This document shows, piece by piece, positions 1 to 64,000 of a DNA stretch of 64,000 nt. The position numbers were made by a program, and so were the translations under genes. This DNA comes from Nautilia sp. PV-1 (lineage in GTDB: Bacteria > Campylobacterota > Campylobacteria > Campylobacterales > Nautiliaceae). Each line of letters begins with the position of its first letter. Within the stretch, counting starts at the first letter, position 1. The notes under the pieces were generated by a model that was not told the DNA's origin, searched no databases, and saw only the letters and a program-made list of their open reading frames with translations. The stretch lies in the NCBI RefSeq assembly GCF_004006315.1, contig NZ_CP026530.1, positions 191,618-255,617 on the forward strand, in the 5' to 3' direction.

Positions 1-28
1 GTTTAATAATGGCTTCGATTTTTTTCAT
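1..28 (-). CDS. PII nitrogen regulatory protein, N-terminal fragment
   Basis: Only the first nine codons lie in the window. On the minus strand they read MKKIEAIIK, the usual N-terminus of GlnB/GlnK PII signal proteins, which bind ATP/ADP and 2-oxoglutarate and control ammonium uptake and glutamine synthetase. A good Shine-Dalgarno (AAAGGAG, near 35-41) precedes the ATG, and TATAAT lies on the minus strand at 62-57. The gene runs off the left edge, so GlnB versus GlnK cannot be decided. The identification rests on nine residues. Confidence 0.55.
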
Positions 29-93
29 AAGCGCTCCTTTGTGTTTTGATGTTGTAATTATAATTCTAAAATATTCTTTTGAATGCTCTGTTT

Positions 94-135
94 GTGATTA
101 AAAATTAATCAATTAATGTACAAAAATTAATCAAT
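94..135. promoter_or_regulatory. Candidate operator: dyad plus 14-bp direct repeat
   Basis: A perfect inverted repeat GATTAA-AAA-TTAATC (96-110, extended by T95/A111) overlaps the first copy of a 14-bp direct repeat AAAAATTAATCAAT (100-113 and 122-135). The copies are 22 bp apart, about two helical turns. They lie upstream of the minus-strand PII promoter and just before the -35 of the plus-strand redox operon, so a dimeric regulator could act on either. The left side (TTGTGATT) resembles a CRP/FNR-type half site, but I cannot assign a regulator. Confidence 0.4.
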
Positions 136-154
136 AGATATAATTAGTCTGATT

Positions 155-182
155 TTGACTTTTTTATGAAATATGCTAAAAT
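155..182 (+). promoter_or_regulatory. Sigma-70-type promoter of the redox operon
   Basis: TTGACT (155-160) and extended -10 TGC-TAAAAT (174-182) are separated by 16 bp. Transcription would begin near 189, leaving a short leader before the ATG at 203. This argues against the upstream in-frame ATG at 173, which lies inside the promoter. Confidence 0.5.
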
Positions 183-202
183 CAAGGAAAAAAGGAGATT
201 AT

Positions 203-532
203 ATGTTAGCGCCTAAAAGAAGCGATGTTGATATGAACAGTGAAGAATTTAAAAAAGAAGAAGAAAAAACAAAAAAATTCGTACAAAAAGTAGTGGACCA
301 GTTCGGGTGGTGTTTTAATCCGGATAAAGAAGTGTATGACGCTATCGTTATGGGTCTTACAAGAAATAAATTAATGTACGGTAAAAGATACTGTCCTTGT
401 TTTATACCTGTGGGAGACAAAGAAGACAGAATCTGCCCTTGTAAACCGGCAGTAGACCATGAAGTGGCCGAAGGGTGCTGCCACTGCGGAATTTTCTGTA
501 ATCCTGAAAAATGTAAAGAGATGGAGGGATAA
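203..532 (+). CDS. Ferredoxin-thioredoxin reductase catalytic subunit-like protein
   Basis: A 109-residue protein with the cysteine signature of the catalytic (beta) subunit of ferredoxin-thioredoxin reductase: CPC, 11 residues, CPC, 12 residues, CHC, followed by another cysteine in CGIFC. In that family these cysteines bind a [4Fe-4S] cluster and form the redox-active disulfide that passes electrons from ferredoxin to a thioredoxin-like partner. Spacings differ from the plant enzyme (16 and 8), and no variable subunit gene is visible nearby, as in other non-photosynthetic homologues. I chose ATG 203 because AAGGAG sits 5 bases upstream and an in-frame ATG at 173 lies within the promoter. The stop overlaps the start of the next gene by one base. 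The physiological partner is unknown. Confidence 0.75.
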   Translation: MLAPKRSDVDMNSEEFKKEEEKTKKFVQKVVDQFGWCFNPDKEVYDAIVMGLTRNKLMYGKRYCPCFIPVGDKEDRICPCKPAVDHEVAEGCCHCGIFCNPEKCKEMEG

Positions 533-1263
533 TGAAAGCAGTCGATATAAATTCTCCTGAATTTCAGCAGGAATTTCTTAAAACAGAAAAGTTTGCGCAT
601 AAAACTGTTGAACAGTTCGGATGGACTTTTCATCCGGATGAAGAGATTGTCGAGAGAGTTTTAAAAGGCCTTACTAACAATAAGGTTGTTTACAGGAAAA
701 GATTCTGTCCATGTTTTCCGATAGAAGAGAAAGACGGCAGATACGTCAGCAGCGATAACAGAATCTGTCCTTGCCCGCAGGCTATAAAAGAAGAGATTCC
801 AAATGAGGGGGTATGCCACTGCGGAATTTTCTGTACTAATGAATTCGCTCAAAACTATAATAAAGAACATCCTAAAAAAGAAGCCAGGGAAGTTGAAGGT
901 TTAAACGTAGGAGAGCTTGAAAGAATTTTAGAAAAAGAGCAGATTTTAGGCGAAGAGCTTGAAATACTTTTAAAGGCGAGAGAAGCCGGACTGGTGGATT
1001 TCAAGCTTATTGACATTAGAGAACCTTTTGAAAATCAAATGATGAGAATAAAAGGAACGGATGAACTTCTGCCTATAAGCAGGGTTCAGTATGATTTGGA
1101 TAAATGGATGCAGTATAAAGATAAAAGAATAATTATTTACTGTCATGTAGGAAGCAGAAGCGGATATCTCCAAAGAGCTCTGCAGCAGCAGCTTGGATTT
1201 ACCAAAGTCGGAAACCTTACTTACGGAATTGCCGATTATTACGGCGAAATAGAAAGAGGATAA
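532..1263 (+). CDS. Ferredoxin-thioredoxin reductase-like / rhodanese fusion protein
   Basis: A 243-residue two-domain protein. Residues 1-115 repeat the upstream gene's fold with CPC, 17 residues, CPC, 13 residues, CHC and a following CGIFC. After a charged linker, residues about 150-243 are a rhodanese domain with LIDIREP and an active-site loop CHVGSRSG, where the cysteine would carry a persulfide. The two genes are translationally coupled (TAATG) and their N-terminal domains are clearly paralogous, so this copy probably arose by duplication and then fused to a rhodanese. The architecture suggests ferredoxin-driven reduction of a disulfide or persulfide in sulfur transfer. That role is inference. 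The Fe-S and rhodanese motifs are seen directly. Confidence 0.75.
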   Translation: MKAVDINSPEFQQEFLKTEKFAHKTVEQFGWTFHPDEEIVERVLKGLTNNKVVYRKRFCPCFPIEEKDGRYVSSDNRICPCPQAIKEEIPNEGVCHCGIFCTNEFAQNYNKEHPKKEAREVEGLNVGELERILEKEQILGEELEILLKAREAGLVDFKLIDIREPFENQMMRIKGTDELLPISRVQYDLDKWMQYKDKRIIIYCHVGSRSGYLQRALQQQLGFTKVGNLTYGIADYYGEIERG

Positions 1264-1266
1264 AAC

Positions 1267-1301
1267 AGTTAAAAATGAAAAATGTGAAATGAAAATTAGG
1301 A
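1267..1301 (+). repeat. Heptamer tandem array, five units
   Basis: Reads as consecutive 7-mers AGTTAAA, AATGAAA, AATGTGA, AATGAAA, ATTAGGA. The last unit supplies the Shine-Dalgarno (AGGAG) of the gene starting at 1311. It belongs to the window-wide 7-bp-period repeat family. Confidence 0.65.
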
Positions 1302-1310
1302 GTTAAAATA

Positions 1311-1604
1311 ATGTTTGTTTTAGGAATACCTGTTAAAGACAATATCTGCGTTGGAAGCCGCGAGGCTGAAAAATTTGCGAAAGTTTTCGTAAACAACGGA
1401 CAGATTGAAAAAATAGATTATGTTGATAACAGGGATGATTTGGTGGGGTTAGTGCATTTTTTTATAACTCCTAAAGAAGAGTATGTTTTTGATTTTTTAG
1501 AAGCCGGAGCGGAACCTTTAATGACGCCTTCGGAAGAAATGAGCATTAACGATATAGTAGAGGCGTTTTTATTCAGAGAGCTTTTTTCTTACGGAAGCGT
1601 ATAA
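1311..1604 (+). CDS. Unknown small protein, weakly NifX/NifB-C-like
   Basis: A 97-residue acidic soluble protein that I do not recognise with certainty. Its opening (MFVLGIPVKDN) and its ending, where an alpha/beta pattern leads to an AGAEPLMTP segment and an amphipathic helix, loosely resemble the dinitrogenase iron-molybdenum cofactor (NifX/NifB C-terminal) fold, whose members often open with a similar strand. No cysteine pair or transmembrane segment is present apart from a single cysteine near residue 13. It follows the reductase-rhodanese genes in the same direction with a repeat-derived ribosome binding site, so an Fe-S or sulfur-related role is possible but unproven. Confidence 0.5.
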   Translation: MFVLGIPVKDNICVGSREAEKFAKVFVNNGQIEKIDYVDNRDDLVGLVHFFITPKEEYVFDFLEAGAEPLMTPSEEMSINDIVEAFLFRELFSYGSV

Positions 1605-1660
1605 GAAGTGAAAAATTCTGGTGGAGAATTGAAAATGGATAATGGAAAATTAATTAATGA
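1605..1660 (+). repeat. Heptamer tandem array, about eight units, overlapping a gene start
   Basis: Starting right after the stop at 1604, the sequence divides into 7-mers GAAGTGA, AAAATTC, TGGTGGA, GAATTGA, AAATGGA, TAATGGA, AAATTAA, TTAATGA. The third and fourth units provide GGAG upstream of the ATG at 1635, and the later units encode the first eight or so codons of that gene. Confidence 0.65.
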
Positions 1661-1970
1661 AATCATAGGATATGAGCCGAATATAAACGTGGGTGTGACG
1701 AGCGAAGAATTAAAAAAATTAATTGATTCGGAAGAGAAAAACGTAGATGTTTTAGATGATGATTTGAGTGCAAAAAGGTTTTACCATTTCATCGTATGTG
1801 ATAAAAAAAGGGAAATCAAACCGCTTTTCAGAGCGCTTAGAAACGGCGGATATATGATTTCTCTAGTTGATATGGACGATAATGAACTGTATGATATAGG
1901 ATTTAGCGCATTAAACAGAATGGACGGAATGCTGATAGCGAAAAAAGTCCATTCATGGAACGACTGGTAA
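1635..1970 (+). CDS. Hypothetical protein whose start lies in a repeat array
   Basis: A 111-residue soluble protein of unknown function. ATG 1635 follows GGAG at a suitable distance. An in-frame GTG at 1608 would add nine residues that are pure repeat. The N-terminus (MDNGKLINE) is encoded by the 7-bp repeat. The rest has mixed alpha/beta character with one cysteine in IVCDKKREIKP and a tryptophan-containing tail (HSWNDW). It sits four bases before the CiaB-like gene and is probably co-transcribed. Nothing in it identifies a fold. Confidence 0.55.
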   Translation: MDNGKLINEIIGYEPNINVGVTSEELKKLIDSEEKNVDVLDDDLSAKRFYHFIVCDKKREIKPLFRALRNGGYMISLVDMDDNELYDIGFSALNRMDGMLIAKKVHSWNDW

Positions 1971-1979
1971 AGGATGAAT

Positions 1980-3743
1980 ATGTTTTTAGAAGCTGCTTAC
2001 GAGGTTGTAAGAAAAAGAGACGAAAAAATAAACGGGTATTTTAAAAAATGTCCTGACGATATAAGAGCTTTGTTTGAAGCGATTTTAAGAGAGCTCGGGC
2101 TTGAAATAAACGAAGAGAATCTTCTGAGTCTTAAAAAAAGATTTTTTCATCTGCGTGAAGACAGTATTTTAAATCTTCTCAAAAAAGGGAATTTCAGCGA
2201 AGAGGAAATAAAAGAGATTCAGCTTGATTTATATGAGCTGACAAAAAATTTCTGGTTAAAAGAACATGAAGAACTGATTCAAAACATGGTACCGTTTGTG
2301 GGACCTTTTTACGCCGAGATATTAAGAGGCGTGCACAAAATAGGGATAGCGTTTTCTAAATGGCAGCCTAATTGGACTAAACATATCATTCATACGGTAA
2401 ATGAAGATTTGAGTAAAGAATTCGGAGGTGACGAAGCAAAAGTTATGGCTTATCTTCTGGAAAAGGACCTTTTGGATAAAGGGCACGACGGAGAAATAGG
2501 AGAAAGATGCTATTCTGTATTGGTAAAAGGCGAAAGCGGCAATTATATTGCAAAATGTTATTCCGAAATATTTGAAGATGAAGTAAATGAAGCGGTAAAG
2601 GCGATAGATGAGCTTATTTTGAATCTTGAAAATCTTGAGGATGAATATAAACTTCAGTGGATTTTATATTTCCATGCTCTTAAAATGGCTCTTTTAGAAA
2701 AAAACAGACACGAACTGATAAAAAAATGGGCGGATGTTGATAAACTCTGGATGGATATAAAATCCCCTATCCAGGTGGGACACCCTCTTGAATATTATGA
2801 AGACAAATACAGAAAGGCCGTTGCGCTTGAGCTTGATGTGAGAATCCAAAATCCTAATCTTAAAAGCGAAGTAAAAGAAAATATCGTCAAAATGTATAAA
2901 ACATACTGCAAAAACGAAAATCTTTTAAATACCGCACTTGCGAATATAGATAAAACACAGCTGTACATTTCATTTCCGGCTACTTTTTACGGAGCGGAGT
3001 TTAACGGGCTTTTTAGCGCACAGGTGGTTCCTAACGATGAGATAGTAAGCAGGGAAAAAGGCAAAAAAATATTTGCTTTTGTAGACAAAGTGTATGAAGA
3101 TATAAAAGCCAGACCTAAAATGGCTTTAAGCTATGAGATTTTAGGCAAAGAGTTTATGGATAAATTTTATAAAGATTTGGAAGATAAAGATAAATTTATA
3201 AAAGTTTACGATATTACGACCATCGGGCATGAATTCGGACATATTTTATGGGTGGATGAAAATACGGAAAGCGTAATGAACAAATCTGGAATGTTTAAAA
3301 ACGTAGAGGAGTTTAAAGCTACTACCGGCGGGCTTATGGCGTTTTTTGAGAATGAAGATACGGAATTAAGAGAAGCCGTTTTGGAAGATACGATAAAAAG
3401 GGCTGTAGGACTTATAGCATGGATGGAAGTTGATGAAGTTCTTCCTTATTATATCGAGGGGCTTATCCATTTAACGGGACTTTTTGAAACGGAAGTTGTG
3501 AAATTTAACGGTGCAAGTCTGGATTATGATTATTCTAATTATGACAAGCTTAAAAGCTGGTATAAATCTACATATTTAAAACTTGCGCAGTATTATGCAG
3601 AAAAAAAAGACGCTAAAGAGTTTTTAGACGGATTTATTTATAAAGATAAAAATTATTATCCTAAAAATAAAGATGCAGATGAATTTGTGAAATATTATTA
3701 TCAAAGATACAGGGAAATCGGAGATAAAATATACGGCGGTTAA
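1980..3743 (+). CDS. ciaB: CiaB-like protein with HEXXH zinc-peptidase motif
   Basis: A large, mostly helical soluble protein of 587 residues. Overall character, length and taxonomic context match the CiaB family, named in Campylobacter jejuni as an invasion antigen but present in free-living Campylobacterota too. Near residue 418 it carries HEFGH inside TTIGHEFGHILW, a textbook HEXXH zinc-metallopeptidase motif, with a downstream conserved EEFKATTGG that could supply the third zinc ligand. Start: ATG 1974 abuts the AAAGG ribosome site, so ATG 1980, six bases further, fits better. No signal peptide is visible. A housekeeping peptidase role is more plausible than invasion in a vent organism, but this is inference. 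Confidence 0.6.
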   Translation: MFLEAAYEVVRKRDEKINGYFKKCPDDIRALFEAILRELGLEINEENLLSLKKRFFHLREDSILNLLKKGNFSEEEIKEIQLDLYELTKNFWLKEHEELIQNMVPFVGPFYAEILRGVHKIGIAFSKWQPNWTKHIIHTVNEDLSKEFGGDEAKVMAYLLEKDLLDKGHDGEIGERCYSVLVKGESGNYIAKCYSEIFEDEVNEAVKAIDELILNLENLEDEYKLQWILYFHALKMALLEKNRHELIKKWADVDKLWMDIKSPIQVGHPLEYYEDKYRKAVALELDVRIQNPNLKSEVKENIVKMYKTYCKNENLLNTALANIDKTQLYISFPATFYGAEFNGLFSAQVVPNDEIVSREKGKKIFAFVDKVYEDIKARPKMALSYEILGKEFMDKFYKDLEDKDKFIKVYDITTIGHEFGHILWVDENTESVMNKSGMFKNVEEFKATTGGLMAFFENEDTELREAVLEDTIKRAVGLIAWMEVDEVLPYYIEGLIHLTGLFETEVVKFNGASLDYDYSNYDKLKSWYKSTYLKLAQYYAEKKDAKEFLDGFIYKDKNYYPKNKDADEFVKYYYQRYREIGDKIYGG

Positions 3744-3770
3744 TAACACAGCATTGAAAAAGGGGGTAAA

Positions 3771-4016
3771 ATGCAACACGGTAAACTTGATTTGAGTATA
3801 GAAAATATAAAAAGACTGCATGAAAAATGTAAGGCTCAGGGTAAAGATCTGTATATGTTTTTGAAAGATGAAATGCCTGATATATCTACTGAAGACAGAC
3901 TTAAATATTTAGCAACGGTTTTGAATGATTATATTGAAGAGTATGAATGGAATGAACAAGATAAGCGTCATAAAGACAATGGATATTCAATTGTTAAATT
4001 TTGGCCTAAGAAATGA
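3771..4016 (+). CDS. Small hypothetical protein
   Basis: An 81-residue charged protein preceded by a strong ribosome binding site (AAGGGGG at 3760-3767). It is predicted to be helical, has one cysteine (HEKCKAQG) and ends with an aromatic KFWPKK tail. It has no transmembrane segment and no family I recognise. Codon use resembles the neighbours, and it follows the CiaB-like gene by 27 bases, so it may end the same transcript. Confidence 0.55.
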   Translation: MQHGKLDLSIENIKRLHEKCKAQGKDLYMFLKDEMPDISTEDRLKYLATVLNDYIEEYEWNEQDKRHKDNGYSIVKFWPKK

Positions 4017-4029
4017 ATAAAAAGAAGAA

Positions 4030-4056
4030 CACGAATTAATCGTGCGCTCCTTTTTT
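4030..4056. terminator. Possible short bidirectional terminator
   Basis: CACGA-ATTAA-TCGTG (4030-4044) lies between two convergent genes. On the plus strand T6 follows after a few bases, and on the minus strand a CTTTTT run follows. The 5-bp stem is short, so the call is tentative. Confidence 0.35.
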
Positions 4057-4587
4057 AGATAACCAACCGAGATAGATTAATACAAAACCGTCCATTAAGA
4101 AGCTGATACCTACTATGATACCAACTGTAAACGGTGCGTTAAACGGCCATCCTACGATCATAATGATACCTAACAGCAAACTTAACAGTCCGTTTAGTGC
4201 AGCTAATCCCCAACCTTTTAACGGTTTTAAATCAAGCGCCATTCCGAAACTTGCAAATGCGTCCATAAAGAAATACGCCGCAAAAAGAATAGCTACCGCC
4301 GCAATACCGCTGCCAGGCCAGATTAATAAAAGTATACCTGTTACAAACAGCAAGAATACTTTAAACCATGCGCCTAAAGATTTTTGATGCGCTTTAAAAG
4401 TGATGTATCCTTCAATAATACTGCTACTTATAAACATTGCACCTAAGAAAATTACGAAAGCAACGCTTCCCGCAAACGGATTGATAATTGCAAATGTACC
4501 TGCAAGTACCATTAAAATACCTGTGATTATCGACATTGTACTGAATTCTTTCAGTTTTTCTTTGTCGATGTTGTTTAATACGAACAT
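4036..4587 (-). CDS. HdeD family membrane protein
   Basis: A 183-residue integral membrane protein with about six hydrophobic segments arranged as three similar pairs, each with a G-rich helix (TGILMVLAG, VTGILLLIWPG, LSLLLGIIMIVGWP). This is the DUF308/HdeD pattern. HdeD in E. coli is linked to acid stress, while the family at large is uncharacterised. The start is ATG 4587 because AAGGAGG lies directly upstream. A longer open frame to 4647 would run through the promoter. TATAAT on the minus strand (4623-4618) gives it its own promoter, separate from the polyamine genes behind it. Confidence 0.75.
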   Translation of the reverse strand: MFVLNNIDKEKLKEFSTMSIITGILMVLAGTFAIINPFAGSVAFVIFLGAMFISSSIIEGYITFKAHQKSLGAWFKVFLLFVTGILLLIWPGSGIAAVAILFAAYFFMDAFASFGMALDLKPLKGWGLAALNGLLSLLLGIIMIVGWPFNAPFTVGIIVGISFLMDGFVLIYLGWLSKKGAHD

Positions 4588-4617
4588 TTTTTCCTCCTTA
4601 AAAGTTTTACAAGAGTA

Positions 4618-4623
4618 ATTATA
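4618..4623 (-). promoter_or_regulatory. -10 element of the hdeD-like gene
   Basis: TATAAT on the minus strand, about 31 bases upstream of the ATG at 4587, with an AAGGAGG ribosome site between them. No clear -35. Confidence 0.45.
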
Positions 4624-4662
4624 AACTATTTTATTCCATAAAGTCAAGTAAGTTGAGTAAGA

Positions 4663-4678
4663 AAGGCTAAGAAGCCTT
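4663..4678 (-). terminator. Hairpin after the polyamine gene pair
   Basis: AAGGCT-AAGA-AGCCTT is a perfect 6-bp stem with a tetraloop, nine bases beyond the stop of the minus-strand gene ending at 4687. On that strand it is followed by TTTCTTACT, a weak U tract. Confidence 0.5.
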
Positions 4679-4686
4679 GTGTGAAG

Positions 4687-5904
4687 TTAATTATCTATAG
4701 GAAGACCTTCTGCAGGGAGTTCTTCTACAAACCAAGGTAAACCTTGTTTGTTCAGTTGATAAAGAAACGGACGGGCAGGAAATTCTTCCATGTTTTTAAC
4801 GCCTGTTTCAAACCATGTTTTAGTAGCTATCATTAAACATCCGATCATTGCGGGCACACCGGTTGTATAGCTTACGCACTGCGCTCCAACTTCTCTGAAT
4901 GCGCACTGATGATCGCAGATGTTGTATATGTAGTATCTTTTTTTCTGTCCGTTTTTATATCCTGTGGCAACTACTCCGATGTGAGTCTGTCCTTTCGTTC
5001 TAGGCCCCAGACTCGCAGGATCCGGAAGCACTTTTTTAAGAAATTCCATAGGACTTATTTCGCAGCCTTCTGCAATTTTAATAGGTTCGATACTTGTCAT
5101 TCCGACATTTTGCAGGGCATTCAGATGCCAGAGATAATTATCGCTGAATGTCATAAAAAATCTGGCTCTTTTAATGCTCGGGAAGTTTTTGGTAAGACTT
5201 TCGAGCTCTTCGTGGTATAGTAAGTAGCTCGGGTACTCTCCGACTTTAGGATATTTCCATTTGAATTTAACGCTCATAGGGTCTATTTCTTTCCATTCGC
5301 CGTTTTCGTAATATTTGCCTTTTTGAGTGATTTCACGGATATTTATTTCCGGGTTGAAGTTTGTCGCAAACGGATATCCGTGGTCTCCCGCATTACAGTC
5401 AAGAATGTCAAGATATTCAATCTCGTCTAAAAGCTCCTGAGCGGCGAATGCCGTAAATACGTTCGTTACACCCGGGTCGAAACCGCTTCCGAGAAGCGCC
5501 ATAAGTCCCGCTTTTTTAAAATCTTCATGTTTTGCCCACTGTTCTTTGTATTCGAATTTGGCCTCATCCGGATGTTCGTAGTTTGCCGTATCCACGTAAT
5601 GTGCTCCTGCTTTAAGACACGCGTCCATAATAGCCAGGTCCTGATAAGGTAGGGCTACGTTTAACACGATGTCGCTGTTAGTGTCTTTTATGAGTTTAGC
5701 AGTCGCTTCTACGTCCATAGCGTCTATTTCGTAAGTTTTTATTTCTACGCCCAGACGTTCTTTAATGTCTTTTGCAATGGTGTCGCATTTGCTTTTTGTA
5801 CGGCTGGCCAAAACGATATTTTTAAAAATATGATTGTTCATTGCGGCTTTAAAAGTGGCTACGCGGCTTACTCCTCCGGCTCCGATAATTAATAGATTGC
5901 TCAT
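4687..5904 (-). CDS. Carboxynorspermidine synthase-type dehydrogenase, paralogue 2
   Basis: A 405-residue member of the saccharopine dehydrogenase-like family. The N-terminal Rossmann motif LLIIGAGGVSRV binds NAD(P)H. Further marks are ALLGSGFDPGVT, FATNFNPEIN and VSYTTGVPAM, typical of carboxy(nor)spermidine dehydrogenases, which condense aspartate semialdehyde with putrescine or diaminopropane on the route to spermidine or norspermidine. It starts two bases after the stop of its upstream paralogue, with AAGGAG inside that gene, so the two are an operon. The fourth glycine of the nucleotide loop is serine (GGVSR, versus GGVGR in the partner), hinting at altered cofactor or substrate use. Which polyamine it makes cannot be told from sequence alone. 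Confidence 0.8.
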   Translation of the reverse strand: MSNLLIIGAGGVSRVATFKAAMNNHIFKNIVLASRTKSKCDTIAKDIKERLGVEIKTYEIDAMDVEATAKLIKDTNSDIVLNVALPYQDLAIMDACLKAGAHYVDTANYEHPDEAKFEYKEQWAKHEDFKKAGLMALLGSGFDPGVTNVFTAFAAQELLDEIEYLDILDCNAGDHGYPFATNFNPEINIREITQKGKYYENGEWKEIDPMSVKFKWKYPKVGEYPSYLLYHEELESLTKNFPSIKRARFFMTFSDNYLWHLNALQNVGMTSIEPIKIAEGCEISPMEFLKKVLPDPASLGPRTKGQTHIGVVATGYKNGQKKRYYIYNICDHQCAFREVGAQCVSYTTGVPAMIGCLMIATKTWFETGVKNMEEFPARPFLYQLNKQGLPWFVEELPAEGLPIDN

Positions 5905-5906
5905 TG

Positions 5907-7103
5907 TTACTCCTTGATTTCCATGACTTTTATAGGAAGACCGTCTTTTTCCATTTCTTCAAAAAACGGTTTTGCGTCAAATTCTTCCACATTTTTGACG
6001 CCTTCATCCCACCAGATCTTTTTAGCCATCAGTTTACATCCGATAATAGCCGGCACACCCGTTGTATAGCTTACACAGTGCGCTCCCGTTTCTTCTATGG
6101 CTTTTTCGTGATTGCAGATGTTGTAAATGTAGAATTTTTTCTCAGCTCCGTTTTTTTTGCCTTTGGCTATTACACCGATATTTGTCTGTCCTTTATAATT
6201 TTTTACAAGCTCCTGTGGATCCGGAAGCACTTTTGCCAGAAACTGAAGCGGAGAAATTTTTACTCCTTCACATACTTCAATAGGTTCTATACTGAACATT
6301 CCGACGTTTTTAAGAGCATTAAAATGATAAAGATACTGATCGCTGAAACACATATAAAATTTTGCGCTTTTTAAATTAGGAAAATGTTTTACTATACTTT
6401 CAAGCTCTTCATGCCATATAAGTATGCTTGTTGCGTCACCGCATTCCGGGTAGTCGTGTTTTACCTGTATTTCAAAAGGGTCTGTTGTTTTCCATTCACC
6501 GTTTTCCCAGTATTTGCCTGGCAGATTGAGCTCTCTTAGATTGATTTCCGGATCGAAGTTTGTAGCGAAATATCTTCCGTGGCTTCCGAAATTACAGTCG
6601 TATATCTCTATTTCTTCAAGTTCATCCAGCAGATAATCCGCTGCGTATTTAACCATGACAGATGTGACTCCCGGATCAAAACCGCATCCTAAAAGAGCCA
6701 TTGTATGGGCTTTTTTGAAATCTTCGTCAAGCGCCCACTGAAGATCGTAATATGTATCAGGATTGTCTTCCGTTTCAGCTAGTGCCGTATCGAGATATGC
6801 GCATCCTGTTTCGATACATGCGTGCATAATAGGTAGATTTTGGTAAGGAAGGGCCACATGGCAGATAATGTCAATATTTTCTTTTCTTATAAGTTCTATA
6901 ACATTTTCTTTTTTATTTGCGTCAAGGGAATATGTTTTGATTTGAACGCCGAGTCTGTTTTGAATGTCAGCAGCGATATCATCGCATTTTGATTTGGTTT
7001 TGCTTGCCAGAACTATTTTTTCAAAAACGTCCGTGTTTTGGGCCGCTTTAAAAGCAGACACTCTTCCGACTCCGCCGGCGCCTATTATTAACAGATTTGC
7101 CAT
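5907..7103 (-). CDS. Carboxynorspermidine synthase-type dehydrogenase, paralogue 1
   Basis: A 398-residue protein and first gene of the pair. It has the canonical LLIIGAGGVGRV nucleotide loop, ALLGCGFDPGVT, FATNFDPEINLRE and VSYTTGVPAI. It is similar to the downstream gene along its whole length, so the pair is an old tandem duplication rather than a fresh copy. The reaction expected from the family is NADPH-dependent formation of carboxyspermidine or carboxynorspermidine, later decarboxylated by NspC, which is not in this window. A TGATATAAT promoter (7131-7123, minus) and AAAGGAG precede the ATG. N-carbamoylputrescine amidase at 8426 supports a polyamine locus. Confidence 0.82.
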   Translation of the reverse strand: MANLLIIGAGGVGRVSAFKAAQNTDVFEKIVLASKTKSKCDDIAADIQNRLGVQIKTYSLDANKKENVIELIRKENIDIICHVALPYQNLPIMHACIETGCAYLDTALAETEDNPDTYYDLQWALDEDFKKAHTMALLGCGFDPGVTSVMVKYAADYLLDELEEIEIYDCNFGSHGRYFATNFDPEINLRELNLPGKYWENGEWKTTDPFEIQVKHDYPECGDATSILIWHEELESIVKHFPNLKSAKFYMCFSDQYLYHFNALKNVGMFSIEPIEVCEGVKISPLQFLAKVLPDPQELVKNYKGQTNIGVIAKGKKNGAEKKFYIYNICNHEKAIEETGAHCVSYTTGVPAIIGCKLMAKKIWWDEGVKNVEEFDAKPFFEEMEKDGLPIKVMEIKE

Positions 7104-7122
7104 TATTCTCCTTTTTTATCAA

Positions 7123-7171
7123 ATTATATCAATTTTTATATCAGTTTTATGTAATTCATTTGTGATATAAT
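7123..7171. promoter_or_regulatory. Divergent extended -10 promoters
   Basis: Two TGATATAAT elements face apart: 7131-7123 on the minus strand for the dehydrogenase pair and 7163-7171 on the plus strand for the PAS chemoreceptor. Neither has a convincing -35, which fits the Campylobacterota housekeeping promoter type. Confidence 0.6.
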
Positions 7172-7203
7172 TAACATATAGGAAACCGCACAAAAGGATG
7201 AAA

Positions 7204-8424
7204 ATGTTTTTCGGAAAAAAAGAAGATAAAAAAGTGCCTGATATTAGGGAAAAAGTAGATGAATGTATTAGAGATTTGAAATCAAAGGTTATAGACGAAA
7301 CGTTTTTGGAAGGGCTTGATAAATGCAGTAAAACGGAAGAAAAGCTTGATTTTATTATCAAGTACCTTGAAAATATAAGTTATGAATTTAATTATTTTAT
7401 TCAGAATTTCCCTGTAGCGCTTTTTGCAGTTGATCCGAAAAGAAAAATGATTGTCTGGAATAAAGAGTTTGAACATTTAACCGGATTTAGCGAATATGAA
7501 ATAAAAAATCTGGACATTCCTCAGGCGCCTAAAATATTATGGCCTAAAAATCCTAAAGAGTGTAAAGTGTGCAAACTGGTCGGGAAATACGACAGTGAGA
7601 AAAAAAGCGGAATAGGCGTGGCTGAAATTATGACCAAAAACGGAGAAATAATTCCCGTTTATGTTTACATCGAGCCTATCGTAAAAAACGGAGAGGTAGT
7701 AAAAACTTATGTTAGCCTTAGAAACTTAATGGCTGAAAGAAAAAAAGAAGCGGAAATCAGAAAAGAATTTTTTGCAAAAGAGGCAAATGAACTGATTAAA
7801 GTATTGGAACATATTTCCAATCATAAACTGAATACGGAATTTACTATTTCCGAAGGGAATGATTTTAAAATCCTGGAAGAGCCTATCAAAGAGATACAAA
7901 AAACGCTTAGCAGTCTTGTAGTTTCGCTTAGAAATTCTTCAAATCTTGTAAAAGAGGTTTATGAAGATGTTTCTGACAGACTAAACAGGCTTCTTGAGTG
8001 GAATGAAACCAAATTTCTGCCTTCACAGATGGAAGTCAGCAACAGAGCAAACGAGCTTAGCGAGTCAATGAACGAGATTGAAAAAATGGTAGATATAATA
8101 AAAGACATAGCAGACCAGACCAATCTGCTTGCTTTAAATGCGGCAATAGAAGCCGCAAGAGCGGGCGAACACGGAAGAGGGTTTGCGGTAGTTGCGGATG
8201 AGGTTAGAAAGCTAGCGGAAAAATCGCAAAAAAGCGCGAGTGAAATTACGGCTGTTATTAATCTCATAAAATCAAACGTGCACAACATGAATATGGATAT
8301 AGAAAATACACAAAACGAAGTGAAAGAGCTTATGGGGTCGCTGCAGGAGATTATAGACAAATTTGATTCTATGGCAAGAAATATTTTTGAACTTAACGAA
8401 ATGATAAAAGATTTTGAGGTTTAA
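7204..8424 (+). CDS. Soluble PAS-domain methyl-accepting chemotaxis protein
   Basis: A 406-residue cytoplasmic chemoreceptor without transmembrane segments. Residues about 65-180 form a PAS domain ([21 protein letters not shown]) containing a CKVC pair that could bind metal or form a disulfide, and the segment [16 protein letters not shown] resembles PAS domains seen in anaerobe redox receptors. Residues about 270-400 hold the signalling hairpin with the near-invariant [21 protein letters not shown] tip region. The C-terminus (MIKDFEV) lacks a CheR-docking pentapeptide. ATG 7204 is preferred to ATG 7198 because the AAAAGG site abuts the latter. It likely signals intracellular redox or energy state to CheA. 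The ligand is unknown. Confidence 0.85.
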
Positions 8425-8425
8425 G

Positions 8426-9313
8426 ATGAAAATTTCCTTAATACAGCAGGAATATAAAGGCTCTAAAGAAGCTACCGTAAAGCATACGCTCGAAATGATA
8501 GCTAAAGCCAGAGGCGAGCTGATAATACTGCAGGAACTTCACCAGAATGAATATTTCTGTAAAAGCGAAGATACGAAATTTTTCGATTATGCTGAAAGCT
8601 TTGAAGAAGATGTGGAATTTTGGAGAAAAGTCAGTCAGGAAAAAAACATTGTCCTTGTCGCAAGTCTTTTCGAAAAGGTGATGGACGGTATTTACTATAA
8701 CACGGCAGTTGTTTTTGACAGGGGAAATGTGGCCGGAAAATACAGAAAAAACCATATTCCGGACGACCCGGGGTTTTATGAAAAATTTTACTTTACTCCA
8801 GGTGATGAAATGGAGCCTGTAGATACGAGTGTGGGAAGACTTGGCGTGCTTGTATGCTGGGATCAGTGGTATCCGGAAGCTGCCAGAATTATGGCTCTTA
8901 AAGGTGCGGAAATAATTATTTATCCTACCGCAATAGGATGGCTAATGTGTCCTGAAGACAGGGTGGATGAACTTTGTGAAAAAGAAAACACCCCTGAAGA
9001 AAAAGACAAAATGCTGAACGCATGGACCACCGTTCAAAGAGGCCATGCCGTTGCAAACGGCGTATATGTGGCGGCGGTAAACAGAGTAGGAAAAGAAAAA
9101 GATGAAAGCGGGGTGCTCGGAGGTATAGAATTCTGGGGCAACAGTTTCATATTCGGTCCCCAGGGTGAAGAAATAGCAAAAGGATCGTTTGAAGAAGAAA
9201 TTATTGAAGCGGAAATAGATTTGAAACAGGCTGCCGAAATAAGAAAAATATGGCCGTTTTTCAGAGACAGAAGAATAGAAAATTACAGCTGTATAACTAA
9301 AAGATACTGTTAA
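8426..9313 (+). CDS. aguB: N-carbamoylputrescine amidase
   Basis: A 295-residue nitrilase-superfamily enzyme with the Glu-Lys-Cys triad visible in order: E in ILQELHQNEYFC, K in KYRKNHIPD and C in VLVCWDQWYPE. These surroundings are typical of N-carbamoylputrescine amidase, which releases putrescine, CO2 and ammonia in the agmatine route. ATG 8426 starts one base after the chemoreceptor stop and has GAGGT upstream. An in-frame TTG at 8414 inside the previous gene is less likely. With the two carboxynorspermidine synthase paralogues 1.3 kb away it supplies the diamine precursor, so the region is a polyamine locus interrupted by a receptor gene. Confidence 0.85.
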   Translation: MKISLIQQEYKGSKEATVKHTLEMIAKARGELIILQELHQNEYFCKSEDTKFFDYAESFEEDVEFWRKVSQEKNIVLVASLFEKVMDGIYYNTAVVFDRGNVAGKYRKNHIPDDPGFYEKFYFTPGDEMEPVDTSVGRLGVLVCWDQWYPEAARIMALKGAEIIIYPTAIGWLMCPEDRVDELCEKENTPEEKDKMLNAWTTVQRGHAVANGVYVAAVNRVGKEKDESGVLGGIEFWGNSFIFGPQGEEIAKGSFEEEIIEAEIDLKQAAEIRKIWPFFRDRRIENYSCITKRYC

Positions 9314-9321
9314 GGGGATTA

Positions 9322-11169
9322 ATGAAGTTTTTAGCTATTTTATTCAGTATAGTTGTTTTATATGCGGATATAAACGTTAATGTGTATGTTGATAAAGAGT
9401 TTAAACAAAAACTTCCCAAGCCGTTTGTAAAGAAAGAGTTTAAACACTTAAGCAAAAACGGCTTTTATATATTAAGCTATGACAAACTTCCATTGATAAT
9501 GGAACATAATTTAAGCGTTATTTCAGGTATAGGAAAACTGAAAACATATATTCTCTCACATAAAAACCTTAATGATATAAGAGTGGTCGCAAATGCGAAT
9601 CTACCTGCGAAAGTACTTTTTAAAGTGTTCGGGGATGTTAAATATACTACCGCGAGCCTTGATGATTTCAAAAAAAACAAAGTCGACGCAATAGTTACGT
9701 CAAAAAAAATATATGTAAAAAACGTTTTTCTTTACGATTTGGATAAGTTGGGGCTTGAATATAATAAATATTATCTCGTAGCAAGCAGGGAGTTTCTTAA
9801 AAACAATAAAAACGCCGCGTCGTTTTTAAATGCTTATTTTCCTAAATCAAAAACGAATTCTTCTCTTATTCTCACCGGATATTATTTAAATAAAAAGATT
9901 CATCTATCTTCAATGTACGATGATATGTTTAAAGAAATAGTCGCAAAAAAACTTAAAGTAGCGGTAACTCCGTACTGGCCTCCTTTTGAGCTGGAAGTTA
10001 AAGGGGAACTTAAAGGTATAGGTATAGATTTCTGGAGGCTTATAGCCAAAAGGGCCGGGCTTGATTATGAAATTATTACGCAGCCGATCTGGATAAAAAT
10101 TTTAAACGGAATTAAAAATAAACAGTACGACATTACGCCTAACACATCCGAAACGCCGGACAGAAAAAAGTATGCGATTTTTTCAAAACCTTATGTTGAG
10201 TTTCCTTTGGCTATAGCCTGCAGAAACGGGCTTAGCATTAAAAAAATTGACGATATCACCTCACTGGCTGTCGGTTATCATTACACCGCCCATAAAATGA
10301 TGAAACAGCATTATCCTTATTTAAATTATGTGCCCGCTAAAAGCGTAATAGACGCATTTGAACTTGTAAGAGATAGAAAAGCGGAATGTGTGGTGGATGT
10401 GCTTCCGACTATCGTCTGGCTTATTAATCAAAAAAACATAGGTGATATGAGAATCTATTTTAAGACGCCGTTTACGTTTAAACTTCAGATTATGTTAAGA
10501 AAAAATTTAAAAGGCGTAAGGGATAAAATCAATAAAGCCATAGACAGTCTTTCCGTATATGACAAAAATAAAATTATTTCCAAATATATCGGTGAAAAAA
10601 TATATATAAAAGAAAACGGTTTTAGCGTATGGTTTTATCTTATTATCGCGGTTCTTATAATCGTAATAGTTTTTGTCGTATATAAAGCTAAAAATTACAA
10701 ATTGAAATCGGAATTCGACGCACTTACCAAAATTTACAACAGAGGCACTATTGAAAAACTGTTTCATAAAAAAATAAAAGAAACAGACGGAAGCATAATA
10801 TTTTTTGATATTGACCATTTCAAACAGGTAAACGACAAACACGGACATGAAAAAGGGGATCTGGTACTTGCCTCTTTAGCCAGAATTATTAAAGAAAATA
10901 TCAGAAAAAGCGACTTATTCGGTAGATGGGGAGGCGAAGAATTTGTTATTATTCTGCCGAACGCTTCTTTTAACGCGGCGCATAAAATTGCTGAAAAATT
11001 AAGAAAAATTATAGAAAACAGCGATTTTGACGGTTTAAAAATCACTATAAGCGCCGGGGTTACTGAATTTAAAAAAGGTGAAAATGAAAATGACGTTATA
11101 AACAGAGTCGATGAAGCGTTATATGAAGCGAAAAACAGTGGTAGAAATCAAGTAAAAGGTAAAAAATGA
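9322..11169 (+). CDS. Periplasmic binding-domain diguanylate cyclase
   Basis: A 615-residue membrane receptor. A short signal segment (about 1-16) leads into a periplasmic region with a partial solute-binding-like part (to about 200) and a full amino-acid-type (SBP family 3) binding domain (about 210-420, beginning LKVAVTPYWPPFE). One transmembrane helix (about 427-447) precedes a GGDEF domain (FDALTKIYNR onward). The active-site loop is GRWGGEEF, with the I-site RKSD five residues before it, so it should make cyclic di-GMP and be product-inhibited. It is the only intact cyclase of three GGDEF proteins here. The ligand is unknown. Its stop overlaps rpe by 4 bases. Confidence 0.85.
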   Translation: MKFLAILFSIVVLYADINVNVYVDKEFKQKLPKPFVKKEFKHLSKNGFYILSYDKLPLIMEHNLSVISGIGKLKTYILSHKNLNDIRVVANANLPAKVLFKVFGDVKYTTASLDDFKKNKVDAIVTSKKIYVKNVFLYDLDKLGLEYNKYYLVASREFLKNNKNAASFLNAYFPKSKTNSSLILTGYYLNKKIHLSSMYDDMFKEIVAKKLKVAVTPYWPPFELEVKGELKGIGIDFWRLIAKRAGLDYEIITQPIWIKILNGIKNKQYDITPNTSETPDRKKYAIFSKPYVEFPLAIACRNGLSIKKIDDITSLAVGYHYTAHKMMKQHYPYLNYVPAKSVIDAFELVRDRKAECVVDVLPTIVWLINQKNIGDMRIYFKTPFTFKLQIMLRKNLKGVRDKINKAIDSLSVYDKNKIISKYIGEKIYIKENGFSVWFYLIIAVLIIVIVFVVYKAKNYKLKSEFDALTKIYNRGTIEKLFHKKIKETDGSIIFFDIDHFKQVNDKHGHEKGDLVLASLARIIKENIRKSDLFGRWGGEEFVIILPNASFNAAHKIAEKLRKIIENSDFDGLKITISAGVTEFKKGENENDVINRVDEALYEAKNSGRNQVKGKK

Positions 11170-11807
11170 AAATAGCTCCTAGTATTTTAAGTGCTGATTT
11201 TGGAAATTTGGCGGATGATGTAAAAGCGGTATGCGAAGCCGGTGCCGATTATATACACGTAGACATAATGGACGGGCATTTTGTGCCGAATATGACAATG
11301 GGTCCTATGATTGTTGATGCTGTGGCCAAAGTGGCTACAAAACCTTTGGATATACATTTTATGGTTGAGAACATACCGTTTTTTATAGATCTTTATAAAC
11401 ATATCAAACCCGAATTTATCTCTTTTCATATAGAAGAAGAAAAACATATAAACAGAGTTATTCAAAAAATACGCAGCGAAGAGATCCGTCCGGCTGTGGT
11501 GCTGAATCCCGCAACTCCTGTATGCTTTTTGGAAAATATAGCGGCGGATGTGGATATGGTGCTTTTGATGAGCGTGAATCCGGGATTTGGAGGTCAAAAG
11601 TTTATTCCCGAAGTACTTGATAAAGTAAAAGAATTAAGAAATTTGGCAGAGCGTAAAAATCCTGATCTTTTAATAGAAATAGACGGAGGCGTTAATGATA
11701 AAAACGCTCCTTTGCTTAAAGAAGCCGGAGCCGACATACTTGTAGCAGGAAGTTATGTTTTTAAACAAGAAGATTATAAAAAAGCCATAGAGAGTCTCAG
11801 GGTATGA
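11166..11807 (+). CDS. rpe: Ribulose-phosphate 3-epimerase
   Basis: A 213-residue TIM-barrel enzyme interconverting ribulose 5-phosphate and xylulose 5-phosphate in the pentose phosphate pathway. The start MKIAPSILSADFGNL, the metal-binding HVDIMDGHFVPN, MSVNPGFGGQKF and EIDGGVN are all family hallmarks. Length is normal. It is joined by ATGA overlaps to the diguanylate cyclase before it and to trpF behind it, so all three are translated from one message. Confidence 0.95.
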   Translation: MKIAPSILSADFGNLADDVKAVCEAGADYIHVDIMDGHFVPNMTMGPMIVDAVAKVATKPLDIHFMVENIPFFIDLYKHIKPEFISFHIEEEKHINRVIQKIRSEEIRPAVVLNPATPVCFLENIAADVDMVLLMSVNPGFGGQKFIPEVLDKVKELRNLAERKNPDLLIEIDGGVNDKNAPLLKEAGADILVAGSYVFKQEDYKKAIESLRV

Positions 11808-12406
11808 GGGTAAAGATCTGCGGCATTACTAATTATGAAGACGCTAAACTGGCCTGTGACGCGGGAGCGGATGCGTTAGGGTTTGTGACATATCAGAAGT
11901 CTCCAAGGTTTATAAAACCGGAAGAGATAAAAAAGATAATTACCAAACTGCCTCCGTTTGTTACTAAAACGGTTCTTTTTGTAAATGTGGATGCTAAGTA
12001 TGTAAACGAAGTGATGAATTACACGAAAGCGGATCTTGCGCAGATACATTTTGAGGCGGATGATAAATTTTATGAAAGTCTTAAGTGCAGGCATATAAAA
12101 GTAATCCGTGCGAAAGAAAAAAACGATATTGAAAAATTTGCGGGAGAGTATAAAATAGTCGACGCTTATGTTCCGGAATACGGAGGAAGCGGTAAAAGAG
12201 TGGCTCTTGATTGGTTTGAAGGAAGGGATAATTCGGATATTATCCTTGCAGGCGGGCTGTCTGCCGAAAATGTTTTTGAAGTCGGAAGATACGGATTTTA
12301 CGGTGTGGATGTCAGCAGCGGCGTAGAAAGAGAACCCGGAAAGAAAGATAAAAGAAAAGTAAGAAAATTTATAGAGCTTGCCAAATACGGTTTCAGGTGC
12401 GGATAA
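11804..12406 (+). CDS. trpF: Phosphoribosylanthranilate isomerase
   Basis: A 200-residue TIM-barrel enzyme of tryptophan synthesis (Amadori rearrangement of phosphoribosylanthranilate). It has the opening VKICGITNYEDA, GFVTYQKSPRFI, the LAGGLSAENV phosphate-binding loop and GVDVSSGVE near the end. Slightly short, as in other Campylobacterota. It starts inside the last codons of rpe. No other trp genes are nearby, so it is separated from the rest of its pathway. A heptamer repeat array follows the stop. Confidence 0.93.
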   Translation: MRVKICGITNYEDAKLACDAGADALGFVTYQKSPRFIKPEEIKKIITKLPPFVTKTVLFVNVDAKYVNEVMNYTKADLAQIHFEADDKFYESLKCRHIKVIRAKEKNDIEKFAGEYKIVDAYVPEYGGSGKRVALDWFEGRDNSDIILAGGLSAENVFEVGRYGFYGVDVSSGVEREPGKKDKRKVRKFIELAKYGFRCG

Positions 12407-12410
12407 GAAT

Positions 12411-12494
12411 AGTAGATAGTAAATAGTTGATAGTAGATGGTTTATAGTTGATGGTGGATGGTTAACGGTTGATGGTAAATTGTGGATGGTATTA
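12411..12494 (+). repeat. Heptamer tandem array, twelve units
   Basis: The clearest copy of the 7-bp-period repeat: AGTAGAT, AGTAAAT, AGTTGAT, AGTAGAT, GGTTTAT, AGTTGAT, GGTGGAT, GGTTAAC, GGTTGAT, GGTAAAT, TGTGGAT, GGTATTA. Consensus RGTNGAT with no indels over 84 bases. It fills the gap between trpF and the NFACT gene. Confidence 0.85.
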
Positions 12495-12511
12495 AAATAA
12501 AAAGGTAAAGA

Positions 12512-13807
12512 TTGAAAGCGTTCGTATTAAAAAAAATTGCCCAGAATTTAAAGAAATATAAATATATTAAAAGGGCGCTCAGGGTTGATGAAAACCTGAT
12601 TTTAATGCAGTTTGACAAAGACAAGTATTATTTTGACCTTACAAAAGGTAGCGGGGATATTTATATAAATATAGACTATCCTCTCTCACGCAAGTTTCAG
12701 GCGCCTTTTGACATTGTTTTAGAAAAAAAGTTTACAAAAGCGGAAATTGTGAACGTTGAGGTGAAAGAAAGGATTCTTACAATTACGGCCAAAAACCAGA
12801 ACCGTTTTAAAGAAGAGAGAGTAAAAATAAGATTTGAATTTACGGGGCGGTATACAAACGCCATTATTCTTGATGAAAACGACACAGTGATAGAATCTTT
12901 GAGGCATATAAGCGAAAGCCAGTCTTCGAGGGTTGTAAAGCCGGGAGTTAAACTTGAGGAACTACCGCCTTTTGAAATTAAGGAAAAAGAGTTTGAAATA
13001 GAAGATCTTGAAAGTTACACAAAAGATCTTTTTGAAAAAAAATACCAAAACCGCCTAAAACAGAAAAAAGAAGCGATAATTAACCGTATTAATAAAAAAA
13101 TAAAAGAGATCCAAAAAAAACTCTCAAAACTCGACGATGAACAGAAACTTCTTGAAAAAGCGGAACTTTATAAAAAATACGCCGATATTTCAATGGCTAA
13201 TCTGTATCAGATTAAACCGTACAGCAAAGAGCTTAAAACATATGACTTCGAAGGCAATGAAATAACAATTCCGCTGCCTGAGCTGAAAAACGTCAACGAA
13301 GTGGGAAATTATTTTTACAGCCTTGCCAAAAAGGCTAAAAGAAAAGCCCAAAATCTTCATATAGAAAAAGGACATCTAAATTCTCAGCTTGAGTTTTTGG
13401 AAAATTATAAAAAACTTATTGAAAAAACGCAGGATTTGGGAAGTTTAAACTATTACAGGCCTCCTAAAAAAGAAAAAAGCGCTGATGAAAATGTTGCCGA
13501 GTTTTTTATAGACGATTATAAAATAATGGTCGGAAAAAATGAAAAAGGAAATATAAAACTTTTAAAAACGGCAAACGCAAATGATTTATGGCTGCATATT
13601 AAAGATTATCCGGGTGCGCATGTAATTATAAAAAACAATAAACTCTCCATTCCTCAGCAGGTAATAAACGAGGCTGCAAAACTAGCAGTTGCGTTTTCTA
13701 AAAAAAATGAAGGAAATGTCGATTATACTAAAAGAAAATTTGTAAAGGTCAAAGATGGCGCTAACGTAGAGTATGGCAAATATTCGACTGTAAAGGTAAA
13801 AATATGA
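12512..13807 (+). CDS. NFACT-family protein (RqcH-like, Fbp)
   Basis: A 431-residue protein of the NFACT family, annotated in older genomes as fibronectin-binding protein. In bacteria the family member RqcH binds stalled 50S subunits and adds C-terminal alanine tails for quality control. Residues 1-170 are the NFACT-N region, 175-310 a charged coiled coil, and 320-431 the RNA-binding NFACT-R domain (DUF814), with NDLWLHIKDYPGAHVII and KRKFVKVKDGANVEYGKYSTV. It is shorter than Firmicutes RqcH, like the Helicobacter homologue. Start codon is TTG 12512, with AAAGGT five bases upstream. Alanine-tailing activity is inferred, not shown. Confidence 0.8.
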   Translation: MKAFVLKKIAQNLKKYKYIKRALRVDENLILMQFDKDKYYFDLTKGSGDIYINIDYPLSRKFQAPFDIVLEKKFTKAEIVNVEVKERILTITAKNQNRFKEERVKIRFEFTGRYTNAIILDENDTVIESLRHISESQSSRVVKPGVKLEELPPFEIKEKEFEIEDLESYTKDLFEKKYQNRLKQKKEAIINRINKKIKEIQKKLSKLDDEQKLLEKAELYKKYADISMANLYQIKPYSKELKTYDFEGNEITIPLPELKNVNEVGNYFYSLAKKAKRKAQNLHIEKGHLNSQLEFLENYKKLIEKTQDLGSLNYYRPPKKEKSADENVAEFFIDDYKIMVGKNEKGNIKLLKTANANDLWLHIKDYPGAHVIIKNNKLSIPQQVINEAAKLAVAFSKKNEGNVDYTKRKFVKVKDGANVEYGKYSTVKVKI

Positions 13808-14043
13808 GCTTAATAGGACAAGTGACATTAATAAATCAAAACATGCATGTGGCATCCGCAATGGCTGCCGATAATATTGCCAGAGAGCAGATAAGCAAAG
13901 AGACACAGAAAATAATTAATGAAGAAAAAGAGCTTAAAGTTAAAGAAGTAAGACCTGTGGAACAGACTGAAAAAATTCTTCCGGAAGACGATTCCAAAGA
14001 AGAAATAGAAAGAGAAAGCAGACATATAGATTTAAAAGCTTAA
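13804..14043 (+). CDS. Small hypothetical protein
   Basis: A 79-residue protein linked to the NFACT gene by a 4-base ATGA overlap, so translation is coupled. The first third is mildly hydrophobic (MSLIGQVTLINQNMHVASAMAADNIA) and the rest is a highly charged helix with many E and K residues. No family is recognised. Coupling to an RqcH-like gene could mean a ribosome-related role, but this is only context. Confidence 0.55.
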   Translation: MSLIGQVTLINQNMHVASAMAADNIAREQISKETQKIINEEKELKVKEVRPVEQTEKILPEDDSKEEIERESRHIDLKA

Positions 14044-14053
14044 CAGCACAAGT

Positions 14054-14103
14054 CTGTAAAGTAAGTAAGCGGTTAAGTTGTCAAGACACTGCCGTCTTTA
14101 CAG
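14054..14103 (+). terminator. Long-loop inverted repeat after the NFACT operon
   Basis: CTGTAAAG (14054-14061) and CTTTACAG (14096-14103) are exact inverted copies 34 bases apart in the gap before cdsA. No U tract follows, so it may be a structured RNA or repeat remnant rather than a true intrinsic terminator. Confidence 0.3.
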
Positions 14104-14138
14104 CTTAGCTGCTTCTCCACTTCAAAACTTTAATATAG

Positions 14139-14144
14139 TATAAT
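14139..14144 (+). promoter_or_regulatory. -10 element of cdsA
   Basis: TATAAT preceded by AATATAG, 17 bases upstream of the cdsA ATG. A very similar ATATAGTATAAT precedes the GGDEF/EAL gene at 60534. Confidence 0.5.
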
Positions 14145-14161
14145 TAGAAAAAAGGAATTTA

Positions 14162-14899
14162 ATGAAAGAACGTTTAATAACGTCACTGGTACTGATAGTC
14201 ATTTTATTGTTAGTAGGAATAATTGATAACAGATTTGTAACGGGACTGTTTATCGGAGCTATTGCTATTGGAGGCGTTTTAGAAGCTCAAAAACTTTTTA
14301 AAACGGAAGAGAGGGAGATTTTTTATATTGCGGCTGCGTCTGTTGCTCTTTCTTTAATAATAAATCCTTTGGCCGCCGCTGTTTTCGGAGTGATTGTAAG
14401 CGCATCGTATATAGCTTATTATCAGAAAGACTTAAAGATTTTATCTCCGGTATTGTATCCTTTAGTTTCTTTAATGATTTTATATGCCCTTTATGTAAAA
14501 AACTCAATGGGAATTATAGGGTGGCTTATTGTAATAGTTGCTTTAACGGATTCATTGGCTTATTTTACAGGTAAAAATTTTGCAAAAAAATTTATACCTC
14601 AAGGATTTTGCGCCACGTCTCCTAACAAATCATGGGAAGGCGTAATAGGCGGAGTGGCCGGCGCTACTGTTATAGGCGCTTTTGTAGGGTTATATTTTAT
14701 GGGGTTTTTCCAGGCGTTTTTTATTTCCCTTCTTGTAAGTCTCTCAAGCGTTTTTGGCGATTTGTTTGAAAGTTATCTGAAAAGAAGAGCAGGAGTAAAA
14801 GACAGCGGGGATATACTTCCGGGACACGGAGGAATACTCGACAGAATCGACGGTTATCTGTTTGCCGCACCTGTAATGTTTGTATTAATGGGGGCTTAA
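14162..14899 (+). CDS. cdsA: Phosphatidate cytidylyltransferase
   Basis: A 245-residue integral membrane enzyme making CDP-diacylglycerol from CTP and phosphatidic acid, the branch point of phospholipid synthesis. About seven hydrophobic segments are followed by the C-terminal family signature SVFGDLFESYLKRRAGVKDSG and GHGGILDRIDGYLF. SNKSWEGVIGG matches the conserved NKTWEG motif. It starts with ATG after AAAAGG and is immediately followed by dxr, an arrangement common in bacteria. Confidence 0.93.
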   Translation: MKERLITSLVLIVILLLVGIIDNRFVTGLFIGAIAIGGVLEAQKLFKTEEREIFYIAAASVALSLIINPLAAAVFGVIVSASYIAYYQKDLKILSPVLYPLVSLMILYALYVKNSMGIIGWLIVIVALTDSLAYFTGKNFAKKFIPQGFCATSPNKSWEGVIGGVAGATVIGAFVGLYFMGFFQAFFISLLVSLSSVFGDLFESYLKRRAGVKDSGDILPGHGGILDRIDGYLFAAPVMFVLMGA

Positions 14900-16000
14900 T
14901 TGGTTGTTTTAGGCTCTACGGGAAGTATAGGTGTAAATACCCTGGAAATAGCCAGAAGATACAGTTTGGAAATAGAAGCTCTGGCTGCAGGAAACAATTT
15001 TGAGCTTCTGAATAAACAGATTAAAGAATTTTCACCTAAATACGTTGTCGTAAAAGATAAAAAAACGGCTGAAAAAATAGAATTTAAAGATGTTTTATAC
15101 GGCGAAGAGGCTTTGCTTGAAATTATTGAACGTGTAAAAAGCCCGCTGATTGTAAACGCGCTGGTTGGAGATGCCGGACTGAAACCTACTCTTAAAGCAC
15201 AGGAATGCAATAAAAAAATAGCGCTTGCAAATAAAGAATCTCTTGTAAACGCCGGTAAATTTATAGATACTGCAAAAATAACCCCTGTCGACAGCGAACA
15301 TTTCGCTCTTTGGTATCTTTTAAATGAAAAGTCTAAAGTAAAAAGTGAAAAATGCAATGCAAAAAAACTTTATATAACCGCAAGCGGAGGGGCTCTTAGA
15401 GACTGGGATATGGAAGATATCAAAAAAGCGACTCTTAAAGACGTTCTTAATCATCCTAACTGGTCTATGGGTGTCAAAATAACTATAGATTCGGCAACAA
15501 TGGTAAATAAGCTTTTTGAACTGCTTGAAGCAAAATGGCTTTTTAACACTTCCGATATTGACGCTTTTATAGAAACAAAATCCGTAATACACGCACTTGT
15601 AGAATGGAATGACGGTTCAACCACCGCCCATATAAGTAAAACGGATATGAAACTGCCTATTGCCTATGCTGTTATGGATGAGGTCTGCGATGAGATTTTA
15701 GAACCGGTAAATCTTTTAGAAGTAGGAAATTTAGAATTTAGAAAAATAGAACCGCAGAGGTATCCCGTATGGGATATTAAAGATCTGCTTTTGGAAAAAC
15801 CTGATTTGGGGGTTATTGTAAATACGGCCAATGAGTTTGCCATTGAGAGATTTTTGCAAAATAAAATATCTTTTTCTGCCATAAGCAGCACGATATTGCA
15901 GGCAGTTAAAAAATTTGAAAATATAGATATTAACAATATAGAAGATATATTTGAAGTAAAAAAAGAAGTAAAGGTTTGGTGTGAGAGTGATTTTATTTGA
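14900..16000 (+). CDS. dxr: 1-deoxy-D-xylulose 5-phosphate reductoisomerase
   Basis: A 366-residue enzyme converting DXP to methylerythritol 4-phosphate in isoprenoid synthesis. VVLGSTGSIGVNTLE is the NADPH-binding start, PVDSEHFALW and ASGGALRDW hold metal and substrate ligands, and NHPNWSMGVKITIDSATM is the family signature. Start is TTG 14900, directly after the cdsA stop, so translation is probably coupled. Between VDSEHF and ASGGAL is a lysine-rich stretch (NEKSKVKSEKCNAKK) encoded by a 7-bp-period repeat like those in the intergenic regions. The last 20 bases overlap the next gene. Confidence 0.95.
   Translation: MVVLGSTGSIGVNTLEIARRYSLEIEALAAGNNFELLNKQIKEFSPKYVVVKDKKTAEKIEFKDVLYGEEALLEIIERVKSPLIVNALVGDAGLKPTLKAQECNKKIALANKESLVNAGKFIDTAKITPVDSEHFALWYLLNEKSKVKSEKCNAKKLYITASGGALRDWDMEDIKKATLKDVLNHPNWSMGVKITIDSATMVNKLFELLEAKWLFNTSDIDAFIETKSVIHALVEWNDGSTTAHISKTDMKLPIAYAVMDEVCDEILEPVNLLEVGNLEFRKIEPQRYPVWDIKDLLLEKPDLGVIVNTANEFAIERFLQNKISFSAISSTILQAVKKFENIDINNIEDIFEVKKEVKVWCESDFI
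15323..15357 (+). repeat. Heptamer array inside dxr
   Basis: Units AATGAAA, AGTCTAA, AGTAAAA, AGTGAAA, AATGCAA start at 15323, 15330, 15337, 15344 and 15351. They encode the lysine-rich stretch between the DSEH and SGGA motifs of dxr. Same family as the intergenic arrays, here kept in frame within an essential enzyme. Confidence 0.6.
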
Positions 16001-16622
16001 TCTTGACGGAACGCTTATAGATTCTACGGAAGCCATTCTCGAAGGTTTTAGCATCTCTTTTAAGTCGTTTGGAAAAGAACCTCCCGCAGATGAAGAGATA
16101 AAAAAACTTATAGGCCTGCCTCTTGATGTAATGTTTTCTAAACTAGGCGTTGAAAAAGAGAAAGTATGGGATTATGTTGATGCGTATAAAAAACATTACC
16201 GTAAGATTTCAAAACAAAAAACGGTGCTGCTTCCTTTTGCTAAAGAAGCCGTAACGGAAGCTTCGAAATTTGCAAGGCTCGGAATTGTTACGACAAAAAC
16301 CGGAGAGTATTCAAAGGAGCTTTTAGAACATTTTGGAATTATGAAATATTTTGAGGTTTTAATAGGCAGAGAACACGTTCAAAACCCAAAACCTCATCCT
16401 GAACCCGTTCTTAAAGCCGTTCATATAATGAACGCCGTTAAAGAGGCAACATGGATGATAGGTGATACCTGTCTTGATATGGTGAGCGCCAAAGAAGCGG
16501 GTGTTAAGTATATAGGTGTTAAATGGGAATATGAATCTTTACATAATATGAAAAAATGTGCTGAAATAATAAAAGACAACGCATATGAAGCGGTTCTTTA
16601 TATAAAGGGAAAAAGAGATTAA
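15981..16622 (+). CDS. HAD-family phosphatase, phosphoglycolate phosphatase-like
   Basis: A 213-residue haloacid dehalogenase-type hydrolase. Motif I is FDLDGTLIDS with the nucleophile and acid aspartates, motif II is the threonine in GIVTTK, motif III the lysine in NPKPHPEP, and motif IV is MIGDTCLDMVSA. The cap sequence suits the Gph/PpaX subgroup acting on phosphoglycolate or pyrophosphate. Substrate is not certain. The GTG start at 15981 is inside the 3' end of dxr. Its TAA shares four bases with the stop of the convergent trkH. Confidence 0.85.
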   Translation: MRVILFDLDGTLIDSTEAILEGFSISFKSFGKEPPADEEIKKLIGLPLDVMFSKLGVEKEKVWDYVDAYKKHYRKISKQKTVLLPFAKEAVTEASKFARLGIVTTKTGEYSKELLEHFGIMKYFEVLIGREHVQNPKPHPEPVLKAVHIMNAVKEATWMIGDTCLDMVSAKEAGVKYIGVKWEYESLHNMKKCAEIIKDNAYEAVLYIKGKRD

Positions 16623-18073
16623 AACTTTTTCCAGAAATCTCTGCTTAAAAGCATTAATACGGTAAAAAATTCAAGTCTTCCGATTATCATTCCTATTGCC
16701 AGTACAAATTTTTGTGTCTGTGTGAAAAACGCGAAATTATCTACAGGCCCCACATGTCCGAATCCAGGTCCTATGTTTCCTACGCAGGCTATTGACGCGC
16801 TTAGGGAGGTAAGCGTGTCGTAACCGTTTCCGAATAAATAAAGCGCAATGGCTGTCACTGTTAAAATATATAAGAATATAAATGCGCTTACGTTGTTGAT
16901 AATTGTCTGAGGGACGGTTTTATTATCTACCTTTACGGATATAATGGCGTTAGGGAAAAGAGTTTTTTTAATTTGGTATTTAAGGTTTTTAAACATTACA
17001 ACAAACCTGATTACTTTAATCCCTCCGGCGGTACTTCCGGCGTTACCTCCGACAAGCATCGCTATAAAGATGAGGGCTATCGCCCATTGACCCCACTGCG
17101 AATAATCCACCGTTGCAAAACCTGTAGTAGTAAGAATGGAGCTTATTGTAAAAAATCCGTGCGTTAAAGCATAAAAAAGGGAATCATGAGTGTTAAAATA
17201 ATGAACCATACTCACTCCGATTGACAAAACAATGAAAATAACTGTATACCAGATAACTTCTTCGCTTTTATACCCGCTGTAATCTTTTTTTAGGAGTTTA
17301 ATGTGCGCTATAAAGTTTATACCGGAAATAAACATAAAAAACGTTGTTGTCCAGAGTATCCAAGGGTTGTGAAGCCAGTAGCCCATTGATTCGTTTTTGG
17401 TTGAAAAACCGCCCGTCGATATGGTTGCAAACGCATGGTTGATGGCGTCAAAAAGACTCATTCCCTCAAATTTAAGCAACAATGCGTCTATAAACGTAAT
17501 AGTAAAATATACTCCCCATAGTTTAAGGGCGGTATGTTTTATTTTAGGAGTTACTTTATCGGGTGTGATTCCGGTAGATTCACCTTTAAACAGGGCTAGT
17601 GATCCGGTAGGGTTGATTAAAGATAAAAGACCGACTCCGAGCACGATAATACCCATACCGCCGATCCAGTGCATGGTGCTTCTGAGCATCAAAATGTTTT
17701 TAGGAAGGTCGGCTATATCCGAATATATAGTCGCACCCGTTGTAGTAAATCCGCTGGCGGCTTCAAAAAATCCGTCTATGAAAGTAACATGTGTTTCAAG
17801 CATAAGAGGTATTGCACCTAAGGTGGAAAGCATTATCCATACGAGATTAACGCTTAAAATGGCATCTTTGATTTTCATTTTCATTTCGTGGTTTCTCAGC
17901 CACAGAAGTATAAGTATGAATATAAAGGTGCTTACTGTGGAATAGAACACGAAAGATTTAATGTTTTCATGATATATTATTCCCGTAATCATAGGTATTA
18001 AAAAGAAAAATTCCGTCATCAGGCCGACAAGCGCTAAAAATTTTAGAATATTTTTTATTGTGTTTTTATCCAT
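16619..18073 (-). CDS. trkH: Trk-type potassium uptake protein TrkH (copy 1)
   Basis: A 484-residue membrane protein, the pore subunit of a Trk/Ktr potassium transporter. Four pore loops are recognisable, each carrying the selectivity glycine: GFTTTGATI, ISTGGFSTK, LTTTGFATV and CVGNIGPGFG. About ten hydrophobic helices fit the family. It is the last of three minus-strand genes, after a second full-length trkH and trkA, with 74 bases between the two trkH copies. That gap holds a short AT-rich stretch that could carry a promoter. Both copies seem intact, so they may form transporters of different affinity. Confidence 0.93.
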   Translation of the reverse strand: MDKNTIKNILKFLALVGLMTEFFFLIPMITGIIYHENIKSFVFYSTVSTFIFILILLWLRNHEMKMKIKDAILSVNLVWIMLSTLGAIPLMLETHVTFIDGFFEAASGFTTTGATIYSDIADLPKNILMLRSTMHWIGGMGIIVLGVGLLSLINPTGSLALFKGESTGITPDKVTPKIKHTALKLWGVYFTITFIDALLLKFEGMSLFDAINHAFATISTGGFSTKNESMGYWLHNPWILWTTTFFMFISGINFIAHIKLLKKDYSGYKSEEVIWYTVIFIVLSIGVSMVHYFNTHDSLFYALTHGFFTISSILTTTGFATVDYSQWGQWAIALIFIAMLVGGNAGSTAGGIKVIRFVVMFKNLKYQIKKTLFPNAIISVKVDNKTVPQTIINNVSAFIFLYILTVTAIALYLFGNGYDTLTSLSASIACVGNIGPGFGHVGPVDNFAFFTQTQKFVLAIGMIIGRLEFFTVLMLLSRDFWKKF

Positions 18074-18147
18074 TTTTTATCCTGTATTGGAATTTTTAAA
18101 AGTATAATTATAGCATTATCAGATATAAAAGAGTGTTAAAAAAGGGA

Positions 18148-19602
18148 TTAAAATTTTTTCCAGAACTGTCTGGTCAGAAGTATCAAAACAGTATAACATT
18201 CCAGTCTTCCGATTATCATTCCTATGGCAAGCACTACTTTGTCAAATCCGCTAAATCCGGAAAAATTGTATACGGGACCGACATGCTGAAGGCCTACACC
18301 TATATTGCCTACACATTCAAGTGTGGCGGAAAGAGAAGTTAATGCGTCATGCCCTCCCGCAAACAGAATAAGAGATATTACGGTTACGGTTAAAATATAT
18401 AAAAATATAAATGCGCTTACATTGTTTACCACATATCTTGAGACCGTTTTTTTATCTATTTTTATAGAGAGTATTGCATTTGGATAAAGAATTTTCTGGA
18501 TTTGGTATTTAAGGTTTTTAAACATTACAACAAAACGGATGGTTTTTATACCTCCCGCAGTGCTTCCGGCATTACCTCCAAAAAGCATAGTTACAAGAAT
18601 AAGCGCCTGTGCTAGATGCGTCCATGTATCGTAGTTGACTGTGGCAAATCCCGTACAGGTAAGTATTGAGGTAATGGTAAAAAATCCGTTGGTAAGTGAA
18701 AAAAAGAAAGTGTTGTTTGAATGAAAATAATGAACAAGGCTTAAAGCGAGTGAAAACACCAAAAAGATTATAACGTACCATTTAACCTCTTCGCTTTTAT
18801 ATCCAGAAAAATCGCCTTTTATAAGTTTTATATGGGCTATAAAGTTCATACCTGAAATAAACATAAAAAATATAGCAGTCCACAGTATCCAGGGGTTGTT
18901 AATCCAATATCCGAAAGAGTTGTCTTTTGTCGAAAAACCTCCCGTGGCGACACAGGCAAACGCCTGGTTGATCGCGTCAAACCAGTTCATTCCTTCTAGT
19001 TTGAAAAGAACGATGTTGGCCACTATCATACAAAAATACACAATCCATAATATTAGAGCGGTGTGTTTTATCTTCGGAGTGATTTTATCGGGGGTTATAC
19101 CGGTGGATTCGGATTTGAAAAGTGCGAGTGTCCCTGTCGGGTTGATAATGGATAAAAGTCCTATTCCTAAAACGATAATACCCATACCTCCGAAAAAATT
19201 GGTGGTGCTTCTTAACATCAGAACCGTTTTAGGAAGGTTGCTTACCTCTGGATATATAGTGGCTCCGGTTGTAGTAAAGCCGCTTACCGATTCAAAAAAA
19301 GCGTCTATAAATGAAATATGCGTCATCATTATCATAGGAATCGCAGCAAGAACAGAAACCATCAGCCAAACCAGGTTCACGCTGAGAATGGCCTCTTTTA
19401 TTTTCATTTCGATTTTGTGGTTTTTTAGCCAGTATAAAATAAGTCCGAAAAGCAGGGTTGTCACAATGGTGAAAAAAATAAAACCGTCTATGTTTTCATG
19501 ATATATTACTCCCGTCGTTACGGGAATAAGGAAAAATAGGTTGTTTAACAAACCTACAAGCGCTAAAAATTTTAGTATGTTTTTTACAGAGCTTCTATCC
19601 AC
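18148..19602 (-). CDS. trkH: Trk-type potassium uptake protein TrkH (copy 2)
   Basis: A 484-residue paralogue of the downstream trkH, identical in length and alignable throughout. Pore loops: GFTTTGATI, VATGGFSTK, LTCTGFATV and CVGNIGVGLQ. The third loop has cysteine where copy 1 has threonine, and the fourth has VGLQH versus PGFGH, next to the selectivity filter. The first 19 bases overlap the end of trkA, so TrkA and this copy are translationally linked and this is the likelier primary TrkA partner. Seven bases upstream of the ATG the message is purine rich but has no strong ribosome site. Confidence 0.93.
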   Translation of the reverse strand: MDRSSVKNILKFLALVGLLNNLFFLIPVTTGVIYHENIDGFIFFTIVTTLLFGLILYWLKNHKIEMKIKEAILSVNLVWLMVSVLAAIPMIMMTHISFIDAFFESVSGFTTTGATIYPEVSNLPKTVLMLRSTTNFFGGMGIIVLGIGLLSIINPTGTLALFKSESTGITPDKITPKIKHTALILWIVYFCMIVANIVLFKLEGMNWFDAINQAFACVATGGFSTKDNSFGYWINNPWILWTAIFFMFISGMNFIAHIKLIKGDFSGYKSEEVKWYVIIFLVFSLALSLVHYFHSNNTFFFSLTNGFFTITSILTCTGFATVNYDTWTHLAQALILVTMLFGGNAGSTAGGIKTIRFVVMFKNLKYQIQKILYPNAILSIKIDKKTVSRYVVNNVSAFIFLYILTVTVISLILFAGGHDALTSLSATLECVGNIGVGLQHVGPVYNFSGFSGFDKVVLAIGMIIGRLECYTVLILLTRQFWKKF

Positions 19603-20867
19603 TTCCTGTTTCCTGAAAAATTGAACTCCATAACTATATCGTTTGGTTCGAGTTCCATTTTGTCTTTTAATTCGATGATTCTGTCGTTTCTAATGATAAG
19701 AGTTTTATTGTTTTCCTTAGGAGGAGTTACTTTTTTAGGCTGAAATATCTGTTTAATGAATATTTTGCCTTTGGCTCCTAAGAAAAATCTTTCATATATT
19801 AAAAGTCTGGAATCTATTTCTTCCAGTATTTCGTAATAAGCAGCGATTTTAGGCCCTCTTATAGTTGAGAGTTTTAATGAGTGCATAAGAGAATAGTAAT
19901 TTAAGTTATTATTGATAGTTATTATTTTTTTGATTCCGAGTTTTTTTGCCTGAAGGGACTTGATAATGTTGCTTTCGTCTTTAAGCGAAGCGGCTATGGC
20001 TATGTCTGAATAGTGAAGGCCTTCGTTAATAATCATCTCCTCGTCTTCATAAGATGAGTTGATTACCATTGCCTCTTCTCCGAGCAGTTCCGCTGCTATT
20101 GTAGCCTGCGCTTCGTCTTTTTCTAGTATTTTTACGTTTAAATTGAAAGATATCAGTATTTTGGCTATTTCTATACCCAGAGGATTTGCACCGTATATAA
20201 GTACATTTTGTATAACCTCTGGTGAAACGGTGTCAAGTTTGTTTATTATATTTTTTAGTTTTTCTTTTTCACCTAAAATATAAAGAAGATCTTCTTCTTC
20301 AATGTAGTCTTCTTCGTTTAAAAATAGAAACTCTTCTCCTCTTTGTACGCCTATTACTATTACGTCTTCATCGTTAATAGCGGAAACTTTGTCTATTTCC
20401 GGTTTTTGAACCGTTAATGACAGAAGTATAAAATCGTTAAAAGGAAATTCTTTTATATTGTTGGCTTTAGGAAATTCAATTAGCTTTGCCACTGCCGTAG
20501 CCGATAATTTATATGGGAAAATAAGTCTGTTAATATTCAGTTTTTGGAAGTTTGTAGATATGTATGATGTATTTGTAAGTCTGACTATGGTGTTTTCTAT
20601 ATCTATAAGGTTTTCTGTGACTATCGTTGAGATAAGATTGATTTCGTCATTGTTTGTTACCGCAATAAAAAAGTCGAATTTTTCTTCAAGCCCCATATAT
20701 GCCCTTGAATCTCTCAAATCCGCACATATGGTCATAACATCAAGTGTTTCTTTAAGTATTTCAAGCGCTTTTTCGTTTTTGTCTATAATTACCACGTTAT
20801 GTTTGTGTGACAGGGCTTTTGCGACGTTATATCCGACTTTTCCGGCACCTGCTATTAATATGTTCAT
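19584..20867 (-). CDS. trkA: Trk potassium transporter regulatory subunit TrkA
   Basis: A 427-residue cytosolic protein with two RCK modules. The N-terminal one has a proper dinucleotide loop (ILIAGAGKVGYNVA) ending in an acid (VIIDKNE). The second, from about residue 215, has a weaker loop (VLIYGANPLGIEIA). In the family these bind NAD(H) and ATP/ADP and gate TrkH. A single TrkA here serves two TrkH copies. The gene has its own TGCTATAAT promoter 32 bases upstream on the minus strand. Confidence 0.92.
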   Translation of the reverse strand: MNILIAGAGKVGYNVAKALSHKHNVVIIDKNEKALEILKETLDVMTICADLRDSRAYMGLEEKFDFFIAVTNNDEINLISTIVTENLIDIENTIVRLTNTSYISTNFQKLNINRLIFPYKLSATAVAKLIEFPKANNIKEFPFNDFILLSLTVQKPEIDKVSAINDEDVIVIGVQRGEEFLFLNEEDYIEEEDLLYILGEKEKLKNIINKLDTVSPEVIQNVLIYGANPLGIEIAKILISFNLNVKILEKDEAQATIAAELLGEEAMVINSSYEDEEMIINEGLHYSDIAIAASLKDESNIIKSLQAKKLGIKKIITINNNLNYYSLMHSLKLSTIRGPKIAAYYEILEEIDSRLLIYERFFLGAKGKIFIKQIFQPKKVTPPKENNKTLIIRNDRIIELKDKMELEPNDIVMEFNFSGNRKWIEAL

Positions 20868-20898
20868 ATATAGCCTTTTTCTAAAATTACAACTGATT

Positions 20899-20907
20899 AT
20901 TATAGCA
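20899..20907 (-). promoter_or_regulatory. Extended -10 promoter of the trkA-trkH-trkH operon
   Basis: TGCTATAAT on the minus strand, 32 bases upstream of the trkA ATG. No clear -35. Confidence 0.55.
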
Positions 20908-21059
20908 CTAAAACTGTAAACATGTAAAAAAATGCATGTGATTTAATTAAAACTTATACATAAAAGAGCTGTATATACGGAAAAATATATTTCAAAAAGT
21001 AACATTTTATATAAAAATGCGCAAATAAAATAAAATGAAATAATTTCGGATGAAATTTA

Positions 21060-21068
21060 TGCTATATT
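21060..21068 (+). promoter_or_regulatory. Extended -10 promoter of the por operon
   Basis: TGCTATATT about 50 bases upstream of porG. A second candidate, CGCTAAAAT at 21091-21099, is closer but lacks the TG. The preceding 120 bases are AT-rich with no clear operator. Confidence 0.45.
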
Positions 21069-21119
21069 AATACTACTTTAAGTAAAAATTCGCTAAAATA
21101 TGACAAAAAAAGGATAAAT

Positions 21120-21677
21120 ATGTTACAAATCAGATGGCACTCTCGCGCAGGACAAGGGGCAGTAACAGGTGCAAAGGCTCTTGCTGATGTTATGTCTAGA
21201 ACAGGAAAGTATGTACAAGCATACTCAGTTTACGGTGCAGAAAAAAGAGGGGCACCGATGACTGCATATGACAAAATCGCCGATGAGCCTATTTTAGACC
21301 ATTCAAAATGGATGACTCCGGATTATGTATTGGTTATCGACCCTTCTTTGGTATTCCAGGAAGAAATCGTAGACAATACTACTGACGATACGGTATTTAT
21401 AGTTACAACACATTTAAGCAAAGACGAGCTTTTAAAGATTGCAAAACATCTTGAAGGTAAAAAACTTTATACTATTGACGCTATTAAAATTTCTCAGGAA
21501 GAAATCGGAAGAGCGATTCCAAATACTCCTATGCTTGGGGCATTTATTAAAGTTTCACAAATTTTACCTTTTGAGGACTTTTTAGTATCAATTGAAGATA
21601 TTCTTTCAAAATTCCCTCAAAAAATTATTGACGGTAACTTAAGAGCTATTAAAAGAGCTTACGAAGAAGTAAATTAA
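21120..21677 (+). CDS. porG: Pyruvate:ferredoxin oxidoreductase, gamma subunit
   Basis: A 185-residue subunit with the gamma-family opening MLQIRWHSRAGQGAVTGAKAL and YGAEKRGAPMTAY. In the four-subunit enzyme it contributes to coenzyme A binding. In autotrophic Campylobacterota the complex works as pyruvate synthase, carboxylating acetyl-CoA with reduced ferredoxin after the reductive TCA cycle. It is first in the gamma-delta-alpha-beta operon, with a good AAAGGA site. Codon choice in this operon differs from neighbours (more GCT, ACA and GGT), as expected for a highly expressed enzyme. Confidence 0.93.
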   Translation: MLQIRWHSRAGQGAVTGAKALADVMSRTGKYVQAYSVYGAEKRGAPMTAYDKIADEPILDHSKWMTPDYVLVIDPSLVFQEEIVDNTTDDTVFIVTTHLSKDELLKIAKHLEGKKLYTIDAIKISQEEIGRAIPNTPMLGAFIKVSQILPFEDFLVSIEDILSKFPQKIIDGNLRAIKRAYEEVN

Positions 21678-21686
21678 GGAGATATT

Positions 21687-22088
21687 ATGGCAACACCTAA
21701 AGAAATGTTAACGACTTGGGATCAGATTCAGTTTGGTGCGGTATTACCATCATTTGAAGATCCGGAAGCAAAAAAAAGAAGTAAATTCCATTCATATAAC
21801 TATAAAGTTGCTGACTGGAGAGTTGAAAAACCTGTATTTAACAGAGATTTGTGTATAGACTGTGATTTTTGCTGGGTATTTTGTCCGGACAGCTGCTTTG
21901 AAGTAGAGGAAGTTGTAAATAAAAGAGGTAAAAAACAGGCTAAAATCAAAGGTATTAATTATAATTTATGTAAAGGATGCGGTGTTTGCGTTGATGTTTG
22001 CCCGACACCGATTAAATCGCTTTTAATGTTCCCTGAACATGTTGAAAATGAAGAGGCTCTAAAACAGTGGCCTAAAAAAGATAAATAA
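21687..22088 (+). CDS. porD: Pyruvate:ferredoxin oxidoreductase, delta (ferredoxin-like) subunit
   Basis: A 133-residue subunit with two [4Fe-4S] binding motifs in the second half: CIDCDFCWVFCPDSC and CKGCGVCVDVCPTP. It passes electrons between the thiamine centre in the beta subunit and external ferredoxin. The N-terminal extension of about 55 residues (PSFEDPEAKKRSKFHSYNYKVADW) is typical for the Campylobacterota delta subunit. It starts nine bases after porG with AAGGAG. Confidence 0.93.
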   Translation: MATPKEMLTTWDQIQFGAVLPSFEDPEAKKRSKFHSYNYKVADWRVEKPVFNRDLCIDCDFCWVFCPDSCFEVEEVVNKRGKKQAKIKGINYNLCKGCGVCVDVCPTPIKSLLMFPEHVENEEALKQWPKKDK

Positions 22089-22098
22089 AGGATAGATA

Positions 22099-23316
22099 AT
22101 GGCTGAAAGATATGAATTAAAAGCAAAGGAAGTTTGGGACGGTAATATGGCGGCTGCTCATGCCCTGCGCCAGGCTCAGGTTGATGTAGTTGCTGCTTAT
22201 CCGATTACTCCTTCAACACCAATTGTTCAAAATTACGCTCAGTTTTTAGCTGACGGATATGTAGACGGTGAATTCGTAATGGTTGAAAGTGAACATTCAG
22301 CTATGAGTGCGTGTGTCGGTGCTGCAGCGGCCGGTGGAAGAGTTGCAACTGCTACGTCTTCTCAGGGTTATGCTTTAATGGTAGAAGTTTTATATCAGGC
22401 AAGCGGTATGAGGCTCCCTATAGTTATGACAGTGGTTAATAGAGCATTAGCATCTCCTTTAAATATTCATGGTGACCATGCTGATTTATATCTTGGAAGA
22501 GATGCTGGATGGATTCATTTAATTGCTAACAATCCTCAAGAAGCATATGATATGACTTTATGTGCATTTAAAATTGCTGAAGACAGTAGAGTTAGACTTC
22601 CTGTTACAACTAACCAGGACGGGTTTTTAGTGTCTCATACGGCTCAGGTGGTTCAACCACTTCAGGATGAAGAAGCTCAAAAATTTGTAGGAAATTATAA
22701 AGCTCTTAATCCTATGCTTGATACTTCAAATCCTGTAACTTACGGTGCACAGACAGAGGAAGAGTGGCATTTTGAACATAAAGCTGCTCAGCACAAAGCT
22801 TTAATGGACAGTTTTTCTGTAATTGAGGAAGTATTTAATGAATTTGCTGAACTCACAGGAAGAAAACACAATCTTGTAGAAAGTTATAAAATCGAAGATG
22901 CAGATATTGCCCTTGTTGTTATGGGTAGTGCTTATGAAACTGCAATGCTTGCTGTTGACAGGGCAAGAGAAAACGGTATTAAAGTTGGTCTTGTGATGCC
23001 GAGAGTATTCAGACCTTTCCCTTATAACGAAGTAGCTAAAAAACTTAAAAATGTAAAAGCAGTTGCTGCTTTAGACAGAAGTATGCCTATGGGTACTACA
23101 GGCGCTCTTTACAACGAAGTTGCCGGTGCGCTTGCTGCAAACGGACAAAATGCAATTATGACTAACTATATTTACGGTCTTGGCGGAAGAGATACAACAG
23201 TTGAACATATTTTAGAGGTAATTAACGAAACAAACGAAAACGCAAAAGCTGGAAAAAGAGTAACTGACTTACAAGGTTTCATAAACCTTAGAGGTCCTAA
23301 GTTATCATTTAATTAA
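22099..23316 (+). CDS. porA: Pyruvate:ferredoxin oxidoreductase, alpha subunit
   Basis: A 405-residue subunit with the alpha-family motifs YPITPSTPIVQ (thiamine pyrimidine and substrate region), VESEHSAMSACVGAAAAGGR and ATSSQGYALM. Later GLVMPRVFRPFP and LDRSMPMGTTGALY lie in the domain that contacts beta. With PorB it forms the catalytic core that cleaves or forms the bond between pyruvate carbons 1 and 2. Downstream spacing to porB is nine bases. Confidence 0.95.
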   Translation: MAERYELKAKEVWDGNMAAAHALRQAQVDVVAAYPITPSTPIVQNYAQFLADGYVDGEFVMVESEHSAMSACVGAAAAGGRVATATSSQGYALMVEVLYQASGMRLPIVMTVVNRALASPLNIHGDHADLYLGRDAGWIHLIANNPQEAYDMTLCAFKIAEDSRVRLPVTTNQDGFLVSHTAQVVQPLQDEEAQKFVGNYKALNPMLDTSNPVTYGAQTEEEWHFEHKAAQHKALMDSFSVIEEVFNEFAELTGRKHNLVESYKIEDADIALVVMGSAYETAMLAVDRARENGIKVGLVMPRVFRPFPYNEVAKKLKNVKAVAALDRSMPMGTTGALYNEVAGALAANGQNAIMTNYIYGLGGRDTTVEHILEVINETNENAKAGKRVTDLQGFINLRGPKLSFN

Positions 23317-23325
23317 GGAGTTTTT

Positions 23326-24279
23326 ATGAAAAATATAGGTACTTTAAAAGAATTCGCATGTACTCCTGATAGATTTCAAGGTGGACACAGACTGTGTCCC
23401 GGATGTGCGCATAGTATGATAGTAAGAGAAGTTGTAAATGCAACTGATGATGATTTGGTCGTTTCTACTGCGACAGGATGTCTTGAAGTTTGTACGGCTA
23501 TATATCCTTATACTTCATGGGATGTGTCTTGGCTTCATATCGGATTTGAAAATGCTGCGGCTGCAATTTCCGGAGCTGAAGCTATGTACAGTGCATTAAG
23601 CAGAAAAAACAGACTTTATAACGAAGACAGAAAAGTAAAATTCGTTGCATTCGGTGGTGACGGCGGTACTTATGATATCGGATTCCAGTCACTTTCAGGT
23701 GCAGCTGAAAGAGGTCACGATTTTCTTTATGTGTGTTTGGATAATGAAAACTATGCAAATACTGGTGGTCAAAGAAGTAGCTCTACCCCAATAGGAGCAC
23801 ACACCTCAACGACACCTAGAGGTAGAGTAAGCTATGGTGAAAAACAGAGAAAAAAAGATTTAACTATGATTATGGCCGCACATGGATGTCCTTATGTTGC
23901 AACTGCTATTCCTGGTACTAAACACTGGAAAGACCTTGCAACTAAAGCAGCAAAAGCAATTAGTACAGTAGGGCCGACATTTATTAATGCATTAAGCCCT
24001 TGTACAACTGAGTGGAAATTTAAACCTGAAGAAACTGTTGAAATCGCGGACCTTGCGGTTGAAACTTGTGCATTCCCTCTATATGAAATTGAAGACGGTC
24101 ACAAATTAACAATTACATACAGACCTAAAAACAAACTTCCTATTGAAGAATATTTAAGCAGACAGGGAAGATTTAGCCATCTGTTTAAACCGGAAAACAA
24201 ATGGATTATTGAAGAATGGCAAAAAAATGTTGATGCATATTGGGAATATTTACAAAGAAGAGAAGAAGCCGGAGTTTAA
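23326..24279 (+). CDS. porB: Pyruvate:ferredoxin oxidoreductase, beta subunit
   Basis: A 317-residue subunit that binds thiamine diphosphate and the proximal [4Fe-4S] cluster. CPGCAHS and TGCLEVC provide cysteines for the cluster together with a later C in NALSPCTTEW. GGDGGTYDIGF and LDNENYANTGGQ form the thiamine diphosphate and Mg2+ site. The intrinsic terminator begins inside its last codons, so the operon ends here and does not continue into the ClC gene 341 bases downstream. Confidence 0.95.
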   Translation: MKNIGTLKEFACTPDRFQGGHRLCPGCAHSMIVREVVNATDDDLVVSTATGCLEVCTAIYPYTSWDVSWLHIGFENAAAAISGAEAMYSALSRKNRLYNEDRKVKFVAFGGDGGTYDIGFQSLSGAAERGHDFLYVCLDNENYANTGGQRSSSTPIGAHTSTTPRGRVSYGEKQRKKDLTMIMAAHGCPYVATAIPGTKHWKDLATKAAKAISTVGPTFINALSPCTTEWKFKPEETVEIADLAVETCAFPLYEIEDGHKLTITYRPKNKLPIEEYLSRQGRFSHLFKPENKWIIEEWQKNVDAYWEYLQRREEAGV

Positions 24280-24293
24280 TCTTCTCTTTTTTT
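24257..24293 (+). terminator. Intrinsic terminator of the por operon
   Basis: AGAGAAGA (24259-24266) pairs perfectly with TCTTCTCT (24280-24287), and a run of T7 follows. The left arm and loop are the last codons and stop of porB. Confidence 0.75.
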
Positions 24294-24305
24294 GTTGTTA
24301 TAAAT

Positions 24306-24324
24306 ATAAGTGTCAGGCACTTAT
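24306..24324. repeat. GTGTC-type palindromic element, copy 1
   Basis: ATAAGTG-TCAGG-CACTTAT has perfect 7-bp arms. It lies just past the por terminator. A second copy with the core AGTGTCTGTCACTT is at 38225-38243 after tsaD. Confidence 0.5.
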
Positions 24325-24620
24325 GAGTTTTTATCAGTTTTTTTCAGCAGTTTTAGTGAAAATTGGTAATACGGATATTAATATTTTAATAAAATAGATA
24401 AAAAATTAAATAATATATAAATTAATGTTTTTTAGCCGATTTTGATTTAAATATAGTACGTTATAAATGCTTTGACTTAAAAAAATATTGAATTTTTTAA
24501 AATTTGTATTAAAATAACTTATATCGGTTTACTTTTCAAAATTTTCGATTTATAATAAAAAATAAGTTGTCAGCTCGTCAAAACTACTGTAAAACATAAA
24601 ATTCATTTAAAGGAAAAAAA
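24325..24620. other. AT-rich gap before the ClC gene
   Basis: With the preceding terminator and palindrome this makes 341 bases without a gene. It is extremely AT-rich, with stops in all frames and no tRNA-like or protein-coding signal. TATAATAAAA at 24551-24560 is a plausible -10 for the ClC gene. I see nothing else. Confidence 0.4.
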
Positions 24621-26318
24621 ATTAAAAAAGATTATTCCTTAATCATAGATACGTTTATTATTGGTATTATCGGTTCGGTGTGTGCTCAGATTTTTATTGT
24701 GCTTCTTCATTTTATCAGCAAATTTTCTCTGGATTATTTAGTCGGTTATATTCCTCAGGATACAATTAAATTACTATCAAATTATACAAATTACGGTGAA
24801 TATAACGCGGTTATGCTCTTAATCGTAATAGTGACCGGAGGGCTTATAAGCGGATTTTTGGTTTATACGTTTGCGCCGGAAGCAGAAGGGCACGGAACAG
24901 ATACCGTAATTAGAGCGTTTCACAGACAAGGCGGATATTTAAGAGGAGTGGTTGTTCCTGTAAAAATAATAGCATCAGCTGTTACTATCGGTACGGGAGG
25001 AAGTGCCGGTAGAGAAGGACCGACTGCACTTTTTAGCGCAGGGGTAGGGTCTTTATATTCGAATTTTAGAAAAGTAGGATGGAAAAGAAGACAGATATAT
25101 GTGCTTATCGGTATGGCCAGCGGGCTTAGTGCCGTATTTAAAGCTCCTTTAGGCACGTCTATTTTTGCGATTGAAGTTTTGTATGCGGATAATGAATTCG
25201 AAACTAGAGAGCTCATATATCTTCTTTTCGGTCCATTGATAGCATATACGATTACCGGATTTTTATTTGGTTGGGAGCCTATTTTTCACGTTCCGAACGT
25301 GCAGGTTACGGAAGTTAAAACGTATCTTGAAATCGTAATACTGGGGATAGCAAGCGGAGCTATCGGACTAATACTTCCTAATGTGTTTTACGGTGTGAGG
25401 GATTTTTTCAGATCATTACCTGTAAAACCGCATGTAAAACCGGCAATAGGCGCACTGCTTGTGGGAATTATCGCTTTGTATTTTCCTGAAGTTTTAGGCG
25501 GCGGTTACGGGTTTATACAAGAGAGTATAAACGGAAATATGCTTGGATATTTTGTTCTGTTTTTGCTAATTGCCAAAATTCTTGCTTTTTCGTTTACAGT
25601 CGGAAGCGGGGGCAGCGGAGGGGTGTTTGCTCCGTCTCTGTTTATAGGAGCAATGCTAGGGGCGTTTGTTGGATATCTTCTGCATGCACCGATTGCAGCT
25701 TTTGTAATAATAGCAATGGCCAGCGTATTTGGAGCGGCAGCCAGAACGCCTCTTGCGACTATTATTATGGTTGTGGAAATGACCGGAGGGTACAGTCTTT
25801 TAGCTCCGACTACTCTTGGTGTTTTGAGTGCGTATATAGTGCATAATATGCTTGCAAGAATAATACAGCCAAAATATATTTCACTGTATGAAGCTCAGCT
25901 GTTAAATAAAGAGTATTCGATTTCATATCAGATGGACAAAATAAGAGATATTTTAATCTGCCATTCTAAAATATTAAATCTGAAAAAAGCCGTCGTTCAA
26001 AGGGAAGATATCATAAGTCTTTTGGAAAAAGGCGAAGCGGTTGAAGTAGGCGACAATAAATACGTGTTTTTCGGAACATTTACAAAAGAAGTTAAATTAA
26101 ACGAAGGGGATCTTTTCAAAAAATACAGAGGTGCGGAAATTCTGTATGTGTTCAGAAACGGAAGATGGCTTCATAACTCCGTAATTACCTCCATTAAAGA
26201 AGGCGATGAAGTTCTTTTGATAGGTAAAAAAGAAACTATAGACGTAATTAAAAACGAATTTATTCCTCTTTCACAGACTTTTGCCAAACTCAGAATACAG
26301 GAAGAGAGTATTCAATAA
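24621..26318 (+). CDS. ClC-family chloride channel/transporter with C-terminal RCK-C-like domain, likely AUU start
   Basis: A membrane protein of the ClC family. GGSAGREGPTALF carries the gating glutamate and GSGGSGGVFAPSLF is the second chloride-binding loop. About residues 425-565 (counted from the AUU) form a soluble tail with an RCK-C-like beta pattern ending LIGKKETIDVIKNEF. The first canonical start in frame (GTG 24678) would cut off the first membrane helix. The frame continues upstream as IKKDYSLIIDTFIIGIIGS to an ATT at 24621, with AAAGG seven bases before it and no ATG, GTG or TTG before the stop at 24597. I therefore place the start at ATT, giving 565 residues. Chloride transport is inferred from family, and channel versus exchanger is undecided. 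Confidence 0.8.
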   Translation: MKKDYSLIIDTFIIGIIGSVCAQIFIVLLHFISKFSLDYLVGYIPQDTIKLLSNYTNYGEYNAVMLLIVIVTGGLISGFLVYTFAPEAEGHGTDTVIRAFHRQGGYLRGVVVPVKIIASAVTIGTGGSAGREGPTALFSAGVGSLYSNFRKVGWKRRQIYVLIGMASGLSAVFKAPLGTSIFAIEVLYADNEFETRELIYLLFGPLIAYTITGFLFGWEPIFHVPNVQVTEVKTYLEIVILGIASGAIGLILPNVFYGVRDFFRSLPVKPHVKPAIGALLVGIIALYFPEVLGGGYGFIQESINGNMLGYFVLFLLIAKILAFSFTVGSGGSGGVFAPSLFIGAMLGAFVGYLLHAPIAAFVIIAMASVFGAAARTPLATIIMVVEMTGGYSLLAPTTLGVLSAYIVHNMLARIIQPKYISLYEAQLLNKEYSISYQMDKIRDILICHSKILNLKKAVVQREDIISLLEKGEAVEVGDNKYVFFGTFTKEVKLNEGDLFKKYRGAEILYVFRNGRWLHNSVITSIKEGDEVLLIGKKETIDVIKNEFIPLSQTFAKLRIQEESIQ

Positions 26319-26499
26319 GAGGTGTTTATTTTTGAAATATCTTCAAATTAAACTAACGTTTCCTTCACTTTTTTTTATATTTTTTTTGATAAGATTATTA
26401 TAAGAAGTTGTTTTTGTAAGTAGTTTTTATTAAGGTATTTGTGAATTTTTTAATCAAAATTACAAATTCAGCTTCTTAAATTACTCAAAGGAGCTGTAA

Positions 26500-28368
26500 A
26501 TGGGATTTGTTTCTTTAGAGGAAAAAGAAATAAATAACGAAACACTGCCGCAAGAAGTATCCAACAATGAAAATTTTCATCAAGAGTTTGAAATCATGGA
26601 AAGCGATTTGGAAAATTTGTCTGAAAAATTACATACAAAAACCGCTGAAGGTCTGGCTGCAATTGAAGAACTGAAAGGCACTATGGAACAGATAGCGGCG
26701 GCTGCCGAGGAAAGTGCCGGAGCCGCAGAGGAGACGTTAAGTGCTATTACGGAGATTAAGCAAAATTCCAAATATTTAGAGGTCGAAGTTCAAAATACGG
26801 TTGAAACGATACTGGATTTTAAAGATTTGCTTAACAGTTCGATAGATTCTTTTGAAGAAGCCAGCGAAAGCTTAAAAAACACTTCTCAAAAAGCTGAAGA
26901 AATTTCGTTAAAAGCCAAAAAACTTTTAGATGCCAGTAAACAGATAAACGATGCAGTAGAACTTATAACTAAATTATCCAAAAAAACGGGTCTTCTGGCA
27001 TTAAATGCGGCGATTGAAGCTGCACGCGCGGGGCAGAGCGGAAGAAGTTTTACCGTAATGGCGAGCGAAATCAGGGCAATGGCAAAAAAATCAAATGTAT
27101 ATGCCGAAAAAATCAGTATTCTTGTTAACGACATTCAGGAAAAAATACATAATGCAAATAACGATATGGGAAAGATTAAAGAAGATATAGAAAAATTTTC
27201 ACAAGAATCTTTAAAACTTGCCGCGGAAATGAGGGAAATCGGAAATATTATTGAAAAAATAGTGGCGGATGCCGAGAAACTTATTGAAAATATTAAATTA
27301 ACCGTCGACGAAATAGAAGATCTTCATCAGGCAAGCGAAACAATAGCCGCTGCGGCTGAAGAGAGCGCAAGCGCCGTCAGTGAAGTTACAAACACTATTG
27401 CTTCTCAGGTAAATGCTTTTAACGAGTCTCAAAAAGCAGCTGAAATCTTAAAGGAAATTTTAAAAAAAGACAATTTTCAAAACGAACTGGCGACTGCAAG
27501 CGAAGAACTCAGCTACAGTGTGGCACAGCTTGAAGATTCAATGAGAGAGATAGTCGAGGCTCTTTCCCAGATAGAGGAAGCTGCCGAAATTTCAAAAAAC
27601 GATGCCAATAAAGCACAGGATATTGCAGGTAACTGCGTAAATTATATAGCTAAAGCCAAAGACTTTATGGAAGAAATTTATAATGGCTTTTTGAGCATTA
27701 AAGAAAAATTTAACGATATATCCAAAACTTTGATCAGAATGAAGGATGAATCGGCCGAGAACATATTATCGTCAAACGAGCAAAAAGCCAAAATTAACGA
27801 AATCAAATCCAAAATCAGAAAACTTAATAATGCGATAAGAAAGATAGAACTTTCAATTGTACAGATAGGTGCCCTTTCCATCAACGGAGCCGTGGAAGCT
27901 GTAAGAATAGGCGAAGGCGGGGAAGGATTCAGCGAAGTCAGCCACGATATCAGAAATCTTGCCGATACTTCGGAAGAAAATCTGGATAAAGTAATAGATA
28001 TTATTGATGAAGTAAATGAGGAAAACGACAAAATACTTGTTGAAATTAACAATATATTTTTAATTCTTGAAAATGAAAGCAATAAACTTAAAGAAACTAC
28101 AAACGAATTCGACAACAGTCTTAATATGCTAGAAGGAGTTATGCACAAAACGGAAAAATTAAAAACCTCGATAGATGAAATGAACATTGCGCTCGAACAG
28201 ATTCAGCTTGCGGCCAAACAGACGGTGGAAGCTGCGGAAATATCGAAAAACAACGCAAGCGAATCCAAAGAGGCAGCGAATATTATTTTAAATATTTCAA
28301 AAGAAATGAGCGCGATTATAAATAAACTAAAAGAAATTTCATTAAATATGGTAAAGAGTGAGTTATGA
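26500..28368 (+). CDS. Soluble chemoreceptor with two tandem signalling hairpins
   Basis: A 622-residue cytoplasmic protein that is almost entirely coiled coil, with no transmembrane segment and no recognisable sensor domain. Residues 60-300 form a complete MCP hairpin: tip near 165-190 ([21 protein letters not shown]), flanked at about equal distance (roughly 100 residues) by identical methylation-site motifs AAAAEESAGA (66-75) and AAAAEESASA (283-292). Residues 330-605 repeat the design with a decayed tip (ALSINGAVEAVRIGEGGEGF, 458-477) and weaker flanking sites. It heads an operon with a triple-CheW protein, a helical-repeat protein, CheR and CheB, so it is probably the methylated scaffold of that system. 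Input signal unknown. Confidence 0.85.
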   Translation: MGFVSLEEKEINNETLPQEVSNNENFHQEFEIMESDLENLSEKLHTKTAEGLAAIEELKGTMEQIAAAAEESAGAAEETLSAITEIKQNSKYLEVEVQNTVETILDFKDLLNSSIDSFEEASESLKNTSQKAEEISLKAKKLLDASKQINDAVELITKLSKKTGLLALNAAIEAARAGQSGRSFTVMASEIRAMAKKSNVYAEKISILVNDIQEKIHNANNDMGKIKEDIEKFSQESLKLAAEMREIGNIIEKIVADAEKLIENIKLTVDEIEDLHQASETIAAAAEESASAVSEVTNTIASQVNAFNESQKAAEILKEILKKDNFQNELATASEELSYSVAQLEDSMREIVEALSQIEEAAEISKNDANKAQDIAGNCVNYIAKAKDFMEEIYNGFLSIKEKFNDISKTLIRMKDESAENILSSNEQKAKINEIKSKIRKLNNAIRKIELSIVQIGALSINGAVEAVRIGEGGEGFSEVSHDIRNLADTSEENLDKVIDIIDEVNEENDKILVEINNIFLILENESNKLKETTNEFDNSLNMLEGVMHKTEKLKTSIDEMNIALEQIQLAAKQTVEAAEISKNNASESKEAANIILNISKEMSAIINKLKEISLNMVKSEL

Positions 28369-29588
28369 AAGTAGCGGCACTTGAGTTTAGGGTTGCCGAT
28401 AAGTTTTTTGCCATTGAAATGAGCAGGGTTAAGCATTTTTTTGAAGTTGAAAATATAATACGGCTTGATTTTCTTCCTTCTTTTGTGGAGGGTATTGTAA
28501 ATTACAACAATTACGTATATCCATTGATTTCACTGAAAAAAGCGTGGCATATAGATGACGGAAAAAAAGAAGATACGGCTGTAGCCATTGTTTTTAACAA
28601 CAGGGAATATGCAATATTGATTGATGAAATAATTAAAATAGACGAATTGGATAAAAAAGAGAATTTTCTGGTTGAAGTGTTTGAAGAAAACGGAAAACTT
28701 ATAGGCAATTTAAATCTCGAATTTTTAGACGATTATAATATTCCCACTTTTAAAAACAGAACCGAAAACAAAGAACGAAAAAAAGATGTCAACAAAGAGA
28801 GTTTTCTGCTTTATGAATGCGGCGGGGAAATACTGGGGATTGATACTTCGGTAGTTAAAAAAATCGAAGACTATGAAAACGATAGCGTAGTTGTAAACGG
28901 TATGCTTGTAAAACTGGTTTCAGGGGAAAAAATATACAAAGAGTGTGAAAAAAGAAACATTCTAATTCTTGAAGATGAAAAAGTGCTTGCATGTCCCATT
29001 GGAAATATAATAGATGTGCATTTGATAGATAAAGATGAAATCACGCTGGTCCGTGATGATGTTTTTGAAAAATATTTTCTTTTTAAATCTCAGGAAGTTA
29101 AAATTTTTTCAAAAAATTATTTAAAAAAGCTGATTGACAAATTCGGAGCGGTTGTTAAAAAAGACAAAGTCAAAAAATTTGATGAAAAAATTGAAGTTTT
29201 ACTGCTTAATATCTGTGGAGAAAGATTTGCGATAAGAATGAGCAGTGTTGCCGATATCAGCGAATATAACGAGGCAAGTCTTAATTTTGCAAATGACAAT
29301 CCTCATGTAAAAGGTATAATTACCACAAAAGAAGGCGCAACTTTTATATTAAGTTTTGAAAAAGTTTTAAATAAAAAACCTGAAATAACGGACGATTCCA
29401 AAATTATAGTTATAAAAGACGAAAAACATTTAAAAGCCATTTTGGTAGACGGTATCGATGATATCATTTACGTAAAAAAAGAAAACATTCTTTTAAGCAA
29501 TGACAACGACGGTATTATCGGAGGAATGGTGCTTAAAGACAAAGAAATGATCCCTCTTATTAATATAAGCTGGCCTAAGGATCTCTAA
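28365..29588 (+). CDS. Triple CheW-domain coupling protein
   Basis: A 407-residue protein made of three CheW-like beta-barrel units. Unit 1 (about 3-135) is the most canonical, with FFAIEMSRVKHFFE and FVEGIVNYNNYVYPLISL. Unit 2 (about 145-255) is shortened. Unit 3 (about 275-407) has FAIRMSSVADISEY, HVKGIITTKEG and a closing KEMIPLINISW. CheW domains bridge receptors and the kinase CheA, so one protein with three could bind the double-hairpin receptor at several points. Its ATG overlaps the receptor stop (ATGA). No CheA kinase domain is present here or elsewhere in the window. Confidence 0.75.
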   Translation: MKVAALEFRVADKFFAIEMSRVKHFFEVENIIRLDFLPSFVEGIVNYNNYVYPLISLKKAWHIDDGKKEDTAVAIVFNNREYAILIDEIIKIDELDKKENFLVEVFEENGKLIGNLNLEFLDDYNIPTFKNRTENKERKKDVNKESFLLYECGGEILGIDTSVVKKIEDYENDSVVVNGMLVKLVSGEKIYKECEKRNILILEDEKVLACPIGNIIDVHLIDKDEITLVRDDVFEKYFLFKSQEVKIFSKNYLKKLIDKFGAVVKKDKVKKFDEKIEVLLLNICGERFAIRMSSVADISEYNEASLNFANDNPHVKGIITTKEGATFILSFEKVLNKKPEITDDSKIIVIKDEKHLKAILVDGIDDIIYVKKENILLSNDNDGIIGGMVLKDKEMIPLINISWPKDL

Positions 29589-30112
29589 TGTTTAAGGGTT
29601 TTGAAGAAGATAAAATATTCAGATTCAAAGAGTTTGACGAAGCAAGAATTTATATAGAAAACTTTAAAGACGACAAAGACACTTACGAAGCTGTCGATTA
29701 TATGATAAACCATAAAGAGTATTATTTTCTGCTTAAAAACGTGTTAAAGCAGATAGATACCAAAAAGAATATTTTGGCATATCTTTTTTTTAACCTTCCC
29801 TGTCTTAAAAGAGAGGAGGATTTGGATTTATTGATAAAAATAGTAAAAAGGTCTGACAGGATCTTAAAAAAAATAGTTATAGACTATATAAAAAGCTGTA
29901 ACAATGAAGAATTCGCAAAAAAAATGTATGAAAGGGGATTGAAAACCGAAGCGGTAGAAATTCTTAAGAAATTTCCCGGCTGTGTAAAATATTTAAAAGA
30001 AAAATTAAGCGGTGAACAGGATGAGGAGGTTATAAAAAAAGCCGTGGAGTTTTTTGAAATTTATGATGAGGAATATGCCAAAAAATTAAAGGAAAAACTT
30101 GGAAATAAGTGA
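29588..30112 (+). CDS. Helical-repeat (HEAT-like) protein of the chemosensory operon
   Basis: A 174-residue, all-helical, charged protein with pairs of amphipathic helices spaced about 30-35 residues (for example DLLIKIVKRSDRILKKIV and AVEILKKFPGCVKYLKEKL), suggestive of HEAT repeats. I do not recognise a specific family. It starts one base inside the stop of the triple-CheW gene, and cheR begins within its last codons, so it belongs to the operon and may be an adaptor. Function is unproven. Confidence 0.6.
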   Translation: MFKGFEEDKIFRFKEFDEARIYIENFKDDKDTYEAVDYMINHKEYYFLLKNVLKQIDTKKNILAYLFFNLPCLKREEDLDLLIKIVKRSDRILKKIVIDYIKSCNNEEFAKKMYERGLKTEAVEILKKFPGCVKYLKEKLSGEQDEEVIKKAVEFFEIYDEEYAKKLKEKLGNK

Positions 30113-30932
30113 TTATCAGTTAAAAAAATTGAGAAATTATCTTAATAATGAAATAGGCATATATGTTGACGACTCGAAAATGCAGACAATATATAAAAGA
30201 AAACTGCTGAAACTTTTAAAAGAGAAAGGTTATAGTGATTTCGAGGAGTTTTATAAAGACCTTGTATTAAAAAAGAGCTCTTTTTTAAAGCAGGATCTGA
30301 TTAATGTTTTTATGGTTAACGAAACTTATTTTTTTAGGGAAAAATATCAGTTTGATACGTTGGTAAAGCATGTCTTGCCGGAGCTGCATATAAAAAGACC
30401 GGCCAATGAGATAATCAATATATTATGCGCACCCGTTTCCAGCGGAGAGGAGCTTTATTCGATAGCGATTATGCTTATGGAAGAAGGAGAGCTTATTAAA
30501 AAAAGGGATTTTATGCTTTTAGGCATTGATGTCGATTCAGATGCGATAGCTAAAGCGAAAGCAGGAATATATTCAGCCAGAAGCGTGCATAAACTTCCTC
30601 CGGAACTTATAGAAAAATATTTTGTAAAAACAGGGAATCTTTATAAGGTGAAAGATTTTCTAAAAAAAGCGGTTAATTTCAAAATAGTTAACATAATGGA
30701 TAAATATCAAATGAAAAAACTAGGAATGTTTGATGTGATTTTCAGCAGGAATATGCTTATATATTTTGATGAAAAATCAAAAAGAGAAGTTTTGGCCACA
30801 TTTTACAATATATTAAAAAACGACGGATATCTTTTTTTAGGACACGCGGAAAGAGTGCCAAGTGATATAGTTTTGTTTAAAAGTATGAAGATAGGAGACA
30901 GTTTTGTTTACAAAAAAACTGCTGATAGTTAG
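30099..30932 (+). CDS. cheR: Chemotaxis protein methyltransferase CheR
   Basis: A 277-residue SAM-dependent enzyme that methylates receptor glutamates. The N-terminal helical domain is followed by VNETYFFRE, the SAM loop ILCAPVSSGEELYSIA (usually SAGCSTGEEPYS) and FDVIFSRNMLIYFD. All core motifs are present, but the SAM loop has drifted from consensus. The start is TTG 30099 with AAAGG six bases upstream, overlapping the previous gene by 14 bases. It ends overlapping cheB by 29 bases. The two AAAAEESA motifs of the receptor gene in the same operon are its obvious substrates. Confidence 0.88.
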   Translation: MEISDYQLKKLRNYLNNEIGIYVDDSKMQTIYKRKLLKLLKEKGYSDFEEFYKDLVLKKSSFLKQDLINVFMVNETYFFREKYQFDTLVKHVLPELHIKRPANEIINILCAPVSSGEELYSIAIMLMEEGELIKKRDFMLLGIDVDSDAIAKAKAGIYSARSVHKLPPELIEKYFVKTGNLYKVKDFLKKAVNFKIVNIMDKYQMKKLGMFDVIFSRNMLIYFDEKSKREVLATFYNILKNDGYLFLGHAERVPSDIVLFKSMKIGDSFVYKKTADS

Positions 30933-31809
30933 TCCTTCCGCCGTTTTCAGGCTTACTCTTAAAAAGTTTTTGGAAAACAGGTTTGAGGTTGATACAAATA
31001 AAAACAAAGAAATAGATTTAAAAAAATATGATTTAATTATTTTTGATAAAGACTACGGGGATGAATATAAAAAATTTTTAAATAAAGTTGTGCTTATAGG
31101 CGGAGAATGCGAAGACTGTATTGAAAAACCCGATTTTATATCAGAAGAGTTTAAACAGAATCTTTTAAATTTAATAGAAAAAAAACTTGGTATCAGACAG
31201 AAAAGAAAAAAAATACCTGAAATAATAAAAGGGGCTGAAAAATATGTGCTTATAGGTTCTTCAACGGGAGGTCCCGGGCTTATTGAGACAATAGCAAGGT
31301 CTTTGCCTGAGGATTATCCTTATCCGGTGTGCGTGGTTCAGCATATGCCCGCTAATTTTACGTCTAAGTTTGCTTCAAGGTTGAATTCGGTGTCAAAATT
31401 AAACGTTGTCGAATCGGATAATACCCAGCCGGTTGTAAAAGGGTATTTTATTATCGCCAAAGGAGGATGGCATTTGCATTTCAGAAATAAAGACGGGATA
31501 GTTTACTGCAAACATGCCCCTAATTCCAAAAACAAATTTTTTGTGCCAAGTGTAGATGAAATGTTTTTTTCCGCTCTTGAAGTAATGAATCCGAAAGATA
31601 TAATGGCAGTAGTGCTGACAGGCATAGGCGATGACGGTGCGGACGGGCTAGTCGCTTTAAAAAAAGCGGGAGCTTATACTATAGCCGAATCGGAAAAAAC
31701 GGCGGCGGTATACGGAATGCCGAAAGCCGCAAAAGAAAGAGGCGGAGCCTGTAAAATATTGGATTTTCCAGATATTGTAAAAGAGATATTAAAATTTGGA
31801 GAACATTAA
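30904..31809 (+). CDS. cheB: Chemotaxis methylesterase CheB with decayed receiver domain
   Basis: A 301-residue protein. The C-terminal 185 residues are a normal CheB esterase with the Ser-His-Asp triad visible in IGSSTGGPG, VVQHMPANF and LTGIGDDGADG. The N-terminal 100 residues keep the alpha/beta rhythm of a receiver domain but lack the acidic pair (IVSPSAVFR instead of DDS). A possible acceptor aspartate remains in LIIFDKDYGD, and the conserved lysine region is replaced by VVLIGGECEDC. Phosphorylation control is therefore probably lost or changed. TTG start at 30904 within cheR. The TAA interlocks with the stop of the convergent corA. Confidence 0.85.
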   Translation: MFTKKLLIVSPSAVFRLTLKKFLENRFEVDTNKNKEIDLKKYDLIIFDKDYGDEYKKFLNKVVLIGGECEDCIEKPDFISEEFKQNLLNLIEKKLGIRQKRKKIPEIIKGAEKYVLIGSSTGGPGLIETIARSLPEDYPYPVCVVQHMPANFTSKFASRLNSVSKLNVVESDNTQPVVKGYFIIAKGGWHLHFRNKDGIVYCKHAPNSKNKFFVPSVDEMFFSALEVMNPKDIMAVVLTGIGDDGADGLVALKKAGAYTIAESEKTAAVYGMPKAAKERGGACKILDFPDIVKEILKFGEH

Positions 31810-32738
31810 ATCCATTTTTTCTTTTTAAGCCACCAGTATATGCTTCCGGCTATTGTGATATTTACGATCCACGTCATCAGATACCCGTATTTCCAGTGCA
31901 GTTCCGGCATATATTCAAAGTTCATTCCGTAATTTCCAACCACGAACGTCAAAGGAAGGAAAATAAGTGAAATTGCGGCTAGGCGCTGCATTGCTTTATT
32001 CATTTTAGTAGACAGAATACCCATATGCAGGTTTAGCAAATAACCTGTTCTGTCAAGAAGGGTTTTTGATTCGTCGATCAGATATTTAAGGTGTTCGTTT
32101 AAGTCGATGAATTCGTATTTCAGATCTTCTTTTATATTCGAATCGAATCTGTGGTACATTCTGTTTAAAACGTCTTTCTCGTGTATAGAGACTTTGGTGA
32201 TTCTGTTTAAAGTACGTCTGGCATAGTATATGTCTTTTTGAAGTTCGTCCTCTTCTATGTTTTCGTGGAAAATAGAATCTTCCAAGTTTTCCAGGGCTTC
32301 GTCTATTACGTCAATTATCAAAATTGTATTGTCAACTAGAATATCGGCAATCTGGTATAAAAGATATTCGAAATTTTTATACTTATGTCTTCTTTTGGCG
32401 AATTTTTTAGCCAGTTCTACTATAATGTCTCTTTCTTCGGCTAAAATGAAAAGTTTGTTTTCGGTAATAATAAATACTACGTTTGAATCGTCATAAAGGA
32501 GGTTTTCCTCTTCGTCGAATTTGATGTATTTTAATACAAGAAATTTAAACTCATCTGCCTCTTCGTATGTAATAGACTGGTCTTCGCTCTGAATATCTTC
32601 TATAAAACTTTCCGGAAACGAATGGGTTTTAAGCCAGTTGATAATATCTTTGTTGTCAACCGTTGAAAAAATAATCTGTCTGTCGTTGTTGATAATTATT
32701 TTTTCAGTCTGCTGGAGTTTGTCGGTGAAGATAAACAT
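31806..32738 (-). CDS. corA: CorA-family magnesium transporter
   Basis: A 310-residue CorA-type channel for Mg2+ (and Co2+/Ni2+ in some members). A large acidic cytosolic domain with long helices is followed by two C-terminal membrane helices. The first ends in the defining motif YGMNFEYMPE, and the loop keeps the MPEL acids. The tail is basic (WWLKKKKWI). Length is normal. Its ribosome site (AAAGGAGGTG) lies in a palindrome, and its leader can form a 12-bp hairpin, described separately. Stop codon shares 4 bases with cheB. Confidence 0.92.
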   Translation of the reverse strand: MFIFTDKLQQTEKIIINNDRQIIFSTVDNKDIINWLKTHSFPESFIEDIQSEDQSITYEEADEFKFLVLKYIKFDEEENLLYDDSNVVFIITENKLFILAEERDIIVELAKKFAKRRHKYKNFEYLLYQIADILVDNTILIIDVIDEALENLEDSIFHENIEEDELQKDIYYARRTLNRITKVSIHEKDVLNRMYHRFDSNIKEDLKYEFIDLNEHLKYLIDESKTLLDRTGYLLNLHMGILSTKMNKAMQRLAAISLIFLPLTFVVGNYGMNFEYMPELHWKYGYLMTWIVNITIAGSIYWWLKKKKWI

Positions 32739-32740
32739 AG

Positions 32741-32820
32741 CGCACCTCCTTTAGGAGGTTGCAGAGGAGATATAATTTGTGTTACATCGCCTCTACAACC
32801 TGAAATGTTTTGTAATTATA
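32741..32820 (-). promoter_or_regulatory. corA leader: promoter, hairpin and SD-sequestering stem
   Basis: On the minus strand TATAAT (32820-32815) is followed about 14 bases later by AGGTTGTAGAGG (32801-32790), which pairs over 12 positions (one U-G) with CCTCTGCAACCT (32767-32756) around a 22-base loop. Overlapping the 3' arm, ACCTCC-TAAA-GGAGGT (32759-32744) would bury the corA Shine-Dalgarno. The two stems share four bases, so full pairing of one weakens the other. This looks like a translational switch, and control by Mg2+ is inference. Confidence 0.55.
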
Positions 32821-32856
32821 CAAAAAAAAGTTAACTTATATTTAACCGCTCTTAAA

Positions 32857-32862
32857 TATAAT
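32857..32862 (+). promoter_or_regulatory. -10 element of the TPR-eptA-dgkA operon
   Basis: TATAAT 17 bases before the ATG at 32880, with an AAAAAGG ribosome site between. Confidence 0.5.
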
Positions 32863-32879
32863 CACAAAAAAGGAAAAAA

Positions 32880-33332
32880 ATGAAATTAAGATATTTTTTT
32901 GTAATAACGTTTATATCTTTTAATATAAGTTTTGCATATCAGGTAAAACCGGAAAACAGAGTAATCGAATATAATAAAAAAACTGAATATAAAAATTTAA
33001 TAAATCAGGCCAATAAATTAGCTTTGAATAAAAATATAGAAAAAAGTCTTGAAACGGCGAGAAAAGCATATGAATTGTGTCCTAACAAAAAAGAAGCTCT
33101 TTTAATTATGGCAAGAGTGTATAATTTTAAAAAAGATTTTTTAAATTTGAGAAAAACCGCGGAAAAGATTGTTGAAATTTCACCTAGTAATTATCTTGGA
33201 AATATATACCTTGCAAATTCGTATATGAAATCCGACAGGGTTAAAGTAAAAGAGATTTTAACCTCTTTATTAAAAAAACATCCGCAGGATGCTCAGATTA
33301 CAACTAAATTAAAGGTATTGAATGAAATTTAA
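32880..33332 (+). CDS. Exported TPR-like protein
   Basis: A 150-residue protein with an N-terminal signal peptide (MKLRYFFVITFISFNISFAYQ, cleavage likely after FA). The mature part has three tetratricopeptide-like helix pairs, for example SLETARKAYELCPNKKEALLIMARVY. It should act in the periplasm as a protein-protein adaptor. The stop overlaps eptA by 11 bases, so it may assist lipid A modification, but no specific function can be given. Confidence 0.6.
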   Translation: MKLRYFFVITFISFNISFAYQVKPENRVIEYNKKTEYKNLINQANKLALNKNIEKSLETARKAYELCPNKKEALLIMARVYNFKKDFLNLRKTAEKIVEISPSNYLGNIYLANSYMKSDRVKVKEILTSLLKKHPQDAQITTKLKVLNEI

Positions 33333-34932
33333 ATTCAAATTTAATATCGAGCTTACACAGACACAGCTTATTATTCTCTCTTCGCTGTTTTTTGTTCTGT
33401 TTGAGAATTTCGTGTTTTTTAAAAAGTCGTATGAGGCCTTTCATAACGTTTTGTTTATGCTGGGGCTAGGAGGGCTTTTATTTGTCGTTATTTCAACTCT
33501 ATTGATTTTAATTTCAAACCGTTATATTATTAAACCTTTTTTGATTGTGCTGTTTCTGGTTTCTTCGGCGGCGGCATATTACATGCAGGCTTACGGCACT
33601 ATTATTAACGATAAAATGATTCAAAATATCTTTGAAACAGATACGAATGAGGTTAAGGATTTGCTTAATTTCACACTGTTTGCATATATTTTGTTTTTAG
33701 GGGTGCTTCCTTCGCTTTTTGTATATAAAGTCAAAATAAAAAACAGGGGGATTAAAAAAGAGATTATTTCAAGACTTAAACTTGTTGCTTTTAACATACT
33801 GCTTGTACCGGTGTTGTATCTTATGTTTTCAAAATACTGGGTGTCTTTTTTTAGAAGCCACAAAACACTGAGAATGTATACCAACCCTACTTATTACATA
33901 TATTCTCTAGGAAAATACATTGACGAGAAATATTTCACAAAACCGATGAAGTTCAAACATATAGGTATGGATGCAAAAGTAGAGGAAAAAGGTAAACCGA
34001 AACTTGTTATATTCGTACTCGGAGAAGCGGCGAGGTATGACCATTTTTCATTAAACGGATATAAAAGAGATACGAATCCAAACCTTGAAAAAATAAAAGA
34101 CCTTATAGATTTTCCAGACGTTCATTCGTGCGGTACCGAAACTGCGGTTAGCGTGCCGTGTATGTTTTCACCGTATAACAGAAGCGATTATTCCGATAAG
34201 CTTGCCAAACATACGGATTCCGTAATAGACATAATAAACAGAGCTGGCGTGAATGTATTATGGAGGGATAACGATTCCGGCTCCAAAGGAGTGGCCAGCA
34301 GAATTAAAAATTATGAAGATTACAACAATGCGAATATAAAACCTTACTGTAAAGACGGAAACTGTGTTGATGACGTGTTGCTTTACAAACTTCAGAAGTG
34401 GATTAACGATCTGAATAATTCAAAACCGGTATTTATAGTGCTGCATACAAAAGGCTCCCACGGACCGGCGTATTATAAAAGATATCCGAAAAGTTTTGAA
34501 AAATTCAAACCTATATGCAAAACAAACCAGCTTCAGGACTGTAAAAGAGAAGAAGTCGTAAACGCATATGACAATACCATTTTATATACGGATCATTTCT
34601 TGGATGAGGTAATAAAATTCTTAAAGAAAAACGAAGGCAAATACAGGGTTGCCATGTATTATATGTCCGATCACGGTGAAAGTCTCGGTGAAAACGGAAT
34701 ATATCTGCACGGTATGCCTTATTTTATAGCGCCGGACGTTCAGAAGCATCCTGCAAGTGTGGCTTGGTTCGGTAAAAATTTCGATATAAACGTCAGCTGC
34801 GTTAAAAAGATAGCAAAAGACGCATATACCCAGGATAATCTATTCAGCACCCTTTTGGGGCTTTTGGATGTAAAAACAAAAGTGTATAATCCTAAGATGG
34901 ATATATTTTATAAATGCAGGATTAAAAAATGA
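33322..34932 (+). CDS. eptA: Phosphoethanolamine transferase (EptA family)
   Basis: A 536-residue inner-membrane enzyme. Five hydrophobic helices occupy residues 15-185. The periplasmic alkaline-phosphatase-type domain follows, with LGEAARYDHFSLNGY (zinc site), the catalytic threonine in CGTETAVSVPCMF and the late metal site YYMSDHGESLGENG. The family transfers phosphoethanolamine from phosphatidylethanolamine to lipid A or other envelope acceptors. DgkA directly downstream would recycle the diacylglycerol released. A two-component system lies convergent to the pair, as is common for eptA-dgkA loci. Confidence 0.92.
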   Translation: MKFKFKFNIELTQTQLIILSSLFFVLFENFVFFKKSYEAFHNVLFMLGLGGLLFVVISTLLILISNRYIIKPFLIVLFLVSSAAAYYMQAYGTIINDKMIQNIFETDTNEVKDLLNFTLFAYILFLGVLPSLFVYKVKIKNRGIKKEIISRLKLVAFNILLVPVLYLMFSKYWVSFFRSHKTLRMYTNPTYYIYSLGKYIDEKYFTKPMKFKHIGMDAKVEEKGKPKLVIFVLGEAARYDHFSLNGYKRDTNPNLEKIKDLIDFPDVHSCGTETAVSVPCMFSPYNRSDYSDKLAKHTDSVIDIINRAGVNVLWRDNDSGSKGVASRIKNYEDYNNANIKPYCKDGNCVDDVLLYKLQKWINDLNNSKPVFIVLHTKGSHGPAYYKRYPKSFEKFKPICKTNQLQDCKREEVVNAYDNTILYTDHFLDEVIKFLKKNEGKYRVAMYYMSDHGESLGENGIYLHGMPYFIAPDVQKHPASVAWFGKNFDINVSCVKKIAKDAYTQDNLFSTLLGLLDVKTKVYNPKMDIFYKCRIKK

Positions 34933-35282
34933 AACCTAAATACAGTTTTTTTAAAAATTTTAAATACGCAAGGGAAGGGTTTGCAGAGGTTTTTAAAAAA
35001 GAAACCTCTTTTAAACTAGAAATAATTTTTTTTGCAGTTTTATCTGTTGTGGCCGTTTTTCTGCCGTATCCCGTATGGGCTAAAATAATACTTATATCGG
35101 GGATGCTTGTTCCTTTGATAGTGGAACTTTTGAATTCCGCGATAGAAAGAGTTGTAGACATGGTTACAAGCGAATATCATGAACTTGCCAAATACGCTAA
35201 AGACGCGGCGGCAGCCGCTGTGATGATTTCTATATTTTTCAGCGTACTGGTATGGATCTGTGTAATTGTTTATTTTTGGTAG
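34929..35282 (+). CDS. dgkA: Diacylglycerol kinase
   Basis: A 117-residue protein with three membrane helices, phosphorylating diacylglycerol to phosphatidate. The family motif ELLNSAIERVVD with the catalytic glutamates and KDAAAAAVMIS are present. It starts by ATGA overlap with eptA. Its last 13 bases overlap the 3' end of the convergent sensor kinase gene. Confidence 0.93.
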   Translation: MKPKYSFFKNFKYAREGFAEVFKKETSFKLEIIFFAVLSVVAVFLPYPVWAKIILISGMLVPLIVELLNSAIERVVDMVTSEYHELAKYAKDAAAAAVMISIFFSVLVWICVIVYFW

Positions 35283-36433
35283 AAAAACTCTATAATAGCC
35301 TCTACTCCGTTTTTTCCGTCGCTGTTTAATTTTATTTTTCCGTTGTGAAGGTTGATAATCGATTTTACGATTGAAAGTCCGAGTCCGAAACCTTTTACTT
35401 TTTTGTTTCTGCTTTCATCAACCCTGTAGAATTCATCGAATATAAACGGAAGTTTTTCTTTAGGTATTCCTATTCCGTTGTCTTTTATTTTAAGAATTAT
35501 TTTATTTTTCTCTTTTTTCAGAGTAATGTTTATTTTAGTGGCTCCGTATTTAATGGAGTTTTCTATCAGATTGGATATAGCTATCATTAGAAGCGTTTTG
35601 TCGCCTTTTAAATAGTATTCTTCATCCTCTTTTATATTAAGGTCAATAGAAACTTTTTTGGTGTATTTTTCAAAAAGCTCAAGAATAATGTCTTCTAAAT
35701 CTATATTTTCGAAGTTCTGTTTGTTTAGAGCGTCTTTTTTAGTTAAAAACAGCAGTTTGTCAGTAATTTCATTTATGTAGTTTATTTCGTTAAGCAGTGA
35801 CTTTAAAAGCTCTTCGTCGCATTCGTTGTTCATAAGGGCGACTTCTATTTCGCCTTTCATTATCGTCAGAGGCGTTTTCAGCTCATGAGAAACGTTCGAA
35901 TTGAATATTTTAAGCCTTCTGAAAGACTCTTCTATATTATTTGCCACTTTATCGATAAATTTATATCCGATGAGCAGCACTATCAGATAAATAAAAAGCG
36001 ATACTGCTAGTGAAATGGTTTTTACGATCTGTATTTTGTCGTCGTTACCGGATATTACGGTGGAAACCTGAATAATTTTGCCGTTTTTTATGTAGTTGTA
36101 TATTAAAAGTGTTTCTTTACCGGTAGGTGTGTCTATTTTTTTGGTTATAAAGCCTTCTATGTTTTTTTTGTCTTTTTGCATTATAAAAGGGTTTGTTTTA
36201 TTGATTATTCTTATAAAAAGCGGATAAACCTTGTATTTATGCTGTATTCTTAGAAGAGTGGTTTTATTAAACTGTTCGTTTGAAATTTCTGTAGCGATTA
36301 TTACGAGTTTGTCTTTTAAATGCATATTAAAAGAGCTGATAAGGAAGAAGATTAAAGCTCCTTCGAATATTGCGATTATTAAAAAAACTACAATCGCAAA
36401 CTGTATAAAAAGAGTGTTTCTGAGATTATTCAT
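35270..36433 (-). CDS. Sensor histidine kinase
   Basis: A 387-residue membrane kinase. Two membrane helices (about 8-36 and 145-168) bracket a periplasmic sensor of about 105 residues with no domain I recognise. The dimerisation helix carries the phospho-acceptor histidine in NSNVSHELKTPLT. The ATPase domain has LIENSIKYG (N box), DNGIGIPKEK (G1), FDEFYRVD (F) and GFGLGLSI (G2). It overlaps the response regulator gene by 8 bases. Position next to eptA-dgkA suggests control of envelope modification, similar to PmrB or ColS systems, but this is context only. Confidence 0.9.
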   Translation of the reverse strand: MNNLRNTLFIQFAIVVFLIIAIFEGALIFFLISSFNMHLKDKLVIIATEISNEQFNKTTLLRIQHKYKVYPLFIRIINKTNPFIMQKDKKNIEGFITKKIDTPTGKETLLIYNYIKNGKIIQVSTVISGNDDKIQIVKTISLAVSLFIYLIVLLIGYKFIDKVANNIEESFRRLKIFNSNVSHELKTPLTIMKGEIEVALMNNECDEELLKSLLNEINYINEITDKLLFLTKKDALNKQNFENIDLEDIILELFEKYTKKVSIDLNIKEDEEYYLKGDKTLLMIAISNLIENSIKYGATKINITLKKEKNKIILKIKDNGIGIPKEKLPFIFDEFYRVDESRNKKVKGFGLGLSIVKSIINLHNGKIKLNSDGKNGVEAIIEFFYQK

Positions 36434-37091
36434 CGCTTAGTTTGAATCCCATGCCTCTGTATGTTTTAATAAGTTTTTTGTCGAAATCTTTGTCTATTTT
36501 TTTTCTAAGATGTGAAATATATACGTTAATTACGTTTGAATTTATTTCATCGTCCATTTCCCATAAGTTACTTTGGATCATATCCGTATTTACTATTTTG
36601 TTTTTGTTAATCATAAGATATTTTAAAAGTTCGAACTGTTTTGCAGTAAGTTCTATAAGCTTTCCGGCTCTTCTTACTTCTTTTGTTTCAGGATTTAACT
36701 CTAAATCAGCCACTCTTATAATATTATCGTTTAGGTTATTGCTTCTTCTGTAAAGCGCTTTTACCCTTGCTATCAGTTCTTCAAATTCGAAAGGTTTAGT
36801 AAGGTAGTCGTCAGCTACGCTTAAACCTTCAACTTTATCTTCAATATCCCTTTTTGCAGTTAAAATAAGAGCCGGCGTGTTTTTTTCTTTTTTAAGCTCT
36901 TTAAGCAGTTCTATTCCGCTGATTTTAGGAAGCATCCAGTCTACAATTAATACGTCGTAATTGTTGTTTTGCGCCATATAAAGGCCTTCTTCACCGTCTG
37001 TTGCTATATCTATTCTATACCCGACTTTTCTAAATCCGGCCTGAATGAATTTTACTATTTTTTCGTCATCTTCTATTAGTAGTATTTTCAT
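36426..37091 (-). CDS. OmpR-family response regulator
   Basis: A 221-residue two-domain regulator. The receiver has the acid pair in LIEDDEK, the phospho-acceptor in VLIVDWMLPK and the lysine in YLTKPFEFEE. The C-terminal winged helix (from about 125) ends with SHLRKKIDKDFDKKLIKTYRGMGFK, typical of OmpR/PhoB. First gene of the two-gene operon, with GGAGATCCC before the ATG and a TATAAT on the minus strand at 37123-37118. Confidence 0.93.
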   Translation of the reverse strand: MKILLIEDDEKIVKFIQAGFRKVGYRIDIATDGEEGLYMAQNNNYDVLIVDWMLPKISGIELLKELKKEKNTPALILTAKRDIEDKVEGLSVADDYLTKPFEFEELIARVKALYRRSNNLNDNIIRVADLELNPETKEVRRAGKLIELTAKQFELLKYLMINKNKIVNTDMIQSNLWEMDDEINSNVINVYISHLRKKIDKDFDKKLIKTYRGMGFKLSDE

Positions 37092-37117
37092 GGGATCTCC
37101 TTTGTTGCTATACTAAT

Positions 37118-37150
37118 ATTATACAAAGTTTAATACAAAAATGTTAAAAT
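37118..37150. promoter_or_regulatory. Divergent promoters, response regulator and tsaD
   Basis: TATAAT on the minus strand (37123-37118) serves the two-component operon. TGTTAAAAT on the plus strand (37142-37150) is a likely extended -10 for tsaD. Confidence 0.4.
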
Positions 37151-37192
37151 TTGGTTAAAAAATTTAATATTTGTAAAATTTAAAGGAAATAT

Positions 37193-38176
37193 ATGATTTT
37201 GGCAATTGAAAGCAGCTGTGACGACACCTCTTTGGCTGTAATGGAAATAAAAACGAAAAAACTTCTTTTTCATAAAAAAATATCCCAGGAGCTCGAACAT
37301 TCGGTATACGGAGGAGTGGTGCCGGAGCTTGCCAGCAGGCTTCACGCGAAAGCCCTTCCGGAAATACTTTCCAGAACAAAAGAGTTTTTCCCGAAACTAA
37401 AAGCCGTTGCCGTGACTAATGCACCAGGTCTTTCCGTTACCCTTCAAGAAGGCGTAATGATGGCAAAGGCTTTAAGTATATCTTTAAATATATCTTTGAT
37501 AGGCGTAAACCATTTAATAGGCCATATCTATTCTCTTTTTATTGAAAAAGATGAAATAAAACCCATGATGGTGCTTCTTGTCAGCGGAGGACATACTAAA
37601 ATACTGAATTTTAACGGGATTGACGACGTATGCGAAATTGCCAGCACGATGGATGACAGTTTCGGGGAGAGTTTTGATAAAGTCGCTAAAATGCTGGGAC
37701 TAGGTTATCCCGGAGGGCCGGTAATAGAAAAGCTTGCCGAAAAAGGCGCTGAAACTGTAGGACTTCCTCTGCCTCTTAAAAACTCTCCCGAGATTGCGTT
37801 TAGTTATTCCGGTATTAAAAACGCCGTAAGACTTGCCATTGAAACGGGCAGGTATAAGTCTGAGGATATTGCGGCCTCTTTTCAGGCCAAAGCTATTGAA
37901 CATCTTGTTTTTATGAGCAAAAGGGCCGTTAAAAAATACAGACCTTTCAATTTTGCGATAGTCGGGGGCGCCAGCGCCAATTTGAAATTAAGAGAAGAGT
38001 TTGAAAAATTGTCAAAAAAATTCGGTTTTAAACTGTTATATCCGGAAATGAAGTTTACTTCCGACAATGCGGCCATGATAGCAAGGGCTGCAGTTGAGAT
38101 GTATAACAAAGGAATGTTTACGGATTATAAAAAAATAAAGATAATTCCGAGAGTTGAGTTTGAAAAATGCGAATAA
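37193..38176 (+). CDS. tsaD: tRNA N6-threonylcarbamoyladenosine transferase TsaD
   Basis: A 327-residue ASKHA-fold enzyme that transfers the threonylcarbamoyl group to A37 of tRNAs reading ANN codons, together with TsaB and TsaE (not in this window). Visible marks are [12 protein letters not shown], the metal-binding histidines in [33 protein letters not shown] and [11 protein letters not shown]. Length is typical. ATG 37193 follows AAAGGAAAT. Confidence 0.95.
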
Positions 38177-38224
38177 ATGTTTAAAATACAAAACAGTTTC
38201 AAATCCGGCTGTTTTGCTGTTAGA

Positions 38225-38243
38225 TAAAGTGTCTGTCACTTAA
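38225..38243. repeat. GTGTC-type palindromic element, copy 2
   Basis: TAAAGTG-TCTGT-CACTTAA has 7-bp arms with one mismatch. It shares the AAGTGTC-G-CACTT core with the element at 24306-24324. Both sit in gaps just after gene 3' ends. Confidence 0.45.
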
Positions 38244-38252
38244 TTATAAAGC

Positions 38253-38284
38253 AAAAAAGGAAAGCAGAAATTATAATCTGCTTT
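38253..38284 (-). terminator. Intrinsic terminator of rpsU
   Basis: On the minus strand AAAGCAGA-TTATAATT-TCTGCTTT forms an 8-bp stem, followed by CCTTTTTTGC. The left arm includes the last rpsU codons. Confidence 0.7.
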
Positions 38285-38483
38285 CGTATCTTCTAAGCAT
38301 CCAAAGTTTTCTAAGGATTTTTTTACGAGTCGCGATTTTTTCTTTTTTACGTCTTTCGCTCGGCGGCTCGTAGAATCTTCTTTTTCTAAGTTCTACTACG
38401 ATCAGGTTTCTGTCAACCTGTCTTTTGAACTTTCTGTAAGCAGATTCGAAATCTTCGCCTTGATGTACTACGATTCCTGGCAC
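38271..38483 (-). CDS. rpsU: 30S ribosomal protein S21
   Basis: A 70-residue basic protein of the small subunit platform near the anti-Shine-Dalgarno end of 16S rRNA. The start is GTG 38483, giving (M)[18 protein letters not shown], which matches the usual S21 start and the usual length of about 70. A longer frame to 38528 adds only a lysine-rich piece that no S21 has. FKRQVDRN and the arginine/lysine-rich tail are typical. AAAGGTGG lies upstream. Confidence 0.93.
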
Positions 38484-38613
38484 TGCTCTCACCACCTTTC
38501 GTTTTTTTTGTGAATGAAATTTTACCAAAATTTTTAAAAAATAAAAAATATAACAATTTTATAAATTCCTTTTTAAACGGAAAGAGTAAAATATAGATTG
38601 TAAAAGGGTAAAA

Positions 38614-38622
38614 TGTTATAAT
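38614..38622 (+). promoter_or_regulatory. Extended -10 promoter of pyrG
   Basis: TGTTATAAT 20 bases before the pyrG ATG, with AAAAAGG between. Confidence 0.55.
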
Positions 38623-38642
38623 TCCAATTAAAAAGGTGCTAA

Positions 38643-40280
<1,638 letters not shown>

Positions 40281-40283
40281 TTA

Positions 40284-41831
40284 ATGCTCACAAAAGAAAA
40301 AATAAAACAGATACTCTCAAACCGAATCGAAGAGCTCAGCTCTTCAAACCTTCCACATTATTCACTTCTTTCAGATATCGATAAAGCCGCCGAAAGAATA
40401 ATCAAAGCTATAAAAAACAATGAAAAAATTGTCATAGTGGGCGATTATGACGTAGACGGAGTCAGCAGCAGCGCAATTATGAAACTTTTTTTTGATTTTT
40501 TAGAATATAGCGCTGAAATCGTTATACCCGACAGGTTTGAGGACGGATACGGACTTACTCCCAAACTGCTTGAAAGAATTGAAGCGGATCTGATCATTAC
40601 CGTCGATAACGGAATTACCAGTTTTGAAGCTGCTGAAATCTGTAAAGAAAGAGATATAGATTTAATTATAACCGATCACCATACGCCTTTGATAAATGAG
40701 AAAAAAAGCGATTCTAAGTTTAAACTTCCCGATGCGTATGCAGTAGTAAACCCAAAAACCTCTCCGGATTTTCCTTTCAAAGAAATATGCGGGGCGGAAG
40801 TGGCATGGTATCTTTGTGCGGCTGTTAAGAATTCGCTTAAAGTCAAAATAGATTTGAGGGAATATCTCGATATTCTGTGTATTGCCATAATAGCGGACGT
40901 AATGCCTCTTACACATATGAACAGAACTCTGGTGAATATGGGATTAAAAAGGCTAAACGGCGCATTAAAACCTTTTTCAAAAGCTTTAAAAAGGTTTTTT
41001 AACAAGGATTTTTCGAGTGAGGATATAGCTTTTCAGATAGCTCCTAGATTAAATGCGGCGGGAAGAATGGCGCATGCAAACACGGCTTATGAATTTTTAA
41101 CAAGCACAGATGAAAACAGGGCTTTTGATCTGCTTATGGAGCTGGACGGACTGAATAATTTAAGAAAAGAGACGGAAAAAGAAGCAGTCGAATCCATAGA
41201 TGTGGATAATGAAAGTTTTATTGTCGTAAAGGGCGATTATCACGAGGGAGTGGTGGGAATAATCGCCAGCAGACTGGTATATAAATATAAAAAACCGGCA
41301 ATTGTTTTAAGTAAAAAAGACGGAATGCTTAAAGGAAGCGGCAGGAGTCTCGGAAATATAGATATTTTTGCCCTTGTAAATGAATGCAGCGAAATTCTTG
41401 AAGGTTTCGGCGGACATAAAATGGCATGCGGTCTTTCATTAAAAGAGGATAATTTCACACTTTTCAAACAGGCTGTAAACGAAAAAATAGTAAAATATTC
41501 AGATGAGGATTTTTTTATTGAAGACTATGTTTTGGGCGAACTTCCTTTTAGTGAAATAGATATAGAGCTTTTGGATATACTTAAATCGTTTGAACCGTAC
41601 GGAGAGGGAAATCCAAAACCAAAATTTACGGCGGCGGCTAAAATAGAACATATTCAAAACCTTAAAGAGAATCATTTTAAGCTTATTCTTTCTCAGGACG
41701 ATATTGTTTTACCTGCCGTTATTTTCAGATATGACGGAGAGTTTGACGAATTTATAAAGTTTAAATTCAGCGTAAACGAAAACAGCTATTACGGAAGAAG
41801 CGTGCAACTAATGATAGAGGAGATATTATGA
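40284..41831 (+). CDS. recJ: Single-strand DNA exonuclease RecJ
   Basis: A 515-residue DHH-family 5'-3' exonuclease used in recombination and mismatch repair. Motif I VGDYDVDGVSSSA, the DHH motif in LIITDHHTP, and the later VKGDYHEGVVGIIASR, GSGRSL and GGHKMACG of the DHHA1 domain are seen. It is slightly shorter than E. coli RecJ, as usual for the phylum. It ends overlapping the next gene by 4 bases. Confidence 0.92.
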   Translation: MLTKEKIKQILSNRIEELSSSNLPHYSLLSDIDKAAERIIKAIKNNEKIVIVGDYDVDGVSSSAIMKLFFDFLEYSAEIVIPDRFEDGYGLTPKLLERIEADLIITVDNGITSFEAAEICKERDIDLIITDHHTPLINEKKSDSKFKLPDAYAVVNPKTSPDFPFKEICGAEVAWYLCAAVKNSLKVKIDLREYLDILCIAIIADVMPLTHMNRTLVNMGLKRLNGALKPFSKALKRFFNKDFSSEDIAFQIAPRLNAAGRMAHANTAYEFLTSTDENRAFDLLMELDGLNNLRKETEKEAVESIDVDNESFIVVKGDYHEGVVGIIASRLVYKYKKPAIVLSKKDGMLKGSGRSLGNIDIFALVNECSEILEGFGGHKMACGLSLKEDNFTLFKQAVNEKIVKYSDEDFFIEDYVLGELPFSEIDIELLDILKSFEPYGEGNPKPKFTAAAKIEHIQNLKENHFKLILSQDDIVLPAVIFRYDGEFDEFIKFKFSVNENSYYGRSVQLMIEEIL

Positions 41832-42289
41832 AACATTCCATTTTCAAGGCTTTAAACGACAGCGAGGTTGAAGAAATACTTCCTTATTTTCAGCAAAAAA
41901 AGGTAAAAGCGGGTGATTTTATAGTTAAAGAGGGCGAATATTCCGACAGTGCTTTTTTACTGCAAAGCGGAGAAGTTTCCGTAATAAAAGAAACTATTTA
42001 TAAAGACGACTATATTATTACTGATATTAAAGCCGGAGGCGATGAGTTTTTCGGAGAGGTTAATCTGATTGACAGAGGGCTGGTGACTTCTACCATTAAA
42101 GCAAAAACGGACTGTGATATTCTTCAGATTACACATAACGATTTTATAAATATGATGGATGAAAAGCCTACAATAGCAATTAAACTTTTATGGGTTGTAG
42201 CTTATGATATTTCTAAACATTTAAGAAAGGCCGACAGTGATGTAATAACCCTTTTTAATGCTTTTGTTGAGGTTGTTGAAAATGACTGA
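41828..42289 (+). CDS. Cyclic nucleotide-binding-domain protein without DNA-binding domain
   Basis: A 153-residue protein consisting of a CRP-type beta roll (KAGDFIVKEGEYSDSAFLLQSGEVSVI) and a helix. The phosphate-binding cassette reads FFGEVNLIDRGLVTSTIKA, with the glutamate but without the arginine usually needed for cAMP or cGMP, so another or no nucleotide may bind. There is no helix-turn-helix. It is coupled to recJ by ATGA, and a heptamer array follows. Role unknown. Confidence 0.7.
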   Translation: MKHSIFKALNDSEVEEILPYFQQKKVKAGDFIVKEGEYSDSAFLLQSGEVSVIKETIYKDDYIITDIKAGGDEFFGEVNLIDRGLVTSTIKAKTDCDILQITHNDFINMMDEKPTIAIKLLWVVAYDISKHLRKADSDVITLFNAFVEVVEND

Positions 42290-42290
42290 C

Positions 42291-42339
42291 GGAAGGAAGG
42301 ATGAAGGGTAAAGGAAGAAGGATGAAAGTGAAAGGAAAA
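42291..42339 (+). repeat. Heptamer tandem array, seven purine-rich units
   Basis: GGAAGGA, AGGATGA, AGGGTAA, AGGAAGA, AGGATGA, AAGTGAA, AGGAAAA. Nearly pure purine and rich in Shine-Dalgarno-like AGGA. The last unit is the closest ribosome-site candidate for the TTG start at 42348. Confidence 0.75.
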
Positions 42340-42347
42340 TATAAGAG

Positions 42348-43061
42348 TTGAAAGAAGTATTGACTAAAGACGGCAGTATTACGTTAAAAAGCGAAAAATA
42401 TAACGAATGCTACCATTCAAGCGAGGGAGCTTATACGGAAAGTCTTTATAAACATGTTCTTCCGGGATTTAAAGCGGCAGAGCGGTTTGATTATTACGGA
42501 GATGAAATCAGAATACTAGATATCTGTTTCGGTCTGGGATACAATACTCTCACAGCCGTGCTTCACAAACCCAAAAACGTTAAGCTGAAAATTTTTTCTC
42601 CCGAACTCGATGCTGATCTTGTCAAATCTTTAAAAAACTTCAAATACCCGGAAGAATTTAAAAATTTATTGAGTGTAATCAATGAACTCAGTGAAAATTT
42701 TTATTATAAATCTTCCGATGTTGAAATAGAAGTGTTTGCCGGTGACGCAAGAGAATACATCAAAAAACTTGAAAATATACATATAGTTTATCAGGATGCG
42801 TTTTCTCCTAAAGTAAACGGGGAGCTTTGGAGTATGGAATATTTCAGGGATATTTCGAATATTTTAAACAAAAGTGGTATAATTACCACATACAGCGTTG
42901 CAACGCCGGTAAGATGCGCTTTTTATAAACTGGGTATGAAAATTTATACTCATCCTTATAATAATATAAGAAAAGGCACTATCGCGTCATATAAAGAACT
43001 TGATTTTCCTAAAGTAAACTTTGAGGAAAAACTTAAAAGAGTAGAATGTAGAACTTATTAA
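42348..43061 (+). CDS. MnmC-type tRNA methyltransferase
   Basis: A 237-residue SAM-dependent methyltransferase of the DUF752 family, the MnmC methylation domain, which completes mnm5(s2)U34 in tRNA. LDICFGLGYNTL is the SAM loop. VYQDAFSPKVNGELWSMEYF carries the conserved DAF-P-ELW motif, and TYSVATPVR follows. The FAD oxidase half of the E. coli fusion is absent, so it is a stand-alone enzyme. The start codon appears to be TTG 42348, since no ATG is in frame and the upstream sequence is a repeat array. Confidence 0.82.
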   Translation: MKEVLTKDGSITLKSEKYNECYHSSEGAYTESLYKHVLPGFKAAERFDYYGDEIRILDICFGLGYNTLTAVLHKPKNVKLKIFSPELDADLVKSLKNFKYPEEFKNLLSVINELSENFYYKSSDVEIEVFAGDAREYIKKLENIHIVYQDAFSPKVNGELWSMEYFRDISNILNKSGIITTYSVATPVRCAFYKLGMKIYTHPYNNIRKGTIASYKELDFPKVNFEEKLKRVECRTY

Positions 43062-43107
43062 ATAAAAAGGGGGTGGATTTAGTTATTACAGGGAAAGGAT
43101 AAAATAA

Positions 43108-44028
43108 ATGCGTTTTATACTGTTTTTATTAATAAATTTTATATTTTTATATGCGCAGGGTTTAATAGAAACCATCCCCGAAACCGTAAAATACGATAAA
43201 GCAAAAGCGGAACTCGGAAAACTTCTTTTTTTTGATACGGAATTTTCCCTTGATAAAAAAATAAGCTGTGCAAGCTGTCACAATCCGGCTCAGGGCTGGG
43301 CGGACAAAAGAAAGGTTTCTATAGGATCTTACGGAAGAAAAGGGGATATACAGTCTCCGACCGTTTTAAATGCCGGATTTAATTTCAGACAGTTTTGGAA
43401 CGGCAGGGCGAAAAATCTTAAGGACCAGATTAAAGGGCCTGTTGAAAATACTCACGAAATGGGTATTAGTAAAAAAGGCGTTATTGAAATATTAAATTCT
43501 TCCGAATATTATAAAAAGCTGTTTAAAAAAGCATATCATACGGATAAAATAACATTCGGAATGTATGCCGACGCCATAGCCGAATTTGAAAAAGCTTTAA
43601 TTACCCCGGATTGTAAATTCGATCTTTATTTGAAAGGAAAAGCAAAACTTACCAAAAAAGAAGAGGAAGGTTACATTCTATTTAAAAAATACGGCTGTAT
43701 TACGTGTCATAACGGGATTAACATAGGCGGCAACTCTTTTCAGAAAATGGGTGTTATTTTTCCTATAAAAGACTGCACAAAAGACAGGTATTCCGTTACC
43801 CATAATTCTTTGGACAAATGTGTGTATAAAGTTCCTACTTTGAGAAATATTGCATTAACCGCACCTTATTTTCACGATGCAAGGACATATAGCTTATATG
43901 AAGCGGTACAGATTATGGCATATCATAATCTGGGATTTAAACTTTCCAAAAGCGATGCCGAAAAGATTGTGATTTTTCTAAAAACACTTACCGGCAAAAC
44001 TCCTGCAATTATGAGAGAAGAGAAATGA
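43108..44028 (+). CDS. Dihaem cytochrome c peroxidase family protein
   Basis: A 306-residue exported protein with a signal peptide (RFILFLLINFIFLYAQG) and two c-type haem sites, CASCH near residue 54 and CITCH near 198. It aligns with bacterial cytochrome c peroxidase/MauG: SLDKKISCASCHNP, RNIALTAPYFHDAR and the closing FLKTLTG. In Campylobacterota such enzymes reduce periplasmic H2O2 with electrons from cytochrome c. A substrate outside peroxide is possible. It overlaps the GGDEF/EAL gene by 4 bases. Confidence 0.9.
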   Translation: MRFILFLLINFIFLYAQGLIETIPETVKYDKAKAELGKLLFFDTEFSLDKKISCASCHNPAQGWADKRKVSIGSYGRKGDIQSPTVLNAGFNFRQFWNGRAKNLKDQIKGPVENTHEMGISKKGVIEILNSSEYYKKLFKKAYHTDKITFGMYADAIAEFEKALITPDCKFDLYLKGKAKLTKKEEEGYILFKKYGCITCHNGINIGGNSFQKMGVIFPIKDCTKDRYSVTHNSLDKCVYKVPTLRNIALTAPYFHDARTYSLYEAVQIMAYHNLGFKLSKSDAEKIVIFLKTLTGKTPAIMREEK

Positions 44029-46148
44029 AAAAAGCCAGTCTGAGTTATAAAATAAAACTTTACATTATAATATTTATAGGCGTTGTTATAGTAGGGCTAT
44101 TATATAAATTCGACAGGTATACCCAGTATTATTTTTTGGAAAACAATAAAATACAAAAACAGTTCAGCAATATTAAAAACGCCGAACTTCAGCTTCGTTA
44201 CGAAGTACTTGTTACCAGTATTTATATGTATACGAATAACGATAAAATCATAAAAGCGACGGATAAGCTTCAGGAGTGTATTAATAAGCTTTTATCCAAT
44301 CAATATTTCAAACACCAATACCCATATCTTTATCGGCAGATGCTGAAATATAAAAAACTTATTGATAAAAAAATAGAAAAAGTATATGAATTCGAAACAC
44401 TGAATTCTCCTATTAAAAATTCTATAATGTATCTTGCCGATCTGTTGGACAGACTTCCAAAAATAAGCAGAGAAAGAATGAAATACCAGCGTTTGCAAAA
44501 TGCTTTTAAAAGCAATAACCTTTACGCTCAGAAAATGATAAGCGTGGTTTCTTCCGTATTTTTGGCGAGAAGCAGTCTTGATAAGGATTTTATTAAAAAT
44601 CTCGATTTTGATTTTTTTAGAAATTACAAAACTCAAAATCCCCATTTCAGGCAGTTTAATAAAGTTCTGGTGGCTAATTTAAGAGTGTTCGTAGATTATT
44701 TCAACAGATATACGGATGTATTAAAATCTATTACGGATAACAGGGCGGCCAAACTTTTGGAGCAGATACACGAAGAGCATCTTGAGAGGGTAAACAATAA
44801 AATAGTTATTATTAAGATAGTTTCTATGCTTCTTATTGCTTTTGTATTGATAGCGGTATTTACCGTTGTGTTTTTAATGTCAAAACTCCATATGGACTAT
44901 GAAAAACTTGAAGTTTTAAACAGAAGACTTAACATATCTTATATAACCGATAAGCTTACAGGTCTTTACAACAGAAACAAATTTGACAGTGACGTAAAAA
45001 AATTAAAAAACCCGGTATTAATACTCGTAAACATTGACAGGTTTAAACATATAAACGACTATTACGGTTCAAAGGTGGGAGACGAGCTGTTAAAAAAAGT
45101 GGCCGTTGTCATACAAAACATACTTCCGGAAAATCTGAATGCCCAGCTTTACAGACTTGGAGCCGACGATTTCGGTATTTTGTACGATTATGAATATTAT
45201 CCTAATATAAAAACCCTGGCGAGAAAAATAGTCAAATATTTTGACAGCAACGAATTGGAAATAGAAAATATTAAACTTAACATTTCCGTAAGTATAGGTA
45301 TAAGTACAGTGGAGCCTCTTCTTGAAAATGCGGATATCGCTCTTAAATACATAAAAAAATCTTTAAGAAAAAAAATAATGTTTTATTCGGAAAACATGAA
45401 TGCCAAAAAAGAGATACAGCAGAATATTGAAAAAAGCAAAATATTATATCAGGCTATTAAAGAAAACAGAATTGAACCGTTTTTTCAGCCTATAGTGGAT
45501 ACTTATACCAAAGAGATAACTAAATACGAAGTACTTGCAAGAATAATAATAAACGGCGAGCCTCAGTCCATATATCCTTATCTTCAGATTGCCAAAGACA
45601 ATAAGCTTTACGGCGATATTACAAAAATAATAATGAAAAAAACATATGAAAGGGTTATTAAAAAAGAAGAAATTGATTTCAGTATTAACATTTCTATTGA
45701 AGATATATTAGATACTAGTATAGTAAGACATATGTATTATCTTTATCTGAAAAACAGATCTCTTGCAAAAAGGGCTACTTTTGAAATACTGGAAAGTGAA
45801 GCGATTAAAGATTACCAGGAAATAGAAAAATTTCTTCGAAGGGTGAAATATTACGGGTCTAAAATAGCAATTGACGATTTCGGAAGCGGTTATTCAAATT
45901 TTGAGCATTTAATTAATTTAAACGTTGATTATATAAAAATAGACGGTTCTTTAATAAAACAGCTGGCCGTTAATCCGAATGCTTATAAAATAGTAAAAGT
46001 AATAAACGATTTTGCGAAAGAAACAGGTATTAAAACGATAGCGGAATTTGTAGAAAACGAAGAAATTTACAATTTAGTAAAAAAACTACATATAAATTAT
46101 TGTCAGGGATACTATTTTTATAAGCCTAAACCGTATTGTTTTACATAA
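44025..46148 (+). CDS. Membrane GGDEF/EAL protein, likely phosphodiesterase
   Basis: A 707-residue receptor. Two membrane helices (about 10-28 and 262-287) enclose a helical periplasmic domain of about 230 residues without a known name. The GGDEF domain has a spoiled active site (LGADDFGIL), so cyclase activity is doubtful. The EAL domain keeps the key residues: EVLAR, SINIS, FEILESE, IAIDDFGSGYSN, IKIDGS, AEFVENEE and QGYYF. It therefore probably degrades cyclic di-GMP. Translational coupling to the peroxidase could mean it senses peroxide or haem state, but that is inference. Confidence 0.85.
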   Translation: MKKASLSYKIKLYIIIFIGVVIVGLLYKFDRYTQYYFLENNKIQKQFSNIKNAELQLRYEVLVTSIYMYTNNDKIIKATDKLQECINKLLSNQYFKHQYPYLYRQMLKYKKLIDKKIEKVYEFETLNSPIKNSIMYLADLLDRLPKISRERMKYQRLQNAFKSNNLYAQKMISVVSSVFLARSSLDKDFIKNLDFDFFRNYKTQNPHFRQFNKVLVANLRVFVDYFNRYTDVLKSITDNRAAKLLEQIHEEHLERVNNKIVIIKIVSMLLIAFVLIAVFTVVFLMSKLHMDYEKLEVLNRRLNISYITDKLTGLYNRNKFDSDVKKLKNPVLILVNIDRFKHINDYYGSKVGDELLKKVAVVIQNILPENLNAQLYRLGADDFGILYDYEYYPNIKTLARKIVKYFDSNELEIENIKLNISVSIGISTVEPLLENADIALKYIKKSLRKKIMFYSENMNAKKEIQQNIEKSKILYQAIKENRIEPFFQPIVDTYTKEITKYEVLARIIINGEPQSIYPYLQIAKDNKLYGDITKIIMKKTYERVIKKEEIDFSINISIEDILDTSIVRHMYYLYLKNRSLAKRATFEILESEAIKDYQEIEKFLRRVKYYGSKIAIDDFGSGYSNFEHLINLNVDYIKIDGSLIKQLAVNPNAYKIVKVINDFAKETGIKTIAEFVENEEIYNLVKKLHINYCQGYYFYKPKPYCFT

Positions 46149-46169
46149 TTTTTACAAGTTTTATGTAAA
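46140..46169 (+). terminator. Hairpin at the end of the GGDEF/EAL gene
   Basis: TTTACATAA (46140-46148, including the stop) pairs with TTATGTAAA (46161-46169), nine perfect base pairs. AATTTG follows instead of a real U tract, so efficiency is uncertain. Confidence 0.45.
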
Positions 46170-46229
46170 ATTTGACATAAATCTTACAAATTTAACAATA
46201 ATTTAATGTTTGTGTTCTATAATTCTAAT

Positions 46230-46262
46230 CCCCCCCCCTTTTTCATCCTTTCTCCTTTTTAG
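46230..46262. repeat. C9 homopolymer next to a repeat remnant
   Basis: Nine cytosines (46230-46238) are followed by sequence that on the minus strand reads as 7-mers AAGGAGA, AAGGATG, AAAAAGG, like the array at 42291. It lies between two convergent genes. Long G/C tracts slip in replication in this phylum, but no coding frame crosses this one. Confidence 0.5.
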
Positions 46263-46267
46263 ATTTA

Positions 46268-46594
46268 CTAAAAAGAGATATTGACGAAATGTTCGATTCC
46301 GTCTTTAACGACCACAGCGTCGATACAAAAGGCGGAATCGATACCATTTATTTTAATATAATATTGTGCTGAATTTATAATTCTTTTTAATTTAGCGGGT
46401 GTTATGTTAAAAATAGGTTCGAATGTTTTACCGCTTTTTACTTCAATAAAATGAAAAACCCCGTCTTTATATGCGATTATGTCTATTTCACCAAATTTTG
46501 TATAAAAATTTCTTTCGATTATTCTATAACCTTTTTCCTTTAAATATGAGCATGCTCTGTCTTCCGCGATATTTCCTTTTTTACGAGTATTCAT
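46268..46594 (-). CDS. yraN: YraN family (UPF0102) endonuclease-like protein
   Basis: A 108-residue protein of the UPF0102 family, which has a Holliday-junction-resolvase-like endonuclease fold. GNIAEDRACSYLKEKGYRIIERNF, EIDIIAYKDG and FIEVKSG hold the E-D-ExK catalytic pattern. Biological role is poorly known. It starts within the last 14 bases of the thioesterase gene and follows it in the same operon. Confidence 0.88.
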   Translation of the reverse strand: MNTRKKGNIAEDRACSYLKEKGYRIIERNFYTKFGEIDIIAYKDGVFHFIEVKSGKTFEPIFNITPAKLKRIINSAQYYIKINGIDSAFCIDAVVVKDGIEHFVNISF

Positions 46595-46946
46595 CGAGTA
46601 TCTTTATATGGGTGTCTGGTATTTTGGCAATTTTTCCGTTTTTGATATACACTACGCTTACTTCCAAAACAAAGATTTTTTTGCCTTCTTTATAGATTTC
46701 CTGCATAATCTGAACTTTTACTTTTGTCCGGTTTAATATTTTTGTTTTAACCGTTAACAGATCTCCAAGTTTAGCGGAAGAGATATATTTTGCTTTCAGC
46801 CCGCTTACCACATAGCCTTCGTTTTCAAAAAATATTCCTTTTTCAAAAAATATTTCGCTTCGTGCCTTTTCACAGAATTTTATATATTCGGTATGATAAA
46901 CTATTCCTCCGGCATCGGTGGAATCGTAATAAACTCTAATCTGCAT
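46581..46946 (-). CDS. YbgC-type acyl-CoA thioesterase
   Basis: A 121-residue hotdog-fold thioesterase. RVYYDSTDAGGIVYHTEYIKFCEKARSE has the family active-site pattern (D, then HxxY). The closest type is YbgC, which hydrolyses acyl-CoA and is tied to phospholipid metabolism. Start ATG 46946 is chosen for AAAAGG upstream. A longer frame to 46982 would run into the divergent promoter region. Confidence 0.85.
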   Translation of the reverse strand: MQIRVYYDSTDAGGIVYHTEYIKFCEKARSEIFFEKGIFFENEGYVVSGLKAKYISSAKLGDLLTVKTKILNRTKVKVQIMQEIYKEGKKIFVLEVSVVYIKNGKIAKIPDTHIKILDEYS

Positions 46947-46965
46947 ATTAATCCTTTTATTTGAA

Positions 46966-46974
46966 TGATATAAT
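46966..46974 (+). promoter_or_regulatory. Extended -10 promoter of the flavoprotein gene
   Basis: TGATATAAT 19 bases before the TTG start at 46994. An in-frame TTG at 46961 overlaps this element, which rules it out as the start. Confidence 0.55.
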
Positions 46975-46993
46975 TCTATCAAAAAGGTTTTAT

Positions 46994-48100
46994 TTGTACG
47001 ATGTCATTATTTTAGGAGCGGGAGCTTCGGGACTGTTTCTTGCGGATATGCTGAAAAATAAAAAAACGCTTATTATCGAACACAACAATACGTACGGTGC
47101 TAAAATTAAAATAAGCGGCGGCGGAAAATGCAATATTACCAATAAGAAAGTAAGTGCGGAAAATTATTATCCTAAAAGTGAATTTGTTAAGAAGGCTTTG
47201 GAAAAAGCAGATAACAGATCATTGCTGGAATGGATTAAAAAGAAAAAACTGAAAGTTAAGGAATTAAAAAAAAACCAGTATTTTTTTGATTCTTCTGAGG
47301 TTTTCTTAAAAGTTTTGCGGCCTAAATGCAAAGTTGTATACAATGCGGAAATTTTAGAAGTAAAAAAAGGTTTTGAAGTTGTTACTGACAAAGGCGTATT
47401 TAAAGCAAAAAATGTTGTTGTAGCTCTTGGAGGGGCAAGTTTTAAAAAACTCGGGGCAAGTCTGAAAGGTTATGAAATAGCGGAAATATTCGGAATCAAA
47501 ATAAATCCTTTAAGACCTGCGCTTGTAGGTTTTACCGTTCAGCCCTCACAAGCATGGTTTAAAAAGTTAAGCGGAGTGTCTTTTTTGGCTGATGTTAAAG
47601 TGTCTTCTAAAAAATTCCGCCAAAACATTCTGTTTTCCCACAGAGGAATTACCGGTCCCGCTATACTGAATGCATCTTTGTATTGGGAGAGGGGCAAAAT
47701 AAATATAGATTTTTTAGTCGGAAGAAAAATTGAAAACCTGTTGAAAAACCCTAACCGTCAGATAATCACACAGCTGCCTTTGCCAAAAGCGTTTGTTAAA
47801 GAGTTTTTAGAGCATATAGATATTAAGGACAGACCTGTAAAACAGCTGAAAAAAGAAGAAATGGAAAAACTTAAAGTTCTTGAAAACTATGAGTTTGCTC
47901 CTGCCGGCACGTTTGGATTTGAAAGGGCGGAAGTGACTAAAGGCGGTGTTGCTACGGATGAACTTAATGAATTTATGGAATCAAAAAAAGTGCCTGGTCT
48001 GTATTTTATAGGAGAAGTAATCGATGTTACTGGAGAGCTGGGAGGATATAATTTTCAGTGGGCTTTTACCAGCGCCTATTGTGCTTTTTTAAGCCTATAA
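46994..48100 (+). CDS. HI0933-family flavoprotein (YhiN-like)
   Basis: A 368-residue putative NAD(P)/FAD-dependent oxidoreductase. YDVIILGAGASGLFLA binds FAD, KISGGGKCNIT is the hallmark of the HI0933/YhiN family, and the C-terminal GGVATDELNEFMESKKVPGLYFIGEV plus LGGYNFQWAF complete it. The substrate of this family is not established. Start codon TTG 46994 with AAAAGG six bases upstream. The last 25 bases overlap the convergent PilO-like gene. Confidence 0.85.
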   Translation: MYDVIILGAGASGLFLADMLKNKKTLIIEHNNTYGAKIKISGGGKCNITNKKVSAENYYPKSEFVKKALEKADNRSLLEWIKKKKLKVKELKKNQYFFDSSEVFLKVLRPKCKVVYNAEILEVKKGFEVVTDKGVFKAKNVVVALGGASFKKLGASLKGYEIAEIFGIKINPLRPALVGFTVQPSQAWFKKLSGVSFLADVKVSSKKFRQNILFSHRGITGPAILNASLYWERGKINIDFLVGRKIENLLKNPNRQIITQLPLPKAFVKEFLEHIDIKDRPVKQLKKEEMEKLKVLENYEFAPAGTFGFERAEVTKGGVATDELNEFMESKKVPGLYFIGEVIDVTGELGGYNFQWAFTSAYCAFLSL

Positions 48101-48636
48101 TGTTCTAATTTAAGAGTCAAATCAATGTTTTCTTTGTTTTTTATAAAATCTATGGGGAAATATATTCTCAGCACCGCTTTATAATTTTTAAGGGCGTCTA
48201 TTAAATCGTAAAAGTTTTTAGGCGATTTTATTTTTGCTTTCATGATATAGGTTGTTTTTATAAAATCTTTTTTATATACGGTTGAGTTTATTTCCTTAAT
48301 TGATGAAATACTCATATATTTTGAAGCGAACATTTTGAAATTATTTATATCAAAATTTCTCCTCAGGGCGTTTAAAATTTTTCTGTTGGCGTTTTTCAGT
48401 TTTTTAAGTTCGGTCAGTCTTTCTTTATATTCGTTTGTGGTCATATCCAATGTATATTTTGTCTGGTAATATTCGGTTTGAGATTTTTTAAAAGAATGAA
48501 TCGCAGGTGAAATTATAAAAGCTATAAAAAGCAGTGTCAAAACTATAAAAAGCGTAAAAAACAGGAAGTTTTTAATAACATCTATGCCGTAAACTTTTAC
48601 TTTTGGCAGTTTAAAAGAAAATTTAGGCATTTTCAT
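48076..48636 (-). CDS. PilO-like membrane protein
   Basis: A 186-residue bitopic protein: short basic cytoplasmic start, one membrane helix (about 22-46), a coiled coil, and a small alpha/beta domain. This is the layout of PilO/GspM inner-membrane assembly proteins of type IV pili and type II secretion. Sequence similarity is too weak to be sure. It is the third of three overlapping genes after a Xer recombinase, and may serve a competence or pilus system as in the Campylobacter Cts set. No PilP or secretin gene follows. Confidence 0.55.
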   Translation of the reverse strand: MKMPKFSFKLPKVKVYGIDVIKNFLFFTLFIVLTLLFIAFIISPAIHSFKKSQTEYYQTKYTLDMTTNEYKERLTELKKLKNANRKILNALRRNFDINNFKMFASKYMSISSIKEINSTVYKKDFIKTTYIMKAKIKSPKNFYDLIDALKNYKAVLRIYFPIDFIKNKENIDLTLKLEHYRLKKAQ

Positions 48637-49139
48637 TGTTCTTCTTTCAGATAATTTTCAGATTTAAATTTATACCATCCGTTGCTCATCTGGTAAAAAT
48701 ATGTTTTGGTTTCGGTAAAAATCGATTCCAGAGGAGGCAGCATAAGCATATTGTAAATATCTTTCGTAGGCGTGATACCGTATATAATCAGTTTGTTTTT
48801 ATCAAAATAGATACTGTTTAAGGTAATAGGGTCAGGTATAAGGTCCAGCAGATTTTTAATACTGTCTTTCATTAAAGAGTTTTTAACCATAATGTCTTCA
48901 TATAAAGTTTTCTGTTTGTATATAAACTGCTTTTCTACAGATATATCTGCTATTTTCTGTTTTAAAGAGATAATCTCTTTGTTAAAAGACTCTGTCTCTT
49001 TATTGTAAAGGATGGTTTTAATTTCCAAAAACAGGGCAAAAAGTGTATATAATATAATTGAAATACCTATAAAAATAAGCCAGAGTTTGGTATCTTCTTT
49101 TATCAGAGGCTTCGGTTTAGGCGTTATAAAACTATACAT
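48633..49139 (-). CDS. PilN-like membrane protein
   Basis: A 168-residue bitopic protein with a proline-rich cytoplasmic start (ITPKPKPLIKEDTK), a membrane helix (about 21-43), a coiled coil and a ferredoxin-like end domain with LIPDPITLNSIYFDKNKLIIYG. That segment strongly recalls PilN (the region after the coiled coil in PilN/GspL). Translation is coupled to both neighbours (ATGA-type overlaps). It should pair with the PilO-like protein. Function inferred from layout. Confidence 0.6.
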   Translation of the reverse strand: MYSFITPKPKPLIKEDTKLWLIFIGISIILYTLFALFLEIKTILYNKETESFNKEIISLKQKIADISVEKQFIYKQKTLYEDIMVKNSLMKDSIKNLLDLIPDPITLNSIYFDKNKLIIYGITPTKDIYNMLMLPPLESIFTETKTYFYQMSNGWYKFKSENYLKEEQ

Positions 49140-50001
49140 TTTTCCTACTTATTTCGTTTAATGTTTTTAATATATCCAGTTTTTCAAGGCTGCTTTGAAT
49201 AAAAATTTCATCGTTTATTATTTCGGTAATGTTTTCTTCTATGCCTATGGTATCAAAAATATAAATTTTTTCAATAAAATCTCCGCCGTTTTCATAATAT
49301 TCTTTAAGGGCAGTTTTAATATGCTCTTTTATTTTATATTCGATGTTTAGTGTTTCTATGTTTTCCGTCTCTTCTTCCATGTCTTCGACGTTTTCTATGT
49401 TTTCGTCTAACGTTTCGTCAAAATCTTCTACTATATCCATATCAGAAATGTCTTCAATGTCTTCGTTTTCCGGATTTATTTCCTCATCAGCCGTTTCTAA
49501 TATATCGGAAAATACCGGGATGTGGTCTTTATAGATTAAAATATAAGAATATTCCTGCGTTGAAAGAATATAAAGAGCGTTATGTCTCAAAGAAGATTTG
49601 ACGTCTATCAGGGCAAACGCGGAATATAAAAAGTCTATAAAAGGATACTCTTTTTTTTCTTCCATCAGTTCGTAAAGAGTAATGTAAAAAGAGTATTTTT
49701 TGTTTATGCATATGGATTTTATGTTTTCAAGTTCAATACCTAGTTCTTTATATTTGTGTTTGTCGCATGAAGGAACCGTTCCCTGGTTTTGCGTAGCTAC
49801 GAAAGTGGATACGTATGTCTGGGGGTTGTCGTCTATAACTTCGTCGATGTATTGTTTAAGTTCTTTTTTATTTTCGAATTCTTTTGTTTCGGAAAATATT
49901 AATTTTTCCTTTTTATATCTTTCATTTAAAACTTTATAAATATTCTCATCTTTATAAAACGCTATAAGGTTTGGTTTGAACAATAATTTTTTCAAGAACA
50001 T
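49132..50001 (-). CDS. PilM/GspL-like cytoplasmic protein with acidic insert
   Basis: A 289-residue soluble protein at the place where PilM precedes PilN and PilO. Segments such as ALYILSTQEYSYILIYKDHIPVFSDIL fit one half of an actin-like fold, but the ATP-binding motifs of PilM are not visible. Residues about 170-215 are a striking acidic stretch (repeats of ED, EN, DE), unlike any PilM I know. Overlaps: 8 bases with the PilN-like gene and 10 with the recombinase gene. The PilM relationship is inference from context. Confidence 0.5.
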   Translation of the reverse strand: MFLKKLLFKPNLIAFYKDENIYKVLNERYKKEKLIFSETKEFENKKELKQYIDEVIDDNPQTYVSTFVATQNQGTVPSCDKHKYKELGIELENIKSICINKKYSFYITLYELMEEKKEYPFIDFLYSAFALIDVKSSLRHNALYILSTQEYSYILIYKDHIPVFSDILETADEEINPENEDIEDISDMDIVEDFDETLDENIENVEDMEEETENIETLNIEYKIKEHIKTALKEYYENGGDFIEKIYIFDTIGIEENITEIINDEIFIQSSLEKLDILKTLNEISRKNV

Positions 50002-50801
50002 AGCGGATGAGCCTTGAGATAATTTTTTAATTTTAAAGTGTCGCTGAGTTTGGTGTATATTTGCGTGGTTGATATAAACTCATGTCCTAAAAGCTCGCTT
50101 ACGTCGTTAATTCTGGCACCGTTTTGAAGCATATAAGTGGCAAACGAGTGTCTTAACTGGTGAGGTGTGACGTGTATACCGTGTTTTTTGAATGCTTTTT
50201 GAACAAGATACCTTATTTTGTCGCTTCCTAAAGGTGTGCCGTTTTTTTCAAAAAGATATTCTTTTTTAGGGTTTGTCTGAAGATATTTTTCTATAAATTC
50301 TTTAAGTTTAGGGTGAAGGGGTAGTATTCTCGTTTTGGAGCCTTTACCCGTAATTTCTATCCATTCGCCTTTTATGTCGTTTAGTTTTATACCTGCCGCT
50401 TCGCTGATTCTGAGTCCTAGGGAGAATATGACCATTATGGCAAGGTATTCATCCATTGTCGCTGATTTAAGTGCTTTTTTTATATGTTCCATGCTTACCG
50501 GTTTCGGAAGTGTTTTAGGGACTTTTACGTGTTCGTCTCCAACAATTTTGAATTTATGCCCTTCAGTTTCCAAAAATTCAAAAAAGCTTCTGAGGGCTGA
50601 AACTTTTTTGGCTATGGTTTTTTTGTTCAGATTTGCTATATGCAGTCTGTAAGGAGTTATGTCTATTATGCTGTTTTCTATTTCAATATGCTCTATTGCT
50701 TCATTGAGGATAGTTTCATATGTTTTATATGTGTTTATTGATTTTGTTTTTTTAACAAAGCTAAGATATTTGTTAATCTCTTTTTGCAAAAACTTTTTCA
50801 T
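49992..50801 (-). CDS. Tyrosine recombinase, XerD/XerH-like
   Basis: A 269-residue tyrosine recombinase with all catalytic residues: R in SLGLRISEAAG, K in GKGSKTRILP, HxxR in HQLRHSFATYM, H in LLGHEFISTTQ and nucleophile Y in IYTKL. The N-terminal SAM-like DNA-binding domain is short, and the protein is smaller than Helicobacter XerH (about 360). Embedding in a housekeeping operon with no att sites argues for chromosome dimer resolution rather than a mobile integrase. It overlaps both neighbours. Confidence 0.85.
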   Translation of the reverse strand: MKKFLQKEINKYLSFVKKTKSINTYKTYETILNEAIEHIEIENSIIDITPYRLHIANLNKKTIAKKVSALRSFFEFLETEGHKFKIVGDEHVKVPKTLPKPVSMEHIKKALKSATMDEYLAIMVIFSLGLRISEAAGIKLNDIKGEWIEITGKGSKTRILPLHPKLKEFIEKYLQTNPKKEYLFEKNGTPLGSDKIRYLVQKAFKKHGIHVTPHQLRHSFATYMLQNGARINDVSELLGHEFISTTQIYTKLSDTLKLKNYLKAHPLCS

Positions 50802-51228
50802 ATATCTCTTTTGCCTTTTCGTATTGTTGTCTGGCTTTTAATTTAAGTTCCTCACCTATCAAAAGAGAAGGTTTAAGGTTTTTATATTCGTCAAGTAATA
50901 TTTCAAGCATAATTTTTACTTTTTGACGTTCTTTGTCCGTTATTTTCGGTTTGTTTGCTATTGCTTCTATTTCCTTGAAATATTTGTTTGAATCTTCAAG
51001 AAAATTTACCCACTCTTTGGCTATTTTAGACTGGGTGTATACGGTAAAGGCCATTCTGTTGTAAGGGTCGAGGATATAAGCCTCTTTCGCTTTTACAAAA
51101 GCCTTGTCGTATTCACCGTTTTCAAAATAATATCTGGCCTCCAGAGAGAGGCGGTATGATTTATTAAGGGTAAAATAAAGCACAAATCCGATAATAATTA
51201 TACCAAGAAATAAAAGTAACTTTTTTAT
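50773..51228 (-). CDS. Membrane-anchored TPR-like protein, likely AUA start
   Basis: The first standard start in frame is GTG 51183, but the frame continues upstream as [19 protein letters not shown], a perfect N-terminal anchor, to ATA at 51228, with GGGGAGG four bases before it. ATA overlaps the miaB stop (ATAA), just as ATGA overlaps do elsewhere. From there the protein has 151 residues: anchor, a TPR-like helix pair ([32 protein letters not shown]) and a charged coiled coil. No ATG, GTG or TTG exists between the upstream stop near 51273 and GTG 51183. Role unknown, possibly tied to the Pil-like genes downstream. Confidence 0.6.
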
Positions 51229-52493
51229 ATTACCTCCCCTTTTAATGTGTGTTTGTTTGCCTCGGTTATTTTAACATCGACAATTTCACCTAAGTATTTA
51301 TCCGTTTCAGGTATTTTGACGGTGAAAAAATTGTCGCTTTTGCCGCTTCCGGGTTCGTCAATCAGCACTTTGTAAATTTTGCCTATCTGGTTTTTTGCTA
51401 TTTCGTCAAGTATTTCCCCGTGTCTTTGCTGCAGTCTGTAGAGTCTTTCTTTTGCCGTCTGTTTATCCACCTGGTTTGACATTTGAGCGGCTTCCGTTAA
51501 AGGACGGGGGGAATATACAAAACTGAAAATCTGCTCAAATCTTACTTTTTCAAGAACGTCCATGGTTTCTTCGAAGTCTTTTTCGCTCTCACCCGGAAAG
51601 CCTACGATTATGTCTGTCGTAATACTGACATCCGGAATCTGGCGTATTATTTCACATCTGTTTAAAAACCATTCTTTTGTATATCCTCTTCTCATGGCTT
51701 TAAGAATTTCACTGCTGCCGCTTTGAAGAGGGAAATGTATGTGTTTGCATATTTTAGGGTTGTTTGCGAATTCGTCAAGAAATCTGTCGTCGGCATGAAG
51801 AGGGTGAGGGGATGTGAATCTGATTCTTTCGATTCCTGCGATTTTACTTACTTCCCTTAAAAGGTCGGTAAAATCTACTTTAGGATGATCGACACTGAAT
51901 CTTTTGCCGTAATTGTTTACGTTTTGTCCTAGAAGCGTGATTTCTTTTACGCCTTCGTTTGCTAATTTTTCAACCTGTTTTAATATCAGATCCATCGGAA
52001 TTGAAAGCTCTTTGCCTCTAGTTTTCGGAACTATGCAGAATGAGCATTTTTTATCGCATCCGACCATTATGTTTACAAAATCTTTATATGGATTTTTTCT
52101 TGTGTTTTTGAAAATATATGTCGTATCGTCGTAATTTATGTCGGTTATTACAGCTTTAGGTGTGTTTAAGGCTTCTTTTATGCGGCTGACGTTTCTGGCT
52201 CCCAAAACAAAACTGACAAAAGGCGCTCTTTTTATAATTTCTTTTCCCATATGGCTGGCGGTACATCCGCACACGCCGAATTTTGCGTCAGGATTTTTCT
52301 TTTTAAGCGCACCGAGTTCTGAGAATAGTTTTTGAACGGGTTTTTCTCTTACCGAACAGGTGTTAAGTAGTATGAGTTCCGCTTCTTCCGGATTTTGTGT
52401 AGTTGTGTATTCGTCGGAAAGTTCGGCGATGATATGTTCGGAGTCTTTGACGTTCATCTGACATCCGAACGTTTCTATGTAGAGTTTTTTCAA
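51225..52493 (-). CDS. miaB: tRNA-2-methylthio-N6-isopentenyladenosine synthase MiaB
   Basis: A 422-residue radical-SAM methylthiotransferase acting on i6A37 of tRNA. The UPF0004 domain starts [15 protein letters not shown] and has [10 protein letters not shown] and GVCGCTAS as cluster cysteines. The radical SAM motif is [11 protein letters not shown], and a TRAM domain closes the protein ([27 protein letters not shown]). It follows the HP0268-type gene, the same order as HP0268-HP0269 in H. pylori. Confidence 0.95.
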
Positions 52494-52501
52494 TTTCCGC
52501 C

Positions 52502-52732
52502 CTAGATTATGTGAAGTTCGTACATGTAAGCGCCTTCGTCAAGGCCGAATTTCACTTCTCTGAAATATACGGAATATCCGTCGTTTTCAAGTTTGTCGAT
52601 AAGATCTTTAAGATCTTTGTACGAAGTATCCTTGTGAAAATAGAAAAATGAGTTAGGTTTTATCTCTTTTAAAAACTCTTCATACGTTTTTTCTATGATG
52701 TTGTTATCAGTACTGATAAGTTTTAACGTCAT
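52502..52732 (-). CDS. HP0268-family protein
   Basis: A 76-residue protein ending in MYELHII, the end seen in Helicobacter HP0268, and sharing the pattern [29 protein letters not shown]. The H. pylori protein has been described as a small nicking nuclease with purine-specific RNase activity. Adjacent miaB is the same neighbour as in H. pylori, which supports the assignment. It opens the seven-gene minus-strand operon. Promoter TGCTAAAAT at 52760-52752. Confidence 0.75.
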
Positions 52733-52751
52733 TGTAATCCTTGTTATTATT

Positions 52752-52760
52752 ATTTTAGCA
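52752..52760 (-). promoter_or_regulatory. Extended -10 promoter of the HP0268-miaB-xer-pil operon
   Basis: TGCTAAAAT on the minus strand, 20 bases upstream of the ATG at 52732, with AAGGA between. Confidence 0.45.
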
Positions 52761-52788
52761 AAAATTTTTGTAAAATTATAACTAAAAA

Positions 52789-52858
52789 AGTGGGTAGTAT
52801 GTAGTGAGTGAGCAAGCAGTTGTCGTTAAATATTTTTTAACCGCTAAAAACCCACTGC
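52789..52858 (+). repeat. Heptamer units and nested inverted repeats before nusA
   Basis: AGTGGGT, AGTATGT, AGTGAGT (52789-52809) show the 7-bp period, and GAGCAAG and CAGTTGT continue it weakly. AGTGGGT pairs with ACCCACT (52850-52856), GCAGT (52816-52820) with ACTGC (52854-52858), and GTTAAA (52825-52830) with TTTAAC (52836-52841). The region could fold into a nested hairpin in the nusA leader. Confidence 0.45.
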
Positions 52859-52885
52859 CGAATACAAACTTAAAAAAGGAAAATC

Positions 52886-53959
52886 GTGGAAAAAGTATTG
52901 GATTTATTATCACTGGTAGCAAATGAAAAAGGGCTTGATTTTGACGAAGTGAAAGAAGCGTTTAAACGTTCTGTTATCAAAACGGCTAAAAAGGTTTTAG
53001 GAGATATTGACGTAGAGGTTGATATTGAAAACGGAGAGCTCAAAATTTATCAGATTTTTGAAGTAAGAAATGACGATGTCGCTTTGGAAGAGCCTGAAAA
53101 ATATTTTTATCTTGATGAAGCGAGGGAGTTTGACCCTAACGCGCAGATCGGCGACAAACTGAAAGTTGAACTTGATCTGGGAAAACTCGGAAGAAGCGGC
53201 GCAATGGCCCTTCAGAGAGAATTTGAAAGAGAAATAACAAGACTTCTCGAAAACGAAATTTACAGAAAGCTTATTTCGAAACTGAACACTATTGTAAGCG
53301 GAGAAGTGGTAAAAGTAGACAGCGAAGAAAACACATGGGTAGAGCTTGAAGGCGTAAAAGGCGTTCTCCCAATGAGAAACAGAATCAAAGGCGAAAAATT
53401 CGAAGTAGGGGATGTTTTAAAAGCTCTGCTTAAATTCGTTCATTTTGATACAAACAGAGGTATAACAATAGAGCTAAGCCGCACGAATCCTAAATTTTTG
53501 GAAAAGCTTATAGAATCAGCCGTGCCGGAAGTCAGGGACGGTATTATCAAGATTCATACGAGTGCGAGAATTCCGGGTGTGAGAAGCAAAGTGGCCGTAA
53601 GCTCTCTTAATCCTAAAGTAGAACCGATAGGAACTATTATCGGTAAAAACGGAGTTAGAATCAATTCCGTTTCAAACGAACTTAACGGAGAAAATATCGA
53701 CGTAATAGAATATTCTCCAAAACCTGAAATTTTTATAGCCCGTGCGCTTTCTCCTGCAATAGTCAAAAATGTGCAGGTGGATGAGGATAAGGCTTTAGCG
53801 GTTGTTGAAGTCGATCCAGACCAGAAAGCCAAAGCGATTGGAAAAAACGGTATAAACATTACACTTGCCGGAATGCTTACGAAATATAAAATAGAGCTAA
53901 AAGACGCTGAAGAAAAAACAAAAGACACTAGCAAGCTTGAAAACTTGTTTAAAATATAA
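52886..53959 (+). CDS. nusA: Transcription termination/antitermination factor NusA
   Basis: A 357-residue protein of normal NusA core length. The N-terminal RNA polymerase-binding domain (1-125) includes FDEVKEAFKRSVIKTAKKVLG. An S1 domain (about 130-200) and two KH domains follow, with PVGT-type loops IGTIIGKNGVRINSVSNEL and AIGKNGINITLAGMLT (both GKNG motifs intact). The acidic repeats of E. coli are missing, as usual outside gamma-proteobacteria. Start codon is GTG 52886 with AAAAAAGGA upstream. Confidence 0.94.
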   Translation: MEKVLDLLSLVANEKGLDFDEVKEAFKRSVIKTAKKVLGDIDVEVDIENGELKIYQIFEVRNDDVALEEPEKYFYLDEAREFDPNAQIGDKLKVELDLGKLGRSGAMALQREFEREITRLLENEIYRKLISKLNTIVSGEVVKVDSEENTWVELEGVKGVLPMRNRIKGEKFEVGDVLKALLKFVHFDTNRGITIELSRTNPKFLEKLIESAVPEVRDGIIKIHTSARIPGVRSKVAVSSLNPKVEPIGTIIGKNGVRINSVSNELNGENIDVIEYSPKPEIFIARALSPAIVKNVQVDEDKALAVVEVDPDQKAKAIGKNGINITLAGMLTKYKIELKDAEEKTKDTSKLENLFKI

Positions 53960-53969
53960 CGGAGAGTAG

Positions 53970-54926
53970 ATGAAATATTTTTATGTCTCTTTTATTATAG
54001 CGGCCGTAGGCCTTGCCCTTTCTTTTTTTATAGGCGGTTTCAGTGCGGTATATCTGACCGCGATTTTGGCTGTTTTAGAAATTTCATTATCTTTTGACAA
54101 CGCCGTTGTTAACGCCAAAATATTAAAAGACATGGATAAAATCTGGGAAAGAAGATTTTTGACCTGGGGTATGGTAATCGCCGTATTTGGAATGAGATTT
54201 ATATTCCCTATTTTGATAGTTGCGGTTGCAGCGAATATGGGTATTACGGAAACTTTAAACATAGCGATCAACCATCCTCATCAGTATCATGAAGTGCTTT
54301 TGAAAAGCGAAAACCTCATATATGCGTTCGGTGGGGCCTTTTTATGGCTGGTGTTTACGGACTTTTTATTTGAACATAAAAGCGTAAGATGGATCAAACC
54401 CGTAGAGAGATATGCCGAAAAACTGGGTAAAGTTAACAATATTTCGCTAATAGTCGCGACGGTTATCGGTATTATAGTTATTTATGACTCAAAGTCATAT
54501 GAAATAGGCATAGCTTATCTTTTGGGTATGCTGACTTATTCCCTGCTTAACGGTATAAACGAAGCGTTTGCCGTTGAAGGCGCTAAAAACGGACTTATGG
54601 GATTTTTGTATCTTGAAATTTTGGATGCAAGTTTCAGTTTCGACGGCGTAATAGGCGCGTTTGCGATTACGGGCAATATATTTTTGATTATGATAGGTTT
54701 GGGTATCGGCGCAATGTTTGTCAGAAGCCTTACTATCTGGATGGTTGAAAAAGGAGTCTTAAACGAATACAAATACCTTGAGCACGGAGCCCATTATGCA
54801 ATAGGGGTTCTGGCGGTTATTATGCTTTTGAAGATATTTATGCATATAGGTGAAGTTTTAACCGGAACCATCGGTTTGGGACTGCTGGTAATAGCGTTTT
54901 TACATTCCAAATATGAGAACCGCTAA
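53970..54926 (+). CDS. DUF475 (TerC-superfamily) membrane protein
   Basis: A 318-residue protein with eight or nine membrane helices. LEISLSFDNAVVNAKIL and LDASFSFDGVIGAFAIT contain the paired acidic membrane motifs (SFDN, SFDG) of the TerC-like DUF475 family. Those members are thought to move metal ions, with TerC and Alx relatives linked to tellurite and manganese. Ion specificity is unknown. It begins ten bases after nusA. Its TAA interlocks with the TAG of convergent murB. Confidence 0.82.
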   Translation: MKYFYVSFIIAAVGLALSFFIGGFSAVYLTAILAVLEISLSFDNAVVNAKILKDMDKIWERRFLTWGMVIAVFGMRFIFPILIVAVAANMGITETLNIAINHPHQYHEVLLKSENLIYAFGGAFLWLVFTDFLFEHKSVRWIKPVERYAEKLGKVNNISLIVATVIGIIVIYDSKSYEIGIAYLLGMLTYSLLNGINEAFAVEGAKNGLMGFLYLEILDASFSFDGVIGAFAITGNIFLIMIGLGIGAMFVRSLTIWMVEKGVLNEYKYLEHGAHYAIGVLAVIMLLKIFMHIGEVLTGTIGLGLLVIAFLHSKYENR

Positions 54927-55684
54927 ATTATTTTTATTTCTTCTTCCAGTTTTATTCCAAACGTTTCAAAAACTCTTTTTTTCGCCTCTTCAATAAGAAA
55001 TATCATCTCTTCAAACGTTCCGTTTCCCGTATTTACGAAAAAATTCGCATGTATTTCGCTGACTTTTATTCCGCCTTTTGCCATGCCTTTCATTCCGACG
55101 GCTTCTATAAGCCTTCCTGCGTAATCTCCCTCCGGATTTTTAAATACGCTGCCTAAACTAGGGTCTTTCGGCTGATTTTCCCTGAATTTTTTCAGTTTAA
55201 GATCAAGTTCAAAATCAAACCCTTCTTCAAGTTCGAAAACAGCTTCAAATACCGGTTCATATATATCCGAATTTCTGTATCTGAAATTTATGTCTTTTTT
55301 TTCTTTTATACCGCTGAGGGTTTTGAGGGCTATAAGTCTGTCGGATATTTCATATTCTTTAACGCCCGCGTTCATTTTAATACTGCCTCCGATACTGCCG
55401 GGCAGTTTGCTTAAAAACTCAAATCCTTTTATATTGTTTTTTTTGCAGAAAGTGTAAAACACCCTGTTGTTCGTTTTGCCTCCCACATGCAGATAACCGT
55501 TTTTTATTGTTATAAATTTATATTTGTCGTCGAGTATTGCAAGATTTTCGGCCTGCGGTGAAATCAGGGTGTTTGTGGCTCTGCCGATAATAAACTCTCC
55601 TTCATAATTGTCTTCGTTTAACAGTTTTACTTCCGTTTTCGGACCTATTTTAATACTGGAAAGTTTCGAAAAATCTATAATCAT
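54923..55684 (-). CDS. murB: UDP-N-acetylenolpyruvoylglucosamine reductase
   Basis: A 253-residue FAD enzyme reducing UDP-GlcNAc-enolpyruvate to UDP-MurNAc in peptidoglycan synthesis. IGRATNTLISPQ and LSKLPGSIGGSIKMNAGV belong to the FAD domain, DPSLGSVFKNPEGDYAGRLIEA contains the catalytic serine, and HANFFVNTGNGT follows. It is a short MurB as in other Campylobacterota. Promoter not evident. AAGGACAGG before the ATG. Confidence 0.93.
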   Translation of the reverse strand: MIIDFSKLSSIKIGPKTEVKLLNEDNYEGEFIIGRATNTLISPQAENLAILDDKYKFITIKNGYLHVGGKTNNRVFYTFCKKNNIKGFEFLSKLPGSIGGSIKMNAGVKEYEISDRLIALKTLSGIKEKKDINFRYRNSDIYEPVFEAVFELEEGFDFELDLKLKKFRENQPKDPSLGSVFKNPEGDYAGRLIEAVGMKGMAKGGIKVSEIHANFFVNTGNGTFEEMIFLIEEAKKRVFETFGIKLEEEIKII

Positions 55685-55773
55685 ACCTGTCCTTAAAGAA
55701 AGATAAGTTTTTGTTATGTTAATAATAAATTCATATTATTGTAATAAAATATTAAAGACTCCAAGGAGAAAAA

Positions 55774-57153
55774 ATGAAAAAAATCAAATCATTTTTTTAT
55801 CGTTTGTTGTTCGATAACGAAAATATAGAATTCTATAAATACTTCAAGGAATCTTTCAAAGAAATTATAACATCATCCAATATGAAAATTGATGTTTTGT
55901 CTATTTTGTTTTTTTTGGGAAAGTGGCTTCCTTTTGCCATTGCGGTCGGAATCACCACTGGTATAGTGGCTTCCGTAATGGATCTGATTGTAGTTAACAT
56001 AAACGGCTTTTTATCAAGAGACGTCATATACTTTTTTATTTATCCGGTGCTGGTTGCATGGGTTGTGGGATATACGATAAAAAGATATCCGGAAGTGGAA
56101 GGACCCGGAATAGGCTTTTCGATACTTCATTTAAAAACCAGAAAATATATTCGTTTCAGTGTAATAATCCATAAATTTATAGTTTCCGTATTTACGCTTT
56201 CAGGCGGATTTATAGCCGGAAGGGAAGGGCCTTCGTTCTTTTTAGGGGTGGCTTTTGGAGAATGGATAGGCAAAATATACGGATTCAGCAGAAAATATAA
56301 AAATCTTTTGGGTTTAATCGGAGGAGGGGCGTTTACGGGTGCTCTTTTGAAAGCGCCTTTAGGGAGTAGTATTTTTGCAATGGAACTCGAAAATATGTAT
56401 GATTTTGACTATAGGCCTTTTATTCCTATGATTGTGGCTTCTATTGTAAGTTATCTGACTTTTTCGTTTTTCAGGGGTAATCACCCTTTTATAGATTTGA
56501 GCGGAAAGCCGGTGTGGGATTTGAATACCATTCCTTATATTATTTTAATGGGCCTTACCATTTCGGCCGTTATTTATATGTATACGATAATATTTCATTT
56601 CTCCCAAAAGGTTTCCAGGATTTTTCCTATGCATAAAAAGCCTATAGTGGGGACTCTGCTTGCGGTGCCGGTGATATTGTTTTTATACTATTTTACAAAA
56701 GACATGGATGTGCTTTCGGCGCCCGCTAATATGGCCATACTTTCGAAAATGGCGAATTTCAGTTTTTCCATACAGGATGATCTGGTAATAATACTCAGCA
56801 CGTTTTTTATAACCAGTTTTACTTTGGCGTTCGGAATTCCGGGAGGACTGGTTCTTCCAGTGCTTATTATGGGTTCTGCCATAGGCAACATATTCGGGCA
56901 TTTTTTTCCGGGGGAGCTGGTGACGTTTACGCTGGCGGGAATGGGCTCCGCACTTGCAGCCGCGGCAAAAACGCCTCTTGCCGCGATAGTTATGATTACG
57001 GAAATGAGCCATGACGATGTGGTTATACCTATGACCGCGGCCGTAATTACCAGTTATCTTACAAGTTTCGGATACAGCACGTATCTCGGACAGAAAAATA
57101 TTTTTAAAGGCAATTTAAAAAATTTTTCTTCGTATAACAGAGAAAAAATATGA
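55774..57153 (+). CDS. ClC-family chloride channel/transporter
   Basis: A 459-residue ClC membrane protein preceded by a charged N-terminal stretch of about 40 residues. FIAGREGPSFFLGVAF has the gating glutamate, and AFGIPGGLVLPVLIMG the GGxxxP chloride loop. There is no CBS or RCK tail. It is coupled by ATGA to a second ClC gene with a different architecture, so the products may form a heterodimer, since ClC proteins are obligate dimers. That is inference. Upstream AAGGAG at 55763-55768. Confidence 0.9.
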   Translation: MKKIKSFFYRLLFDNENIEFYKYFKESFKEIITSSNMKIDVLSILFFLGKWLPFAIAVGITTGIVASVMDLIVVNINGFLSRDVIYFFIYPVLVAWVVGYTIKRYPEVEGPGIGFSILHLKTRKYIRFSVIIHKFIVSVFTLSGGFIAGREGPSFFLGVAFGEWIGKIYGFSRKYKNLLGLIGGGAFTGALLKAPLGSSIFAMELENMYDFDYRPFIPMIVASIVSYLTFSFFRGNHPFIDLSGKPVWDLNTIPYIILMGLTISAVIYMYTIIFHFSQKVSRIFPMHKKPIVGTLLAVPVILFLYYFTKDMDVLSAPANMAILSKMANFSFSIQDDLVIILSTFFITSFTLAFGIPGGLVLPVLIMGSAIGNIFGHFFPGELVTFTLAGMGSALAAAAKTPLAAIVMITEMSHDDVVIPMTAAVITSYLTSFGYSTYLGQKNIFKGNLKNFSSYNREKI

Positions 57154-58802
57154 AAAAAGAAGAGTTTTTACATTTTCTGTTTATTCCCGTAGTGATAGGG
57201 ATTTTAGGCGGTTTTTCAGCTATTCTGTTCAGATGGCTTATTAATTTTTTCGAAACGGTTTATAACAAAATAGATATATTTCATTCTCCTTATCTTTATC
57301 TTTTTACAATGCCGCTTGTTTTTTGGTTTTCCCATTTTCTGATACATAAGCTGTTAATCAATACAACAAACGTAACGCTTGACAACATAGCCAAAAAAAT
57401 ATCAATTATGAGAGGGAATTTTTCAATACTTAAAGGATTTTTGGTACTGTTTTTGACTTCTTTAAATATTGGTTTCGGAGTTCCCGTCGGAAGAGAGGCG
57501 CCTATCGCCAAACTGGGAGGTCTTTTCGGAGAAGTGTTTTTGATGTTTGTAAAAACTTCAAAAGTAAATATGCCCATTTACCTCGGAGCAGCTGTTTCTT
57601 CGGCAATAGCAGCAACTTTTAACGCGCCGCTTGCGGGTATAATTTTGGGAATTGAAATAATACTCGGAAAAATAAACACATATATTATTATTCCAATGAT
57701 TGTGGCATGTTCTACTGCTACACTGATGGCCAGGGAGTATCTGGGGGATTATACCGCCTTTTTTGTTCCTCATCTGGAATTTAGGGATGTTTATTTTTAC
57801 ATCGTTCCGGTTGAAGGTGTCTTTTTTGCGTTTTTGGCTCTTATAATGGCTTATTTTTTCGATCTTTTCAGAGAAATGCGTATAAGATTTAAACACAAAT
57901 GGGACAAAATCGTTATATTAAACGGATTTATCGTAGGTCTTTTAATCGTTGCCGTTCCTGAAACAATGGGGGTCGGTTACAATTACGTAACGGCTCTTTT
58001 TCAGGACAGTTTTACTTTTACACAGGTGTTCAGCATTACCGTTATTAAGCTTGTTGCTGTTATTATAGCAATAGGCAGCGGTCTTTTCGGAGGGCTTATG
58101 TCTCCTTCCATTTTTATAGGGGCGTTTGGGGGATATTTTCTGGGAGATCTGTTTATACATTTTAATGTGGATCCTAAAGTTTTGGCTTTAGTCGGAAGCG
58201 TTGCTATGCTCAGCGGCATATCCAGGGCGCCTCTTAGAAGTTCGATTATAATTATTGAACTTACGCATTCATATCAGCTGCTTATCCCTTCGCTGATAGC
58301 AGCCAGTATAACGTCATTTATTGTGGCTAAATTTGAACCGGGAAGCTATTTTAAAAGAAGCCTTATCCAAAAAGGAATCGATATTGAAAATCAAAAAGTG
58401 CTCAGGTTTTTAAAAAATCTGAAATTTGAAAAATATCTTTTAGATGTTCCGCCTGTAAGCGAAAATATGAAAATATCAAAAGTTAAAACGCTTTTCAAAA
58501 AACATCATATAAGATATCTGCCTGTCGTAAACGACAGTAATGTATTGGTGGGAGTTCTTTCCGTAAGGGATTTGAGAAAATCATATTTTAAAAGCAAAAA
58601 CGCAACGGTTAGGGATTTGATGAGCAAACATCCTATAATTCTGCATAAAGACGCTTCAATGGATGAAATAATTAAAACAATAGGGCTGCTGACCGCATCC
58701 AATGTGCCGTATGTGGATCAGGAGGGAAAATACATCGGAATGCTGGATTTGAATAAACTGTTTAAAGATATTTCAATGGTGGACAGATACAAGCTTATCT
58801 GA
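57150..58802 (+). CDS. ClC-family chloride channel/transporter with CBS pair
   Basis: A 550-residue ClC protein. The filter reads GVPVGREAPIAKLGG, where alanine replaces glycine of the usual GREGP, and GSGLFGGLMSPSIF is the second loop. Residues about 430-550 form two CBS domains (VSENMKISKVKTLFKKHHIRYLPVV and VRDLMSKHPIILHKDASMDEIIK), expected to bind adenine nucleotides and regulate gating. It is translationally coupled to the preceding ClC. The last 8 bases overlap convergent fliQ. Confidence 0.9.
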   Translation: MKKEEFLHFLFIPVVIGILGGFSAILFRWLINFFETVYNKIDIFHSPYLYLFTMPLVFWFSHFLIHKLLINTTNVTLDNIAKKISIMRGNFSILKGFLVLFLTSLNIGFGVPVGREAPIAKLGGLFGEVFLMFVKTSKVNMPIYLGAAVSSAIAATFNAPLAGIILGIEIILGKINTYIIIPMIVACSTATLMAREYLGDYTAFFVPHLEFRDVYFYIVPVEGVFFAFLALIMAYFFDLFREMRIRFKHKWDKIVILNGFIVGLLIVAVPETMGVGYNYVTALFQDSFTFTQVFSITVIKLVAVIIAIGSGLFGGLMSPSIFIGAFGGYFLGDLFIHFNVDPKVLALVGSVAMLSGISRAPLRSSIIIIELTHSYQLLIPSLIAASITSFIVAKFEPGSYFKRSLIQKGIDIENQKVLRFLKNLKFEKYLLDVPPVSENMKISKVKTLFKKHHIRYLPVVNDSNVLVGVLSVRDLRKSYFKSKNATVRDLMSKHPIILHKDASMDEIIKTIGLLTASNVPYVDQEGKYIGMLDLNKLFKDISMVDRYKLI

Positions 58803-59061
58803 GAAACGTAGGAATTAAACTGAAAACGTATTTTGTAAAATCCGTCATTTCATTAAGCATCCACGGCATTGTTAAAATCAGAACGGCCGCTATAGCGAGA
58901 ATTTTAGGCACAAAGCTTAAAGTCATTTCGTTAATCTGTGTCGTTGCCTGAAAAATGGAAATTAAAAGCCCTACTATCATACCTACCAAAAGAGCCGGAA
59001 GCGCAAGCAAAAGAGCCAGTTTTAACGTTTGAACCGCCAAAGCTATAATTTCAGATTGCAA
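58795..59061 (-). CDS. fliQ: Flagellar export protein FliQ
   Basis: An 88-residue protein with two membrane helices, part of the FliPQR export gate of the flagellar type III apparatus. LKLALLLALPALLVGMIVGLLISIFQATTQINEMTLSFVPKI is the classical FliQ pattern. Start: TTG 59067 abuts the AGGAG site, so TTG 59061, six bases further, is more likely. It overlaps the MazF-like gene by 11 bases. The other flagellar genes are elsewhere. Confidence 0.93.
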   Translation of the reverse strand: MQSEIIALAVQTLKLALLLALPALLVGMIVGLLISIFQATTQINEMTLSFVPKILAIAAVLILTMPWMLNEMTDFTKYVFSLIPTFLR

Positions 59062-59527
59062 AGTCAACTCCTAATACTTTCATGACAGCCCGGTCAACTT
59101 TTTTCATTTCTTCTTCTGTCAGTTTCGTAACCAGGCCTTTTGAAAAAATTATTTTTCCTGTTGATATTATACCAATTGCGGTGGCAACTATTTCACTGTC
59201 TTTTGTCATTAAATCCCTTTTTTTAATAAGCACCCTGTAATCCCCTCCTAAAAGCTGGCCTGAAAGAGGCAGGACGACTACTGTGTGGTATATGTCTTCA
59301 TAACATGCGAAATTCAGGTAATCGTTTTGATAAATTAAAAACGGGCGGGTTTTTGCGGAATCTGTCAGTTTGGCAAAATAAACTTCGCCTCTTTTAAATT
59401 CAGGAACTTTTTCGCCTTTAAACTCTCCTTCGAAAAATTCAATATAACTGGCTCTTTGGGTTCTGGGTCTGCATTTAAGGGAAAGTTCGTTTCTTTCAAG
59501 CCATTTTTTGAATTTTTCTTTTTCCAT
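59051..59527 (-). CDS. MazF/PemK-like protein, no antitoxin visible
   Basis: A 158-residue protein. Residues 40-155 fit the MazF/PemK barrel: RGEVYFAKLTDSAKTRPFLIYQND (GE-V and the R-P-F/L pattern), HTVVVLPLSG, VATAIGIISTGKI and a closing helix EEMKKVDRAVMKVLGV. MazF proteins are ribosome-independent mRNA endonucleases. The N-terminal 38 residues (KKWLERNELSLKCRPRTQR) are an unusual basic extension. No small antitoxin gene precedes it: its neighbours are mqnD, one base upstream, and fliQ. It may have been tamed for another role. Confidence 0.6.
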   Translation of the reverse strand: MEKEKFKKWLERNELSLKCRPRTQRASYIEFFEGEFKGEKVPEFKRGEVYFAKLTDSAKTRPFLIYQNDYLNFACYEDIYHTVVVLPLSGQLLGGDYRVLIKKRDLMTKDSEIVATAIGIISTGKIIFSKGLVTKLTEEEMKKVDRAVMKVLGVDFAI

Positions 59528-59528
59528 T

Positions 59529-60416
59529 TTACTCTTCTTCGAATCTGATATTTTTATATTCTTTAGGAATAAGATATTCTCTTATATCTTTTATTTTAGG
59601 CAGCAGTTTGGCTTTATGTCCTATTTCATACAGTTTATTGATTGCGTTTAACTGTTCTTCGTCAAGTTCTACGGATTTGTCGTTTGCATACAAAGAAAGG
59701 TATTTGTCTAACGTTTTATCATCAACCCTTACGAGGTTTCTTTCTATTAGCATTTTAGCAAGTAGGTTTTTATGTCTGTTGGCCACTTCAACGGCTCGTG
59801 TCAGGATATTTTCAATGTTTATCGCATCTATCAGCGGAACGGATCTTCTTATTGCCATGCCTCCTAAAGGAAGAGGCGTTTCACCGGCCATATCTACCCA
59901 TAAATCCCAAAGCTCTTTTTCCACTTCAAGTCGTTCGTTAAATGTGAGAATGCTTTCGTGTATAAGCACTCCGGCGTCAACTTCTCCGTCAAGGACGGCT
60001 TTTTCAATATCAAGAAAATTTTTGTAAATAATTCTGGCTTTTGGATAGGCTATTTTGAATATTAGGGCGTTTGTCGTGTATTCGCCGCTTAATGCCACTT
60101 TGAAGTTGGGTTTTAGTTTTTCCCCTTTTAATTTTACAAGTTTCGGACCGTAGCCGTATCCGAAGCTTATCGCCGTTCTTAAGAGTGCGTATTCGTCTTT
60201 TATAAACGGATATACACCGAAACTTATAGCGCTTACGTCATATATGTTTTTTAAGGCTTTTTGGTTCAGCGTTTCAATATCTTCGGCAATATTTTGAAAT
60301 TTATATTTTTTAGACGGCTTTCCGGTTAGGGATTCTGTTATCCAGCCGAACTTGATGGCGTAGTACATAAATATATCGTCTGCGTCAGGCGAATGTGCGA
60401 TCATAAAATTTTTCAT
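59529..60416 (-). CDS. mqnD: 1,4-dihydroxy-6-naphthoate synthase MqnD
   Basis: A 295-residue enzyme of the futalosine route to menaquinone, converting cyclic dehypoxanthinyl futalosine to 1,4-dihydroxy-6-naphthoate. The start IAHSPDADDIFMYYA, the middle VLIHESILTF and ETPLPLGGMAI are MqnD hallmarks. Menaquinone is the main respiratory quinone in this phylum. It has a TGATATAAT promoter (60448-60440, minus) and AAAAAGG, and leads a three-gene operon with the MazF-like gene and fliQ. Confidence 0.92.
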   Translation of the reverse strand: MKNFMIAHSPDADDIFMYYAIKFGWITESLTGKPSKKYKFQNIAEDIETLNQKALKNIYDVSAISFGVYPFIKDEYALLRTAISFGYGYGPKLVKLKGEKLKPNFKVALSGEYTTNALIFKIAYPKARIIYKNFLDIEKAVLDGEVDAGVLIHESILTFNERLEVEKELWDLWVDMAGETPLPLGGMAIRRSVPLIDAINIENILTRAVEVANRHKNLLAKMLIERNLVRVDDKTLDKYLSLYANDKSVELDEEQLNAINKLYEIGHKAKLLPKIKDIREYLIPKEYKNIRFEEE

Positions 60417-60439
60417 AAATCTTACACCTTTTTTTGAAA

Positions 60440-60502
60440 ATTATATCATAATAGGCTTTTTTGTCTCAAAATGCTGTTTAAAAGCTTTATATATAGTATA
60501 AT
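60440..60502. promoter_or_regulatory. Divergent promoters of mqnD and the GGDEF/EAL gene
   Basis: TGATATAAT at 60448-60440 on the minus strand for mqnD. ATATAGTATAAT ending at 60502 on the plus strand for the gene at 60534. Confidence 0.5.
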
Positions 60503-60533
60503 ATATTACCTCAAATAGTGTAAAGGATTGTGA

Positions 60534-62891
60534 ATGATAGGGGTGGGGAGTTTAAAAGAAAGGATTGTAAAGCTTAACTTTCTATCGATATTTTCAATAA
60601 TAATACTGTTTTCAATATTAAGTTTTACATTCGTATATTTTATTATAGAAACTTCATTAAAAAAAGAGATAGAGTTTATTCAAAACGATTATCTGTATAC
60701 AAGAAAAACTATTGTTAAAAACGAAGTGTATAATTTAATCAACTATATAAACCAGATAAGTAAAATAGAAAATAAAAAATATCTACATAAACTGAAAGAA
60801 AGTGTCATATTTCTGTCAAATGTTTTAAAGAAGGAAAATCCTTCCAATTTTAAATACGTCCTTTCCGAATTTGCAAAAAAACATCCGTTTTTTATTGTTG
60901 CGCTGAGCGATTTAAACGGGAATAAGATATTTGCCAATTTTAAAGATTACAATAAAACGAAACGCAAAAAATTCATTAATGAAATACTTTCAGGCAAAAT
61001 TGTCAATAACGGTTTTTTGACGTTAAATACTCCGGAAGGGGCTATATATGCCAGCAGCAGGATTTTTACGAATATATTTAACGGGAAAAAATATTTTATA
61101 ACCAATGCGGTATTAAAATCCACAATAGACAAAAACATTCAGTCCGCCATAGCCAATCTGTTAAACACAGTTAATTCTCTATTCAGCAACAGTCATGTGA
61201 CTATAGTGAAAATAACAACCAAAAATCCCGGAGAATACGGAAAATTTATTGTTAATGCGCTTGATAAAAATTTAAACGGCAGTTTTGTAGACAGTAAGAA
61301 AAATTTTGAATATTTGAGGGAATATATAAAAAATATTTCTAAAGAGAATGAAAAATATCTCATATATAAATATAAAAATAAAACCTGTATAGCTTTTATA
61401 GCTAAATACAAACCGTTTAACTGGCTTATAATAGACAGTCTTGATATTTCCAAAATTAAAGAAATTATCAAAAAAAGAAAAGAGCTTATTAAAAAAGAGA
61501 TATTTAATATTTTCGTAATGTATATAGTTATTTCTGTTATTTTTCTGATACTTGTATATTTTATTACAAAATATGAAAACAATCTTCTGTCAATAATTGT
61601 GGATAAATATGAAAAAAGAATTCATTTCAAAAGCGAAAAACTGCAAGAACTGAACAAAAATCTTCAAAAAGAGATAGATAAAAAAACTCAGGAGCTTGTT
61701 CAAAGCTTTTTTACCGATCCTTTGACCGGTCTGCCTAACCGTGAAAAACTTCTTGTTGATGTGGACAATCACAGATATGTGGCTATATTAAACATCGACT
61801 CTTTTAAAGAAATAAACGATTTTTACGGTTTGGACCTGGGAGACGAAGTTTTAAAAAAAGTAGCGGAAATTTTGAAGAAACTGGATTTGGGGTATAAACT
61901 TCCGGCTGACGAGTTTGCAATAATAGGAGATGATCTTGAAGAGTTGAAAGAAAGGGTTAAAAAAATAATAGAAGAGGTTGAAAAACAGAAAATAAAAGTA
62001 GACGGAAGTGTAGAAGTCGAAATTTCTATGAGTGCCGGAATAGGAGAAAACCTTCCTCAGGCCGACATGGCTTTAAAATTTGTAAAAACCAATAAAAATT
62101 CAAATGTAAATATTATGGTTTACAACGACCATCTTCCGATAGTCAAAGAATACCATAACAATATAAAATGGAAAAATATACTTAAAAAAGTAATTAAAGA
62201 AGACGGTGTAATCCCTTACGTACAGCCTATAGTAAACGCGTCAGATTATAAAACGGAAAAATACGAATGTCTGATAAGAATAGAATATGAAGGAGAAATT
62301 TATCCGCCTTATCATTTTCTGGAGATTTCAAAAAAAACAGGCCAGTATATTGATCTTCAGAAAATTATGATTGATAAATGTTTTAAAACTTTTAAAGACC
62401 TTGATTACAAATTTTCAATAAATCTTTCGGCATTTGAACTTGCAAACGAACAGTTTAGGGAATATCTGATCACTAAAATTGACGAATACAATGTTGCAGA
62501 CAAACTGATTATAGAGCTTTTGGAAGATGAAAAACTTCACAATGAAGAACTTATGGGGTTTTTGATATTCCTTCATAATCTAGATGTGGAATTTGCGATT
62601 GACGATTTCGGAAGCGGGCACAGCAATCTTTCTTATCTTCTCTCAAAACTGCCGGTATCCATATTGAAAATAGACGGATATCTCATTAAAAATATTAATG
62701 AGAATCTTAACAACTACAAACTGGTAAAAGCGCTTGTAAATATGGCAAAAATATTTAATTTATCCGTAGTTGCGGAGTTTGTGGAAAATGAGGAAATAGC
62801 GCTTATTTTGAAAGATTTGGGAGTTGACTATCTTCAGGGATATTATTTCAGCAAACCTGTTCCTTTGGATAATTTAAAAAATAAACTTTAA
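60534..62891 (+). CDS. Membrane GGDEF/EAL protein with periplasmic sensor
   Basis: A 785-residue receptor. Two membrane helices (about 17-40 and 325-345) enclose a periplasmic sensor of about 285 residues that has the layout of a Cache domain (IVALSDLNGNKIFANFKDY). A coiled coil leads to a GGDEF domain (DPLTGLPNREKLL) whose active site is LPADEFAII, so cyclase activity is unlikely. The EAL domain looks intact: ECLIRIE, SINLSA, IELLEDE, FAIDDFGSGHSN, LKIDGYLIK, AEFVENEE and QGYYFSKP. Probably a cyclic di-GMP phosphodiesterase tuned by a periplasmic ligand. It shares its design with the protein at 44025 but is not a recent copy. Confidence 0.85.
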   Translation: MIGVGSLKERIVKLNFLSIFSIIILFSILSFTFVYFIIETSLKKEIEFIQNDYLYTRKTIVKNEVYNLINYINQISKIENKKYLHKLKESVIFLSNVLKKENPSNFKYVLSEFAKKHPFFIVALSDLNGNKIFANFKDYNKTKRKKFINEILSGKIVNNGFLTLNTPEGAIYASSRIFTNIFNGKKYFITNAVLKSTIDKNIQSAIANLLNTVNSLFSNSHVTIVKITTKNPGEYGKFIVNALDKNLNGSFVDSKKNFEYLREYIKNISKENEKYLIYKYKNKTCIAFIAKYKPFNWLIIDSLDISKIKEIIKKRKELIKKEIFNIFVMYIVISVIFLILVYFITKYENNLLSIIVDKYEKRIHFKSEKLQELNKNLQKEIDKKTQELVQSFFTDPLTGLPNREKLLVDVDNHRYVAILNIDSFKEINDFYGLDLGDEVLKKVAEILKKLDLGYKLPADEFAIIGDDLEELKERVKKIIEEVEKQKIKVDGSVEVEISMSAGIGENLPQADMALKFVKTNKNSNVNIMVYNDHLPIVKEYHNNIKWKNILKKVIKEDGVIPYVQPIVNASDYKTEKYECLIRIEYEGEIYPPYHFLEISKKTGQYIDLQKIMIDKCFKTFKDLDYKFSINLSAFELANEQFREYLITKIDEYNVADKLIIELLEDEKLHNEELMGFLIFLHNLDVEFAIDDFGSGHSNLSYLLSKLPVSILKIDGYLIKNINENLNNYKLVKALVNMAKIFNLSVVAEFVENEEIALILKDLGVDYLQGYYFSKPVPLDNLKNKL

Positions 62892-62914
62892 AATTAATTT
62901 AGAATAAATACATT

Positions 62915-62923
62915 TGATATAAT
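62915..62923 (+). promoter_or_regulatory. Extended -10 promoter of recA
   Basis: TGATATAAT 27 bases before the recA ATG, with AAAAGGA between. I see no LexA-type box around it. Confidence 0.6.
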
Positions 62924-62950
62924 TGCATAATATTATCTAAAAGGATTTAA

Positions 62951-64000
62951 ATGGATGCAAATAAGCAAAAAGCTCTTGAACTTGCAATGAAACAGATTGA
63001 TAAGCAGTTTGGGAAAGGCTCTTTGGTTAAATTAAGCGAAAAAGACATAGAGCCTATAGCTGCCATTCCCACAGGAAGTTTCGGGCTTGATATGGCTCTT
63101 GGAATCGGAGGTATTCCTAAAGGGAGAATTACGGAAATTTACGGTCCTGAGAGCAGCGGTAAGACGACTTTGGCGCTGTCTATTATCGCTCAGGCTCAAA
63201 AAGAAGGCGGAGTGGCGGCGTTTATAGATGCGGAACACGCTCTTGACGTAATATATGCAAAACATATAGGCGTAGATGTGGATAACCTGCTTGTTTCCCA
63301 GCCTGATTTCGGAGAGCAGGCTCTTGAGATAGTGGAAACGCTTGCAAGAAGCGGGGCTGTGGATATTATCGTAATCGACTCCGTAGCCGCCCTTACGCCT
63401 AAAGCGGAAATAGAAGGAAATATGGGTGACGCTCAGGTTGGTGTTCAGGCCAGACTTATGAGCCAGGCTTTAAGAAAGCTTACTGCGGCTATTCATAAAA
63501 TGAATACAACCGTTGTATTTATCAACCAGATCAGAATGAAGATAGGTATGATGGGATACGGTTCTCCCGAAACAACAACAGGAGGTAACGCTCTTAAATT
63601 TTATTCTTCAGTAAGACTTGATGTAAGAAGAATAGCCACTCTTAAACAGGCAGATAAAGAAGTCGGAAACAGGGTTAAAGTTAAAGTAGTGAAAAATAAA
63701 GTGGCTCCTCCTTTCAGAATAGCCGAATTCGATATTATGTTCGGTAAAGGTATTTCCAGAGAAGGAGAGCTTTTAGACTACGGTGTTAAGCTTGACATAA
63801 TAGACAAAAGCGGAGCATGGTTCAGTTACGGTGCTACCAGACTGGGACAGGGTAAAGAGAATGCAAAAGAATATTTAAAAACGCATCCTGAACTGGCTCA
63901 GGAAATAGAACAGAAAATTAAAGACGCTTTGGGCGTTGAACTTTCTCATATGATAGAAGCTATTGAAAAAGACGAAGACGAATTAAATTTAAAAGGAGAG
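62951..64000 (+). CDS. recA: Recombinase RecA, 3' end outside the window
   Basis: The frame from ATG 62951 is open to the last base (350 codons). It begins [18 protein letters not shown] and contains the Walker A motif [27 protein letters not shown] as Walker [20 protein letters not shown], and [15 protein letters not shown] in the DNA-binding loop region. RecA forms filaments on single-stranded DNA and drives homologous recombination and repair. Since bacterial RecA is about 345-355 residues, only a few codons are missing at the right edge. Confidence 0.96.

Follow-up and report, generated by a model that had tools for sequence, protein, structure and literature searches.

A conserved corA leader with two competing stems in Nautiliaceae, probably a newly recognised on/off switch

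The corA locus of Nautilia sp. PV-1

The window, by which we mean the whole stretch of 64,000 nucleotides analysed from contig NZ_CP026530.1, carries on its minus strand a gene for a CorA-type transporter, preceded by a leader of approximately 66–75 nt. The elements of the locus, with the basis on which they were placed, are as follows.

32815..32820, minus strand: -10 box TATAAT of the predicted corA promoter (sequence; start expected near 32808)
32790..32801, minus strand: 5' arm of stem P1, AGGTTGTAGAGG (RNA AGGUUGUAGAGG; sequence and relatives' alignment)
32801-32798, minus strand: AGGU of the P1 5' arm, competitor of the Shine-Dalgarno sequence for the shared strand
32768..32789, minus strand: apical extension and loop of P1, 22 nt (relatives' alignment)
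32756..32767, minus strand: 3' arm of P1, CCTCTGCAACCT (RNA CCUCUGCAACCU; sequence and relatives' alignment)
32754..32759, minus strand: anti-Shine-Dalgarno ACCTCC, of which ACCT (32759-32756) is used by both P1 and P2
32753-32750, minus strand: loop of stem P2, TAAA
32744..32749, minus strand: Shine-Dalgarno GGAGGT, the 3' strand of P2, followed by a spacer and the ATG at 32738
31806..32738, minus strand: corA, 310 aa, CorA-type Mg2+/Co2+ transporter with a YGMNF motif (Pfam PF01544, 182.9 bits)

A chemotaxis cluster (MCP-like, CheW-like, CheR-like and CheB; 26500-31809) adjoins corA tail to tail; CheB alone is confirmed by Pfam, the other members being read from sequence.

P1 is formed by 12 bp between the two arms, one U-G wobble among them, and P2 by ACCUCC paired with GGAGGU, so that the four bases ACCU are common to both. 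A direct reading of the minus strand confirmed the description and the coordinates given for this leader by the first-pass annotation. Its proposals that the stems are mutually exclusive and that the corA Shine-Dalgarno is buried also hold, as P1 and P2 compete for ACCU, both pairings are kept in all 18 relatives and GGAGGU is paired with ACCUCC in P2. The 12-bp stem had furthermore been placed at the very 5' end of the transcript; it does lie near this end, but the predicted start at about 32808 leaves approximately 7 unpaired nucleotides in front of it.

Campylobacterota use -10-only sigma-70 promoters. The distance from the end of the -10 box to AGG is 7 nt in seven species, 11–16 nt in ten and 47 nt in the remaining one (L015). 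Because of this position of the -10 box, 17 of the 18 leaders have their predicted 5' end approximately 1–10 nt before P1, which places a hairpin within a few nucleotides of the transcript terminus as deduced from the predicted start site. A transcription start downstream of the first arm, which the first-pass annotation had named as incompatible with its proposal, is not what the promoters indicate, since the predicted start lies upstream of this arm in 18/18 leaders and closely so in 17. We rejected a second start within the loop: a TATAAT occurs there in L006, L009, L013, L015 and L017, without being conserved in the remaining 13.

The structure of the corA leader is beyond chance. A 91-nt segment folds with −32.4 kcal/mol, compared with −15.8 ± 2.8 for dinucleotide shuffles (z −5.9, 0/200), and the 69-nt segment that ends at the corA start codon is by a wide margin the lowest in energy among 54 window genes (−28.1, the next being −16.1). 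GGAGG precedes just three of these 54 genes. When P1 was retained and the tail was shuffled around GGAGG, 0.4–1% of the random tails matched the observed pairing between the ribosome site and the anti-Shine-Dalgarno.

Conservation and covariation of the leader

The CorA search covered 60 relatives and then 21 Nautiliaceae genomes, the copies named here coming mostly from metagenome-assembled genomes of this family. Both arms and the anti-Shine-Dalgarno are present in all 18 readable Nautiliaceae corA leaders, and a covariance model detects the element in 19 of the 21 genomes, as a single copy each and always before corA; the nineteenth copy (L134) lies at a contig edge, with its flank running into the corA start. 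Weak opposite-strand matches of the model correspond to the element's own inverted repeat read from the complementary strand. Two genomes are exceptions: in G006, filed in Nautiliaceae, CorA (L024) is just 56% identical and such a leader is absent, and from the assembly of G017 this corA is missing. G006 is either a basal genus or the holder of a separate corA lineage.

The covariance model found no convincing copy outside Nautiliaceae in a sample of 397 genomes of the phylum. The best match outside the family (L160, E 5.5e-4, in 1/397 genomes) does not precede corA; it falls within a coding region or at its end and was set aside as chance. The corA leaders of other families (L019-L029) are mostly without unusual structure and none is of this type; two of them (L019, z −3.4; L028, z −2.2) are somewhat more stable than their shuffles, in folds unlike that of the Nautiliaceae leader.

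Two further loci were observed during these comparisons. L016 (1501-2433 plus upstream), in a genome of another family (f6, a Campylobacteraceae metagenome bin), encodes a CorA 76% identical to that of the window and is preceded by an unrelated inverted repeat, AAGCTT..GAATTTGC / GC.AAATTCAAGCTT, with an energy that is not significant (z −0.9); this points either to transfer or to misbinning, with the leader replaced or never gained. At L007/L035 (G005:C15:10908-11027), a short second frame lies directly 3' of corA with a 70% match to the last 40 residues of CorA, and is a corA remnant or partial duplicate.

The 12-mer of the arms has exactly two occurrences in the genome of the window, both being these arms. 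Identity between genera amounts to 90% and 89% for the arms, compared with 61% for the apical helix and 46% for four-fold degenerate corA sites, and the conserved block belongs to corA, because the upstream sequences differ between genera. The apical part of P1 varies in sequence and in length (21–41 nt between the arms across relatives) with its pairing retained. The C following ACCU is invariant in 18/18 leaders although it is without a partner in P1. Part of the arm conservation results simply from the AGG/CCU/AGG complementarity to the ribosome site.

Across 18 pairs and 18 leaders, 91.7% of the P1 cells are paired, compared with 35–48% in slid versions. Double-sided changes occur at six pairs, adding up to 20 such cells versus a shuffled mean of 5.6, and the covariation score of P1 is 0.206 versus 0.071 for shuffles (0/500). 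We give more weight to the slid control and to the tree because the covariation shuffles ignore kinship. Eight of the 18 P1 pairs are invariant; the base of P1 retains 4/4 pairs in 17 leaders and 3/4 in one, and the P2 core 5/5 pairs in 17 leaders and 4/5 in one. Conservation of the stems in relatives, the absence of which would have spoken against the first-pass annotation, is therefore observed in 18/18 leaders and is accompanied by covariation. An A-C mismatch in P1 (columns 10 and 56 of alignment A1) is present in 13/18 leaders, from genera g2 and g4, the other five having A-U; this mismatch and a conserved U-G pair are the chief departures from canonical pairing in the stem.

The shared strand itself has changed. 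Its base A is replaced by G in L006, L013 and L015, and the 5' partner U4 is replaced by C in all three. In L013 and L015, which represent one genus, the Shine-Dalgarno partner is likewise changed from U to C, amounting to a joint change on three strands; L006 retains a G-U pair with the Shine-Dalgarno strand after the A-to-G replacement. The CorA tree, in which the outgroup L022 was evidently mistranslated and occupies a false long branch, was used solely for placing L006 and L009 relative to L013 and L015; it separates L006 from the L013/L015 clade and identifies L009 as the sister of L006. L009 has C4 but still A at the shared base and is an intermediate. Compensatory events that arose independently are few; the shared base accounts for about two.

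A proposed strand-exchange switch and its rivals

The leader combines two mutually exclusive conserved pairings, one of which conceals the ribosome site. With this conserved structure well supported, we consider it fairly probable that the Nautiliaceae corA leader acts in cis as a small RNA switch, with strand exchange as its means of controlling translation. In the ON fold, ACCU would pair with the 5'-terminal AGGU, leaving P1 fully closed and the Shine-Dalgarno free. In the OFF fold, ACCUCC would pair with the Shine-Dalgarno GGAGGU, forming P2 and concealing the ribosome site, so that four base pairs would be exchanged between the two states.

Fold energies were computed with ViennaRNA, which ignores coaxial stacking and Mg2+. 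With each fold forced, the OFF minus ON difference ranges from −4.2 to +2.5 kcal/mol over all 18 leaders, and both forms are predicted to be approximately 20–70% populated in 14 of them. The predicted exceptions are L006 (almost wholly ON), L009 (almost wholly OFF), and L003 and L013 (mostly ON); the extremes calculated for L006 and L009 do not fit a set-point common to all leaders. Stacking P1 coaxially on P2 should shift the balance further to OFF. In silico deletion or alteration of the first AGGU lowers the predicted Shine-Dalgarno accessibility from 0.24 to 0.00–0.01 at every temperature tested. The computations establish the two pairings and show them to be conserved, covarying, nearly balanced and restricted to corA. 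The balance is likely regulated in the cell. Only four base pairs move between folds of near-equal energy, and a modest influence can shift the equilibrium. As the OFF fold would leave the 5' end single-stranded and open to RppH and RNase J, silencing may be coupled to decay.

The conserved P1 sequence (GUAGAG...CUGCA) is probably the site of action of a factor, either a protein or a metal ion; its conservation exceeds the needs of pairing. Judging from the gene, intracellular Mg2+ feedback, direct or indirect, is the most natural guess for the signal and a plausible one, which has the right sign because the OFF fold has more base pairs. That the leader is itself a minimal sensor of Mg2+ (or divalent metal), with no separate aptamer, we regard as rather unlikely. 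In such a sensor, Mg2+ bound at the P1 helix or at the three-strand junction would favour the OFF fold, which would be more fully paired and coaxially stackable, and rising Mg2+ would conceal the corA ribosome site and expose the 5' end to decay. No aptamer-like conserved loops were seen across the leaders, only the helix sequence being conserved, and an aptamer-free exchange of four base pairs could settle passively into equilibrium and yield only a constant expression level.

Such constitutive tuning would require no signal: the 5'-terminal hairpin would merely shield the mRNA from RppH and RNase J, and the P2/P1 balance would fix a low translation of the membrane protein. In most species 1–10 nt separate the hairpin from the predicted 5' end, RNase J and RppH, enzymes reading a free 5' end, are encoded in the genome, and the vacA mRNA of Helicobacter pylori, a member of this phylum, has its half-life extended by a 5'-terminal stem-loop via structure rather than sequence (PMC4843948). 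A stabilising hairpin, however, needs no sequence conservation, whereas between genera the P1 arms share approximately 90% identity, a value greatly exceeding that of four-fold sites, and the apical helix drifts; nor does it need a competing anti-Shine-Dalgarno, which is yet kept in 18/18 leaders with the invariant C after ACCU. We therefore find pure tuning doubtful. Control by an RNA-binding protein that tips the folds at the P1 helix or at the GGA-containing ribosome site (CsrA, for example) is a real possibility, though short of probable, and overlaps with our best explanation: the switch would be retained, its signal being carried by a protein. It agrees with the conservation of P1 beyond pairing, as expressed in its invariant pairs, and with the presence of csrA in the genome; no candidate protein links to the sequence, however, and a GGA within the loop, which CsrA prefers, is confined to the genus that L013 and L015 represent.

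The inverted repeat might alternatively be a DNA operator, with a repressor binding across the transcription start, as the perfect 12-mers, found twice in the genome and solely as these arms, lie just downstream of the -10 box. We consider this very improbable: the spacing of the arms (21–41 nt) is without helical phasing, the intervening sequence stays paired via compensatory changes, the arms differ systematically in a U-G-compatible manner, the 5' arm having T where the 3' half-site has C in 17/18 leaders, and the conserved block extends into the anti-Shine-Dalgarno. Location of the Shine-Dalgarno within a hairpin would also fit an RNA thermometer that opens the ribosome site on heating in these warm-vent bacteria. 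The calculations speak against it, the predicted Shine-Dalgarno accessibility of the intact leader remaining flat (0.22–0.24) from 37 to 65 °C, and we rejected this hardly credible reading.

Significance and relation to known regulatory RNAs

Our literature search found no description of the corA leader of the Nautiliaceae, which are deep-sea vent bacteria. The leader is probably a newly recognised on/off switch and, as it appears, a conserved cis-regulatory RNA that had not been described, from a phylum whose known riboswitches are very few; in the C. jejuni transcriptome, the TPP riboswitch was the sole riboswitch found among 5' UTRs (PMC3847290). A direct test is made easy by the gene that follows, the subject being an RNA of approximately 70 nt that trades four base pairs between two folds ahead of a Mg2+ transporter. 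Should the leader switch without an aptamer, it would show how little RNA feedback control needs, and should the 5' end matter, one helix would link ribosome access to mRNA decay. If the leader proved to sense Mg2+ itself, it would represent a metal-responsive RNA of a new class, unusual in its small size.

At the gathering score, no Rfam 15 family matches the leader of the window or the 18 relatives, the sole match being a tRNA in L003, and a search of the leader at E 10 returned nothing related, only weak matches far under their cut-offs. Like the M-box (ykoK) Mg2+ riboswitch, the Nautiliaceae element is a cis leader of a Mg2+ transport gene with alternative folds, but the M-box model comprises 169 positions whereas the leader spans approximately 66 nt without an aptamer architecture. 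The M-box covariance model (RF00380) matched neither the window, the leader (even at E 10), the 18 relatives nor the whole genome, with positive controls matched; together with the far shorter leader, this bears out the earlier view that the two are unalike.

The gammaproteobacterial corA motif, confined to Gammaproteobacteria, also places two alternative structures before corA, and the E. coli leader responds to intracellular Mg2+, with ON and OFF mutants, via corL translation and Rho-dependent termination (PMC6429828, PMC11552253). The Nautiliaceae leader differs in that the ribosome site itself is paired and no upstream reading frame is conserved: none of at least three codons is common to the 18 leaders, and that of the window has only ATG-TAA. 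With the vacA-type stabilising stem-loop it shares a hairpin a few nucleotides from the 5' end, in a phylum with RNase J and RppH action (PMC4843948), but its hairpin is conserved in sequence and competes with a second one that conceals the Shine-Dalgarno.

We would place the Nautiliaceae leader among translational RNA switches, in no named family. Its three-strand logic with a shared middle strand is that of the expression platforms of translational riboswitches (Shine-Dalgarno, anti-Shine-Dalgarno and anti-anti-Shine-Dalgarno), from which it differs in dispensing with a separate ligand-binding domain and in using the transcript's own 5' end as the anti-anti strand.
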